Shown here one piece after another: positions 1-64,000 of a DNA stretch of 64,000 nucleotides (within the stretch, counting starts at the first letter, position 1; every line of letters begins with the position of its first letter). Both the position numbers and the translations under genes were made by a program. The notes beneath the pieces were generated by a model. That model did no database searches, was not told the origin of the DNA, and saw only the letters and a program-made list of their open reading frames with translations. Source of the DNA: Xanthostigma xanthostigma (lineage: Eukaryota; Arthropoda; Insecta; Raphidioptera; Raphidiidae). The stretch covers positions 20,438,001 to 20,502,000 of the forward strand of contig OY754466.1 of the NCBI GenBank assembly GCA_963575645.1, in the 5' to 3' direction.

Positions 1-29
1 CGGCGCACGTAAAGAAAGCAATATATAAA

Positions 30-496
30 AAAACGGCCAAGTGCGAGTCGGACTCACGCACCGAGGGTTCCGTAAAAACTTGTAGGTATGTAAATAGTTC
101 GTCCAGCACGGGAATCGAGTACTCGAAGATTTTTCCCGCTTAGCCGTTGGAAAACTGTTATCTTCATACATCGACAAAGGTCGTGGTCAGTTTGCCAACT
201 AAGCGTCTAATTGCAATGACTTCAACTGGACTACTGAACTTTATTGTCCCTCGAGGTCTAGTTGTCGTACCGTCTTGTATGCGAGAGTTCTCATATTGTG
301 CTGTAAACGCACCGGTTGCTGATGCTTGTTTTGTATTAGAACTGTTACTGTGTACACGCGTAGCATGTTGTTGCGGTTGAAAAACGTTTTTTTTTGTGGA
401 CAAAAAACAGTTTTTTAAAATCGGTTAAGCCGTTTGAGCTGTACGCTGGATACGAAATGCGGGATCACAGATTCACAAACAAACCGACTACCGAGT
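30..496 (+). repeat. dispersed repeat with conserved head and 'cggttaagccg' tail
   Basis: The head near 33 contains acggccaagtgcgagtcgg followed by a 'cgagggttccgta' stretch. I recall this motif as widespread in insect repeats, from memory only. The tail at about 408-480 ('aaatcggttaagccgtttg', then 'cacagattcacaaac') is shared with the repeats ending near 42960 and 21730. The small open frames here overlap on both strands and resemble no known protein, so I do not call a gene. Family assignment is open. That the head and tail belong to one element is inferred from their adjacency. Confidence 0.5.
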
Positions 497-732
497 ATAC
501 AGATTGTATCAAATCAAAACGGTCCATAGGACATTCTGTGTGTAAGAGAGAGACGATATATAAAGATCTAAAGCAGTAAGTAAGAATGAGATAAATGATC
601 GCTAATATAGTTACTGTAGTTACGTAAATAAATAATTACGTACACTGTAAATCTTTTTACCAATTTATCAATAATTAAAACAACTACAAATAAAATTATG
701 TTGGCGGTTGAAGTACCACCATAAAACCATTT

Positions 733-1643
733 AATTATTTGGATGAGGACAGCGTGGTGTAGTGGTCAGCGTGCTGGCCTTTGGATCGCACTGTCGGGGG
801 TTCGAATCCCACCTCTGCTTATGGATATTTTGTGTGTGTCGTTTAGACCCAGCTTTGAAATTTAATTATACTGGCCAGATACTAAGAAGTAGTGCCACCC
901 CCCCAAGTGATATTCTCTTGTATATGTGCATATGCTCTATATATATGGATATATACAATTGGATATACCTTTTAAAAAAAAAAATTGGGTGTCTGTAAAG
1001 TCGGTTTACGGACGATAGTTTTACGTGATAACGTATTCCGTAATACATAACCTAAACCTCCCAAAATTTGGTTTCAATCCGCTTATCCTTGGTGTCGGAA
1101 TGATAAGAAATGTCAAAAGTGACGTTTGCAACTTACAAAGTATTATGTTCTAATAATAATTAGTTATTCCAATACTTAACTTAGAAGGCTTTGCATTTCA
1201 CAATATACTAATGTCAAAAAATTGAATTAAACATTAGAAATGCAGCTGTTTTCATGTTAAGACAAGACATACGTTTGCTTCTAATTTCCATGTACGGCAA
1301 ACAAAGACAACCGACCGCGTCGCGCCATGCATTACACAACATTGCATTTATACAGCTATTTTTCTATATAAATTTGTATAAAATATTTTTCTATATAAAT
1401 TTGTATAAAAAAACTGTTTAGGCAAATTCTGTTATACGAAATCTATGTAAAATGTTCTCCTCTTTCGTTTAAGACTGGTTTCAAACCGATCTGATTTAAA
1501 TTGAGCGAGAAATTAGCAAAAAGCACGCACAGGGTCAGGCGGAACGTTACGCGTTAGGAACGTTACGTTACACTTTTTCGAACATGCAGCCGGTGTTTTA
1601 TCAATTTATAAGACGTTATCACGTCAAAAAAAATTATTTGGAT
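733..1643 (+). mobile_element. tRNA-derived SINE, split in its A-tail
   Basis: Target-site duplication AATTATTTGGAT lies at 733-744 and again at 1632-1643. The SINE body starts at 745. A box-A-like TGGTGTAGTGG (about 756-766) and an exact box B GGTTCGAATCC (about 799-809) show a tRNA-derived RNA polymerase III promoter. A non-tRNA body of about 150 bp and an A-run follow, starting near 974. The A-run is interrupted by the Helentron-like copy at 984-1625. The acceptor and anticodon stems do not fold cleanly, so this is not a functional tRNA gene. Confidence 0.8.
984..1625 (-). mobile_element. Helentron-like non-autonomous element, copy A (642 bp)
   Basis: On the minus strand the 5' end is GACGTGATAACGTC (right edge). 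The 3' end carries the inverted motif, then a 9-bp stem-loop (GTCCGTAAA/TTTACAGAC family) and a terminal AACCCAAT, a variant of AACCAAT. Both edges sit in A-runs, here the A-tail of a SINE. The interior, about 1060-1520, is shared with copies D and E and with the repeat at 42.2-43.0 kb. An internal duplication of 'ctatataaatttgtataaa' occurs at 1370-1410. No coding capacity is visible. Confidence 0.65.
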
Positions 1644-1920
1644 TTTTTCCCGAACAGTATAAATAGCCATTTTATCAATAATTTCACTAGTGAATACATT
1701 TGATAAAATTGTGATTTTTACTGTAGAAAACAAAGACGATACTATCAGATTGTATAACCACAGTAACTAGCTATTAGCGATCATTTATCTCATTCTTACT
1801 TACTGCTTTAGTGCTTTATATAATATCGTCTCTGTCTTACACACAGAATGTTCTATGGACCGTTTTGATTTGATACAATCTGTATATATAGGCGCTTTAG
1901 CTTACATTATTCGCGCCTAA

Positions 1921-3470
1921 AAACGCCAAATAAGTGAACTAAACACGTAGGAAATCTGCAGGAATACGATAAACTTTGAACAAATTATTGCAATATTAGT
2001 TTGACATTTACCAACGTTTTGTTTCATGAAATCATGGCAACTTTGATCATTAGCGTCTAGTTGTTTATTAGAATCTGCTAGCCGGCATACACAGACCGAC
2101 TGATGCGAGCTCGGGTCCCTGGGAACGCTATAATCCCATAAAACATTGCAATGCAAACTACATTCCAATGTTTCCCCTGGGGGAGCCTGCTTTCTTATTT
2201 TATTAAAATTACAAAAAAGAAAACTTAACAGCCTGAAACTTGAAAATAAAAAGCGATCTGACAGTAGTGTATAGGATTTTTTGAAATTATTTTTTGGTTT
2301 TCTATCGCGGGGTGCTATGCAATGTAGTTTGTTCTATGTCACCTTGTATATATGGGAAGGAAAAAAGAGTATGGTACCGATGTGAATGTGTTAATTGGCA
2401 CACATTGTGATGAAACATACATAGTTCTTTTCGCGTTAATGAGGAGAAGTGCACAATATATGTTTCATCAAGATGTGTACGAATTAAATGAAGTAAAAAT
2501 AATTCAGGAGAAATGCATATAATGACAAAAGAACCTCAATAACGTTCAAACTTAAAAATTTAATGAATTACGGTTGACTGGGCGACCATTAGTAGATACA
2601 TTTAAATACCATAATGCATGTAATAGAAAATACGTTTGTTGGCAGCGTTCAGCACTGCTACCAGAGTTTTTTAAAATGATGCGATCAAGATAATTGTAAC
2701 ACAATGTCGAGAAATAAACGTTTTTGGTACTATATTATCGTTAATTTTCTTTTTTCTCTTTCAAAGCGCTCCGTTTTATATCACATTTACTAAATGTATA
2801 CAGTAGTAAATTATCTAATATTATAAATTATGTGTAATCAATAAAAATATGATTGCACAATTATTATTAAGTGTAATATAATATGCAAATATTTAGCACT
2901 CGCGGCTGAAAAAACTGTTATAGTAACAAAGACCGGTTTTCCATTTCTTTCTTTTTATCAACTGAATAATTTATAAAATCAATTTTCAATTAAACATGAT
3001 TTAATATATATAGATTAATACCTTCAATGGGCTCGTGGATCACACACTAATTTAGGTACCTTTCCATCACAATAACTGAATAATTACTGTGATCGACTAT
3101 GCAATATTAAATATATTTATATATATAATATTTTTGGTCCTAGGATTTAACTTTGCGTTATCGTGTAGATAGACCTTTACACAGTTATAATAAAATATTT
3201 GTTTGAAACAAAACGAACCTGTTACACGACGAAAACATTTTATACCCGAGGTTACTGAAGGTTATTAACTCAGATGTAGGTAATTATTATTTTAAAAATA
3301 AGCGGCTATGCTACATCTAAGAGTTAGACGAATATCAAAATAACTTTTCCATACCTATATCTAATGCATTAAATCTTTAGTTAATATAAAAGTCGTAACT
3401 AAGAGTTTCAGAGTTTAAAAAAAAATGTGCCCTGAGTTTATATTGTTTCATTATTCGTTTCCATAAGTAT
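1921..3470. other. no recognisable feature
   Basis: AT-rich sequence with no convincing reading frame, repeat end or RNA gene. The short frame on the minus strand near 1917-2168 has no recognisable domain. Confidence 0.5.
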
Positions 3471-3800
3471 ACTATAGTCGTCTCCAGCGGTTTTCACCCA
3501 CGAATTCTAAGAAACAGCACCGATTTTAATGAAACTTTAGCAGCAAGTAGGGGATAGCTCAAAAAACAAAAGTTATATAGTGCCAATGTGTGCTTTCACC
3601 CTGGGGGTAAATGTCATCTCTTCTCGAGGGTGGAGATTTTTTTGGCAAAAGTAACCCCAGGAATCGATACATTATTAAATTTTAAACAAAAAATGTTCTA
3701 GGAACATCTTTATTTGGATCGATTATAATCGAGTTATTTGCGATTGAAAATCTCGATTTTTCATTGAAGTATTGTGGTTGGGTATTAGTATATTTTTAAA
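3471..3800. repeat. decayed dispersed repeat
   Basis: Phrases such as 'accgattttaatgaaac', 'caccctgggggtaaatg' and 'gaggg' are of the kind seen at degenerate insect repeats. There are no clear ends and no coding. Low-confidence recognition by style only. Confidence 0.3.
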
Positions 3801-3802
3801 TC

Positions 3803-3866
3803 TTTGATTAACGTCTGATTAGAACTGTTCAATAAATAAAATTATTGATAATTTTATTTATTGATT
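3803..3866. mobile_element. short Penelope-like terminal remnant with palindrome
   Basis: A 25-base unique lead ('gattaacgtctgattagaa...') is followed by a perfect palindrome of AATAAATAAAATTAT with its inverse. The same lead and palindrome start occur at 56131, in an element with a 12-bp target-site duplication and a hammerhead-like motif. This copy looks like the terminal part of the same family. No clear duplication of the target is adjacent here. Confidence 0.45.
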
Positions 3867-4452
3867 AGTATTTTTAATTTTAATTTTTATTTAATTTAAC
3901 ATTTTAACATAATATATAGTGCCTATATTCGAGAATTTGACCTTGAAAATGTTTTAGTGTCACTGAAAAATTATAAAGAAGCAACGTTTTTACTGTGTTC
4001 AATGCCAGTATTTTTTATTTTGAAGTAACTTGTAACACACGTGGCTATTAGACAATTTGCTTGAAATTACATCTGTAATAATAATAATTTAATTGCAATA
4101 ACTTTGTGTAGGTATGATAAGTGTTGTAAATCTGAATAAACTAAAGTTCAATTTGCCTACGGCTTTCTTTTTAATTTACAGTCCGCAGGAAAATGTCTTC
4201 TTATTCGAGCTATATAATAATATAACGTAGTTAGTATAACGTCACGTAACACCAACATTAGGTTTATCTATAACAGCAAAAAAATCTGTTTCAAAAACTA
4301 CTAATTTCGAATAACAAAAGTAATTATTTGTCGCATATAAATCCTATTAGACGGAGAGCCCACCGTCAGAATTTCTATGTATCGAATGCAGAGAGCCACA
4401 ATATTATTATTATTATTTCTGTTCTATTGGATCGTTTCCGGTCATTTTTAAT
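3867..4452. other. no recognisable feature
   Basis: AT-rich sequence. Nothing coding or repetitive was recognised apart from a short ATT run near 4402-4415. Confidence 0.5.
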
Positions 4453-4982
4453 GTTCCGTGCAAACGAAATACATATGGAATCACTTCAGTATCTGTCCAT
4501 TCATTTGTCAAAGGTAATTTTCTCTGAGACTATTTGACGTAAAAGTTTGAAACTTGGCACAAAGATAGAGTGTGGTGGCCCAATCACAGACGTGAAGTAT
4601 AAATAATGTTCATGATTTTTTGAAGATTTTCCTGATCGATCATTTAAGAGATATGGGTAAAGTACAGTGGTTTTTAAGCATTTTTCCAAAAATGAAAATA
4701 GGAAAAAATAAAAATACAACAAATAGACTGTTGAATTCGTGCTTTCATTTGACACCCTACACGATGCCTTTGAAAAATGTTTTTTTTCTCATTTCACCTT
4801 CTAAAATAACCTATATAATCAAAATTCAACTTTTTATACTTCGCGTCTGTGATTAGGTCACCACAATCTATCTCTGTGTTAAACTTAAAATTTTTACGTC
4901 AAAAAGTTAAAAAGAAAATCGCCTTTGACAGACGGACGGACGGACACCGAAGTGATTCCATAAGTATTTCGTTCACTCGGAA
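4453..4982. mobile_element. foldback element, arms of about 150 bp
   Basis: Left arm 4453-4606 and right arm 4833-4982 are inverted, imperfect copies. Shared blocks include 'gttccg', 'tggaatcacttc', 'tttgacgtaaaa' and 'aatcacagacg'. The right arm retains a run of 'ggacggacgga' repeats. The loop of about 225 bp has no coding sequence. Frames on both strands here are by-products of the inverted structure. No superfamily is assigned. Confidence 0.7.
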
Positions 4983-5065
4983 CACTAACAAAAAAAACGT
5001 TAACAAAATACAGAACTAGTTCTAAGAGGTGGCTGTTGCGTCGTAAAAAAGAAACTGATTAAATA

Positions 5066-5753
5066 GTCCATTGAAAAGTTACATTTGAAATTACATTTGT
5101 CAGAGGACGCAATTTTATTTTTTAGATATCAAGAAGGGGTTAGTGTAAAGATATATTCAAGTTTATGGGATCACAACCCTTGTCCCATGACCGCCATCTT
5201 GGAAAAAGGGGTGCAAGTGGTTTCCATGGTTTATCTCACGAACTATAGGTCTCACAAAAAAAATTTTTAAACATTTTTTGTAGAAAATATAATTTCCTAC
5301 AACTTTGGTTCAGTAACTTTTTGTCGTAGTATTACCAATAGGCTTAATCCACGGTCATTTTCGAAATGACATAATTACTCTGTCCTCGCTTTTTTTGATG
5401 GACCAGGCTGCGGCTCAGGATCTTGTATATGAAAGCCAGCATTGTATACATTTATAGGATCTTGTTGATCTTGTATAGGATCTACGACAAAAAGTTACTG
5501 AACCAAAGTTGTAAGAAATTATATTTTGTACAAAAAATGTTTAAAAATATTTTTGTGAGACCTATAGTTCGTGAGATAAACCATGGAAACCACTTGCACC
5601 CCTTTTTCCAAGATGGCGGCCGTGGGACAAGGGTTGTGACCCCACAAACTTGAATTTACTTTTACACTAACCCCTTCTTGATATCTAAAAAATAAAATTG
5701 CGTCCTCTGACAAATGTAATTTTATCCCAAAAAAATGTAACATTTCAATGGAG
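5066..5753. mobile_element. long inverted-repeat (foldback) element, arms of about 265 bp
   Basis: Arms 5066-5330 and 5482-5753 are near-identical inverted copies beginning 'tccattgaaa'. They include a block with 'ccgccatcttggaaaaag' (left) and its inverse (right). The spacer of about 150 bp contains several copies of 'aggatcttgta'. The two mirrored small frames (5085-5270 plus, 5519-5743 minus) are the same sequence read from both arms, so neither is called a gene. Confidence 0.8.
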
Positions 5754-6842
5754 CTTCGCTAGGTTATACATAATTTATAAAACAAATATATTCTAGTTTT
5801 GATAACCGCAGATATTTTCATAAAATTATAGCGGTTAAAATACAGCTTCAACGAGTAAAACGTTCATACTTTTTTATGTTATTATTTTGTTTCGTGACTT
5901 TTTTGTTATAATTATTTTTCACCTTCTACCAACTACACAGCGCATATATGCGAGAAATGCATGCATGAGTGCATATTTCTGTTATTGCGCAATTTTTTTT
6001 GTTACACGTTAATTTTAAAACTGTGTTTAAAACATTTTACATTGTATTGTTTTATATAAATGACACCGTTACAATTATGTTACTGAGAGTCCAATTTGGA
6101 GATATTGGGACCTCAGAACTATCACAGATTTGAGGTTTAAATATTAAGGCATCCAATTTTATGATTAATCTACAAAATTGTCGTAGTATTTCTATTTTAC
6201 TATTTTTTTATGTAACATTTTAATTATTGGTATAGTATTTTTTATTGGCGAATTTTAATTATGCGTGAGACTCTCGCGCGTTAGAAGTGAAACTTCTTAG
6301 GTTCTAGCATTTGTTAACGATATTATTATTTCAGGATTAGGAAATGGTATTCATGACGCTTTGACAGAGAGAGTAGAAACATTTCTCCCACTCTTTTCTA
6401 TCAACTGCCGGTTTTAGACGGAGAAAGGGAAGCGTTTCACTTTTGGTCTAATCCGGGCCAATTCATCCCCCTAGCGAATCTATAAAAAGTTTACTTCAAA
6501 AATATATTTTGAGCAGTTTGTTGGCACCATGTCTTATCCTCAAATAAGGCCCCGATGTTAAATCATCAACGCTGCAATAAAATATGTCATGCAAGGACAT
6601 TTCCACAAATTTTAGATGTACATTTAATAAAAAAATATTGTGGTTATAAGAAGTTACTAAATTGTTGTTTCTTTATAATTATTGCTATTCTTTATTCTCT
6701 TATAAATTATTGTTATACTGTATACCTATACAAAATTCTAGGCAGTCGAGAAAAAACTATTAGTATTTTTAATATTCAATGTCTTCACACAAAAGATTTC
6801 AAACTTTTTCATAAAATTCATTGACAATGTGTGGGTTTAGTA
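5754..6842. other. no recognisable feature
   Basis: AT-rich. The 89-codon frame near 6555-6824 is low-complexity and has no recognisable domain. A more GC-rich patch at 6355-6475 was not identified. Confidence 0.4.
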
Positions 6843-7080
6843 CCGAGCGGGGTAACTTAGTGGTGAGAACACTAGACTCGCACTCGGAAATGTGACTGGG
6901 ACTTTTTCCTGCTGCCTCTCGCCGAGGAACGGTAATTCCTGTACCGGCCATCTCGTCGAGGTTTTCCATGGTTTCCCTCAATAACTCTAGATAAATATCG
7001 ATATGGTTCCTTAAGTTCCTTCATTCGCCCATTGCTATTAATTAAGCGGAAGTTTAAAATGTAGAAATTAACAGGAAGTG
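6843..7080 (+). mobile_element. decayed tRNA-type SINE
   Basis: The head 'ccgagcggggtaacttagtgg' resembles an RNA polymerase III box A region. It is followed by 'ctagactcgcactcgg', 'gaggttttccatggtttccc' and 'atggttcct'. This order is one I recall from a widespread insect SINE group. Box B appears lost between about 6890 and 6910. The minus-strand frames across it are shadows. Confidence 0.5.
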
Positions 7081-7997
7081 TGATAGCTGGAAAATAGTAA
7101 TGGTGCGAATGGCGTTCGTTATGACATAAAGTCGAGAAATGGACGTTAAACGCATTATTATTATAATACATTAACTTATATTAATTCATATTGCAACATA
7201 AGCGGCACAGTTTTATGCATGGGATAATCTAATAACGGATATGCTTTACATTGTTTCATGGCTTTGCGGCTCCATTAAGCTTGCTAGTAACTAAGCATTA
7301 CTCATTAACTATTATTTCCAAACTGAACTATATAGGTCCAGAAAATCGATCAAACTCCATAGCGTGTCCGTAATGTAATACATTATAATTACAACAAATA
7401 ACAATGATAAATTAGAATAGATTATGCTTGAGAAACATTACTCTGTAGTTACGTAACTTAACTTAGACACTTTTTTTGTTGCCAATATACACAAAAATAA
7501 TTGCCATCGACAAACTGGATCGCTGTAATTGTCAAACAATCACCAGACTATTAAACTTTAATTGCTTTGCCATAATGATTTCAGCTTTGGTTAATTGCAC
7601 AGAAACAGTTGAACATTCAACAAACAGTAAACTAGACCATTACAATATTTAACTGTTGGTACTGTAATAGTTACAATTTAGGTTTATCATTTTGATAATT
7701 AATAGTTGACTGGTCATTATGTTACATTAATTTCAATCAATTATAAAAATAATAACAGATTTTGCTATTAAATCGGAAATTGATTTTTCAATCTTTACTT
7801 TCCATTTTACTTCTATATTCTGTACCTTCGCCTGGTAAGTAGGCTTCCTATCGTGCTCTGAAAGGATACTTATAACAAAAATGGGTTGTTTAATGGGGAG
7901 CTAAAGTGAAAACAATGCAATAAGGAGACAGAAAGAGCTAACCATATCCTGCTTGAATGTGGGACTGGTTCATAGAAGAATGGATTTAGAAGACTAT
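7081..7997. other. no recognisable feature
   Basis: AT-rich. Nothing coding or clearly repetitive was seen. Confidence 0.5.
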
Positions 7998-8088
7998 TGC
8001 TGGGTTGTAAAAGTTATTCTCAAAAAAATTGATTTGACAAGGCCACTTTGAAATCAGTTTTTTTGACAAGGCTTTCTGCAACCCAGCA
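7998..8088. mobile_element. 91-bp hairpin MITE, TIR TGCTGGGTTG
   Basis: The sequence begins TGCTGGGTTG and ends CAACCCAGCA, with further pairing inside, so the whole unit folds as a hairpin. The same terminus, followed by similar sequence, appears at 19508. No transposase is present. Confidence 0.6.
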
Positions 8089-8118
8089 TGTATAAAGAAT
8101 ATTAAATATCTAGCAAAA

Positions 8119-8328
8119 ATTGGTTGTCTGTAAAGTCGTTTTACGGACGATAGTTTTACGTGATAACGTATTCCGTAATACATAACCTAAATTTTAGTAG
8201 CTGTCAAGCTTGGGCCGAAGCATACTGCGCTCTCGCTTGCACGCACAGGGTCAGGCGGAACGTTAGGAACGTTACACTTTTTCGTGTGTGCAGCTGGTGT
8301 TTCATCAATTTATAAGACGTTATCACGT
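8119..8328 (-). mobile_element. Helentron-like non-autonomous element, copy B (210 bp)
   Basis: This is the shortest copy with both shared ends: GACGTGATAACG-type motif at the right edge (final C absent) and ACGTGATAACGT plus stem-loop and AACCAAT at the left edge. It lies between A-runs. The interior of about 100 bp contains 'ctgtcaagcttgggccg' and 'cgcacagggtcaggcgg', shared with copy C. Confidence 0.65.
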
Positions 8329-8500
8329 AAAAAAATTAAAGATAAGATTTTTTTAAAATGTACTAAAAAATCGATAATTTAAGTTTATAAATAAAAAAAA
8401 ACGTGGGTTGTAAACTCTACTATATGTCATCTACGGTTTTATAATTTATTATGAACCTAAAAAAATTGAAAAACAGTTTGACCCTGCAGGTCATCCCTGA

Positions 8501-9023
8501 AACTTCCCACTTTTTTTGAGTTCAAAACGCTCAAAAATATATAAAATATAGCAAGAGTTTAAAAAAAAGCACTTTCTAACGAATTTTTCGTTCATGATAT
8601 CTCTTGAACAAATGAACCGATTTTGATGCGTTTGCAGCAATCGACGCAATTTTGTTGATGAGAAGAGCTGATTAGATTTTGGAATTAATCGGTTTACTGG
8701 TTTAGAAAATATTACAAAAAAACAAATTTCTAAAAAAATTTGAAACTTGTATTTTTGTGATTTCTCAAAATCTACTCCAAATTTTCAGGAAATATAAGTT
8801 CAGCAAAGTCACGCCAGAAGCCACAAATGTTCAAAAGTAATACATACACACACACACACACACACATACAGCCCTACGGACATCATTGCCAAAATAGTCA
8901 GAATAGCTTCCCAGTACCTCAAAACGTAAATATCTGACGAAAATTCGGTTTCAAAAATCGGGGTGAAAACAATAACTTCCCGATTTTTTTGAATAAAATT
9001 ATTGATTTTTTAAGTGGGAAGTT
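8501..9023. mobile_element. 523-bp TIR element, ends AACTTCCCACTT
   Basis: It begins AACTTCCCACTT at 8501 and ends AAGTGGGAAGTT at 9023. A CA microsatellite lies inside at about 8845-8868. There is no coding and I saw no clear target-site duplication, so the superfamily is left open. Confidence 0.6.
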
Positions 9024-10510
9024 AAAAATAGTATTTCCTTTTTAGTACATTTAGTACATTTCTTTAAAAAGTTTCGTTTTACAAACATTTTTTCATTTTA
9101 CTTATTCTCTAGACCCACTGTAATAATTGAGTTACGAACAAGCTTAGTGTCAGATAGGGTAATGTCAAATTAGAATTAGTTTGAATACGTCAATTTGCTG
9201 ATTAAAATGCTAAATATTGATTGAAAATGAACTGTCATAATGAATGGTGATTACGAAACACTTCGTATCATTTCGATGTGAGAGTTAAGTTTGTAATTAT
9301 TATCAAAGCAATTAATTATTTATAAACAAACTTTCATCATTATGCCATGATTTACTATACACTAAAATATTTGTTTCAAATATTATGGATCGAATTTGTA
9401 CTTAATTTATAGAGTTATGTATTAATAAAGTTAAGACTGTCACCAGCTAACAAAACTTTGTCAATTAAGCTTCAAGTTCCAAAAGCATCAGTTATTATGT
9501 ATCAACTGCGCACAAAGAGAAAATTATACAAACTGAATAATTCAGTAGCAGCTCAGAAGACAAACTTTTCATAAATTTTTTAATAAAATTAAAAAAGTTT
9601 CGATAATAATTTGTCAGAATAATATGCTACAACAGTTTATAAAAATTCAAGGAAAAATTTTCTTTTCATTAATAAAAAGATCTCGCAAGTGATGAAATGC
9701 AAAACTTGTTGGTTTTTACGGTTATAACACTGCGTAGATAAACATAATCATCGTGAAACTATAGATGATTTAGGTTCGAATCCCGGCAATGCCATATAAT
9801 TTTTTTCCTATCAATGAACGCTTATAAAGGTTTTTGTTGAAATTAAGGTTAAAAATTTAAAAAGTGAACAGTTTTTAAATTTATTAAATAATTCAATTAT
9901 TGTAATCGAACCATCAAATTTTAACTTCTTACAGTTTCAAAACCTCTCTAACGTAAAACAATTACGTGACCGGTTCTGCTCGAATGAGCGAAATTGGATG
10001 TTAAGATTGACGTCACGAGAGTTAACTGTTTTAATTAAATAAAGGAACCAAATTTATCATTTTTATTGTTCATTATAGTGATTTAAAAACGTCAAGAATC
10101 AATTAAATTATCTTTTCAAACTTTGAATATTCGATTATTGTGAAATAATTTCTCAAGTTTTAATTAGATGCATTACATTTGATTTGAAGCTTGTTAGTAA
10201 CAGTTCAAAGCGTTTCTAGAGATGTCAAGGTTGGCTGAATAAATACAGTTTTAATAGTTCTGCATTGACGCCAAAGAGACTGGTTGAAATTTCGGAAGCT
10301 CATTCTGTGATATCAAACTAAATTAGCAGGCTTTAAAAGGCTCAAAAATTAAAGCTTAACCTCTACTCCGTGTTCATTTAATGCTACCTTACATATTTAA
10401 TTTTTGATTGATCAGTATTTTTCCTTAGGATTTCAATAATGGTTGTTGGGAAATTAAACTGACAATAGTTTTTCAGGCGATTTCATAACGGTAAAAGTAT
10501 CTCTTCAAAC
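9024..10510. other. no gene; isolated box-B-like motif
   Basis: AT-rich. 'aggttcgaatcccggcaatgc' near 9772-9792 is a good RNA polymerase III box B, but I see no convincing box A or cloverleaf upstream, so it is at most a SINE remnant. Nothing else was recognised. Confidence 0.4.
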
Positions 10511-10758
10511 ATATTATCATCCTATACAAAAATATTAGGAGCACTGTGGTTTGAATCTAATAAAAAATAGAATAGTTACTTCTTACCACAACAAGTTTAT
10601 TAGTGGATGTACATTTCGAGAGCTATGCTCTCATCTTCAGCAATACACTAAACTCAGTGTATTGCTGAAGATGAGAGCATAGCTCTCGAAATGTACATCC
10701 ACTAATAAACTTGATGTGGTAAGAAGTAACTATTCTATTTTTTATTATATTATCATCC
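10511..10758. mobile_element. Penelope-like palindromic insertion with 12-bp TSD
   Basis: ATATTATCATCC occurs at 10511-10522 and 10747-10758, bounding an insert at 10523-10746. The insert has a unique lead of about 37 bp and then a nearly perfect palindrome (about 10560-10746, arms of about 90 bp, one mismatch noticed). Each arm contains a CUGAAGA + stem + GAAA arrangement: plus strand 10665-10691 and minus strand 10612-10640. That resembles the core of the hammerhead ribozymes reported in Penelope-like elements. Lead plus inverted terminal sequence matches the design at 56131. It sits beside a LINE remnant. Confidence 0.6.
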
Positions 10759-10959
10759 TTTTAAAACAATAATGCGATGTCCCATACTTATAAAACTATA
10801 CAAGTGCCAAAAATATCAAAAAAATTCAGACAAAATCACGCGGTATTCTTTGTTCTCAAGTTATATAACCGCATACCTGTCAAGTTCCAAAAAATTCAAA
10901 ATATAAACATATTCATAAAAAAATATTCAACTGGTTGTTTCATAGCTCCCCAACTATAA
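10759..10959 (+). pseudogene. LINE reverse transcriptase C-terminal remnant (CR1/L2-like)
   Basis: Translation from about 10777 gives 'VPKISKKFRQNHAVFFVLKL' and 'YNRIPVKF'. These align with 'TPKMSKTFGQKHMVFLAPKL' and 'FNLLPAEL' near the C-terminus of the intact ORF2 protein at 30-33 kb. It ends near 10956 in a tail comparable to the ORF2 end. The upstream part of the LINE is not recognisable beyond the Penelope-like insertion. It is a divergent relative of the intact LINE, not a recent copy. Confidence 0.75.
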
Positions 10960-10999
10960 TCTGATTGGACTGACTGATAACAGATAACAGTATCATTGT

Positions 11000-11564
11000 G
11001 TACATACTAGTGATGTGCCGGATCGTTAAAAATGTATATCCGCGGATACGGATCTGAATACGGATATTTGGTTTCAAGTTTTGCGGATACGGATACAGAT
11101 CTTAACTTTCATACAGTACGCGGCGGTAAATATTGCACATCGACCTTTGGAAAGAGACTATCTGTTATGGGAAAAAGTTATTGACTTCTTTAAGAGTTAA
11201 CTCTCATAACAGATTGTGTCTTTCCAAAGATCGATGTGCAATATCTCATTATAAAGATAGTTTTTTATTAGTACCTTTGAGTTATGTACTACTGGTATGG
11301 TACTCACTACGATAAATTTTTGCAATATAAAGGTCCCAAATACGATTTTAAGAAATAAAAAAATAATCTGAATGGAGTTTTTTTCTCATTATTACCTAAT
11401 CACCTATATATATAAAATTATAAAATTTCATCTATGAATTGAAAATTAATAAGGTAAAAGATCCGCCATAAAACTAACGGATACGGATACGGATCTTTCT
11501 TCTCCCTCGGATATCCGCGGATACGGATACGGATACGGATATCCGGCACATCACTCGTACATAC
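11000..11564. mobile_element. hAT-type MITE with perfect 8-bp TSD
   Basis: TSD GTACATAC lies at 11000-11007 and 11557-11564. The element, 11008-11556, begins TAGTGATGTGCCGG and ends CCGGCACATCACTC. Subterminal regions are built of repeated GGATAC hexamers. An internal hairpin (about 11134-11252) pairs 'ttgcacatcgacctttgga' with its inverse. The eight-base duplication and the TIR style fit hAT. No transposase remains. Confidence 0.9.
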
Positions 11565-12131
11565 ATAAAGGGTTATACATTTATTATTTGTTGTCAAGCG
11601 TCTATGTTTTACGATGTCTATCTATCTATCTATCGAGATGAAAGAATGTGTAACTGGAATATAATATATTTTGTTTGTCTAATTGTGTTGACATCATTAA
11701 AAAACGACTGTATCGATTTTAACGAAGCTTAACATAAATTGGTACACAAACCTTAAAGTATAAGGTACCAAGGTAGGTTCGGGTTAAAAGACGGTATCAA
11801 CTACCAGTCGAAATCAACTGTGGAAGCTATATAGCTAAAATATTTTACGTGACGTTATAGTAAATTATTGTAACAAGCACGAAAAAAGTATTGGATAATG
11901 ATTTCGCAAATTCCACTTCGCTACAAATATTTCTGTCAATTTTGATAGAAACGGCTGATTATAGGTACTTTCCTTATAATATACCTACGTACGTCTAACA
12001 AAAATATAAAAGGAGAATGAAAGAAAAATAGAATATTTCAGTCATGCTTATTCTTACATAATTAAAGGAAGTTTAAATCCTTTATAATAGACCCTTTTTA
12101 TTCTACGCTACATATAGATTTTTCTTAAAAA
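11565..12131. other. no gene; short TCTA microsatellite
   Basis: A TCTA run lies at about 11617-11634. Otherwise AT-rich sequence with nothing recognised. Confidence 0.5.
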
Positions 12132-12384
12132 ATTGGTTGTCTGTAAAGTCGGTTTACGGACGATAGTTTTACGTGATAACGTATTCCGCTCGAATATCAT
12201 ATTTAATAATACATAACCTAAATTTTAGTAGCTGTCAAATTTGGGCCGATCGTGCTTCTCTATCGCTTATACTGCGTTCTCGCTATCACGCACAGGGTCA
12301 GGCGGAACGTGACACTTTTCGGAACGTTACACTTTTTCGTGCGTGCAGCTGGTGTTTCATCAATTTATAAGACGTTATCACGTC
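12132..12384 (-). mobile_element. Helentron-like non-autonomous element, copy C (253 bp)
   Basis: Same termini as copies A and B, with A-runs on both sides. The segment 'gctcgaatatcatatttaat' next to the 3' subterminal motif is shared with copy F (about 53185-53204) and absent from A, B, D and E, so C and F are one subfamily. F has roughly 300 bp more interior. The two overlapping small frames here are not genes. Confidence 0.65.
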
Positions 12385-14515
12385 AAAAACGCTCATATGA
12401 AATAAGAAATATTACTATGAATTTCCAAATTTTGAAGAAAATCAAAATTACATACCTTAATGTTTTTAATTAGTTAGACTTATTACATTTTCAATGTAAA
12501 ACAATAAATCCATGATTGGAAAATCTATTCAATGAAAATAAATAGAAGATAATTATAATATTATTTAAAATCACCACACTGTACGTAACGCTTGTCTTTA
12601 TTAGCGTCACAGTTTAAAAATGTTATAATCCAAGACACTCATTAAATTAAAAATTCTTATCACCAAAACTTACACAATTTTTTTCTTATGGTTTTAACTT
12701 TTTCATATCTTTGCCACTTTGACAATTTTGATTAATTAAAAAAAAACGCCTTATTAAAAAACAGTTGAAAATGTATTACTTCACGAACCAATTTATAGCT
12801 TTCTATGCAATGTTTACAGCACTTAAAACACTTCTTTTTCTAGCACTTTAATGACAACATTTGACACAAAGCGAATATACTCGTAGGTACTGATTTTACC
12901 GCAAGAATTTAGAAACCAATTAGACACATACATGTACTTTATTTCAAAATATTTTATCGCAAACAATTAAATTAAGGAACCATAAATTTAATTACTTATT
13001 ATTTTAATAGCACTCACAACCACCGTTTTTACATATTCACTCTTGGCAAACTTCAAGAGCCACACTAACTATCCATTGACGACGTCTTAATGATGGAACG
13101 GACGAATCACTTTTTGTGATCGGTTGTCAATATCTTCTTCCTAGCGGACGTTATGTGTACATTGATTGAATATTGTAAACAAATACCTGTAGTACAGGTG
13201 CCGTACTATGTAATAATATATAACTAATGTTAACACCCGTACGACTCATACAGCGCTAAGGCAAGGTAAGGTATTCAAACAGCAAGCAAACACATGGTTG
13301 GAGGAGAATGCTTCCTTTACCTTGCTTGCTATGCCATAGTCGTACGTGAACTGTTTGTTGGTTATATCTAAAGACAATGTGTAGTAGACATATCACTTTA
13401 TAACTCTAAAGCGCGTTTTACACTCTACAATGAAACAATACCGTTTGATGGCTTTATAAAGCGCTTGCTTTGGTCTCGCGGAGATAAGAGTGACACAAGA
13501 TGAGTATCGGTATCAATCTCAAGATATCCACGGTCCTGATCTTGATTTGCATGTAACACCGATTATTATCAGTTACTTGTATCAACCTACATATTTGATA
13601 GAAATTGACGCAATTTTTGTCATTTCGCGTTCGTTTATCATTATTCTAGTCCAGCAGAAAAAAGTATACTGTTTGTGTTATTTTTGTTCTATTATTGGAA
13701 GATGATTTTGTTAATTTGCGCTGAAAAATCTTAAATTTGTACAATATTGTTATTTACTATCATTATATAATGTATGCTTTATTTTTAATACATTTTACAA
13801 AATTTTAGTGAGTTCCATCGAAATTATCAAGAATGTAAAAACAGTAAAATTAGTGCTGTCACGTTCATTCTTCCTATTTCCTCTGTCACACTTCTGTCCA
13901 ACCATTCCTCACACACCTTCAGTCTCGAACCCGGCGTTCTCTGAGTCGGCCGGGCCTTAGGCTTTCACCATCGCAGTGGCGGAGGCTTGTTCCGTTACAA
14001 TTAGGGATACTTTATAGTGCAGTCAATTCGTCATTTAACCGTTCATTTTGGGTAAGCAGCGTTTTTTCTGGGTTGGTGGTGAGTTTACAACTTAAGTTTT
14101 CTCGATGGGGTTGCCCCCATTTGGTCGCTGATTGAAAAGAAGAGTGTAACTATAGTCCAGGGAAACTACATTATAAAAGTCCCAATATCGGTAAAAATTC
14201 CCGGAAAACCAGTTTATGGTTCTAAGCAAAAGTCCCTTTGGATCCGGATACCGCTAAAAATTTCACGCGGGATCAAAGGTCACTAAAACTGGTTTTTCAT
14301 GAATATTTTCATATTTTGACTCCATTGACTGAACTAATGGAGTCAACATACGATTTTCTACATACTTATATATTATAGCGTCTATAATTTACAATCTATC
14401 TATCAATGAACGTTTTTTTGAATATTGATAATAATAATAATTTTCTCTATATTTTGAAAATACTATTGTTGTTATTAAAATAAAATGAAAACTGATAATA
14501 GTTTTAATTCTGATA
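12385..14515. other. no gene; weak inverted repeat near 13247-13350
   Basis: 'cgtacgactcatacagcgc' near 13247 is loosely inverted against 'ctatgccatagtcgtacg' near 13330-13348, possibly a small decayed TIR element. A GC-richer patch at 13890-13990 (box-B-like GGTTCGAGACT on the minus strand) might be an old SINE. The frame at 13490-13705 has no recognisable domain. Confidence 0.35.
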
Positions 14516-14830
14516 GTCTAAGAACGATCTTCGGGAAATGCCTAAAATTTCAAACGGCTAAGAATTTGAGTAATCGTTCTTGGGGTTACAAGAAACTATT
14601 CTCACTGTGAAAAAGTGTGCTTCGATTTGCAGTTAAAACCACCCCTTTAAACTTTGTTTTCTAATTATCACACAAACTATGAGATATATGAAAAAAGGTT
14701 TCAATAGAAAATTGTAGGTTTTTATTTTTGCTACAAGAAAGTGCTCCACTGTCTTACCGCTATCTGCAATAGTTTACCCGTAAACCGCCCTTAAAAGTGA
14801 AAAAAAATAGATTACAATTTTTATACATTC
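14516..14830 (+). repeat. single arm of the 36.6-39.2 kb foldback family
   Basis: It opens 'agtctaagaacgatcttcgg' and matches the arm at 36615-36915 for about 300 bp. Shared landmarks are 'gttcttggggttacaagaaa', 'aaactatgagatatatgaa' and 'atagtttacccgtaaaccgcc'. The match fades after the 'accgccc' segment. Only one arm is present here. Confidence 0.7.
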
Positions 14831-15582
14831 AGGTGCACTCTAATGTCGTTGCGAAATTCTTTATCATATAGAACATGAGAATGTACTCACATAAAAACCA
14901 ATTATTGATGTACAGAGAAAAAGATCTCTTTTTATGTATACAAGGTTTTAAAAAAATGTCGATTAAAAATGGTCGTAATCAGATTTTCTGAGAATTTTCT
15001 TCAAATTATATCTGCACGTACTCACTCAAGCATCACATGCTAACTAAAAATACTGTAGACAGTATTTTGAAACGTAAAAACTCTTAAAAAGAATAAAAGT
15101 AACATTTGTCACTGCTTAGTAAGTGCTAGATGCCATCTATACTAAAAGCATTACCACTAATAAGAGATTAGGAATACCTAGTGGTGTAACTAAACCGTCT
15201 GAGAAATATTGTAATAAGTAATAACAATTAGAAGTAAATATTTTGATTAGCCGTTATGAAATTTGGTTAGCAACATAAATCAGCCGTAAAATCATTTGGT
15301 CAACATACACAGATTTTATTTGCGATAAAATAATAAAACTCGGGCTGCAGTCCATGTTCTGCAAAGAATCTTAATAGGGGTCAGTACTTTAACCATATGT
15401 GGGCAGCTAGCAATATTATGTATCTGCTTAATAATCAATCGCGCAGCAAAATGATTACTTGCTCAGCAAGATTTTAAAATTGATCAGCAGAAAAAGCATT
15501 TCTGTATTCAGTTTATCTCATTGGTATGCATATTTAAAATATGGATAACAATTTAAACAAACGAATTGCATTTGTGTTTGGG
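14831..15582. other. no recognisable feature
   Basis: AT-rich and non-coding by inspection. Nothing recognised. Confidence 0.5.
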
Positions 15583-15776
15583 TGGAGTTCTTTAAAAAAC
15601 AATTACGGGGTCGTGTCGATACTATGGCTTTTGCGCAGTGAAAAGAGGAAGGCATTTGAAGGGAGTTCTTTAAAAAAACAATTACGGGGTCGTGTCGATG
15701 CGATGGCGTTTTCTTGCGCACTAAAAAGGGGAGGATGTTTGGGGGGAGTTCTTTAAAAATCAATTGCGGAGTCGTG
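15583..15776 (+). repeat. minisatellite, about 80-bp period, 2.5 copies
   Basis: 'ggagttctttaaaa' recurs at 15584, 15662 and 15745 (spacings of 78 and 83). Each is followed by 'caattacggggtcg' or a variant. This is the same unit, in opposite orientation, as the 83-bp repeat at 39.57-39.85 kb. The frames crossing it on both strands are repeat artefacts. Confidence 0.75.
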
Positions 15777-16704
15777 TGTTCAAAGTGATATAGTAATACA
15801 GTATTTCTACACCAGTTGCTATGACGTGTATATGTAATTTCTGATTGGTTAGATTAAAAAAATGACAGTGAAAGACGAAATGTAGTTCCATTTTTTTACG
15901 TATTTTGAGGAAATTTGTGAATAATTCGCAATTTTTTTTTGCAGCACAAAATTGAATATTTTTCTTACTCTCTGAGTGCTTCACAAAATTTTATTTAACA
16001 TGGGGTACTCATTGCAGCTTATATATTTAATCAGCTGTACAGATATTTTTACAGCTATTCAGAATGGCATAAATTGCTGATTGATTTAGACATGTTTGCT
16101 AACCATGAGTTGCTGACCAATTAGCTATTATGGCTGGCCGATTACATTTTCCTGCTCAGAAAAACATGAATACTTGGCTAACCCATTAAATAACACCCAT
16201 AATAAATCCTCCTGCACTCACGGCCCTCTAGAGTCGGGGGCCTCTTCTGGCCTGGGGTCTGTGGCATTTTTTCCGTCCTGCCACTCTATTGTTACGCCAC
16301 TGGGGATACCACAAACCGTACTCCAATCATGGGATACCACAAACCGGTCTCAATAAATGAATCATACTTATTGAACTAAATCCTGCGCAATTTATTTTTG
16401 ATGCAATTGTAATGCAAGCTTTACACATAGCACAAGAATCGCAGGTTGTAACTTCAAGCGAAACCGGTATAAAGAAGTATCAGGTTGGCCGCGTTTCATC
16501 GGTCCGTCATGTTATGACGGTACCCGACACCGGGACCGTAACTGATACTGCTTCAATATTGGTAGCCGATTACTGATTACCTACTGATAGGTGTTGAACG
16601 AAGAAAAATCGATGAAAGAGAAAATACTCCTCGCATAAAAGCGGTAATCACGTTACTCACGTTACTCGATTGGGGGATGATCTTTATGGTGATCTTAGAG
16701 ACTA
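15777..16704. other. no gene; small direct repeat
   Basis: 'gggataccacaaaccg' occurs twice within 16302-16346. The GC-richer patch at 16210-16300 was not identified. No coding recognised. Confidence 0.4.
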
Positions 16705-16708
16705 TTTT

Positions 16709-17325
16709 TACCATTCCAACACCTTAAGTCGGAGTGGTACTAATTTAGGTTAAAATTCACTTTTCCAAATTTATTTCGTCTTGAGGTCACGCGAAACTAA
16801 AAAACGTATTTTTGGAAAAAGTCTGTGCGTCCGTTAGTTCGTCTGTAAACATGATGTAGGTCAAGCGGATGAACAGATTAAACCCAAATTTTTGGGAAAT
16901 ATTTGATATGCAAATAATATTAGAGCCATATTAATTTTGGGGAAAATTCACAAAAGAGATATATGCTATAACGTTGTTTTGTTATAGAACAATGGTATAC
17001 TTTTCATAAGGGTTTATTATTCTGTTTATTTTTTCAAGACAGTTTTGTTAATTAATACAGAAATATTTCAGAGTGAAATTAGTTAAGCATGCTTTGGTTA
17101 ATTTTTACACGACGTGGAACATATTATTATATCAATGCAAACGAATAGCAAATATAATAATTTTTAATACTAGCAATTACCCGCGTCACCGCACGCGATA
17201 TCAGAAATTTTATCTTCTTTATTATACTGTATCAAATGTCAATATTTTACCATTCCAACCCACAAGTGGGAAATGGTACCGACTACTAGTTTAGGTCAAA
17301 ACTCACTTTTCAAAATTTTACAATA
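16709..17325 (+). repeat. 'ACCATTCCAAC' family: one copy and the start of a second
   Basis: Copy X1 starts at 16709 and runs to about 17248, where the head of a second copy (X2, 'accattccaacccacaag') begins and continues to about 17325. The head folds as a hairpin (CCCAC aa GTGGG inside ACCATT...ATGGT). Similar full copy at 54930-55560, minus-strand ends at 21436 and 58871. The interior near 16860-17000 ('gcggatgaacagatt', 'gatatgcaaata') is shared with Helentron-like copy E. Confidence 0.65.
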
Positions 17326-17328
17326 TTA

Positions 17329-17680
17329 GAAACTATGCAGTAATAATCCATTATCTGTACGATAATGTATTACTGCATAGTTTCTGAATTAATAGGAACG
17401 CGGTAGCGATTTGTATATATGAAAACAGCATCGCAATTCAGCGAAAGTCAGGGCCATCTTGTGTGCATCGAGGGCGGTGGGTACGTCAATCAATAAAGTG
17501 ATTTATTATTTTTCCCTCTTTTATCAGGGCCCCGATTACATATTACTCGTGCTAGTTGAATAAAGTATTATGTGCGATCATTGATCGAAGGAGAATATTC
17601 CACTCGCGTGTTACCGCACTCGCTACGCTCGTGCGGAAAATTTCACGCTCATGGAATCTTCTCCTTCTCTCACTAGTAGC
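17329..17680 (-). mobile_element. double-hairpin MITE family, truncated copy
   Basis: Minus-strand copy of the family seen whole at 43131-43560 and 59368-59855. Present are the hairpin bearing 'cgcactcgctacgctcgtgc' (about 17570-17680) and the palindrome at about 17329-17386, whose arms read AGAAACTATGCAGTAATA. The far end is missing where it abuts the preceding repeat. Confidence 0.7.
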
Positions 17681-18718
17681 ATAATATACTATTAATATTT
17701 CTATAGAAACTCAGCATAACAATTTAACTATTATTAATATCCTAGTAACGTGCAAAATAAGTATGTATAACAAATTTTTTTGACTCTAATGATGTCTTTC
17801 ATTATAATATTGTTAGAATTAAACCTGTTGTTGCTTATTCCAATATATTTTTAATGTAATTTTAAAAATAAATCCGCCGAGATTAAACACATACATGCTT
17901 TTATTTGTTGTACGTTTCATCCTATAAAATGGAAAATATAAAAAGTAATTACATATTACACAGCTCATATATACGTAATGTGGCTATAAAGGGAAAAACA
18001 GTTTTTTAATTTTATTTTTACTCGACCACACAAGTGTATACTTAACACTTTAATAGCCATTTTTAATTTTTGCTCACATTCCGTTTTTATAACATTTTTT
18101 TTATATTCTTAAACAAAATGAACAGAATCTTTGCATTAACTAAACCACACACGATGCAAACATATTGTAAAATTGAGTAAAACATGTCTTCATAGATACA
18201 CCATTTTATAAAAAAGATTCTTCGCACAGAGTTTGCGGATATTGGATTTTCCTATTAGTTTTATTAAAACTATCTAAAGTATGTACGTCAAATTATATTT
18301 CTCTAGCTCATCTAGAAGTGGACCAACAAAATAGTTTCTAATTTTGTACCTAAAATATATTGCCTGCACACTCTCTTTTATATATTACAGCTTATTTTTA
18401 ATATTTCGCAACTAATGATCGAAGTACTACTAGATTTCAAGAGTAACATTTCAGAGGCATAGATAGATTCTACGGAAGAAAGTCTAAGGACCTTTTTTGT
18501 GCAGAATTTTACAGATTACAATTTTTCTCATAACTATGCATCTAGGAAAATTGATAATTTTCGAGATATTTGTGAAAAACTAGAATTTTCCCTTTCGACG
18601 CCTAAAGAAATCTACATTAAAATAAAGGTTTCTACTGAAAGTCTAATTTTCCTGGGCTATAAATTTTTAATGATGACGTTTGTATGCGACACATGACGTG
18701 CCTTTCATAAAATACAAA
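17681..18718. other. no recognisable feature
   Basis: AT-rich. The 65-codon frame at 18499-18696 shows no known domain. Confidence 0.5.
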
Positions 18719-19218
18719 TCTTAAACTAGTGATGCCACGAATAGTGATTTTGCCGAATACCGAATACCGAATATTCGGCCATGTTCTCGGCCGAAGCGCC
18801 GAATATTCGGCGGCCGAATGTTCGGCTAATTATTTGTACATTTCGCGGGTGACAGGTTACGACTTGTCCCATTACGGAGCGTGCGTAGCAACGCCGCGGG
18901 CGTATTTGTTTCATTTGCGCAATTAGACCGTGTCACGATAAGCATTATTTGTTCATTGTTACATCAAATTGTGTTATTAATAGTCCTTATTACTAAAAAA
19001 TATCACTGTTTGGTCACTAAAAGCTTTACAAAATAATATTATTTAAGAAAAAAATCGCATATTTTTGAGTAATATGTGCGTTTTTCCCCATGATTTGATA
19101 TTCGGTATTCGGCCGAATAGTACGCAACATTCGGCCGAATACCGAATATTAAAAAAAGTAGCCGAATAGGCCGAATACCGAATAGTAGCCGAATATTCGT
19201 GGCATCTCTATCTTAAAC
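18719..19218. mobile_element. hAT-type MITE with perfect 8-bp TSD
   Basis: TSD TCTTAAAC lies at 18719-18726 and 19211-19218. The element, 18727-19210, starts TAGTGATGCCACGAAT and ends ATTCGTGGCATCTCTA. Many 'ccgaata' and 'attcgg' subterminal repeats occur at both ends, a usual arrangement for hAT transposase binding. There is no coding capacity. The GC-richer core (about 18840-18930) is unidentified. Confidence 0.9.
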
Positions 19219-19785
19219 TAAGCGTGTCTTTTCACAATTCGTGTGGTGTCAGCCAAGCTCGGCGAACTACATTACACGAACCATTTCGAGCCACTTTATC
19301 ACTCAAAATCTTTTTTACCTTTTTTATTAATTTATAAAGCCTCGCTAATTACCAAAAATACCAAATTTAATTTAAAAAAAATAGTTCCTGAGATATTGAC
19401 GTCCAAATATCGCTATATTTAACATTCACTAGACACTCATCATAAAGAAGAAGAAGAATTACTTTACTACATATTATTAGTATTCGATTGACGCATTACG
19501 GCATTTATGCTGGGTTGCAAAAAGTGTTGCTAAAAAAATTTATTTGACAATTAGATTGCCAATTGCCATCATATGAGAACTGGTAACATCGCGAAAACAA
19601 GAAATTTAGATCGGGTGTTTTTTTTTTCATATTGAATACTGGTAGAGATGTTGGGAGCAGTTCCGTAATGTCTGGAACTACTAAACCAACTCTAAAAATT
19701 CTTTTACTAATAAAAATCCACACTAGCGCTGAGTAATATAGGCTTTTTTACTGTAATACGGTAAGGTTCCACGATCGTTATATAA
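19219..19785. other. no gene; one end of the TGCTGGGTTG hairpin family
   Basis: 'tgctgggttgcaaaaag' at 19508 matches the terminus of the hairpin element at 7998, but the opposite end is not evident. The rest is unrecognised. Confidence 0.4.
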
Positions 19786-19999
19786 AATACTAGCGGTCCC
19801 GCCCGGTTTCACCCGTGTGCAAAAGAACGAATAGGAGGGGGGGAAAGACACGAGTAAGCCTATAGCCTTCCTCGATAAATGGGCTATCCAACAACAAAAA
19901 AAAATTTCTATTCGAACCAGTAGTCCCTGAGATTAATGCGTTCAACCAAACAAACAAATAAATAAAGTCTTCAGCTTTATACGTTAGTACAGATATAGA
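19786..19999 (+). repeat. RTE-like LINE/SINE 3' tail
   Basis: The order 'actagcggtcccgcccgg', 'tatagccttcctcgataa', 'atgggctatc', 'ttcaaccaaacaaac' and 'agctttatacgttagtaca' is one I recall as a common tail of RTE-group elements in Lepidoptera and other insects, from memory rather than a search. No coding region precedes it, so this is a short 3' fragment or a SINE using that tail. Confidence 0.55.
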
Positions 20000-20032
20000 T
20001 TATTTGTGTGCGGAGCCGCGGGTAGCGACTAG

Positions 20033-20231
20033 TGCCAAGCCCGGCTCTTAGAAAGAACAGATTCGCCGAAAAAAAGAATTGAAATCTAAATGGGTGTCAA
20101 ACCTTCATTTGGCAAATTTTCATGTTTTATATTACAGACAAATGACTCGTGCCAAGTGAAAGCTTCATGTACCCATTTAGATTTCAATTTTTTTTTCGTC
20201 GAAGCTGTTCATTCCAGAAGCCGGGCTTGGC
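20033..20231. mobile_element. 199-bp hairpin element
   Basis: It begins GCCAAGCCCGGCT and ends with the inverse at 20231. Arms of about 85 bp pair through 'gaaatctaaatgggt' and its complement. The loop is about 25 bp. The plus frame at 20090-20314 runs through the hairpin and is not a gene. Confidence 0.75.
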
Positions 20232-21295
20232 CCCTTTTCCACATTTTTTTTGTTTTTGTTGGGATAGTACAAATACCTAGGTACTGTTTTACCGTGTCTG
20301 ACCGAATAGTATAAAATAGACCTTAAGACTTTGCAGCTGACGTGTTAAAGTATTACGCCATGCACAATCAACACTTAACATAAAATTGTTGATTCCGTGA
20401 CTAAAATAAAAGTTACTAGGACAGTTTTCTTAATTGTGAGAAAACATGTTAGCATTATATAATTGTAAACATAGCTGAATTAAAATTCTGATGAACTGTC
20501 TTTGATTAATTTCGTGTGCACAATGAATTGGTAGATATACTTAGGTACTTGATATTAATTTGTTTCAACTCTGGTTCAGAAAAGCGTTTTATTGCAACAC
20601 CACAAAATCCTTACGGTTTGTAACCAAACCTATACAACAAGCCGCAAAAGGGCATGATTTTGAATCGAATTCATTTGCGAAAAATAACTTACTGTGTTTT
20701 CAGGAATTTGTTTAATTTTTCAAAAGTATACGAACAAACAATATAGGTAATATTATTATTGCTTTTTTACTCTAACAAATGTGATCAATTATTTTTTATT
20801 ATTATTGTTCTAAATTAAAAAAAAAACATGCTTTCCTTAAAAAGAGGCTTATAATGAACCGATATTCGATCATGTTTCATTATTTTTTCGCTTTAATGAA
20901 CTCCCCTATTACAGACAGTGCGTATTTTTTTAATTAAAAATTGATATTCTTTTTGGAATACGTTTCACTCTGAAATTGTACATTTTAAAATTATTTTAAA
21001 TAAAATGTGACGGCAGGACGTAGTTTAGTTTTAAAATAAACATAACCTTGTATGATTTTTTTAATACAATTTTTAATTTTTTGTTTGAATACCTATTTTT
21101 TTATAAATTATTGCAATTATTGCCGTATTTACTCGGTGCTGTCCGTGAATAATGTAACGACATATAGATTAAAAATATACAGACCAAAATTTTGTTCCAG
21201 TGTACAATATCATAAGTTGATATTTCGTCAGATTTTGTCAGTGCAACTGAAGCTGCTTTTTTGCTCACAGCACATGCGCCTTTCGTCGTAACCTA
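20232..21295. other. no recognisable feature
   Basis: AT-rich; no element ends or coding region recognised. Confidence 0.5.
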
Positions 21296-21745
21296 ATAAT
21301 TGTGAAAAAGTGCAGAGTTTTTCCAAAAATATGTTTTTTGTAGTCGGGGAACCTCAAAACGAAAAAATATTGAAATATTAAAATTTTGAAAATGATTTTT
21401 GATCAGCACCATTCCCTACTTGTGGGTTGGAATGGTAAAAAAACTGTTTGAACACGGTCTATTATACGAATTCTATAATATAAAAATTTCTCCTCTTTCG
21501 TTTAAGACAGGTTTCGAACCGATCTGATTTTAATTGAGCGAGTTATAAACAAAAAAATTCATTTTTTTCTTTTGTCCCCTTTGGCACTAAAATTCAAAAA
21601 TTGAGCGACGTTTGGTCAAATAGACCCTGAGACGAAACGAACAAAAAAAGTTTTTTTAAAATCGTGTGAATAGTTTGGGCTGTACGTGGGCTACAAAAAA
21701 AGCTTGACAGATTCACAGACGAACAGACAAAGCAATTATATAAAG
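21296..21745. repeat. junction of an ACCATTCCAAC-family end (-) and a 'cacagattc' repeat (+)
   Basis: The minus-strand head of the ACCATTCCAAC family ends at 21436. From about 21437 the plus strand matches the repeat at 42.6-42.95 kb: 'ttctcctctttcgtttaag', 'cgaaccgatctgattt', 'gagcgagttata' and 'tttgggctgtacg', ending in 'cacagacgaacagacaaag'. Confidence 0.6.
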
Positions 21746-22675
21746 ACGCTTCCATTGAATGCTAAAAAAATTATGATAATTGAATAGTGTTGCCGCCAAG
21801 ACGAGATAATATTTTTTCTCGTCTCGAATTCTTTGACGAAATCAAAATTAAACTGTGACAATTTCTCCGAGGCGAGCAATAATCGAAAAATTTCGACAAA
21901 ATTGAGCTATTTACATAAAAATAAATCTCTCTTGGCTCTGGTTACATAAAACGCGTAAGCTTGTGACAATTTACCTACTGCAGAAACATAATTTGACTAA
22001 TTTTTAGATATTGGCTTATCGATGCGAGATGTTGCGAGAATTCTTACTATTCAAACGAAAGTCATCCTCGAAAAAATAACGAGACGATATGATTGAAACA
22101 TTTTCATTTCGAAATTGAAAACGAGAACGAAAATGGTATTTTTTGTAGAGTCCAATCGAAACAGCAACATTTTATTTGATGTTCTTAACGAAACCAACAG
22201 TAATTTGGCATATTCTCGTGTATTGAAACCGTTATAATAATTTCAGACATAGAATAATTACATAACGAGTATTGGTCGTTTTTCCACATATCGTGTTCAT
22301 CAAACTTACATCATCCGCGCACCGTGTTTGTGTATGAGTCTAGGTTACGATCTATCATTAACATTGGAATGTAATTTCGTGTGCGTGCCGGTTCAGAACG
22401 ACTCAATGTTGCCGCTACGTTAACGTGCAGTCGTTGTGATTTCAACAGGCACGGTAATGTGAAGACTACGGCAACGTAATGTTGTTCTGAAGAGGGGCTA
22501 AATGCCCCTAGGCACGGAATAATCTTGCTCTAGAGCTGCACTTAAGCAGCAATCAAGTAAAGTAGCGGCCACATCAATGTTATGTAATGTTAGCTCTTCC
22601 AACCAAATCAGTCTATTCTAACTTTTTTTTAATGAGTTGCAAATTGTATGGAATGTTCATTTTTATTTAAAATAT
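21746..22675. other. no recognisable feature
   Basis: Contains 'cgagacga'-like short repeats between 21790 and 22150 and a mixed-composition stretch at 22300-22600. No gene or element end recognised. Confidence 0.45.
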
Positions 22676-23340
22676 TGTTGCGTGCCCCTTGATGGGACGC
22701 CTATGGAATTCGGTAGAAACTACTAGAACCAACAACAATGGAAACAGGTAAAGAACACCCGACCTTGGAGACACACATACATGTAAAGGAAAGGATCTCG
22801 GTGCGGGAAGCAGGTAGCGAAGTTAGACCCGATTTCTTAGAATCGCTTGGAGAGAACAATAGATGTAAAGGAAGAAATATCGATTCTTCCTGAACATTCG
22901 ATAGAAGCGTGGGCCGAAACAATATAAGGGAGCAGAGTTAGCAAGTCAGGCAGTCAGTTATTCGAGCTGTTCGCGAGTTGTATTGATACAGTGCTCTGGC
23001 ATTACGACATAAATTAATACTGTGGAAATAAATTAACTTTAGTGAGTGCAATTTATATAAATCTGTTTAAAAACTTTTTGTAAATACAAGTGTGAATCAG
23101 CTACTGTACTAGATAAACTTTGTGTTGTGTTCCTGTGATGTAAATATTTTGTGTATATAATATTCTCTGTTACTTAGTCTTTTTTTTTATAATTTAGAAC
23201 TATTAGTTTTGTTTCTGTTAACGTTATTATTTCTGTTAAGTTAAAGAAGTACGCTTTCGGTTGTGTGTTTTACTCTTTTGTTAAACATTTATTATTGTAA
23301 ATAAATAATTTCCGCCACGGACTACAGCAGTTTTCTTACA
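22676..23340 (+). mobile_element. LTR fossil (long terminal repeat, about 665 bp)
   Basis: It begins TGTTGCGTGCCCC and ends TTTTCTTACA, the TG...CA form of an LTR. A TATA-like 'aatataaggg' near 22920 is followed by a likely transcript start region and, near the 3' end, AATAAA-like signals. Composition and order fit an insect LTR retrotransposon; the family (Gypsy or BEL) cannot be fixed from the LTR alone. No second LTR and no gag or pol is recognised in the window. It is a fossil and predates the hAT insertion just downstream. Confidence 0.55.
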
Positions 23341-24230
23341 ATATAATTAGGAGGAAGTCTCGTAACGCCGGACGGCACCTAGCGTCGGACACTCGCACGA
23401 TCTCGACAAGTCACAACGCGTTCGATTAAAAAATCGGTGAAAGCGGCGCGGGGGAACGTAGCGACTAGTTATGTATCGCTCCTGAGCGAGTCGTTCATAA
23501 TGAACGATTTCTTTCTCGGAGCGGAGCGAGTCGCTCTTTTTTGTGAACGACTCACTCCGAGTGCCATTGCTCTGTGCTGAGCTGTTCTGTACTGTTGCAT
23601 TCGCACATTTACAGAGCGCACACAGCGTAGGCCACAGAGGCACCAGTGAATTTTGCACGTACGGAGTTGTCTTTTCTGAGTCATTTAATGTTGAATGATA
23701 GACTGTAAGTGTATTAGTGCTAAGCTTAAACCATTCACATTGACGTCGTTGACAAAGATATAATATTGTAACAATAAACATTATTGAAGAGTTGTATTCA
23801 GACGTTAATCAAATATTTGAATAAACATTATTATTGTTAAGCTTTAATTATACTTTATCCGAAATGCGAATAATATAAGATCAGAATCATTTAAAATGAG
23901 CTCAGAGCTGAGTGTGTGTATTGTGCCGTGCATTGTGCAATGCTACATGACTCCTGAGCATGTATGGATGACAGTTCACACCTCTGCAGTCTGCAGTCTT
24001 GTGTAGTGCGTACTGTCTAGTGTCGCTCCTTTGAACGACTCGCTCTGAGCGACTCTTTTTAGTTAGCGGAGCGCACGGAGCCAGCTCCCAATAAAGAGTC
24101 ATACATCACTAGAAGCGACACAGGGTCCCGGAACGCGGTTTGTCGGTGAGGCGCACGGTCACTGTGGAAGCGGTCGATTGCTGTTTTTGGCGGGAAAGCA
24201 CCGCGTCACATTAATTCCAAGTGAGTATTA
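23341..24230 (+). mobile_element. probable leader of the same LTR fossil, split by a hAT element
   Basis: The GC-richer sequence just after the LTR (23341-23465) resumes at about 24112-24230 once the hAT insert is removed. This fits the untranslated leader of the retroelement. No coding domain is recognised and the 3' limit is uncertain. The minus-strand frames at 23347-23781 run across the junction and are not genes. Confidence 0.4.
23458..24119. mobile_element. hAT-type element inserted in the LTR fossil
   Basis: TSD GTAGCGAC (23458-23465) and GAAGCGAC (24112-24119), seven of eight matching. The element, 23466-24111, starts TAGTTATGTATCGCTCC; the other end in reverse reads TAGTGATGTATGACTC. 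Subterminal sequence is rich in 'gagcgagtcgttc'-like repeats at both ends. There is no transposase frame. Confidence 0.8.
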
Positions 24231-24597
24231 CTGCTATGGTTTTGACGATGACTATGGGTACAATGTTCCTGTCCAGTCCGTCCGGTACTAGTTGTTAATG
24301 ACAAAAATTGCACTTTTTTCTTACCAAAACTTAACTAAGGTTCCTAAATAGTTTTTTGAAACGTTAGATGTCCACTACTAGGGGATTTCCCCCAATAACT
24401 TGTAAGAAATGATGTAAAATAAAATTATGTCATAAATCGTTCGGAATCCGTAATGAAAAACCATAAATTCTATACCATATAAACTACTTGGCTATATAAA
24501 ACCTGCAAAAAGACGTTAATAACTTCAGTTGACGAGCGTCTATATAGTCTAAAGTCAATCAATCACAAAATTGAAAGAAACCTCTGTATATCATTTT
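24231..24597. other. no recognisable feature
   Basis: May include more of the LTR fossil's leader; no domain or repeat recognised. Confidence 0.4.
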
Positions 24598-25300
24598 AAT
24601 AATAATAATAATAATGATAAATGTTTATTGCTCCTATTTACAAGCAAAAGGTACAGGATTGAAGCATATGCTTGGTCTTTTATCTGCCCATATGTACAAA
24701 AGACAATTTACAAAATAAAAAATATTGATAGTACCTACACTTTAAAACTGTTACAAGGAAACCAAGAATGTATAATAAATCAAGTTCTTCTACTATCCAA
24801 TAGAAGCTATTTTATAATTTAGATAGAGCCTTTAAACTGTATTTTAGAATACTTATTTGGTTAATTGTTTCATTTAGTATATTAAAATGCTTCGGGGCTA
24901 AATAGGAAAAATATTTTTTAAATGGATTGGAGTGAAAACAGGGAATAGCAAAAGTGACGAATCTATAAATTATTGTATGGATTATAACTAATCTCTAATT
25001 TAACTTTGAGATATTTAGGTTCATTTGTTTTTAAAATTTTAAAATGAAGTTATACAAATGCAGCAAACGTCACTCAGCCATATTCAAAATTTCTAATCAT
25101 ATTAGGTAGAGGGAATGTAAGTTCCCTGAAGGGGATTTCATAAATAAATCGCATACACGCATTTTGAAGTTTTTTGTATTTTATTTCGAGCCTTAAAGTT
25201 TAGTGAACCTACATAAACATCACCTAATTCAATAATTTGAAGAACTAAAGCATTAACCAATCTTAGTTTAATTGTTGATAAAACAGTAGTAGGGAAGGAA
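24598..25300 (-). pseudogene. LINE 3' fragment, decayed
   Basis: Read on the minus strand it ends in a run of ATT units after 'gagcaataaacatttatc', a LINE-like 3' end comparable to that of the intact LINE. Upstream translations give 'LVNALVLQIIELGDVYVGSL', then 'KIQK' and 'QNACMRFIYEIP'. These match the conserved C-terminal region of CR1/Jockey-type reverse transcriptases, which typically reads like '(Y)GDVVY' then 'LQNACxRFI'. Several frame changes and stops are present. The 83-codon plus frame at 24571-24822 is a shadow. Confidence 0.65.
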
Positions 25301-25608
25301 GAGGTGGCTTACTATTTTCGAACAGGTTCCCAAAATCTTGTTGAAAGACGTACAGTTCTTTTTTTTAATATAATGCGATTTTTTTCGATCTTTCTGGAGC
25401 CCTGTGCACGTACTCCTGTTGCCCCTACGGCTATGGATGCTAATTGTAACAAAACTGTTCTAGTTCGTGCTGGAAATTATTTATTTACAATAATAAGCGT
25501 TTAACAAAACAGTTAAACACACAAACATGAAGCACTTCTCTATAGCGTAATATAAACAAAACAACTATTCGAACTAATAAAATAAAAGAATAATTTGTAA
25601 TACTTTTT
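25301..25608. other. no recognisable feature
   Basis: May hold more of the decayed LINE on the minus strand; nothing definite. Confidence 0.4.
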
Positions 25609-26101
25609 GTAATATGCAAGTCTCAATTATATAATTATTATTATTATATTTTATTATTAATTAACGAAGAATATACAGTCACTATACAACTATATACGCA
25701 AGATTATTTACAACACAGGAGCACACCAAAATTTATTTAACACTCTTATTTGTTAACTATATACATACAGTTCTATTTATTTCGTACACTATTATTTACA
25801 CAGTTCATTTATTTGTTTATTTACAGAAGATTATTTATGTTAAACTATTTATTTCAGCAGTTACTTCAGAATTGTTTACTGACTGTTAAATTTATGTCGA
25901 TTGTTCACACATGTATCACTGTCGTATCATGACTGTCTGTTGACGACTGCCCCCCTGTGAGCTATCCCGTTGGTTTATATTGGCGCTGGATCGTTCCTTA
26001 CTTTGTTGCTTTCATTGCTGTCTGGCATTTGGCGACAAAGCCCTTTTTACTTACTCATATTGTTGGAACAACAATCAAGTCGATTGTTGTCTCACACAAC
26101 A
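25609..26101 (-). mobile_element. candidate solo LTR fossil
   Basis: On the minus strand it starts TGTTGTGTGAGACAACAATC and ends 'gcatattaca'. A TATA-like 'ccaatataaacc' is followed by a probable transcript start region and then A-rich sequence with several AATAAA signals. This order resembles an insect LTR. No coding and no partner LTR were found, and I see no clear target duplication, so the call is tentative. Confidence 0.35.
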
Positions 26102-27060
26102 ATATGTGTCTCATTGTCAGAGTGACTAGTCTCGCAAATTTCTTTGTTGTCTCAATAATATTAGCAACTAAATTAAAAAACGTTTAAAAACATTAAAAAA
26201 TCGCTTAGAAAATCACCTCTTTATAACTTACCTATTTTTTGGTTTGTTTGAATCGAAGAATTTTCTCATTTTTCCACCTGTAGCTTAAGAAAAGGATATT
26301 CCTTAAGTCGGACACAAAAAATATATACCCAATAGAAATAACACATATAAATGAAAGCAATACTTTTTTCTAAAAATATTGATTTTACATAATTTATGTA
26401 AGTTTCCAAGCATAACGTGATAGAAGGTACCATGAATGTTACAAATACCTTACCAATGGATGGTTGAATGAATACCTGTAGGCTATACATTTTATACTAC
26501 TGTTATGCGGGCCATGCAGCGATTCTATGTGTATCTCTGTAAGTATAGCAGGTTCTTGTAAAATAGGCGCAGGGGGGACAATCAACAGACACCAGCGAGC
26601 GACCTCTACAGGGCCACTTGAACACATCGCATTCCATCCTCACGCAAGGCTGTACTATAATATCAGCTATTGACAGTTAACTTCATTGCGTCTTGCAAAA
26701 AAAATAGTGCCAATGTCAACAATTTGACTTTGAATATTCACACACTGGTTTTTATCATTTTTGTCAAATATTATGCACTATCAACCTATTCTCTGTAATG
26801 ATTTTTTGTAGGTTTAGAAACGGTGGCAAGTTTTACTTGAGCGTTTGCTTTCTTGAAAACCATTTCAATTATTTTTATTCAACAATAACTAACCAATTTA
26901 TTATTTACACGACTCACAGTTTTCTCTGAATGTATAAGACTTTAAGGATCACATGTACTGAATCGTCTTGAATCCAGTAAATAACGTTTTTATTTGCATG
27001 AAATTAAATTAATCTCCACGCACTGCTTCGGTTTGACCAGCTCAGATCGACCGGATCGTC
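26102..27060. other. no recognisable feature
   Basis: Small frames near 26266-26627 on the minus strand show no known domain. Nothing else recognised. Confidence 0.45.
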
Positions 27061-27699
27061 TCGGCAACCAGTGTTGCTGAACCAGACTAATATAAAATTT
27101 GCAAACTGTCGTTAAAATATTGCCAAAATTATGCTAATTGCTTTATAATAATGCTAAAAAAATGTTAATGTCAAATAAAACGTTATTTAATTTTAAATGT
27201 TTATAAATCAACAAAATTTGGATTTATTTTATTTTTATTGACTCTGTTATCGAATAAAATATTAATATCTTGGTCTTCATCGGCAGCTGAAGAGCATGTA
27301 GACGTGGAAGCCTCTCATTGTCAAGACTGTAACACTCCTTGGTACCTATAGAGCGCAGTGCGTTATCCGGAACTGTGTAAGAATAGCAGCATTTCCCTGC
27401 CCTCTTTAGGACGAATCTGATGTATAAAATCGCATTTAAAGTTTTACCGACAAACAATGGAAAAGCTTAGCTTTATCAGAGATAAAAGTTATTTTAACTA
27501 CATTCCTTTGATTGAAAACGCGTTCATTTTCTGCGTTGGAATGTAGTACCCAGTGATAATAATAACTGAGATAAATCTGCAAAAGGGTTATTATATGCTA
27601 AAAAATATGCTATATGCTAAACAAGTAATTATGCTAAATAACATAAAAATATACCAAAGCTAACATAAAATATCCCAAATTGGTAACGCTGTCGGCAAC
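27061..27699 (-). mobile_element. hAT element remnant with perfect 8-bp TSD and transposase trace
   Basis: TSD TCGGCAAC lies at 27061-27068 and 27692-27699. The element, 27069-27691, starts CAGTGTTGCTGAACC and its other end in reverse reads CAGCGTTACC. On the minus strand at about 27513-27542 a frame reads 'HSNAENERVF', close to the 'PHSNA..ER.FS' signature of the hAT C-terminal dimerisation region. The rest of the transposase is not legible. The 77-codon minus frame at 27224-27457 lies downstream of this motif and is not a recognised domain. Confidence 0.85.
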
Positions 27700-27765
27700 G
27701 GTAGAGAATGATAGAAGGAGCAAAAATCGTTGAATATTTGCATGGTTTTTAATTTTATGCCGGAA

Positions 27766-28274
27766 CTTCACATGGCTATTTGTATTTGTGTATTTGGCAT
27801 ATTTGACAAACAATTACGAAGTGTGGAGGGTCTATTTGACAAAGTGTTGGCCTTACTTGCCTATTTGACAAATAAGGCCAATACCAAATACGCGTTACCG
27901 TGCGCTTGTCGGTTTTTCGAGGCACATCAAAAGAGTCAAATAGGCAAATATGGCAAATAAACCGTCCACACAATGGCTATATTCAGAAGCGCACGCGCCG
28001 TGAACCTGTACGGACGTGCAGTATTTTTGTGTCTGTGCCGTGAGCGAGAACTGGAACAATTACTATTGAAAATGAACTGGGACAATGAAACAGTGCTAAA
28101 ATTCCTGGAATTTTGAACCTTGCGTTCCGCTGCCAAATGTTTGTGTGTTTGCTATTTGACTGCCAAGTGTGGATGGTCGTATATGTCTCTATTTGCATGT
28201 TTGTCTTGAACGTCATATATTTTTCCAAATACAACAAACACCCAATAGCGAATACAAATAGCCATGTGAAGTGC
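27766..28274. mobile_element. 510-bp TIR element, ends ACTTCACATGGCTATTTGTA
   Basis: The left terminus near 27766 and its inverse near 28253-28274 match for about 22 bases. Inside, variants of 'ctatttgac' and 'gtgtgga' recur many times in both orientations, giving several overlapping mirrored frames that are not genes. No duplication of the target is evident, so the superfamily is unassigned. Confidence 0.7.
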
Positions 28275-28641
28275 CACCTTTACAAGTAGTAAGTTGTATA
28301 AGTACACTCGCTATGTCTGACAAATTGTTAATTGAAAGCGAGAATATGTTATAATGTACGATTAAATGTTAAATAATTGTGATTGTGACAGTGTGCAGAC
28401 GTGTCGCGAAACGTGTCCCGAATCATATTGATTTATTAACTAATTTAATTAAAATAATTTCGATACTTATACTTATATATAAAATAATACTTTAAAATTT
28501 CTTTTTAATAAAGTGAGTTAATAACGGAACAAATGTGAACAATAACCAAATAACTCACTGATTGCAATTATTTTGTATTAACAAAGAAAAAAGAGTTAAA
28601 AAAAGTAAGTAGATAAATATAAATAAACTGCAGTTACAAAA

Positions 28642-29589
28642 ATGTCAGACGTTTGTGGCCAATGTAATATTAAGATAACGGCCACTAGGCAACTACCAAA
28701 GGTAAACTGCAGTGATTGTCTTAAATCATACCACGGAAAATGTGTGAATATGAGTACAGTGGATATTGATTTTCTTAATTCGAGTTCCAATATTTGGAAA
28801 TGTGACAAATGTACTACAGTTGTCAAGGAAAAAAGTAGACGTGATTCGGTTAGTAATGTTACTGATCTAACGCTTCAAAAAATACTTGAACAATTAACGA
28901 AACTAAATGAAACGCAAACAAGTATGGCCGAATCTCTAGAACTTTGTCACACTAAAATTTCCGAAAACAACGAATTAATTTTGGAACAAGAAGAAAGAAT
29001 TAGTAAGTGCATAAATGACATCAGTAAACTAGAAGCATGTAACAAAATATTAAAACAGGAAAATGAAGAATTGAAACTTAAAATCAACAGGCAAGAACAA
29101 TACACCCGAACCAATACTGTGGAAATATACGGAGTCCCGGATGTACGTGATGAAAATTTATATTCCACAATAAGTGCTATATCAAATGCTATAAAATTTA
29201 ATTTCCATGCAAGCATGATCGACGCAGCACATCGCCTTGGCCTAAACCCAAACCGTCCTCAAGAACCCAGAGGAATCATTGTTAAATTTGTGAGAAGATT
29301 TGATAAAGATGAATTTATTCGTCTAAAGCGAATCTACAGAACCTTAAGCACTAATGACCTGGGACCTGAATTCGCCAAACTTACAAACCAACCGCATCCA
29401 ATTTACATAAACGAATCACTTACTAAGTTTAATAGAATACTATTTGCTAAAACTAAGGCCTTTGCCAAATCTGCAGATTATAAATTTGTGTGGATAAAGA
29501 ACGGAAAAATATTCATGCGCAAGGACGAAAAAACCAAGTCATTTTTGATTGATTCAGAAAATAAGTTTCCAACAATGCCAGAAATATAA
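28642..29589 (+). CDS. LINE ORF1 protein: PHD-like finger, coiled coil, FP-like C-terminus
   Basis: 315 codons, first in-frame Met used. Residues 5-57 carry C5-C8, C23-C26, H31-C34 and C54-C57, the spacing of a PHD-type C4HC3 zinc finger. Residues about 75-155 are charged heptad-like sequence, a likely coiled coil for self-association. From about 155 the text 'VEIYGVPDVRDENLY', 'DAAHRLG' and 'YKFVWIKNGKIFMRKDE' resembles the baculovirus FP25K-like domain common in insect LINE ORF1 proteins. The expected role is binding the element's RNA to form a ribonucleoprotein. The start is upstream of the zinc finger and downstream of an AT-rich leader. The frame is intact. Function is inferred from family resemblance only. 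Confidence 0.85.
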   Translation: MSDVCGQCNIKITATRQLPKVNCSDCLKSYHGKCVNMSTVDIDFLNSSSNIWKCDKCTTVVKEKSRRDSVSNVTDLTLQKILEQLTKLNETQTSMAESLELCHTKISENNELILEQEERISKCINDISKLEACNKILKQENEELKLKINRQEQYTRTNTVEIYGVPDVRDENLYSTISAISNAIKFNFHASMIDAAHRLGLNPNRPQEPRGIIVKFVRRFDKDEFIRLKRIYRTLSTNDLGPEFAKLTNQPHPIYINESLTKFNRILFAKTKAFAKSADYKFVWIKNGKIFMRKDEKTKSFLIDSENKFPTMPEI

Positions 29590-30039
29590 AAGTATTCTAT
29601 AATTTTTTATCTATAATTGTCATTTTAGTATATAACTTTACAATGATTATCAGGCTGTTCATGCTGTAACCATTGTTGTAGAATCACTGTAAAATATAAC
29701 GTAATATTGCAAGTTTCTTTTAGTTTAAATCCGCAATATCATCCTCTACTTATTTGTACATTAAAAGAATACATTTATTTTTAATTTTTCATTAAAATAT
29801 TGATATAGAGAAGTGTATTAATGTAACATTATTTACTTAAGTTCTTCTTTTCTTTTCTTTTTCTTATTTGTTAATACAAATTGATACAATTGCTAAACAA
29901 CGTCTATATATTTTCTTGTAATTTACTTAATTATTTTTTGTTTTGTTTTAGTTTACATAAAAACTCTTATTTTTTTTTTATTTTTTTATCAAATACAAAG
30001 ACCACACATACTCACAAATACACACATCTACATAATTGA
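29590..30039 (+). other. ORF1-ORF2 spacer, 450 bp
   Basis: Non-coding and very AT-rich, with T-rich tracts at about 29840-29870 and 29930-29990. A stop codon directly precedes the ORF2 ATG in frame, so ORF2 does not extend into the spacer. How ORF2 is translated across so long a gap is not evident. Confidence 0.7.
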
Positions 30040-33027
30040 ATGGAACAATTAATGAAAGACATTGACACTGAAAACCATATAACGAATATTTCCACACATG
30101 ATATAACATACATACAATCTTTGCAGACTAAGAATGATCTTTCTATAATCAGTCTGAATATAAGAAGTATAACAAAAAATTTTGATGAATTATTGGTTTT
30201 GCTGGACTGTTTAAAAATAGACTTTGATATTGTGATCCTGACTGAATGCTGGTTAAACGATATGTATACACCGAAAGAAATTAAAAATTATATCAGCATT
30301 CAGACAGAACTACACTACAATCAGAACAGTGGAATAGTCATCTATACTAAAGAACATCTTAACATTACTAGTCTCGAAATCAAAATAAATCAAGGCAACT
30401 GCTTAAAAGTTACAATTGATGGCTCACTTTCAGTAATAGCAGTTTATAGATCCCCATCCGATAAAAATACCCTCCCGTTTCTTCATGACCTAAGACAAAT
30501 CATTGAGACAACTAACGAACAAGACGTGATTGTAATTGGAGACATGAATATTAACATACTCGACAGAAACAGACACCCACAGGCGGACGACTATTTAGAT
30601 TTGCTGGCAGAATTGAAATTCAGACCAGCCATCACAGTACCAACGAGAGTCAATGAAAATTCTCAATCGTGTATCGACCATATAATGTTAAAAAGTAGAA
30701 GAAACGCACGAGCAGCCGTTTTTGAGACCACACTTACAGATCACTACACTACACTGATATTTCTTGAACACAACAAAGTACATAGCACAACACAAAATAA
30801 AAACAAACTCAACAGCATACGTTCGATTCATTTTGAGTCGCTAAAGAATAATCTAGAACAAGAAACATGGCACTCAACACTGTCCACCCAAGATATCAAT
30901 TTGGCAACACACAACTTTATAACAACACTGCAAGCACACATTAACACTTCAACACAGACACGACAACTCAAACATAAACAAATCACACTAAAAAACTGGA
31001 TCACTCCTGGAATTCTGCGGTCAATCCACAAAAGAAACAAACTACACCAACAAGTCAAGAGATTTCCTCTTAATAATGCATTAAAAATCTATTATAAAAA
31101 ATATAAAAATATATGTACCAAACTTATTAGACAATCTAAAAGCGAATATTACAAAACGGAACTAAATAAACATTCATTCAACATACAAAAAACTTGGAAA
31201 ACAATACGAAATATCACTAACAAAAATGCACAAAAAACACAGTCAATAAACAAAATAGCTACCAACACACCTGACCTTATAATAGATGCAAACAAAGATC
31301 CAAAAACAGCTGCAAACGCTTTTAACAAACATTTTACTGATATAGGGACACGACTTGCAACACAAATACTCGAAAGACTAAACGTGACAGAAGAAATCCT
31401 TGCCAATAATACCAACCCCTCAATAAATCCGACACATTCCATTTTCTTAACACCAGTATGTGACCAGGAAGTTGCTGACCTCATACAAAATTTAACAGCT
31501 AAAAATTCATCAGGACCTGACAAAATTACTTCAGATATGCTCAAAAAAATAAATAAACAAATTTTAACACCTTTGGTATATATTTTTAATCTGAGCATAT
31601 CTCAAGGACAAGTACCGGCACATTTTAAAGAGGCTATAATTTGTCCAATTTACAAAGCTGGAGACAAAACTGACGTATCAAATTATAGACCCATATCATT
31701 ATTAAATACAGTTAGTAAATTACTTGAACAAGCCATAAAAAGAAGACTGACAAACTACTTAGACCAAAATAACATACTTTCAACTAATCAGTACGGTTTT
31801 AGACACGGACGGAGCACTGACGACGCCATTATACACTTGACTCGACAAATAGTTACTGACGTAGACCAACATAAAAAAAGTTTAGCAATATTCTTGGATC
31901 TGGCTAAGGCTTTTGACACAGTATCCCACAAAATCCTTCTTCGAAAACTATGCAACATTGGAATACGTGGAGTGGCGTTGGAGTGGTTTGAGAGTTATCT
32001 CCTTGGTAGAAAGCAAGTTTCAAAAGTGAACGGTGTAGTCAGCGAGGAACAAACGATTACGTTTGGTGTTCCGCAAGGTACAGTCTTAGGTCCAATATTA
32101 TTTTTAATATACATGAATGACCTCTGCAAATTAGATATTGACGGATCAATTGTTTCTTTCGCTGACGATACTGTTCTGTACTTTTCTGCTGAAACCTGGT
32201 GCGAAACCCATACTAAGGCATCGAATGGCATAACAAAAGTACATGACTGGCTTACTAATAACTTACTTACCTTAAATACAGATAAGACTAAATATATGAC
32301 TTTCAGCCCAACTACTCACGGACAACCAGACTATGTAAATTTAGCAATTCATCAGTGCGGACAAAACAGACAACGGAAATGTAATTGTAAAACCTTAAAT
32401 AAAACAGAAAATATCAAATATTTAGGTGTGACAATTGACAATAGACTCAAATGGACCATTCACGTACAGAACTTGACAAATCGACTACGAAAACTTATAT
32501 ATATATTTCTATCTTTACGTAATATCTTAAATAGACAACTTATGAAAAATGTATATTTTGCTTTATGTCAATCCATACTTAGTTATGGTATAGCTGCTTG
32601 GGGGGGTACCTACAAATCCATTCTTGCACCACTCAAAAACACGATAAAATTACTTGTTCGTATTATTTTGCATAAGGATCGATTATTCCCTTCCAAAGAA
32701 TTGTTCAAAGAATTCACAGTTCTACAGATAGAACAAATTTACACTAGAACAATTCTTTCCTTTTACCACCGACACCCTAACCTTCAAAATCCTATCGATC
32801 ATTCGTACCTGACAAGATCCCAAAGCCATTACTCTGTCCAAACCCCTAAAATGTCAAAAACTTTTGGCCAGAAACATATGGTGTTCCTTGCCCCAAAACT
32901 ATTCAACCTACTGCCTGCAGAACTGAAGTCCATCAATAAACAAGAAACTCGCAAATTCAAATCAAAGCTAACAGACTGGTTAATTAAAGAAGAAAACTTA
33001 GACTGCATCCAGCAAATACTTTCGTAA
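30040..33027 (+). CDS. LINE ORF2: endonuclease and reverse transcriptase
   Basis: 995 codons without a stop. N-terminal apurinic-type endonuclease: N40 in 'SLNIRS', E69 in 'LTECWL', Y136 in 'VYRSP', D168 and N170 in 'GDMN', D213-H214 and D234-H235. Reverse transcriptase from about 490: 'SGPDKI', 'NYRPISLLN', 'QYGFRHGRSTDDA', motif A with D620 and D626 in 'IFLDLAKAFDTVS', 'GVPQGTVLGPILF' (676-688), and the catalytic 'FADD' with D709-D710. A C-terminal region (about 790-960) with 'YLGVTID' and 'SYGIAAWGGTY' follows. These activities nick the target DNA and copy the element's RNA there. All key residues I can identify are present. The minus-strand frames inside it are shadows. Clade assignment to the CR1/L2 group is by resemblance. 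Confidence 0.95.
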   Translation: MEQLMKDIDTENHITNISTHDITYIQSLQTKNDLSIISLNIRSITKNFDELLVLLDCLKIDFDIVILTECWLNDMYTPKEIKNYISIQTELHYNQNSGIVIYTKEHLNITSLEIKINQGNCLKVTIDGSLSVIAVYRSPSDKNTLPFLHDLRQIIETTNEQDVIVIGDMNINILDRNRHPQADDYLDLLAELKFRPAITVPTRVNENSQSCIDHIMLKSRRNARAAVFETTLTDHYTTLIFLEHNKVHSTTQNKNKLNSIRSIHFESLKNNLEQETWHSTLSTQDINLATHNFITTLQAHINTSTQTRQLKHKQITLKNWITPGILRSIHKRNKLHQQVKRFPLNNALKIYYKKYKNICTKLIRQSKSEYYKTELNKHSFNIQKTWKTIRNITNKNAQKTQSINKIATNTPDLIIDANKDPKTAANAFNKHFTDIGTRLATQILERLNVTEEILANNTNPSINPTHSIFLTPVCDQEVADLIQNLTAKNSSGPDKITSDMLKKINKQILTPLVYIFNLSISQGQVPAHFKEAIICPIYKAGDKTDVSNYRPISLLNTVSKLLEQAIKRRLTNYLDQNNILSTNQYGFRHGRSTDDAIIHLTRQIVTDVDQHKKSLAIFLDLAKAFDTVSHKILLRKLCNIGIRGVALEWFESYLLGRKQVSKVNGVVSEEQTITFGVPQGTVLGPILFLIYMNDLCKLDIDGSIVSFADDTVLYFSAETWCETHTKASNGITKVHDWLTNNLLTLNTDKTKYMTFSPTTHGQPDYVNLAIHQCGQNRQRKCNCKTLNKTENIKYLGVTIDNRLKWTIHVQNLTNRLRKLIYIFLSLRNILNRQLMKNVYFALCQSILSYGIAAWGGTYKSILAPLKNTIKLLVRIILHKDRLFPSKELFKEFTVLQIEQIYTRTILSFYHRHPNLQNPIDHSYLTRSQSHYSVQTPKMSKTFGQKHMVFLAPKLFNLLPAELKSINKQETRKFKSKLTDWLIKEENLDCIQQILS

Positions 33028-33220
33028 GATTGCTCCACTCAATATTACACGTAACACATACCACTGTATTATCACCTTACCATTCATACATATATACACA
33101 CATAAACAAAACAATACACATACAAATAAAAACACGATTCACAGACACTAACATACACTTTCAAATACTAACCCACGCTACGCCATACACTGTTTTACGA
33201 TTATTTTTCAATTAATTGCT

Positions 33221-33256
33221 CCTACCCTAGCACTGACTTAAGTCAAGTTGGGTAGG
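33221..33256 (+). promoter_or_regulatory. 3' stem-loop of the LINE
   Basis: CCTACCC (33221-33227) pairs with GGGTAGG (33250-33256) around an inner GACTTAAGTC palindrome, about 90 bp before the ATT tail. Its place suits a structure by which reverse transcriptase recognises its own RNA; that role is inferred. Confidence 0.5.
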
Positions 33257-33345
33257 AAAATTCCGTAATTTTAGATTTATAATTTGTTTTGTTTTGTAAC
33301 ATTTTTGTGGGAATAAAATTTATTATTATTATTATTATTATTATT

Positions 33346-33842
33346 CCCAAAATAACTGTTCTTCAATTTCAAGTAAATCAGGGAATAAGTAGAAAAACTT
33401 CCCGTACGTTTCTCTTCTAAGGTTAATTTTATGAATCCAGAATCTCGGTTTTGTACATCTGCACTAAATGGTTGTAAAAATGAAATATACCTACTGAGTT
33501 TCTAAAAATGTAATTTGACGATTCAGTGAGCGGTATACGCTGACCATTCCGAGTCGAATCAGAATGGGCTCTTTAGTTAATCTTCGCGCAGGGGATAAAC
33601 TTATATAACCAACAACAGTTATTAACCCCACAACATAAATATCACAGTACAATGACGCGTGGCGTAACTTCAACTTTTGTTTTTGTTTGGATTGAATTCA
33701 CTCACCATACATTACATCAATTTTCCACCCTTTAGATCTTGGCATTTTATTTATTTATTTTTTACAATTTTCAATAACTAATTGTTAATATTATGATTAA
33801 AATGTCTTTCAGTTTTGGTTTGATTTCTTTAACGAATACAAA
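33346..33842. other. no recognisable feature
   Basis: Flank of the LINE. No coding or element ends recognised. Confidence 0.5.
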
Positions 33843-33973
33843 TAGTATATTACACCACACTGGCCGAAAGCTTGATATCCCTGCAATGTGCTTCATAATG
33901 CCCTCGGCTGGCCTCGGGCATCATTGCGCGCAGTGCAAGAATATCAAACTTTCAGCCAGGGTGGTTTATACTA
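33843..33973. repeat. 131-bp imperfect hairpin, pre-miRNA-like or tiny MITE
   Basis: From 'tagtata' at 33843 to 'tatacta' at 33973 the two halves pair with scattered mismatches, through 'ctggccgaaagcttgatat' and its partner 'atatcaaactttcagccag'. The apex, 'ccctcggctggcctcggg', is GC-rich. Length and bulges resemble a microRNA precursor, but a short palindromic transposon is equally likely. The plus frame at 33793-34023 passes through it and is not a gene. Confidence 0.6.
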
Positions 33974-35770
33974 TTTTACTTCATACCTTGGTCGTAAGTA
34001 CGCTTATTAAATACATTAATTAATTATTAATTATATAAAAACACAGATAAATTCCAAGCAAGCAGCTTTGAGGTTATACGTAAAAACACGAATGACAGCT
34101 GTTTACGACAATTAGCTAAAATGTAATAGGGTTGCTATAGAAACGATATCTAAATAACAGTCGATAGGTGATTTTTACTTTACCAATGCGTAAATGCTAG
34201 ACTTTCTGCCTTACAATTGATGCCGAAAGTATGTACTTTCGATCGAGATATGAAGAAAAATGTGTTTAAAAAAATCAATGTATACTTTATCGACGGTATG
34301 ACAATTGAAGTTTCTTGCGTAACTGCAACGTCAGTATCAGAGTCGATTAATATTTTGCGATCCCTCTCCATAGCAATCTACAACGCCTATTGAGTACACG
34401 CTCGTTCTTTTTCTTACCTCGTACGACTATTAGTCTTCATATACTGTAATTAGGTAATTAAAAATTAAAATTCTGGTTTCAGATAGTCTTACAATATTGA
34501 CTGGGTGCAGAGTATAGAGTGGGGACAACTGAATCGATAGCAGCGTGAACTGTGGACTAAAGAAGCAATATATCAGACAACGGTTATAGAGTATGATTTC
34601 ATGTGGCCGTAAGATGTTTTCGGCGCGCTTCCTGCCATATCGTTTATTAAGAAGCTTTTCTGTTTAAAATAATAATAAGGCAGTTTCCTCTCTATTGCCC
34701 GCTAGCGGCGCTAGTAATCTTCGAAGAGGTAAACGTCGAATAATATACATTCTTTTAAATAATTATTATACTCAATATGTTTTTTTTTCCAGTGCAACAA
34801 CATAAACATTATATCTTCTTGACTGGGTGTATTTTCATACGGCAAATATCTTTGAAATGTGTGAATTTGAGTATCTCTAGTCGTGTGGCTAATTAATAAT
34901 AAAATAATAATATAAATAATAAAATTGAACAAAAGCAATATGTATTTATAATGTAGTGCTTGTTACAATTTTAGCAATATACTAATGTTGTATTTCGCAA
35001 AAGTAGTTTTTGCATAAATACTAATTTAAAAAATAATTATTTTTGCTTAACAAATGAAAATAAATATTTCCAGAATTGAATGAATTATTACAGTAGTTGT
35101 TATTATAAAATTGAATAAGTTATGATAATGTTTAATAATATTTCCGTATAACATGAAGAGTTATGTATAATATGTAATGCTTATTATTTAAATTATGACG
35201 TAAAAATGTACACATAACAATAGCCAGTTGCTGTAAGGTCACTGTTAAAGATAATTGCATAGATAGTACATATAATAACACTAATATGATGTATACAGAA
35301 ATTATATTGTTAACTAATTATAAAGATGTTCCTTAAGAAGATGGTATTTTTTCTTGATGTTCCATACATTTTGCATAGAAATTTTCAGAGAAATAATTTT
35401 TACACGGCGTGACAGTGTTATAATAATAAACTGATTGTATGATCGAAACACAATTTTACGCACCACGTTAACTTTGTGGACTCCCCTTCTCATTATTTCT
35501 CTTAATCCAAATTAAATTTAGCGTGGTATCTGTTTTATTACAGTCTTATTACGACGTGCAAGAATGGGAGTTCATAAAGGTTGAAAAGAGTAAGATGCAG
35601 GAGAGGAAGGATTAGAATCGCTTATTTAACAAACAACGACTTTAGAGAGGCTACTGTAATTTACTTTTCGAAAGAGAAACGAATAGAATAGGTATACTTA
35701 TTGGTTACAGTGACAAAGGCATTCAACGAGTCATTTGTCATAATGTTATCAAATATATAAAAAAGTTTTA
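33974..35770. other. no recognisable feature
   Basis: AT-rich. The small minus frames near 34180-34371 and 34711-34938 have no recognised domain. Confidence 0.45.
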
Positions 35771-38700
35771 AGTGATCAGAAATATTCGCTTAGACTTTAG
35801 AGAATTAAATTCAGAATCAATAAAAAAAACGTAACACAGTCTTTTTAAATAAAGAAAATGGTTTGATTCATATTGTTGATTTTAGTCCAATCGGTGGAGA
35901 TAAAAAGCTCCAGAAATTAGCAAACAGGTTGAATTTTTTTTTAATAAGTAGTTTAAAGTGTACTGATTGAAATAAAAAAAAGTTCATTCGTCTATCGATT
36001 TCCCAAAATTAAAAAAAAAATTGAAAATCATTTTGATTTTCAAAATTCTTTGATATTTTGAAATAAAAAAAAGATAGGAAGAAATAAAAAATACCACGTT
36101 GTAGAAGACGTTTTTTTCTATAAAAAAGATATCTCATACTTTTTTCGTCCGACTTATAGTTTGCCCGCAAAAAATTCGATAAACTACTTATCTATTTTAC
36201 GCGCAGGATGCTCGGCTAGCCATGCGAGAACCTACTTTTTCATGTCCGGCGTATTGAATTATAATATTTTACATACTTATAGAGTAATAAAATAAAAATT
36301 CAAATAGCCTATCTTACTTTTTAGTTCGATATAAAGCGTGTTTTTTAGTTTTTTTAAACTATATTTTTTATTATTGATTAATTATTTTAGTATTTTATTA
36401 AATGGACTAACTTTTGATTTTTTTGTACAAAGTAATATCTGTATTTTACATATTTTTTGCAGTAAATAATTAAAAAAAGAAATTAGAAGTAATGAAAATT
36501 AAAACTAAATAATTAATTAAAAAGTTGAAAACAGTTAAAATTGTTAAAATTGTCAAGAATAAAAGTCCATAATCAAAAATTGGTAAGGTTTAATAATTTC
36601 TTTTTAATAGTATAGTCCAAGAACGATCTTCGTGAAATACCTAAAATCTCAAACGGCTAAAAATTTCAGTGATCGTTCTTGGGGTTACAAGAAACTATTC
36701 TGACTATGAAAAAGTGTGCTCCGATTTGCAGTTAGGGTAGAAACCGCCCCTTTAAATTTTGTTTTCTAATTATCTCACAAACTATGAGATATATGAAAAA
36801 AGGTTTCGACAAAAAATTGTAGATTTTTATATTTGCTATAAAAAAGTACTCCACCCTCTTACCCCTATCTACAATAGTTTACCCGTAAACCGCCCCTAAA
36901 TGTGAAAAAAATGGAAATCATTTGTTTTTTCGGCAGATACGGGTTTTTTGTGAGATTTTACGAAGAAAATAGTCTTTGCGTTTTCTTCGAAAAATTAACA
37001 TTATAGAAATTACAAAAAAACGACACCCCTTTGCACGATACTGTAGTGAGAGAGATAGCATGATTGTCGGAGCTTGTCCCACTATATCATCGTCAGCTGT
37101 CAAAATTAAAAACAATAATTATTAAAATCAACATTAATTACTAACCATAGCAATTAATATAAGTTAGGCGATATGGCACCCCGTTTCAATTTCAGAATTT
37201 TTTTTGAAAATATTTTTTTAACTTAAAATATCCTGACGAAAAATAATAAAATTATGCCCTTACATAATATTTTTATGTCACAAGATCATAAAAATATTCT
37301 TATTTTTTTCAAGAGAAGAATCCTAAATAATTATTATTATGTCGCAACATAATTATTATTATTTTCAATAATTATGAATAACGGGAATGCGGACACATAG
37401 GTATAATTCTTTTCTTTTATTGCTAACGTTTGGACAAAAATATTGACTTTGATTTTCAAACCTACTTGAAAAACTCTAAATCTATAGACGTCTATAGATT
37501 TAGACTTTTTCAAGTAGGTTTGAAAATCAACATTAATTACTAACCGTAGCAATTAACATAAGACAAAAAACATGGTAACAAAATAAAAATTCGAATGTTA
37601 GCACAATTTCATAACATAATATAGGAACCTATTATATGCACAATTTTTGAAAATAATTTTAAAATCAATAATTATCATATTAAAAATTATCAAACACATG
37701 AAATCATTCAATAAAATATTCTTATTGAATTAAAAAAAAAATATTCTTTTTGGGCAAGATGTTTTGATTATTATTGAAACGTGTCTCTTTTGCGCGGCAT
37801 TTCTGTGACTTCATAGGCCATTTCAATAATTTTGTTTAAAAAACCATAGAAACACGCTACGTAAGCAACGGTATAAATAAATTTCTAAAAATAATGTGAA
37901 AAACCAAATATAATTAAAATTTTTTGAACTCTCAGATTTGAATTTGAGTAGTCGTGGTAACGCTTTTATTAAGTCTATTCCACATTTTAAAATCATGGAT
38001 ACGAATTCTTGTCAATAATTCACGACAATTAGACTCCAGTATCGTGCAAAAGGGGTAGATACCGTCTTTTTGTAATTTCTATAATATCCATTTTTCGAAG
38101 AAAACGCGGACTATTTTCTTCTTAAAATGTCACAAAAAACCCGAATCTGCCGAAAAAACAAATGTATTCCATTTTTTTCACATTTAGGGGCGGTTTACGG
38201 GTAAACTATTGTAGATAGGGGTAAGAGGATGGAGTACTTTCTTAAAGCAAATATAAAAATCTACAATTTTTTGTCGAAACCTTTTTTCATATATCTCATA
38301 AAAATCGTATTTCATTTAATTATAACTGGTAGAAAAACATTTTTTTTAAATTTTTGATAATAACAGGAAAATAATTATCAGTACTGTGGTCAAAAATATT
38401 AGATTTATTTAATATAAGACGTTTCGTCTATCGATTTAGACTTTTTTAAGTAGGTACATACAGAAAATTAAAAACAATAATAATTATGAAAATTATTATT
38501 AAAATTCGGATGTTATGCAATTTCATTTGCAATCTTTTTGAAAAAATATAAAATTATTATTCTCATATTAAAAGTTATCAGGCCATGTCAACAATTTTGT
38601 TTAAAAAATCATAAAAACACGCCACGTAAACAACGGTACAAATAGATTTCTAAAATAAATGTAAAAATATAATTCAAATTGTTTGAATTCTCAAGTTTGA

Positions 38701-39344
38701 TTTTGAATTATAGTTATGGTAACGTTTATTTTAAGTTTGTTTTACATTTTAAAATCATGGATACGATTTCTTTATAATAATTCACGACAATTAGATTACA
38801 CTATTGTGCAAAGGGGGTAATATCCGTTTTTTTGTAATTTCTAAAATAATAATTTTTCGAAGAAAATACCAAGAATAATTTCTTCTCAAAATGTCACAAA
38901 AAACCCGAATCAGCCGAGAAAAATACGAATTTTCAATTTTTTTACCTTTAGGGGCGATTTATGGGTAAACTATTGCAGATAGGGGTAAGAGGGGGGAGCA
39001 CTTTTTCGTAGCAAATATAAAAATCTACAACTTTTTATTGAAACATTTTTTCATATATCTCATAGTTTGTGAGATAATTAGAAAACAAAATTTTAAGGGG
39101 CGGTTTCTACCCTAACTGCAAATCGGAGCACACTTTTTCATAGTCAAAATAGTTTCTTGTAACCCCAAGAACGATCACTGAAATTTTTAGCCGTTTGAGA
39201 TTTTAGGTATTTCACGAAGATCGTTCTTGGACAGTGATCAGAAATATTCGCTTAGACTTTAGAGAATTAAATTCAGAATCAATAAAAAAAAAGTAACACA
39301 GTCTTTTTAAATAAAGAAAATGGTTTGATTCATATTGTTGATTT
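35771..39344. mobile_element. composite foldback bounded by 112-bp direct repeats
   Basis: Near-identical direct repeats of about 112 bp lie at 35771-35883 and 39233-39344. Between them, an arm at 36615-37050 (start 'gtccaagaacgatcttcg') is inverted and present twice on the right, at about 38025-38305 (outer part missing) and 38790-39232 (whole). The right half shows a tandem duplication with a spacing of about 764 bp. A short palindrome ('gattttcaaacctacttg' and its inverse) lies at about 37451-37529. 'aaaatcaacattaattac' recurs near 37126 and 37525. No coding. A lone arm of the family is at 14516. Confidence 0.75.
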
Positions 39345-39568
39345 CTGATGTTGCCCAATAGGGTATATGCACAATTTTTGGAAAATATTTAAAATCAATT
39401 ATATTCGTCTTAAAAGTTATCAAACACGCATGAAACACACACTAAAACATTCTTATTGAATAACCAGTGGGAGTATATGCCCAAGTAATTCAAGAATTAC
39501 AAGGCGCGAAATTTTACATCATATACCCCGGTGTTTTGTTTGAAAATCGGTGTATATTTATCGATCAG
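39345..39568. other. no recognisable feature
   Basis: Short AT-rich junction between the composite foldback and the tandem arrays. Confidence 0.5.
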
Positions 39569-39848
39569 CCCGGAATTGTTTTTTTAAAAACTCCACATTT
39601 GCCCCTTCCCGTTTCACTGCGAGACAATTCGCATACCCGTTTATCGTTCACCCCGGAATTGTTTTTTTAAAAACTCCACATTTGCCCCTTCCCGTTTCAC
39701 TGCGAGACAATTCTTATACCCCTTTATCGTTCACCCCGGAATTACAATTCGCATACCCGTTTATCGTTCACCCGGATTTATTTTTTTAAAAACTCCACCT
39801 CTGCCCCATCGTGTTTCACTGCGTGACAATTCGCATACCCCTTTATTA
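39569..39848 (-). repeat. 83-bp minisatellite
   Basis: 'ggaattg' or close variants recur at 39572, 39655 and 39738 (spacing 83), then a shortened unit at 39774. Each unit holds 'ttttttaaaaactccac' and 'gtttcactgcg'. It is the inverse of the array at 15583. The frames at 39467-39789 are artefacts of the period. Confidence 0.8.
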
Positions 39849-41946
39849 AAAAAAGCTTAGTCCGCCTTCTTTAGAAGTCCGCCATATTGAATTAAAAGTG
39901 ACGTCACTTTATTTTTCGAGTTATTCTCAGCAAGCCCTTTCATTTGATACCCATATTGTAGGAAAGCATAATAAAATTAATCCGCCATCTTTAGAAGTCC
40001 GCCATATTGGACTTAGAGTAAATTCACTTTATTTTTCGAGTTATTTACAGCAAGCCCTTTCATTTGATACCCATATTGTAGGAAAGCATAAAAAACTTAG
40101 TCCGCCATCTTTAGAACTCCGCCATATCTGTTTGAGAGTTACGTCACTTTATTTTTCGAGTTATTCTCAGCACGCCCTTTCATTTGATACCTATATTGTA
40201 GGAAAGTATAATAAAATTAGTCCGCCATCTTTAGACGTCCGCCATATTGGATTTAGAGTGACGTCACTTTATTTTTCGAGTTATTTTCAGCAAGCCCTTT
40301 CATTTGATATCCATATTGTAGGAAATCATAAAAAACTTGTCCGCCATCTTTAGAAGTCCGCCATATTGGTTTTAGAGTGACGTCACTTTATTTTTCGAGT
40401 TATTCTCAGCAAGCCCTTTCATTTGATACCCAAGTTGTAGGAAAGCATAATAAAATTAGTCCGCCATCTTTAGACGTCCGCCATATTGGATTTAGAGTGA
40501 CGTCACTTTATTTTTCGAGTTATTCTCAGCAAGCCCTTTCATTTGATACCCATATTGTAGGAAAGCATAATAAAATTAATCCGCCATCTTTAGAAGTCCG
40601 CCATATTGGATTTAGAGTAAATTCACTTTATTTTTCGAGTTATTTACAGCAAGCCCTTTCATTTGATACCCATATTGTAGGAAAGCATAAAAAACTTAGT
40701 CCGCCATCTTTAGAACTCCGCCATATTTGTTTTAGAGTTACGTCACTTTATTTTTCGAGTTATTCTCAGCACGCCCTTTCATTTGATACCTATATTGTAG
40801 GAAAGCATAATAAAATTAGTCCGCCATCTTTAGACGTCCGCCATATTGGATTTAGAGTGACGTTACTTTATTTTTCGAGCTATTCTCAGCAAGCCCTTTC
40901 ATTTGATACCCATATTGTAGGAAAGCATAATAAAATTAGTCCGCCATCTTTAGAAGTCCGCCATATTGGTTTTAGAGTGACGTCTCTTTATTTTTCGAGT
41001 TATTCTCAGCAAGCCCTTTCATTTGATACCCATATTGCAGGAAAGCATAATAAAATTAGTCCGCCATCTTTAGACTTCCGCCATATTGGATTTAGAGTGA
41101 CGTCACTTTCTTTTTTGAGTTTTTTTCAGCAAGCCCTTTCATTTGATACCCATATTGTAGGAAAGCATAATAAACTTAGTCCGCCATCTTTAGAAGTCCG
41201 CCATATTGGATTAAGAGTGACGTCACTTTATTTTTCGAGCTATTCTCAGCAAGCCCTTTCATTTGATACCCATATTGTAGGAAAGCATAATAAAATTAGT
41301 CCGCCATCTTTAGAAGTCCGCCATATTGGATTTAGAGTGACGTCACTTTATTTTTTGAGTTATTTTCAGCAAGCCCTTTCATTTGATACTCATATTGTAG
41401 GAAAGCATAAAAAACTTAGTCCGCCATCTTTAGAAGTCCGCCATATTGGATTTAGAGTGACGTCACTTTCTTTTTTCGAGTTATTTTCAGCAAGCCCTTT
41501 CATTTGATACCCATATTGTAGGAAAGCATAATAAACTTAGTCCGCCATCTTTAGACGTCCGCCATATTGGATTTAGAGTGATGTCACTTTATTTTTCGAG
41601 TTATTCTCAGCAAGCCCTTTCATTTGATACCCATATTGTAGGAAAGCATAATAAAATTAGTCCGCCATCTTTAGAAGTCCGCCATATTGGATTTAGAGTG
41701 ACGTCACTTTATTTTCCGAGTTATTTTCAGCAAGCCCTTTCATTTGATACCCATATTGTAGGAAAGCATAAAAAACTTAGTCCGCCATCTTTAGAAGTCC
41801 GCCATATTGGTTTTTGAGTGACGTCACTTTATTTTTCGAGTTATTCTCACCAAGCCCTTTCATTTGATACCCATATTGTAGGAAAGCATAATAAAATTAG
41901 TCCACCATATATAGAAGTCCGCCATATTGGATTTAGAGTGACGTCA
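39849..41946 (+). repeat. 120-bp tandem satellite, 17 full units plus a partial one
   Basis: 'ctttatttttcgag' recurs every 120 bp from 39904; unit lengths are nearly constant (119-121). The partial unit is at the left end. The unit contains two direct 'gtccgccat' segments and, at its boundary, TGACGTCA in about 11 of 18 junctions. Because 120 is a multiple of 3, long open frames arise (39898-40353, 40377-41507, 41578-41817) coding a 40-residue repeat; no start signal, domain or codon evidence supports a protein. A three-unit block (units 1-3) is repeated as units 6-8, giving higher-order structure. Confidence 0.9.
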
Positions 41947-42189
41947 CACAGCTAACCATGCATTGTCATCCAAACTAAACGTGTATACAAATTTTCATCT
42001 CAATCGGTTGAAGATATTATCTGCTTCAAAATTATCGAAGGCATTCTAGTCGCTCACTTAGTAATTTAGTCGCTCACTTATTAATTTAGTCACCCAAATA
42101 TTATTTTAATATCTCAAGTTATTAAAACAGGATTTCATCATCAGTCACCAAGTTTTTTTTTATTCAACTGTTTTATAATTCCCCTATTA
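41947..42189. other. flank of the satellite with repeat-like text
   Basis: 'caaattttcatctcaatcgg' near 41988 is of a type common at insect repeat ends; 'agtcgctcacttattaat' is duplicated near 42045-42085. No gene. Confidence 0.4.
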
Positions 42190-43001
42190 TTATTATATAA
42201 AACAACATTATAAGAGATATATTCTTTTACGCATGCGCCGATGTTCCCCAAAAACAATAGGCCAATTCATATTTGCATATCAAACATCCTCCCAAAATTT
42301 GGTTTCAATCCGCTCATCCGTGGTGTCGGAATGGTAAGAAATGTCAAAAGTGACGTTTGCATCTGTCAAAGTATTATGTTCTGATAATTAGTTATTCAAA
42401 TTGTTAACTCAGAAGGCGTTGCATTTTACAAATATTGAAACGGCATCCGTTTTTGAACAAATGCTACCTTTTTATTTCATTATTGTAATAAATAATATTA
42501 TCGACCAATTTTATTTTAAGACAGAACATACGCAATTTTGAAATTGCGATGTTAAACCATGCAACAGAGAGAGATAACCGAAAGATGTTTTCCATCGGTT
42601 ATATCAAATTGAATTTATTTCTATATAAATGTGTATAAAAAAACTGTTTGGGCATTTTCTGTTGTACGATTCTTATGTAAAATTTTCTCCTCTTTCGTTT
42701 AAGACAGGTTTCGAACCGATCTGATTTAAATTGAGCGAGTTATAAGCGAAAAACTTCGTTTTTTCCTTATTGCTCCCCTCTGGGGTCAAAATTCAAAAAT
42801 CGGCCGACGTTACGAGCTAAGTTACGCGGAGACGAATCGAACAAAAAAAAGTTTTTTAAAATCGGTTAAGGCGTTTGGGCTGTACGCGTGACACAAAAAA
42901 ACGTGACACACAGATTCACAGATTCACAGATTCACAGATTCACAGATTCACAGACAAAGCGAGTACATATAGGCGCTTTAGCTTACGCTATTCGCGCCTA
43001 A
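42190..43001 (+). repeat. mosaic repeat ending in 'cacagatt' tandem and hairpin
   Basis: Shares about 500 bp with the interiors of Helentron-like copies A, D and E ('cccaaaatttggtttcaatc', 'gacattt', 'ttcgtttaagac'). It continues through 'aaatcggttaaggcgtttgg' and an 8-bp tandem array (about 42911-42955, unit 'attcacag') to a hairpin TAGGCGC...GCGCCTA at 42970-43000. The left limit is estimated. Confidence 0.65.
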
Positions 43002-43130
43002 AAAAAATTAATATTCGTTTTGGGCAAACCTTTTTGATTATTCAAACGCGCCATTTTTGCGCGCGATTTCTGTGACATCATATTCTATGTCAACAATTTT
43101 GTTAAAATTTTGTACTGAAAATAGTATATT

Positions 43131-43560
43131 GTGCGACTAGTGAGAGAAAGGGAAGATTCCATGAGCGTGAAATTTGCCGCACGAGCGTAGCGAGTGCGGT
43201 AACACGTGAGTGGAATATTCTCCTTCGATCAATAGTCGCACATAATACTTTATTCAACTAGCACGAGTAATATGTAATCGGGGCCCTGATAAAAGAGGGA
43301 GAAATAATAAATCACTTCTGTGATTGACGTACCCATCGCCCTCGATGCACACAAGATGGCCCTGACTTTCGCTGAATTGCGATGCTGTTTTCATATATAC
43401 CAATCGCTACCGCGTTCCTATTGGTCCAGAAACTGTGCAGTAATATATTACCGTACAGTTTCGGCTTATTATTCGCACTCTACGCGTCAACATGAAGTAA
43501 TTTATTATTTCTCCCGAATTTAGCAGGGCCCCGAAATTATATATTACTCACGCGGTCTAA
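43131..43560 (+). mobile_element. double-hairpin MITE family, full copy
   Basis: The first hairpin, 43131-43241, begins GTGCGACTA and ends TAGTCGCAC, with 'gccgcac' and 'gtgcggt' pairing near its apex. A second, outer-spaced inverted pair brings together 'gtaatcggggccctg' (about 43272) and 'cagggccccgaaattat' (about 43524). Between them lies 'ctgtgcagtaatatattacc'. Other copies are at 59368-59855 and 17329-17680 (-). The 67-codon frame here recurs in the other copies and is part of the repeat. Confidence 0.75.
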
Positions 43561-45903
43561 TCAACAGCTTTGCGTTTGGTTATTTTATATTTCCGCCGTA
43601 TTTAATGCAGTTTTGTTCAATTCATATTTAATATTCAGCAAAAATTTAAAAAGAGAAAACTATTTAGAGTTTAAATAAATTCAATAAAGATTCCAAAAAA
43701 TAATATTTGAACTAAATATAAGTTACATGCATATACCTACGTTGTTCAGAAATATTAATAAAATAAGTATGTTTACGAAGAAATAATAGCGTCACATAAT
43801 ATGCGCAAGAGTGGTAAGGTTCAAATTTCATATTTTTTTAAAAAAATTGCGTACCTATAACATGTTTTTGTACTCCGAAGAGTTAGGTACTACCTACAGT
43901 TACTCAAAAGAGAAATGCGATTTATTGCAAACTAAGCTGTTTTTACAACTTCCATACTTACTACGCGTTTGAATCGTATAAGCATAACGTTGCTTATTGA
44001 GATTAGAAAATTATGACGATAATCGTTTAATATTATTATGCATTTATTATTTTGTGAATTAAAAGATGCAGTAAATGAATGTAATCCTATTGATTATTAA
44101 TAACTAATTATTCGTTGTTATAAATAATGTTTCTTTTACAAATTCTTAGCAATACTTGTTGTTAAATCTAAAGATATTATTGACACTTAAATTTTTAAAA
44201 CATAGGAACTGTTTACAAGGCTAACACGGAATTTTATTCGAATCGTCTGACAACACTTACGAGTAGTTGAACTAACAAGAACATAAATTCATATTTGTTG
44301 GCATAGGGCCGAATGGGTTATGTCCATTTTTTAAGATAATATTAATGACGATTTATCCATTTATTTCATTTATGCCCATTTTCACTGAAAACTATTAAAG
44401 ATAGAAATTACTATTCTTGGAGCATTTGTTAGAATAAAATTTACTTTCAATTCACCAAGCAAAATATCAGGTAGAAAAGTTAGTTAAAGAATAAATATTC
44501 ACTGTGCTATATTCCTTGCTCTTTTTGTTGAATATTTTGATGTTCACCTAAAAATCCGACCGATGGCGTTAGTGTAGACGTCAAAAAAACGTTTCACAAA
44601 ATAATAATATTTTATCCTAACCCAATTTCACCCAAAACTTCCACTAACTTTAATGTTTTACAACTATACTCTTCACAAAAGGTTAATAAACAACACATAC
44701 ATAAATTCACAAGAGCAACTGTAGATATAATACTCCACGTTTATAGGTTAGGTATTATGATCTATGTCCTATGGCCATTATTATTTTTTTTTTTATTAAA
44801 AATGCATTTTTGACAACTTGGTCATTCATGCGAAAAAATAAAATAAAACAAAATAACAAAAATATACATCGTACATTAGCTTAAGTACTGCTAGATAAGG
44901 AACAATCTGTATTGTTAGTTCACATTATTATTTTATCAGGTGAATAAATATTTATACCCTGGAAGTAAGACAAAATAGATTTAAACACGATTTGGGAACC
45001 ACCTCCTCCCTTTCTACTACTGTCCTAACGACACAGTAACTAAAAAAGTAACAAGAAAAATACACGTAAAATTTGTTCGTAGAAATCAATGGAAACATAC
45101 CTAGTTAAAATTTTTTTAGCTCCCTCCAAAATCTGTTTTACTGGTTAAAACTATTCTTTTGGGGAAATAATAAGCTTCATTTAGTTCATAAAATTTAGTG
45201 TAGGGGCCCCAAAAAAGCTAGTTACGTCCCTGATACTTCATTTCTCTGGCGTCTGACTATAATTAAGAACTAATGAGACAAACAAAGAGAAATAAAATAG
45301 TCGCATGGTCGACATAAAAAGAGGCATCACTTACATAACTCGATCGGTTAAAAAATTGCCAAAAATTATCAAAAACACTACATAGGTGAATTTGTATTGT
45401 GGTCCCACATACAAACACAGCGAACATTGACGTTACGGTACAAAATAACAGGCATTATAATGAAGTGTTTTCTGTTGTAATTATCGTATGCCCAATAATA
45501 ACATATCTGCATTAACGGTTATGTACGTTTTATGTTATAAATAACATGCCACGTATCACGGAACAGTGTTTATGTGATCGATGCTCTCAAAACTGCAAAT
45601 TGGACCGCGACAACAGGAACAGTCAAAAACAAAGTTTAAAACAAAATTCGCTTTGCGCTAAAAACCAGCCTTCACTTTGAGTCATTAACAATAGTAGGCC
45701 CAAGGTTAATAGACTTCATAGGTTATTTGACAATCGTTTCTGACGACAAGATTTTTTTTAATATAATGAAGCCGGTTCGGTACACGAGGGCCGTTCACAG
45801 CTGAGATACATTATGTAAATTCATGGTAGAGTAATGTTACGGGTCAGCGAGGAGGCTTTCCTGGCACAACTGACTGCTAAAACGACATTGACACTATAAT
45901 TAG
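43561..45903. other. no recognisable feature
   Basis: Over 2.3 kb of AT-rich DNA. 'gctagttacgtccctg' near 45218 is a phrase also seen near 54605, probably a repeat trace. No gene recognised. Confidence 0.45.
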
Positions 45904-47289
45904 AGTGCAATTGTTAACTTGCAAATAGCCCCGAAAGTTAAAAGAACACGTTTTTTTCACTATTTTTGACGTGATAACGTCTTATAAATTGATGAATCAC
46001 CAATCTTATAAACACCGGCTGCATGCACGAAAAAGTGTAACGTTCGTAACGTTCCTAACGTTCCTAACGCGTAACGTTCCGCCTGACCCTGTGCGTGCTT
46101 TTTGCTAATTTCTCGCTCAATTTAAATCAGATCGGTTTGAAACCAGTCTTAAACGAAAGAGGAGAACATTTTACATAGATTTCGTATAACAGAATATGCC
46201 TAAACAGTTTTTTTATACTTTATATAGAAAAATATTTTATACAAATTTATATAGAAAAATAGCTGTATAAATGCAATGTTGTCTAATGCATGGCGCGACG
46301 TGGTCGGTCGTCTTTGTTTGCCGTACATGGAAATTAGAAAATAACGTATGTCTTGTCTTAACATGAAAACGGCTGCATTTCTAATGTTTAATTCAATTTT
46401 TTGACATTAGTATTTTGTGAAATGCAACGCCTTCTAAGTTAAGTATTGGAATAACTAATTATTATTAGAACATAATACTTTGACAGTTGCAAACTTCACT
46501 TTTGACATTTCTTATCATTCCGACACCAAGGATAAGCGGATTGAAACCAAATTTTGGGAGGTTTAGGTTATGTATTACGGAATACGTTATCACGTAAAAC
46601 TATCGTCCGTAAACCGACTTTACAGACAACCAATTTTTTTACTAAAAAACGACCGCACAAAGATGGTTGAAAATACTCAAAAATGATGTCTATGTTGACC
46701 CAAACATGCATGAATAATTTTAGCGTCATCGGTCAATTACTTCTTGAGTAATTAACGATCACTTTTTTTTGTTTCCTTAATTGCATTTTTTTCACAAACG
46801 AGTTTCGCTGATCAGACCAAGCCAGAAAAAACACAAATCCATTCAACTTTAGCATCCTGTTGGAATTTTTGGAAAAAATTAATTCTAACCAATTTTTTAA
46901 CGATTGAATATTGGAAAAGTACTATGGTTTTATACGTTTGTCTAAAATTGGTATCACTAAAGAAATCGTTATAAAATCGGTTAGAATTATTTTTTCCCAA
47001 AAATTTCAACGGGATTTGTGATTTTTCTGGCTTGGTCCGACCAGCGAAACCCGTTTGTGAAAAAAATGGCGCAATTTGCAATTTGGGAAACAAAAAAAAA
47101 AGTGATCGTTAATTACCCGAGAAGTAATTGACCAATGACGCTAAAATTATTCATGCATGTTTGGGTCAACATAGACATCATTTTTGAAAATTTTCAGCTA
47201 TCTATGTGCGGTCATTTTTTAGTAAAAGAATAGTGAAAAAAACGTGTTTTTTTAACTTTCGGGGCTATTTTCAAGTTAACAATTGCACT
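45904..47289. mobile_element. foldback element with Helentron-like copy D in its left arm
   Basis: Outer ends AGTGCAATTGTTAACTTG (left) and the inverse (right) bound arms of about 340 bp. The left arm is 45904-45967 plus 46635-46917; the right arm is about 46933-47289. Pairing runs through 'cataggg'-free AT-rich text such as 'ccaaacatgcatgaataat'. Copy D (45968-46634) interrupts the left arm; the right arm is uninterrupted. The 93-codon minus frame is part of the arm. Confidence 0.8.
45968..46634 (+). mobile_element. Helentron-like non-autonomous element, copy D (667 bp)
   Basis: 5' terminal GACGTGATAACGTC, 3' inverse motif (about 46584-46596), then stem-loop and AACCAAT, with T-runs on both sides. 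Near the 5' end 'gttcctaac' and 'gttcgtaac' are tandemly repeated (about 46039-46080). The interior matches copy A nearly throughout, including the same junction at 'gggagg|tttagg'. Confidence 0.7.
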
Positions 47290-47699
47290 TAGCGACCTCT
47301 GTCAATGCTCATTTTTTAGGAAATTTCATAAGGAACAACTTTCTCAATACATATGCTATACTAAAAGTCAAGAGGAACGGAGATATTAAAGGAAATAGAG
47401 AAAAAAACACTATTTTCGTCACTAATTGTTAATTATAAAATCAAGCACACCAGCAATTTATAAGCAAACTTAGGGGGTTGAACTACAACCTAAAACGAAG
47501 CGATTCCAACAATAATCTCGCCTGTGCCCGAAAAATACACCCAAAACTCCTCGCCGTCTCGCCTACAAATATTTAACTGATTCATCTGATAGGGTCCAGT
47601 CAGTTACATCGTTGTTTATTTTTACTTTATTCGGGTTCGGTGGACGTCAAAATGTAAACAGTTTTGTTTGGAATTTGGATGGATTTAAAGTTATGTTCC
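47290..47699. other. no recognisable feature
   Basis: Nothing coding or repetitive recognised. Confidence 0.5.
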
Positions 47700-48024
47700 A
47701 TTTATTTGTCCATTTTACGATGCAGTTACTAGTGAACTAGAGTTAAGTTGCGGCTTCATTGGTCATGGTGTTGTGTCAAAATTACGGTATCATCTACGAA
47801 TTGTTGGGATCTGGTATGTCATGGACAAAGATATTGAATAGCGTAGGCCCTAATACGAAACCTTGTGGGACTCCAGAATTAATGCTTTTCAAAATGTACA
47901 AGGTGGAGTTAACTTTAACTATGAGTGTCCTTTGGTGTAGAGACGACGAAATAATATTTGTCAAGCATTTCGAAAATTTTAGTTTTCTTAACTTGACGAC
48001 TAGATAATAAGCAAGATTCAACAA
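47700..48024 (-). pseudogene. Jockey-type LINE reverse transcriptase fragment
   Basis: The minus-strand frame contains 'NSGVPQGFVLGPTLFNIFVH' and 'DIPDPNNS', the palm region preceding the catalytic motif, with 'KLKFSKCLTNIISSSLHQRT' upstream. Just after, in a different frame, 'VDDTVILTQHHD' (about 47766-47800) is the shifted catalytic DD motif. So the fragment carries at least one frameshift and is cut on both sides. The plus frame 47759-48007 is its shadow. Confidence 0.85.
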
Positions 48025-48939
48025 GATTTCAACGACTTTACCTTTTTACCTAAAAAATATCTCGAAAAAAATGTTATCATAGCATGTCCGCTTTCAAATT
48101 TTTCGAAATTTTTTCACAGAGTTTGATAGCTCGCAAATATGTCTATAATATCTGCATTAGAATTTTATAGTCAATGAACACTCTCCTTATTAGAACACTC
48201 CGCGTCAATTGTTTCCATTTTTAGCTTAAAAGTATTATCTTGACACACTCCTGCAGGGTGGGCTTGAAGAAATTTTCTTAGACTTTTCGACGTTGTTGGT
48301 TAGCCCACCGATAGATCTATAATTCCTACACTATTTGTTGCACACACTCCTCTTATTGGTGTTCTTCGTTTCCATTTTTTAATGACTTCAAAAAAGGAGG
48401 TTATATAATTCGATTGTATTTTTTATTCAAATGGTAGGTACTATTTTGATTAAACTTATGTCGGATAGCCACTTTGAATGTAGTTTAGTTTTTTTTGTAG
48501 AAAATATGTAATTTAATTTTGTACATAAAGTTTATTTATTAGAACCCATAATAGGTTTAAGAAATTTAGGGAAAACAAAGAAAAATGACACCTATAATAA
48601 TTAATTGGTGTCAAGGTGCTTGATTTCAGATTAAGGATTATTCTGAAATAGAGTTGTGGGTTTAATGTCGAGTGAAAATATAAACTGTGAGTACTCATTT
48701 TACCTAGAATTTCAACCTCTACAACATTTGTATAAACGATTTTTTGATAGTGCTGGTTATTTTTGAGATACTGTTATTTTTATAAAAAAATATGTGTTTT
48801 TGAATATAAATCTGCATGCATCGTCTGAAGCTCACCTAGCAAAAGGGGCAAAACTTAATATGTTCATTTTAAACCTCAACTGAAGGGATGAAAATCAATT
48901 TCAGAGTTCCCATTTATCCGACTGCGGCGGCCAAGCCAA
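48025..48939. other. no recognisable feature
   Basis: No continuation of the LINE fragment is legible here. AT-rich. Confidence 0.45.
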
Positions 48940-49110
48940 AAGTAAGGGTTATGAGTTAAGCAGTCTATGTATGTTTGTAGTTACGGATGTTCCACCGTAG
49001 CGCCTAAACTATTCATCCGATTTTAAATAAGGTGTCAGTCGATTCGTTATTATGACCCGGGTAACATATACTAGATTTATTTTTGAATTTTGGTCCCAGA
49101 GGTGAGTAAA
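48940..49110 (+). repeat. degenerate dispersed repeat
   Basis: Phrases 'gcgcctaaactattcatccg', 'gtgtcagtcgattcg' and 'tatgacccgggt' are of a recurrent insect-repeat type. Ends are not clear. Confidence 0.4.
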
Positions 49111-49150
49111 TTAGAAACAAATAATATTAAAAAGACAATTTAAATAAAAA

Positions 49151-49425
49151 ATAAGTTCAGAAACTAAAACCCGACTACTGAAAAGTATGCACCAAGAAAA
49201 TATTCTCATCTGAAGAGAGCCGTGGTCGTATGCCATCTCATATATATGAGGCCCCTCTAGATATATTGCGAGATGCACTTTGCCCTAGAGCTTATGATCG
49301 CTTACTACTGTTAAAATGTAATGTTGTGTTAGGGTAGGTGGCATTATGACCACGGCTATCCTCAGATGAGAATATTTTTTTGTTTCATACTTTTCAGTAG
49401 TCGGGAATTTAGTTTTTGAACTTAT
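49151..49425. mobile_element. 275-bp MITE with about 78-bp TIRs
   Basis: Left arm 49151-49228 and right arm about 49347-49425 are inverted, through 'cccgactactgaaaagtatg', 'aatattctcatctga' and 'gccgtggtc'. The middle of about 120 bp is unique. Superfamily not assigned. Confidence 0.8.
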
Positions 49426-50411
49426 TGTTTACTACTCTACAATATTCATAATATTATATAAATTATTTACGGAAATTAATAATGTTTTTACAATGAATTT
49501 CGGAAAATAAATATTTGACGGATATCGTAGTTTATGCAGGAATATGAACGGAATACATTTCTAATAGTAATATGAATCAGTTCTATCGTTCAGTACACCA
49601 AATTAAAGACAATATAATGAGAATTTTGAAAGTGAAATTGGACAAATGAAAACCTATTATTATTTATGTACCACCTATCATAAAAATTAGAAGAAAGTGT
49701 TAACAATATGATGCGATTAAAAATAACACAGTATATAATAATTTGCATACATACCTATACTGCAAACACTTTATACCCATATATTATGGCTGTAGAGAAT
49801 TATGTTTAGTAATTGTCTTTATCGAATAATTAATCGAAATAATTAGATGTTTTCATTTTTATATCAAAAGTAATTTTGATATTCACGCCAGATAAAATAG
49901 TTTCATTTTTTTACACGAATCATTAACTCAAATAATTCAATAAGTATTCCAATTTCTTTATTATTGCGTGTGAAAACATATAGTAAAGACTTATAATTAT
50001 TTATAGATAATAATTTCACAAACTTATCAGATTTACACAATATTTTTATGAATCCTCATATTTTGATCCAAATTTGAATGCAAGGTGAAACTTAAAGGGC
50101 GTAATCTTCACCGAAAAAACATTAATAAAAACAATATTCAAAACCTACGGGCAGTAATTTGTATTTTACTGGGAAAAGTTGTAAAAAAGCTTTACTTTGA
50201 ATTTGACCTGTTGGTTAAATCTGCTTTATCAATAATACTTACGTTACAAAATTGATCTCCACGAAAAGCGCTTTTATTTTACCGTAATAATAAATAGCCT
50301 ATGTCCATCCTGAAGGTTCATTCTAAAAACTGGTGAAAAAATTTGTTAAATCAGATGAGTCGTTTCGGAGATTATTATTATTATTATTTATTTAATTATA
50401 GTGGAGAGGAT
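49426..50411. other. no recognisable feature
   Basis: AT-rich. Nothing recognised. Confidence 0.5.
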
Positions 50412-52199
50412 TGGGAAAAAAAGGCTTGAATCCGGTGTGTCTCGAATCGAAAAATGTTTCCTACCAAAACAGTAGAGTCAAGCTGCTCCGACATTTTGGT
50501 ATATATGTTGGAGGAGGCGGCGGAGGATATGTCGCTTTAAAGTTCCGGAAAACTCGTTTTTGCCCCATAGCTCGGCCATTATTATCGGGGGTGGGGGAAA
50601 TGTTCCAAGAAAAGTTGTAGAGAAAAAGAATCCGCGTAAGCTCGTTCTAGACCGGGTCTGATCAGACAACCGGTTCACGATATATCGCCATTTTAGTCCG
50701 CGAAATTTTGAAAAATTGAATGCCATTTTTTAAAAACCCATTGCAGCTAGGAGCTCAATTTTTTTATAGCAAAGGTACTAAAGACCTCTTCTTTGCACCG
50801 GAAGCTAGACGCGGTGGGTCAATCAGAACCGGCAGGAGAGGGGTAAAACGATGTTTTTTAAATCTCCCATAACTGGTTCTAATTGACGTATTGATCGAAA
50901 CGAGACGTCATTTTTTTCGTTTTTTGACGTGATAACGTCTTATAAATTGATGAATCACCAATCTTATAAATTGATAAAACACCGGCTGCATGTTCGAAAA
51001 AGTGTAACGTTCGTAACGCGTAACGCGTAACGTTCCTAACGTTCCTAACGCGTAACGTTTTTTGCTAATTTCTCGCTCAATTTAAATCAGATCGGTTTGA
51101 AACCAGTCTTAAACGAAAGAGGAGAACATTTTACATAGATTTCGTATAACAGAATTTGCCTAAACAGTTTTTTTATACAAATTTATATAGAAAAATAGCT
51201 GTATAAATGCAATGTTGTCTAATGCATGACGCGACGCGGTCGGTCGTCTTTGTTTGCCGTACATGGAAATTAGAAAATAACGTATGTCTTGTCTTAACAT
51301 GAAAACGGCTGCATTTCTAATGTTTAATTCAATTTTTTGACATTAGTATTTTCTGAAATGCAACGCCTTCTAAGTTAACTATTGGAATAACTAATTATTA
51401 TTAGAACATAATACTTTGACAGTTGCAAACGTCACTTTTGACATTTCTTATCATTCCAACACCAAGGATAAGCAGATTGAAACCAAATTTTGGGAGGATG
51501 TTTGATATGCAAATATGAAGTGGCCTATTGTTTTTGAGGAACATCGGCGCATGCGTAAAAGAATATATCTCTTATAATGATGTTTTATATAATAATAATA
51601 TAGTTTTTAAAACGGTTTTTACTCTATCTATTTTTACTAGAAATTTTTGTAAATTTTTTGGGGAAAATCGGCGCATGCGCAAAAGAGATACATGCCATAG
51701 TTGTTTTTTATATAATAATAGTGTACTTTTTATAGTGTTTTATTATTCTACTTAATAAAATTTACCTAAATTTGAAGCGAAAGATGCAATATCATAGATT
51801 CGAATTATTGTAATTATTATATAAATTTAGGTTATGTATTACGGAATACGTTATCACGTAAAACTATCGTCCGTAAACCGACTTTACAGACAACCAATTT
51901 TTATATCTACTTTTATGTGAAAAGTGAAAAAAAATTCTCACAAACTCAACTGCTTGTGGGCGAAATAAAGTATTGTTACATAAACTGTCGTCAAAATTAC
52001 TTTTCCTTAGCTAGGCAGCAAAATTCATTTGAATTTTGCTGCAAAAATGGGTTTTTCGAAACTTTAAAGCGGCATATCCCCCGCCGCCCCCTCCAACATG
52101 CGGTCACAAACTATACCAAGATGTCGGGGGAGCTCAACTCTACAGTTTTTGTAGGAAAAATTTTTCGAATCAAGACACCGGATTCAAGACTTTTTTCCA
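50412..52199. mobile_element. foldback element with Helentron-like copy E in its loop
   Basis: Arms 50412-50566 and about 52041-52199 are inverted through 'cttgaatccggtgt', 'cctac', 'cgacat' and 'atgtcgctttaaagtt' variants. The loop contains copy E (50926-51898). Without E the element would be about 0.8 kb. A perfect small palindrome (GCAGCAAAATTCA and inverse) sits at 52015-52043. The frames in both arms are mirror images and not genes. Confidence 0.75.
50926..51898 (+). mobile_element. Helentron-like non-autonomous element, copy E (973 bp, longest)
   Basis: Shared termini as in copy D. Its interior holds, after 'ccaaattttgggagg', about 330 bp lacking in A and D ('atgtttgatatgcaaatatg', 'gcgcatgcgtaaaag'). 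That section is also present in the ACCATTCCAAC family (55140-55260) and in part at 42.2 kb. Tandem 'taacgcg' and 'gttcctaac' units lie at about 51005-51058. Confidence 0.7.
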
Positions 52200-52708
52200 T
52201 ACAGATTTAAGTACTAGCTGTACGCTAGCGGGTATGCTTGCCATAAGTGAAAATGTCTGCCGTTCAGAGAGAGAACGTTATCATTATATATGTTTACTCA
52301 AATCAGCATTGTTTTGTATCATTAGTTGCCATGGAGATAAGGAACTTTTCTCTCTTTGAATAGTAAACACTTTCATAGCTCACTCGCGTACTCTAGTATA
52401 ATATCTCTATCCTTTTTTCCCAATCTACTCTACTATAAGTTTTGTACCCATTTTAAAATACCGCTTTGTAAGTATTTGATTACTGAAATGAATAGAAAGA
52501 CTAGGTGGAGTCGGAACTTCTTTTGAAGTCAATTCGGATTAAATTTTTGTGCTGGAATCCGTTCAGAAGACCGTACTGATTATAAAAACTCATGATGTCA
52601 AGCGGTAACGTGTTTTAATAGTGTTTGAAAAAATTGAATCAATCATTTTTTTTTTTATTTTTTGACATGTTCAAAAATGTTTTCCGATAAGTTGATAATT
52701 TTATTTTT
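52200..52708. other. no recognisable feature
   Basis: Short flank between the foldback and copy F. 'actagctgtacgctagcggg' near 52213 may be a repeat end. Confidence 0.4.
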
Positions 52709-53260
52709 GACGTGATAACGTCTTATAAATTGATGAAACACCGGCTGCATGTACGAAAAAGTGTAACGTTCCGCCTGAGCGTGCAAGCGAGAGCGCGATA
52801 TAAGCGATAGAGAGGCACGATCGGCAATGGCAATATGGCGCTAATAATAATTAATAAATGTCATTTTATTTTGTTAAAAATAACTGATCGCCGTCATTAT
52901 GGATAAAATATGATATTATTCACAACGAATGGAAATGTATTGATCAATTGATAGTTTGTACACAAACGCAGCTACATTTTGTATCAAAAACAAATCTTGG
53001 GAGATATCTGCATTTCATATAGCAGATAAATTATACGGTTTGTTAACAAATATATAATATATATAGGTACATTCTTTTAAATGTCTTTTATAATTGCTTA
53101 AAAATATGTATTTTGCTTTGGCTGATCAAATTATTAGTCGGTAAAAATACAGTTTGACAGCTACTAAAATTTAGGTTATGTATTATTAAATATGATATTC
53201 GAGCGGAATACGTTATCACGTAAAACTATCGTCCGTAAACCGACTTTACAGACAACCAAT
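52709..53260 (+). mobile_element. Helentron-like non-autonomous element, copy F (552 bp)
   Basis: Same ends, T-runs on both sides. The interior shares its outer parts with copy C (including 'ttaaatatgatattcgagcg'), but holds about 300 bp not seen in other copies (about 52835-53135). No coding. Confidence 0.7.
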
Positions 53261-53412
53261 TTTTTTTAAACTGAAAGACGCCAGGTTCTCGTTTTTTGAC
53301 GTTCTAAAAGTATAAGAAAGAAATGTTTTTTTACAATACAAAAATGTTTGTTGGTAAAATCAAACAAACAAAAACTGAATACTTTTATTTTTTTTTTGTA
53401 TGTAAAAGTTAT

Positions 53413-53522
53413 TGGTTTTACCCGCACTGTTTTATGCGTATCCATTATAGGATTTACGTATAGGTACATAAACAACAGAAATCTCATGATACGTATAAAA
53501 CAGTGCGGATAATATTAAAACC
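53413..53522. mobile_element. 110-bp hairpin element
   Basis: Begins GGTTTTACCCGCACTG and ends with a near inverse ('cagtgcgg...aaaacc'). Arms of about 35 bp with a small insertion on the right. The minus frame at 53266-53487 runs through it. Confidence 0.65.
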
Positions 53523-53971
53523 ATTTTGTTGTACAGTCGGTTGAATATTCTGTTTAGATTTACATTTTTTGTTTAAATTAAGTCGTAGTTTGATAATTGA
53601 GAAACACAACTTGTGGGAGGGAGAAGTGATTAAAGTTTGTATGGGGTCGTGAAGCGTCTAAAACACTCATTTGGAAATAGCTGGGAATCGGTTAGTTTTA
53701 GGAAATAAAAGTTCAATATCAATCTAAAAGTCGATTAAACTTCAAACAAAATTACATATTTAATTTGTTCTTTATAGAATTTTATATTGAAAGTATTTTC
53801 ATAAAGTAAAAGCTCCTTAATCCATGCTTATTGTGGCAAATCAATATTTTAAAAAATAGAGGTACACTTTTTCGCGGCGCGTACCTTCTATACCGAATTT
53901 TAAAATTTTAAAAATAGTTTTCTTGATTTTAGAGCAACAGGACGGCTAGAATCTTTTAAAATACAAAGTGT
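53523..53971. other. no recognisable feature
   Basis: AT-rich. 53870-53960 may be an outer part of the following repeat. Confidence 0.4.
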
Positions 53972-54566
53972 TTCAAAAGTCGCGGAACGGCTTAATATTT
54001 ATTTTCGGGGAAGCCGGACTAAAAATTAATTGTTAATATTTTTTTTCTGTCTATCGAATGGCGCAATTGGATTTTGGGCCCGAGGACCCGAAAGCGGTCT
54101 CGTAGGGCCTAACTTTAAAATTTTAAATGGGAACCATACTTTTTCATTTCATATTCGAATTCTGCGGTAAATTTTATATATGTACATCTTAGTATTTTTT
54201 TAATTCTCGGACTCTTTGTAGAGCCCCTAAAAAAGCCATAAAAATAAGTCTAACGTACCTACAATAAATATCTAAATTTGAAATGATTAATTTAAATTTA
54301 CCTAAAATATACGTTTTAAAGAGAAATTTCACTAATCGATACTTCATAGGTTTCTAAAGCTCAATTTTGAACCTTAAGGCCCCTTTGTAGGGCCCTTAAA
54401 AAGGTCTAAAATGGTCCAAAGTTGAAAAAATCTTAATTTGAATTCGGTTGCTTAATATTATCACAAATACTTTTTTCGGGATGAAATTTACAAATTAGTA
54501 CTTCATAAGGCTCTAGAGCCCAATTTATAATTTTATAAAATTTCATCCCGAAAAAAGTATTTAGGG
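53972..54566 (+). repeat. half-copy of the 57.6-58.4 kb foldback
   Basis: From 'acaaagtgtttcaaaagtcg' it follows the left arm of the element at 57613, through 'atgggaaccatactttttca' and 'cctttgtaggg'. It ends in its own hairpin (about 54468-54564, arms 'aatacttttttcgggatga' and inverse). The second arm is missing. Confidence 0.7.
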
Positions 54567-54929
54567 AGGCCCAGTGATGAGGTCTTGCCCAGGGTCCCAG
54601 AAAGCTAGTTACGGTCGTGTATAAAAATGTACACATAATATTATGATGTGAAAACTTATAGAAGGTGCGTGGAAAAAATACAATATATACTTATATCTCG
54701 TGTGTGATTATTTTATAACTTGTGTGACTGATAAAATAAATACATTTAACATTGAGGTTTACCGTACTTTTCCATGGTAATATAGTGTTTAAAGTTAGCA
54801 CTGCACACCTCATCATAAATTCTTACCTTAAAAACTGACCGATTTGCTGTTATAATAAATTGCATAATGCAAAAAAATTGTTAGATGTTATTCTGTACGG
54901 TTAATGTAAGAATTTTCAGTGCCGTTATT
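54567..54929. other. no recognisable feature
   Basis: 'gctagttacggtcg' near 54605 echoes a repeat phrase at 45218. Nothing else. Confidence 0.4.
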
Positions 54930-55560
54930 ATCATTCCAACCCATAAGTGGGTAATGATAGTAGTTTAGGTCAAAAATCATTTTTCAAAATTTTATATCTT
55001 TTCATTTTGAGGTCCTCCTAATCCAAAAACATATTTGTGGAAAAACTCTGTGCGTCTGTTTGTTAGTGTGTTGGTCTGTTTGTCTGTGAGCACGATACAG
55101 GTCAAACGGATGAACGTATTGAAACCAAAGTTTGAGAGGATGTTTGGTGTGCAAATATGAAGAGCCCTATTGTTTTTGGGGAATATCGACGCATGCTCAG
55201 AAGACATAATATATGTGCTATAACTGTGTTTTTATATAATAATAGTATACTTTTCATAACGGCTTATTCTATTTATTTTTTTAACAAAGTTTTGTTAAAA
55301 GTTTTTTTTTCTAAACTTATAGTTTAGAAAATATTTTGAAAAATCAGCTGTCGTTTTGTTTTGTAGATCTGTCAGAAATAAACAAGTTAAGCATGCTTTG
55401 ACTAATTTTTACATGACGTGAAACATATTATGTAGGTAACCATGGTAACGAATATCTCATTGAATACTAGCCATTACCCGCGCCACGTCAAGACATATCA
55501 GAAATTTTATTTTTTTTTATTATACTGTATCAAATGTCAACATTTTGAAGTTGGAATGGT
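54930..55560 (+). mobile_element. 'ACCATTCCAAC' family, full copy (631 bp)
   Basis: Starts ATCATTCCAAC and ends GTTGGAATGGT, an 11-bp TIR with one mismatch. The head hairpin reads CCCATAAGTGGG. The interior contains 'cggatgaacgtattgaaac', 'ggtgtgcaaatatga' and 'gcatgctcag', homologous to copy E of the Helentron-like family. No coding. Confidence 0.7.
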
Positions 55561-55974
55561 CTCGTCGCCCAATAGAATTTTTTCTAACAAATTTAAAGTT
55601 ACATAAGATAAAGTGAGACAGAAATCTAACGGCGCTGTACACATCTAGTAGACGTTACAGAATTGCGTCATTAGTTTCATTGTTCATCTCAGAAAAAAAC
55701 GTGAACGGTAATGCAATGACTGTCACTCTAATTTTATAGCTTTACCTGCGAACTAGACATTGAAATGACATTAAAGGCAGACTCGTTCAGAGCGCTAATA
55801 AAATTTAATTATAAAGCGGGCTTGGTAATAAAAACTCAATAGTGTTCTAAAATATTACCTATATTTAATGGGCGATTTAAAGAAAAATATCTTTATATGT
55901 AACAGGGTGAGTCATTTTAATCTTCGGATGCGATTATCTTTTCAGGGTAGGGTAAATCGAAAAATGGTTGATTG
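55561..55974. other. no gene; host of the following hAT insertion
   Basis: 'aacagggtgagtcatttt' near 55902 looks like the start of another repeat that resumes at 57379 beyond the hAT element. Otherwise unrecognised. Confidence 0.4.
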
Positions 55975-56118
55975 GTCCGAAGCAGTGCCGGATTAAGACT
56001 CCTTGAAGCCCTAACCATTTCTTGCTTATGGACACTCATCTCTAACAGCAGTCTACAAAAATTCTAATATCTGTTACGGTAGTATATGAAGTTTATAAAA
56101 AAAAATCCAAATTTCGAA

Positions 56119-56967
56119 TGTCATAAGTTTGATTAACGTCTGAATAGAACTCTTCAAATAAATAAAATTGTCGACCAATTTTTCTCAGACCAATATATTG
56201 ACAAAAAATTAATAAATAACAAATCAATATAACATAAGATGACGTTTCGATCCGGCTTTGGATCTTCTTCAGAAAAATCTAAAAAATATAAAAATTATGA
56301 GTATTAGTTACAGTGTAAACTCTTTATAACGTCCTTCGTTATAACGAAAAACTCCCTATAACGTCGAATTTTTTACGATTTGGTTGGTTTACCTTAAAAC
56401 CTATACATATAATACCCTCTTTATAACGCAACAGCCATTCTCTATTACGAAGAAATATGTTCATATTTAGGCGTCAGCAAATGTTTACAGACATAAAAGA
56501 GGACCAAACTGAACCATCACCATCTATTCAACAAGCACTTGATGACGCCAAACTATAGGTATATATGTTTGTATATGTGTTTGGAATAAATTAATTTTGT
56601 GAAAATTGGTTATTTTTCTTTCTTCCCTCCATATAACGAAAATTCTTTATAACGAAAAAAATGTTCGGTCCCTTAAAATTCGTTATAAAGAGATTATACA
56701 GTACATTGAAGATTATTGTTAATTTGGTTGTTTTTCTTTCTTCACTCCATATAACGGTAACTCTCTATAACGATAAAAAATGCTCGGTCCCTTGAGTTTC
56801 GTTACAAAGAGTTTACACTGTATTTAATATTATGTAATAGAATGCACGATGATTGAAATTTTTGAAACGTCATCTTATGTTATATTGATTTGTTATTTTT
56901 TTATTTTTTGTCAATATATTGGTCTGAGAAAAATTGGTCGACAATTTTATTTATTTGTCATAAGTTT
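56119..56967 (-). mobile_element. Penelope-like insertion with 12-bp TSD
   Basis: TGTCATAAGTTT at 56119-56130 and 56956-56967. Insert 56131-56955: a 25-bp unique lead, then an inverted pair (about 56156-56248 and 56864-56955, with 'aaataaataaaattgtcgac' on the left and its inverse on the right). The minus strand at 56241-56272 reads CUGAAGA, a 5-bp stem and GAAACGUC, hammerhead-like. Without the pogo-like insert it would be about 0.3 kb, a terminal fragment without coding. Confidence 0.65.
56309..56822 (+). mobile_element. pogo/Tigger-like DNA transposon, internally deleted
   Basis: TA target duplication; the element, 56311-56820, starts CAGTGTAAACTC and ends GAGTTTACACTG. Repeated 'tataacg' motifs sit near both ends, as in Tigger/pogo TIRs. 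In the plus strand a frame ending at the TAG of 56556-56558 reads 'RQQMFTDIKEDQ' and 'SIQQALDDAKL', with the style of a transposase C-terminus. The catalytic core is absent. Confidence 0.85.
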
Positions 56968-57378
56968 AAACTTGATAGAAAAAAAAAGTTAAAAAGCATA
57001 ACACTAGGAGAAATTTAATTTTACAATTAATTGAAAAAAAAAAAGTTAAAAAGCATAACACTAGGAGAAATTTAATTTTACAATTAATTGAAAATTTGAC
57101 TGTCTATAAAATCGGTCCTTAGGAATTTTTATACGCAGTTAATTGAAAAAAAGTTTAAAATAATGCAAAGTTCAAAAAACATTAAGTACGTTCCATTTTC
57201 GATAATATGTATCAGTAGATCACATTTTTGAGAACATGACAAAAAGAAAAAAAAATTGTTGACACGGTCTGGTGCGATACTTTTCATTTCTGAGTTGTGA
57301 TTGTTGGTGCCCCATGAGACGTGATGCCCTAAGCAGTTGCTTATTTTGCTTATAGGTTAATCCAGCACTGGTCCGAAG

Positions 57379-57612
57379 GACGACATCGGTTGGCATTGTC
57401 ACTTTTGACCTTGGGTCGACGGTTCAGGCTTATTCAGGGACCAGGGTTAACTTTTTTTTAATGGGAACTCTCATTTTTTACATCTGCATTCCAATGGCCG
57501 TGAAACATTTTGTCCCAAACATTTTTCTCCAAACCCGGTTTTTTCCTGGATTTCAACGGTCCAAAATTTGAAACCTCCCAGCACCTCTAAATATTTTTTA
57601 TATTCATGACTT
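57379..57612. other. no gene; likely continuation of the repeat split by the hAT element
   Basis: 'gggaccagggttaac' and 'tgggaactctcatttttta' are repeat-like. No ends defined. Confidence 0.4.
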
Positions 57613-58435
57613 ATACAGAGTGTTTCAAAAGTCCTGGAATGGCTTAATATTCCTTATCGGGTAAGCCGGGCTAAAAATGTTAAAATGGATTTTCTATTAA
57701 CTTTTTCCTGTCTATCAAATGGCAAAATTTGATTTTGAACCCGAGGGCCCAACTTTGAAATTTTAAATGGGAACCATACTTTTTTATTCCATATTCGGAT
57801 TCTGCGGTATATTTTATATTAGTATTTATTTTATATTTAGTATTTTTTTCATTCTCGGGCTCTTTGTAGAGCCCCTAAGAACTTGACATAAATAATCGAT
57901 ACTTCATAGGTCCCTTCAGCTCGATTTTAAACCTTAAGACCTCATTGTAGGATCTCTAAAATGTCTAAAATGGCCCTGAGTTCAATAAGTCTGAACTTGC
58001 ATTCGGTTACTAATATCTAAAAATACTTTTTTCGGGATGAAATATTATAAAGTTCTGAATTGGGCCCTAATGCCCTATGAAGTACTAATTTTTAAAATTT
58101 CATCAAAAAAAAGTATTTAAGACAATATTAAGTAACCGAATTCAAATTAAGATTTATTCAACTCTGGACTATTTTAGACCCGAGGATTAAAAAAATACTA
58201 AGACTTGTTCATATGTAAAATTTTCCGCAGAATCCGAATATGAAATAAAAAAGTATGGTTCCCATTTAAAATTTCAAAGTTGGGTCCACGGGACCCTTTT
58301 AAGTTTTCGGGTCCAAAATCTAAATTTGCCATTCGTTAGACAGGAAAAAGTTATTTAAAAAAGCATTTTAACATTTTTAGTCTGACGTACCTGATAAAAA
58401 ATATTAAGCCGTTCTTGGACTTTTGTACACCCGGT
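57613..58435. mobile_element. long foldback element, arms of about 400 bp
   Basis: Begins ACAGAGTGTTTCAAAAGTCC and ends with an inverse variant at 58435. The arms meet near 58060 with little loop. Shared landmarks: 'aatgggaaccatactttttt', 'attctgcgg', 'ttaatttgaattcgg' and 'ttttttcgggatgaaat'. A half-copy is at 53972. No coding. Confidence 0.8.
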
Positions 58436-58654
58436 TTAATTACATAATGAGAGTTTCATTCATAACTGACCGTTTTCTTACTCGGTCAGCTATTCTTCTA
58501 TAAAAAAGTCCGATGCAGCATAATGTGTCTATGTTAAGTAATTTACAAATCCGGGTGCAGCCGGACCGGGCCACTAGTATAGATACAACACGATTTACGA
58601 ACTTATAAAATCTCGTTTAATCAATGTAAAAAACAATATACCTCTTTCTAATTA
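58436..58654. other. no recognisable feature
   Basis: Short unassigned stretch. Confidence 0.4.
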
Positions 58655-58871
58655 TATGTTCATCCTAGCAAAAGGCTGAAGCTTTGCCGTTTTATCTGTA
58701 TCGGTGCTCACAGGCTTACAGACAAATAGGCTAACAGACGATCAACTTTTTCCCAAAAATATGTTTTTTTGAAATCGGGGAGTCTTAAAACAAAAAAAAT
58801 ATTGTAAAATTTTAAAATGTGAATTTTGATCTAATTTAGTACAACTCTCCCACTTTTAGAGCTGGAATGGT
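58655..58871 (-). repeat. 'ACCATTCCAAC' family, truncated copy
   Basis: The minus-strand head ends at 58871 (read on the plus strand 'gctggaatggt'). It follows the family through 'ttcccaaaaatatg' and 'gacagacg'-type text to about 58655, then breaks off. Confidence 0.55.
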
Positions 58872-59367
58872 AAAAATGCAATGCCAGAAGGGAAGACACC
58901 GAAATTAAAATCATGGGGAAAAAGTCGAGAAGTACCGTTTTAATAGTAGAAATACGCACATGTACAATTAAAGTGTTGCATCTGTGCATTTTGCATTTAC
59001 AACAATAATTTACGACATATAATATTTACAACGCAATAATTGCATTGTATAAAATCAAAGCAGCGTAATAATGAAACTAATAAATAAATACGTTAAAGGT
59101 TGATAAAATCAGCAGGTACTTAAGCGGTACATCTCGTATGCCATCTGTCCCGTTTTGTTTCATTACAAGACATGTAGTGTAACAAATTACGAACATTTAA
59201 TGAAAGACTAATAACTGTATCGAACGTACACTGTATCTAGGAATTGTTAAGAAAATGCAATGTCAATAACTTTAGAACAAGTCGCAACATAATTATATAA
59301 TTCGTCGTTTTTCGTATTTCTTCCCTTGTATACCTATGCATTTAATTTTATGTCAGGACATTGTAGG
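58872..59367. other. no recognisable feature
   Basis: AT-rich. Nothing recognised. Confidence 0.5.
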
Positions 59368-59855
59368 TACGACTAGTGAGAGAAGGAGAAGATTCCATGA
59401 GCGTGAAATTTGCCGCATGAGCGTAGCGAGTGCGGTAACACGCGAGTGGAATATTCTCCTTCGATCAATGGTCGCACATAATACTTTATTCAACTAGCAC
59501 GAGTAATATGTAATCGGGGCCCTGATAAAGAGGGAAAAATAATAAATCACTTCATTGATTGTCGTACCCACCGCCCTCAATGCACACAAGATGGCCCTGA
59601 CTTTCGCTGAATTGCGATGCTGTTTTCATATATACAATTCGCTACCGCGTTTCTATTGGTCCCGAAACTATGCAATAATAATTCATTACCGTACAGTTTC
59701 GGCTCGCTACCGCGTTCCTATTGGTCCAGAAACTATGCAGTAATACATTATCGTACAGTTTCGGCTCGTTATTAGCACTCTACGCGTCAACATGAAGTAA
59801 TTTATTATTTCTCCCGAATTTGGCAGGGCCCCGAAATTATATATTACTCACGCGT
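59368..59855 (+). mobile_element. double-hairpin MITE family, second full copy
   Basis: Matches 43131-43560 from end to end. It is longer because a segment of about 65 bp ('gctaccgcgttcctattgg', 'gtacagtttcggctcg') is tandemly duplicated at about 59640-59768. The 62-codon frame corresponds to that in the other copy and is repeat-derived. Confidence 0.75.
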
Positions 59856-60406
59856 GTTGAATAATAGTGTATTTTTATTATGTCAGTACCTACTTAAATA
59901 AAAAAAATTCACTCATAAAAAAATTCTGAAATTGAAATTGTTAAATATTTTTATATATTTTGTAAAAATATTTTATTTCACGAAAATCGTTCTTGGACTA
60001 TCTCTTACATTTCATCATAATCGGCCGAGCGGTTTGGCCGTGAAAGCGTAATAGACAGACAGACAAAGTTACTTTCGCATTTCTCCAGTATCGAGAGCTC
60101 TGTAGGAATAAATTTCCCCACTATTTGATTCGTCTGTGAGTGATAATATTTTTTTAAGTATTATTTCAGAATTTCAAAAAATGTAATTATTTATATATCG
60201 TTATTGTGTTATGATTACTTAACACATTTCAAAGAGGTTGCGACAACTTTACATATTGTTAAATTTGCCATATCACAACCGCCTACGAACTTTGGTTTAG
60301 AACGACGGTTTCTGCCATAATGGTTGCTATTATCACCACTGACTGCGTTTAGCAAGACGGCACAAATTCTATAACCACAAAATATGTTTTACAGAATCGC
60401 AAATTG
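59856..60406. other. no gene; repeat tail near 59985-60090
   Basis: 'cacgaaaatcgttcttggac' at about 59978 is like the outer end of the 36.6-39.2 kb foldback family. It is followed by 'ataatcggccgagcggtttg' and 'agacagacagacaaag', a familiar insect-repeat tail. The rest is unrecognised. Confidence 0.45.
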
Positions 60407-60899
60407 ATAGTAGGCAGAAGCGGATCTAGGTCTTATTAAGGTTCAATGTGGCCCCATTTTTTTAGATTAATAATCTTTAAATTGGAGTTTAAATAACATC
60501 AAAAGTAAAGTTGAAACTTAGTGATCTAACCAAATGAATAATACTCTAAATTGACTCAAAATTTATTAAAATATACCTAAAAATTGTCAAAATTTACCCA
60601 AAAATTGACAAAATTCATTAAAAATTGTCAAAATTCATACAAAAAATTGTCGCAAGTCACAAAATTGTAAAAATTCATTCAAAATATTGTCAAAATTCAC
60701 CCAAGAACTGTCAAAATTTTTTTTAAAAATTGTCATTTACTCATGATATGTATGATCTGTTTTTACTGTACTAAAAGTGCTCACTGGTGGACAAGTATTA
60801 AACATTTATGCTAATAATTCAAACTTTGTGGGTTTGAAATTTGGGAACCTAGGACTTTAGCTCTATTAAATCCTATGTAGATCCGCCTCTGATAGTAGG
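60407..60899. mobile_element. hAT-type MITE with perfect 8-bp TSD and inner minisatellite
   Basis: TSD ATAGTAGG at 60407-60414 and 60892-60899. The element, 60415-60891, starts CAGAAGCGGATCTAGG; its other end in reverse starts CAGAGGCGGATCTA. Its centre (about 60570-60735) is a degenerate array of units like 'aaaattgtcaaaattcat'. No coding. Confidence 0.9.
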
Positions 60900-61412
60900 T
60901 AATTATTTTTGCGCATGATCAAATGTGATTGTTCCAGAACCTATAGATCTTCTATGTATCGAATACACAGACAAATTTGTCTGTGTGAGTTATTGAGACA
61001 GCAAAATAAGGAGCCACTATATTAGTATAATTATCATATAATAGCACATACACTAGTGGCATCGATATGATGGCGGGAACTAGGGGTCAGACTAAAATTT
61101 GTAGACGTTTCACATCTTTCTGAATAACTTGGCATCATTTTTGGAAATGTTTATGATGTTATGCAGTATGCAACCAGATAATGTGTAGATAGGATCAGAA
61201 TTCAGAACGCACCGTGACAAAAAATATCTAATTTGTGGAGAAAAATTTTTAGTAAGACTTCAAGTCATTATAAAACAATACCGTAACGACAGTATACAAT
61301 CAACAATTAATGCAGGGGCATGGCTTATTTTGATTCGTTAATTTTGCAAAAAAATATCTATAAAAAAAATTACTTTTACAACCCTAAATAAATTAATAAA
61401 ATAAAATTAATA
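60900..61412. other. no recognisable feature
   Basis: Nothing coding or repetitive recognised. Confidence 0.5.
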
Positions 61413-61628
61413 TATTGGTTCCCAATATAAAAAAAATTTTTTTTTTTTAAAAACAAGCTTTTATTAAAAAATATTAAAAAGGAAAAAATATTTTTTATAA
61501 TTTCGGTTCATAATTATAAAAGCGTGGGTGCGACTAATAAACTATTTGTGAACCTACAATATTAGAAATTATTTTTTTCCTTTTTCACATTTCAATAAAA
61601 GCTTGTTTTAAATTTTTTTTTCTACCAA
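61413..61628. mobile_element. 216-bp AT-rich inverted-repeat element
   Basis: Begins ATTGGT and ends ACCAAT; arms of about 85 bp share 'acaagcttttatt' and 'aaaaaggaaaaaa'. AT-rich pairing lowers certainty. Confidence 0.6.
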
Positions 61629-61896
61629 TAACTTTAGGTGCGGCTAAGGTGCGGCTATCAATATTTTCAGGTAGGTAACTAGAGCTCTTACTGAAAAATG
61701 TAAGGCAAGTCGGGGATCCTGTACGCGATGTCAGAGCTAAGTTGGTGTACGCCAGCTAAACTAAAGAGATACCTACAGGAAAATGATCATTTACTTGCTT
61801 ACCCAAAATTTAATCGGGCGAAACCGAACCGGAAAGCTATCCATACAGAGTATAAAAGTAAAGTACTCGCTAGCATCTGTATGTCCTACCTGTATG
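61629..61896. other. no recognised feature
   Basis: The 65-codon plus frame at 61728-61925 has no known domain and runs into the next element. Confidence 0.4.
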
Positions 61897-62471
61897 CAGT
61901 ATGTAAACACGTAAGGTGCACATAGGGAAATTAACATTGGGAAAAAATGACTGGATCAGAGTGAGCCTTGAAATCTTGTTTTTCAATTTGACAGATAATA
62001 TTCTTTTGCAAAATGAATGTGTATACTACCGAAGAAAAGTTTAAAATGATTACATGATTACAACATAATTTTTTTATTAATGGGACATTAAATTCCCAAA
62101 AATACTTAAATATGGTGCGAGATCAAATATCTCTGCCTATTCGTGTTGAACCTAAAGACATTGGGTCACTAATTTACCAACGCGCATACTTCATACCAGT
62201 CAGACAATTTTTGAATGAAATGTTTCCAAACAGATGGAGTTGTTTTTTTGTTTGATTTTTGTACAAAAAAATTAAAATAATGATTTATAAGAGCTTTATA
62301 TTATTAAAAAAGCCAAGTAAAATAAAAATAAATCAAAATAAAATAGAAATCCTCAGGATTACCACGATATTTTAATAGAACTAACAATTAATACAGTCAT
62401 GGCTAACTCTGATCCAAGTATTTTTTCCCAATGCTAATTTCCCTATGTGCACCTTACGTGTTTACATACTG
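61897..62471 (+). mobile_element. mariner-like DNA transposon, internally deleted (575 bp)
   Basis: TIRs of about 70 bp begin CAGTATGTAAACACGTAAGG at both ends. Inside, a frame opens at 62013 with 'MNVYTTEEKFKMI' and is soon stopped. A later stretch (about 62184-62245) reads 'FIPVRQFLNEMFPNRW', similar to the region near the second catalytic aspartate in insect mariner/DDE_3 transposases. Most of the gene is deleted. The right flank is TA; the left is TG, so the expected TA duplication is not perfect. Confidence 0.75.
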
Positions 62472-62473
62472 TA

Positions 62474-62596
62474 TAAAAAAAGGACATAAGACTGAAACCG
62501 GAAACTACCGACCGATTTCAGTATTAAGTAGGTGCCCATTATTTCTAAACTACTAGACAATATAATTAAAAACAGACTGCTAAAATATTGAAAACT
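62474..62596 (+). pseudogene. LINE reverse transcriptase fragment (N-terminal palm motif)
   Basis: Translation gives 'KKGHKTETGNYRPISVLS' and, after a 2-base shift, 'VPIISKLLDNIIKNRLLKY' then a stop. This is the 'KxGDKxxxxNYRPISLL...KLLE.II..RL' region of CR1/Jockey reverse transcriptases; compare 'KAGDKTDVSNYRPISLLN' in the intact ORF2. It abuts the mariner-like element, so that element may have inserted into this LINE fragment. Confidence 0.8.
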
Positions 62597-63767
62597 ATAA
62601 ATGAAGGACTTTCAATGAAAAAAAATAATATTTCCATTTTTATAATCACTTAGAAATTAATAATCCTGTTTTTAAAAAAATAACGGAAAAAGTAAAAAAT
62701 TCGTGAAATTCAACTTTAACCGCAAATAACTTTTGAAAGAGTAGATTTATTATAAAATACTAAGAGACCATTTTTATAGAGCATTCGATTTCCTACAAAA
62801 ATATGTGTTAGTTTTATCGAGACACTAATCCGAGGACATATTTATTATAAGACTCCAAAGTTAAAAATAGTTTTTTTCTGTTATTTCAATGGGAATTAGA
62901 AAATCGCGAGGAGGCTCCTCTTAATATTAATATTAAGACCTAAAACTTCGACAGCATTTTTTTTCGTCATTTAGAATAATATTTTTGTAGTCACTTAAAA
63001 AAATAGTCGATTTTTTTTATACAGTCTAAAGTACCCTAGGTAAATGTTTTGATGGTTTTAAGTGAGTGAAATCAATGAACTTTGCATATTAAGAAGATAT
63101 ATAAAGTAGCAGGGCTCTACAAATAATATTTGGTTTGACCCATAAATTTGTTGACTCTGCACTATCCTGAAAATTTTAGACCTGACTTGTTATTCAGAAC
63201 GAAACTACGAGGGTTCAAAAATACGCTAAATCGCTTCGCGAAAAGGTATGCCAGACAAAATTATTCTAAAAACAACCATAGGTAACTTTTCCTTGCGGTC
63301 GTAGAATTTTATATTGAACACTTGTAGTTTAACATTTGACCTATTTTATGGAACGCAATCAAGCATTTATTTTATCTATGGGCACATCCCTTCCATTCAT
63401 AACGTTTTTGGTTTGGATAAAGAGCATATACGCTGTAAATTCGATACGCGTGGGTCGAACCTTCCGCCTTGCGACAAACGAGCAGTGGAAACCACGTGCC
63501 GTTGTGAACCAAGGTTCTCACTCGTGGGACGAGCGCGACCGGCTATAAGGCAACACCGTTTCTCTTTGGAGGATATGCGCAACGCCCCCGCAAGTATAAG
63601 GGCGGTAAAATACACATAAATCCGTTTACATATCAAAACCACTTCCCTTAAGTATATTCCCTTATTTCCTCTCCACCACTCAGCAGTGACATTACGCAGG
63701 TATTTTTAATGAAATGAAAAATGTCAATAAAACGAAAGGTGAGGACAATAATGTTATAAACAGAAGA
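62597..63767. other. no gene assigned; GC-richer patch 63430-63610
   Basis: Overlapping frames on both strands (63314-63642) fall in a patch of balanced base composition. No domain, start context or homology is recognised, so I do not call a gene. Confidence 0.4.
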
Positions 63768-63955
63768 TCGACATATACAGATTGTATCAAATCAAAACCG
63801 TCCATAGAACATTCTGTGTGTAAGACAGAGACGATATATAAAGCAGTAAGTAAGAATGAGATAAATGTTTGCTAATAGTTACTGTGGTTACGTAAATAAA
63901 TAATTTCGTACACTGTAAATCTTTTTACCAATTTATCAATTAAAACAACTAAACT
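63768..63955 (+). repeat. third copy of the 497-690 arm
   Basis: From 'acatatacagattgtatc' to 'tttaccaatttatca' it matches 497-690 closely, over about 180 bp, longer than the match between the arms at 497 and 1757. It lies in the same orientation as the left arm, 63 kb away. Confidence 0.75.
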
Positions 63956-64000
63956 GTAATATTAATTCATATTATTATTTATATCTGGTACAAAAGTTTT

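Follow-up and report, generated by a model that had tools for sequence, protein, structure and literature searches.

How did a 666-bp sequence come to lie in one arm of a foldback whose other arm is without it, and what kind of element is it? The locus is found in a 64,000-nucleotide stretch of contig OY754466.1 from Xanthostigma xanthostigma (referred to here as the window), and its features are given on the + strand unless stated otherwise. The arms at 45904-46905 and 46964-47289 are inverted copies of each other, with five segments that are 88 to 95% complementary. The left arm comprises a part leading up to the insertion point (45904-45967, 95% complementary to 47226-47289) and an inner part (46641-46905, with inverted repeats I1, I3, I4, and I5), which are mirrored by paired segments of the right arm from 46964 to 47289. 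An earlier note on this DNA had stated that an element, copy D, interrupts the left arm and that the right arm is intact. When the alignment that it suggested was run, a single long gap containing D was obtained in the global alignment of the arms, which bears out the statement. The edges of the gap coincide with the ends common to copies A to F in the window, the point on which the note had said that its reading could fail. The filled left arm reads CACTA-TTTTT-(GACGTG...AACCAA)-TTTTTTT-ACTAAAAAA, with T5 at 45963-45967 on the 5′ side of D and T7 at 46634-46640 on the 3′ side, compared to CACTA-TTCTTTT-ACTAAAAAA in the empty right arm, where the empty site, CACTATTCTTTTACTAAAA, is on the - strand at 47235-47217. 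The net gain at the filled site, T5-D-T7 compared to TTCTTTT, is D plus 5 T. Based on the arm alignment and the ends common to the window copies, D, which is classified below as a probable non-autonomous Helentron-type (HINE-like) element, occupies 45968-46633 (GACGTGATAACGTC...GACAACCAA). The ends proposed earlier, GACGTG... and ...AACCAAT within T-runs, hold down to the T-runs but not to an exact T; the last T of AACCAAT is inseparable from the target T-run, and the ends of D are fixed only that far.

Which of the two arms shows the original state was asked of the source genome (623 Mb, 28 contigs). A pattern bridging the insertion site, which detects empty sites only and leaves filled copies invisible and uncounted, gave 499 genomic matches, compared to 0 for the reversed-pattern control. 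Among the 100 matches listed, the spacing between the anchors was 7 nt in 89, 6 nt in 4, 8 nt in 6, and 10 nt in 1, and pure T7 was present in 14 of the 18 places whose letters were read. Measured against the 7-nt spacing of those 89 sites, the gain in the left arm is the same, D plus 5 T. Because this spacing predominates, the empty state is the ancestral one, and the claim that one molecule supplies both the filled and the empty site gains the backing of the genomic matches. It could be argued that the right arm is instead an excision scar from which D was lost by precise deletion, since its TTCTTTT differs by one base from most paralogs within the T-run. However, the 499 other matches are D-less, with an identical spacing in most of those listed, and both arms align straight across the joined site in three full palindromes elsewhere in the genome (L017, L029, and L034). 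The copies read speak against most foldbacks having D in both arms, as an excision scar would demand. On the strength of the D-less genomic copies, loss of D from the right arm was rejected, and an excision scar is scarcely credible.

The foldback itself extends farther than the mirrored arms. A search for right-arm relatives in the source genome gave 1,117 first-look candidates, of which 40 were scored and 30 loci were read; one of these was the window itself, leaving 29 others. In 25 of the 29, homology to the right arm continued unbroken to 47540-47576, and many of the loci read shared a right end, ...CTCCTCGCCGTCTNGCC followed by TA. Since the homology in other loci runs unbroken past 47289, the foldback element reaches 47563, with its left arm truncated at 45904, and 47289 is simply the point where the truncated arm ceases to mirror the right one. 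The remainder of the right arm (47290-47563) terminates in ...CTCCTCGCCGTCTCGCC and then TA. The proposal of a foldback stretch at 45904-47289 therefore stood as regards the pairing of the arms but not as regards their extent. An outer left arm was looked for upstream by comparing 47300-47570 with 43000-45925, and none was found; the best local score was only 25, elsewhere, at 44090. In the palindromes L017, L029, and L034, a loop of 58 to 68 nt separates arms that are ∼570 bp or longer, and over the part compared, the arms were ∼500 to 575 bp in L014, L017, L029, and L034. Both ends were found in 8 of the 30 loci, and TA was present on both sides in five of these (L017, L018, L034, L037, and L038). 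The other three were L012, with TC on the right, L027, with an altered right end, and L029, with no TA directly before GGC; the window copy has a right end only, GCC followed by TA. The host foldback belongs to a family of its own, marked by long inverted arms and by the ends GGCNAGACGGCGAGGAG, and the TA by itself suggests a Tc1/mariner-type MITE. The host resembles long-arm foldback MITEs of this type in its long arms and TA flanks. It differs from them in that the window copy is without the outer left arm and carries D, and no transposase was linked to the host.

The anatomy of D points to its class. At its 5′ end is a self-palindromic subterminal repeat, GACGTGATAACGTC (GACGT-GATA-ACGTC; 45968-45981), and at 46584-46595 is a 3′ subterminal repeat, ACGTTATCACGT, which is the exact 12-nt inverse of 45969-45980 and sits 38 nt from the last non-T base. 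Between this repeat and the 3′ end, the sequence GTCCGTAAA-CCGAC-TTTACAGAC (46605-46627) folds into a hairpin of 8 pairs, one mismatch included, that stops 6 nt short of the last non-T base. When the 39-nt tail was shuffled 500 times by mononucleotide, 2.2% of the shuffles folded equally well, so the hairpin is modest evidence. In PMC4067079, HINEs are described as having palindromic subterminal inverted repeats (subTIRs) of 12 to 15 bp, a 3′ subTIR ∼38 to 60 bp from the end, a 3′ palindrome, T-rich targets, and terminal T's that vary in number, with no target modification; how the flanking T's are divided is left unclear there. D has repeats of this length and palindromic form, its 3′ subTIR lies at 38 nt plus the terminal T's, and its family has T-rich targets with variable terminal T's. 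The 3′ palindrome, at 6 nt, falls within the ∼8 to 35 bp given in that source only if at least two T's belong to the element. The start of the 5′ subTIR coincides with the last T or lies 1 nt from it, with the terminus hidden in the T-run, compared to ∼2 to 4 nt for HINEs in the same text. The label "Helentron-like" given to D earlier is supported, resting on the palindromic subterminal repeats, the 3′ hairpin, and the T-run target. The features of canonical Helitrons (5′ TC, 3′ CTRR, and insertion between A and T) are absent, the ends being GACGTG and ACCAA between T-runs. The closest counterparts are HINE/DINE-1-like elements, such as HINE-Mo of Metaseiulus and HINE-Cq of Culex (PMC4067079), with which D shares the subTIRs, the 3′ palindrome, the paralogous empty sites, the T-rich target, and the variable terminal T's. 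The D family differs from the elements described there by the ∼five extra T's and by one copy with nine extra bases including a C.

Five other copies with the same ends are present in the window: A (985-1625), B (8120-8329; beginning with T rather than G), and C (12133-12384) on the - strand and E (50926-51897) and F (52709-53259) on the + strand. In the source genome, there are 22,897 exact occurrences of the 26-nt D-type 5′ end and 17,838 of the 37-nt 3′ end, with 0 in each reversed-pattern control. Among the first 40 5′ ends listed, 29 were accompanied by an exact 3′ end no more than 2 kb away, which corresponds to element lengths of 170 to 1027 bp, and 11 had none. Thirty-six copies with both ends were read, a non-random set made up of 28 best matches to D (D included), the five other window copies, and three incidental ones; it omits L027, which has a 5′ end only, and L001 and L009, which repeat the window. 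The T-run was 2 to 12 nt long (mean 5.6) before the element and 2 to 13 nt (mean 7.5) after it, with at least 4 T before GACG in 35 of the 36 copies and at least 5 T after AACCAA in 34. The flanks differed among the copies save for a few in shared repeats (L070, L078, and L085). Given these two-ended copies and the empty controls, the recurrence of the ends is not due to chance. A 21-mer of the 5′ end had no exact match in IMG/VR or GTDB contigs, and three search strings had none in the literature searched. The D family is of a known kind, with no sequence match in these collections. At C2:28208428-28209143 of the source genome (G000), a D copy directly adjoins an inverse piece of the D 5′ end, as judged from the coordinates.

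The interior of D (46099-46561) was probably acquired from elsewhere. Its two end parts, 46099-46236 and 46414-46561, match portions of a repeat, X1, that extends past them on both sides, both in the window (42185-43004) and in L091. This interior is missing from the short copies, B among them, and is probably a captured fragment whose amplification, in copies like A and D, came later. The repeat is ∼750 to 820 bp long and occurs in the window at 42185-43004 and 21436-21709 and in L091 at 8629-9381, with parts inside D, A, and E; copy E holds a longer piece of it. The window also contains a non-LTR retrotransposon with two open frames, 28627-29589 (Baculo_FP_2nd) and 30040-33027 (endonuclease and reverse transcriptase; 995 amino acids [aa]), and a tandem array at 39857-41947 with 17.4 copies of a 120-bp unit and 92% matches. 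The long open frames in this array arise because 120 is a multiple of 3.

What the insertion did to its target was addressed with other filled and empty pairs. For each of the 36 copies, the two flanks were joined and set against all sequence read; apart from D, four pairs gave an alignment that crossed the junction. First, L078 had a gap of 6 relative to each of two relatives. Second, L081 had gaps of 6 and 5 relative to two window copies, and its site measured 8 nt in 74 of the 100 places listed (1,342 in all) compared to 13 in L081, a gain of 5. Third, L087 had a gap of 7 in a loose alignment. Finally, L005b reads C-T6-element-TT-C-T7 compared to an empty C-T7, a gain of 9, and its empty site measured 8 nt in 34 of 40 genomic places (1 match for the reversed control of the pattern). 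Thus, four of the five comparisons fit gains confined to the T-run, the loosely aligned L087 among them, and L005b gained 9 nt including a C, an outcome not expected under a strict rule of no duplication. The gains of 5 to 7 nt in those four sites could represent a short T duplication, and D also has inverted repeats near both ends, as would be expected of a MITE that moves by cut and paste and duplicates only T's of its target. However, the 3′ inverted repeat is not terminal, having 38 nt with a hairpin beyond it, and in 35 of the 36 copies, the right tract holds no second copy of the base that precedes the left T-run, so that a MITE of this kind is very unlikely. L005b can be read in another way, since its C sits where a duplicated target would place it and the gain looks like a 7-bp duplication. 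On this basis, the Helentron-type family would duplicate a target of ∼4 to 7 nt, which is masked by all-T sites and unmasked by the C in L005b. This is improbable, and the simpler reading of this one case is a chance T-to-C change with growth of the T-run, because the corresponding base is unrepeated in the other copies. If target duplication is nevertheless real, it would mean a staggered cut by the Helentron endonuclease rather than a simple single-strand insertion.

The C-T6 on both sides of the element in L005b, the variable number of T's on both sides, and the high copy number would also suit a SINE-like retroposon viewed from the opposite strand, one that carries a 3′ A-run and has duplicated a short target. 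Such an origin is hard to reconcile with the inverted palindromic subterminal repeats and the 3′ hairpin, with the recurrence of both ends (29 of the first 40 listed), and with the finding that ARAGORN detected no tRNA in the window, and it is given very little credence here.

A partner for a Helentron-type D was sought among the proteins of the source genome. Three open Helentron-type frames of 2216 to 2504 aa were found, each with Helitron_like_N, PIF1, and DUF6570 domains and with differing extra domains: OTU in L089 (2504 aa), UCH in L090 (2477 aa), and, in L091 (2216 aa), a domain that by eye we take to be Ulp1-like, with no Pfam hit. No D-type ends were found at the expected sides of these frames in flanks of 632 to 2486 bp, and neither the 30 Rep loci L039 to L068 nor L089 to L091 gave a match to the 18-nt D-type 5′ end with up to 2 substitutions allowed. 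Four scattered short-motif matches with two mismatches (up to 2 allowed) in the flanks of the three frames were taken as chance: in L090, one downstream like GACAACCAAT and one upstream like ACCGACTTTACAG, and in L091, two on the wrong sides. On C2, a Rep match lying 6 kb away from a D copy was also dropped; a nearby plus-strand match looks, from coordinates only, like an inverted 5′ fragment adjoining that copy. Separately, the loci L055 to L068, spread over several contigs, contain Helitron_like_N frames, most of which are 1555 aa long. Their 540-base Rep match was identical in 14 of the 14 loci compared, and 4 of the 13 loci compared with L055 were identical over all 3,540 bases, which suggests a very recent burst.

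Taken together, D is very probably a non-autonomous Helentron-group (HINE/DINE-1-like) element that inserted into a foldback MITE older than itself, at a run of about seven T's in the left arm. Counted in favor of this are the gap of D plus 5 T, the D-less genomic matches, the T-runs on the two sides of the copies, the subTIRs and hairpin, the end counts, and the open frames. Counted against it are the three frames, whose flanks as read have no D-type ends where these would be expected, the gain of 9 in L005b, and a hairpin only modestly better than the shuffles. A Helentron may have supplied the Rep/helicase/endonuclease protein that moved D in trans, through rolling-circle transfer of a single strand into the T-run, and the ∼five T's would have come with the element or by expansion of the T-run rather than by target duplication.

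The foldback serves as an internal control, in which a single molecule carries the site both with and without the insertion, and the empty state is confirmed in hundreds of paralogs. Many of the more than 22,000 exact 5′ ends in this genome probably lie in repeats whose empty sites can be counted in the same way, and such comparisons could settle whether the terminal T's belong to the element or arise by duplication of target T's.
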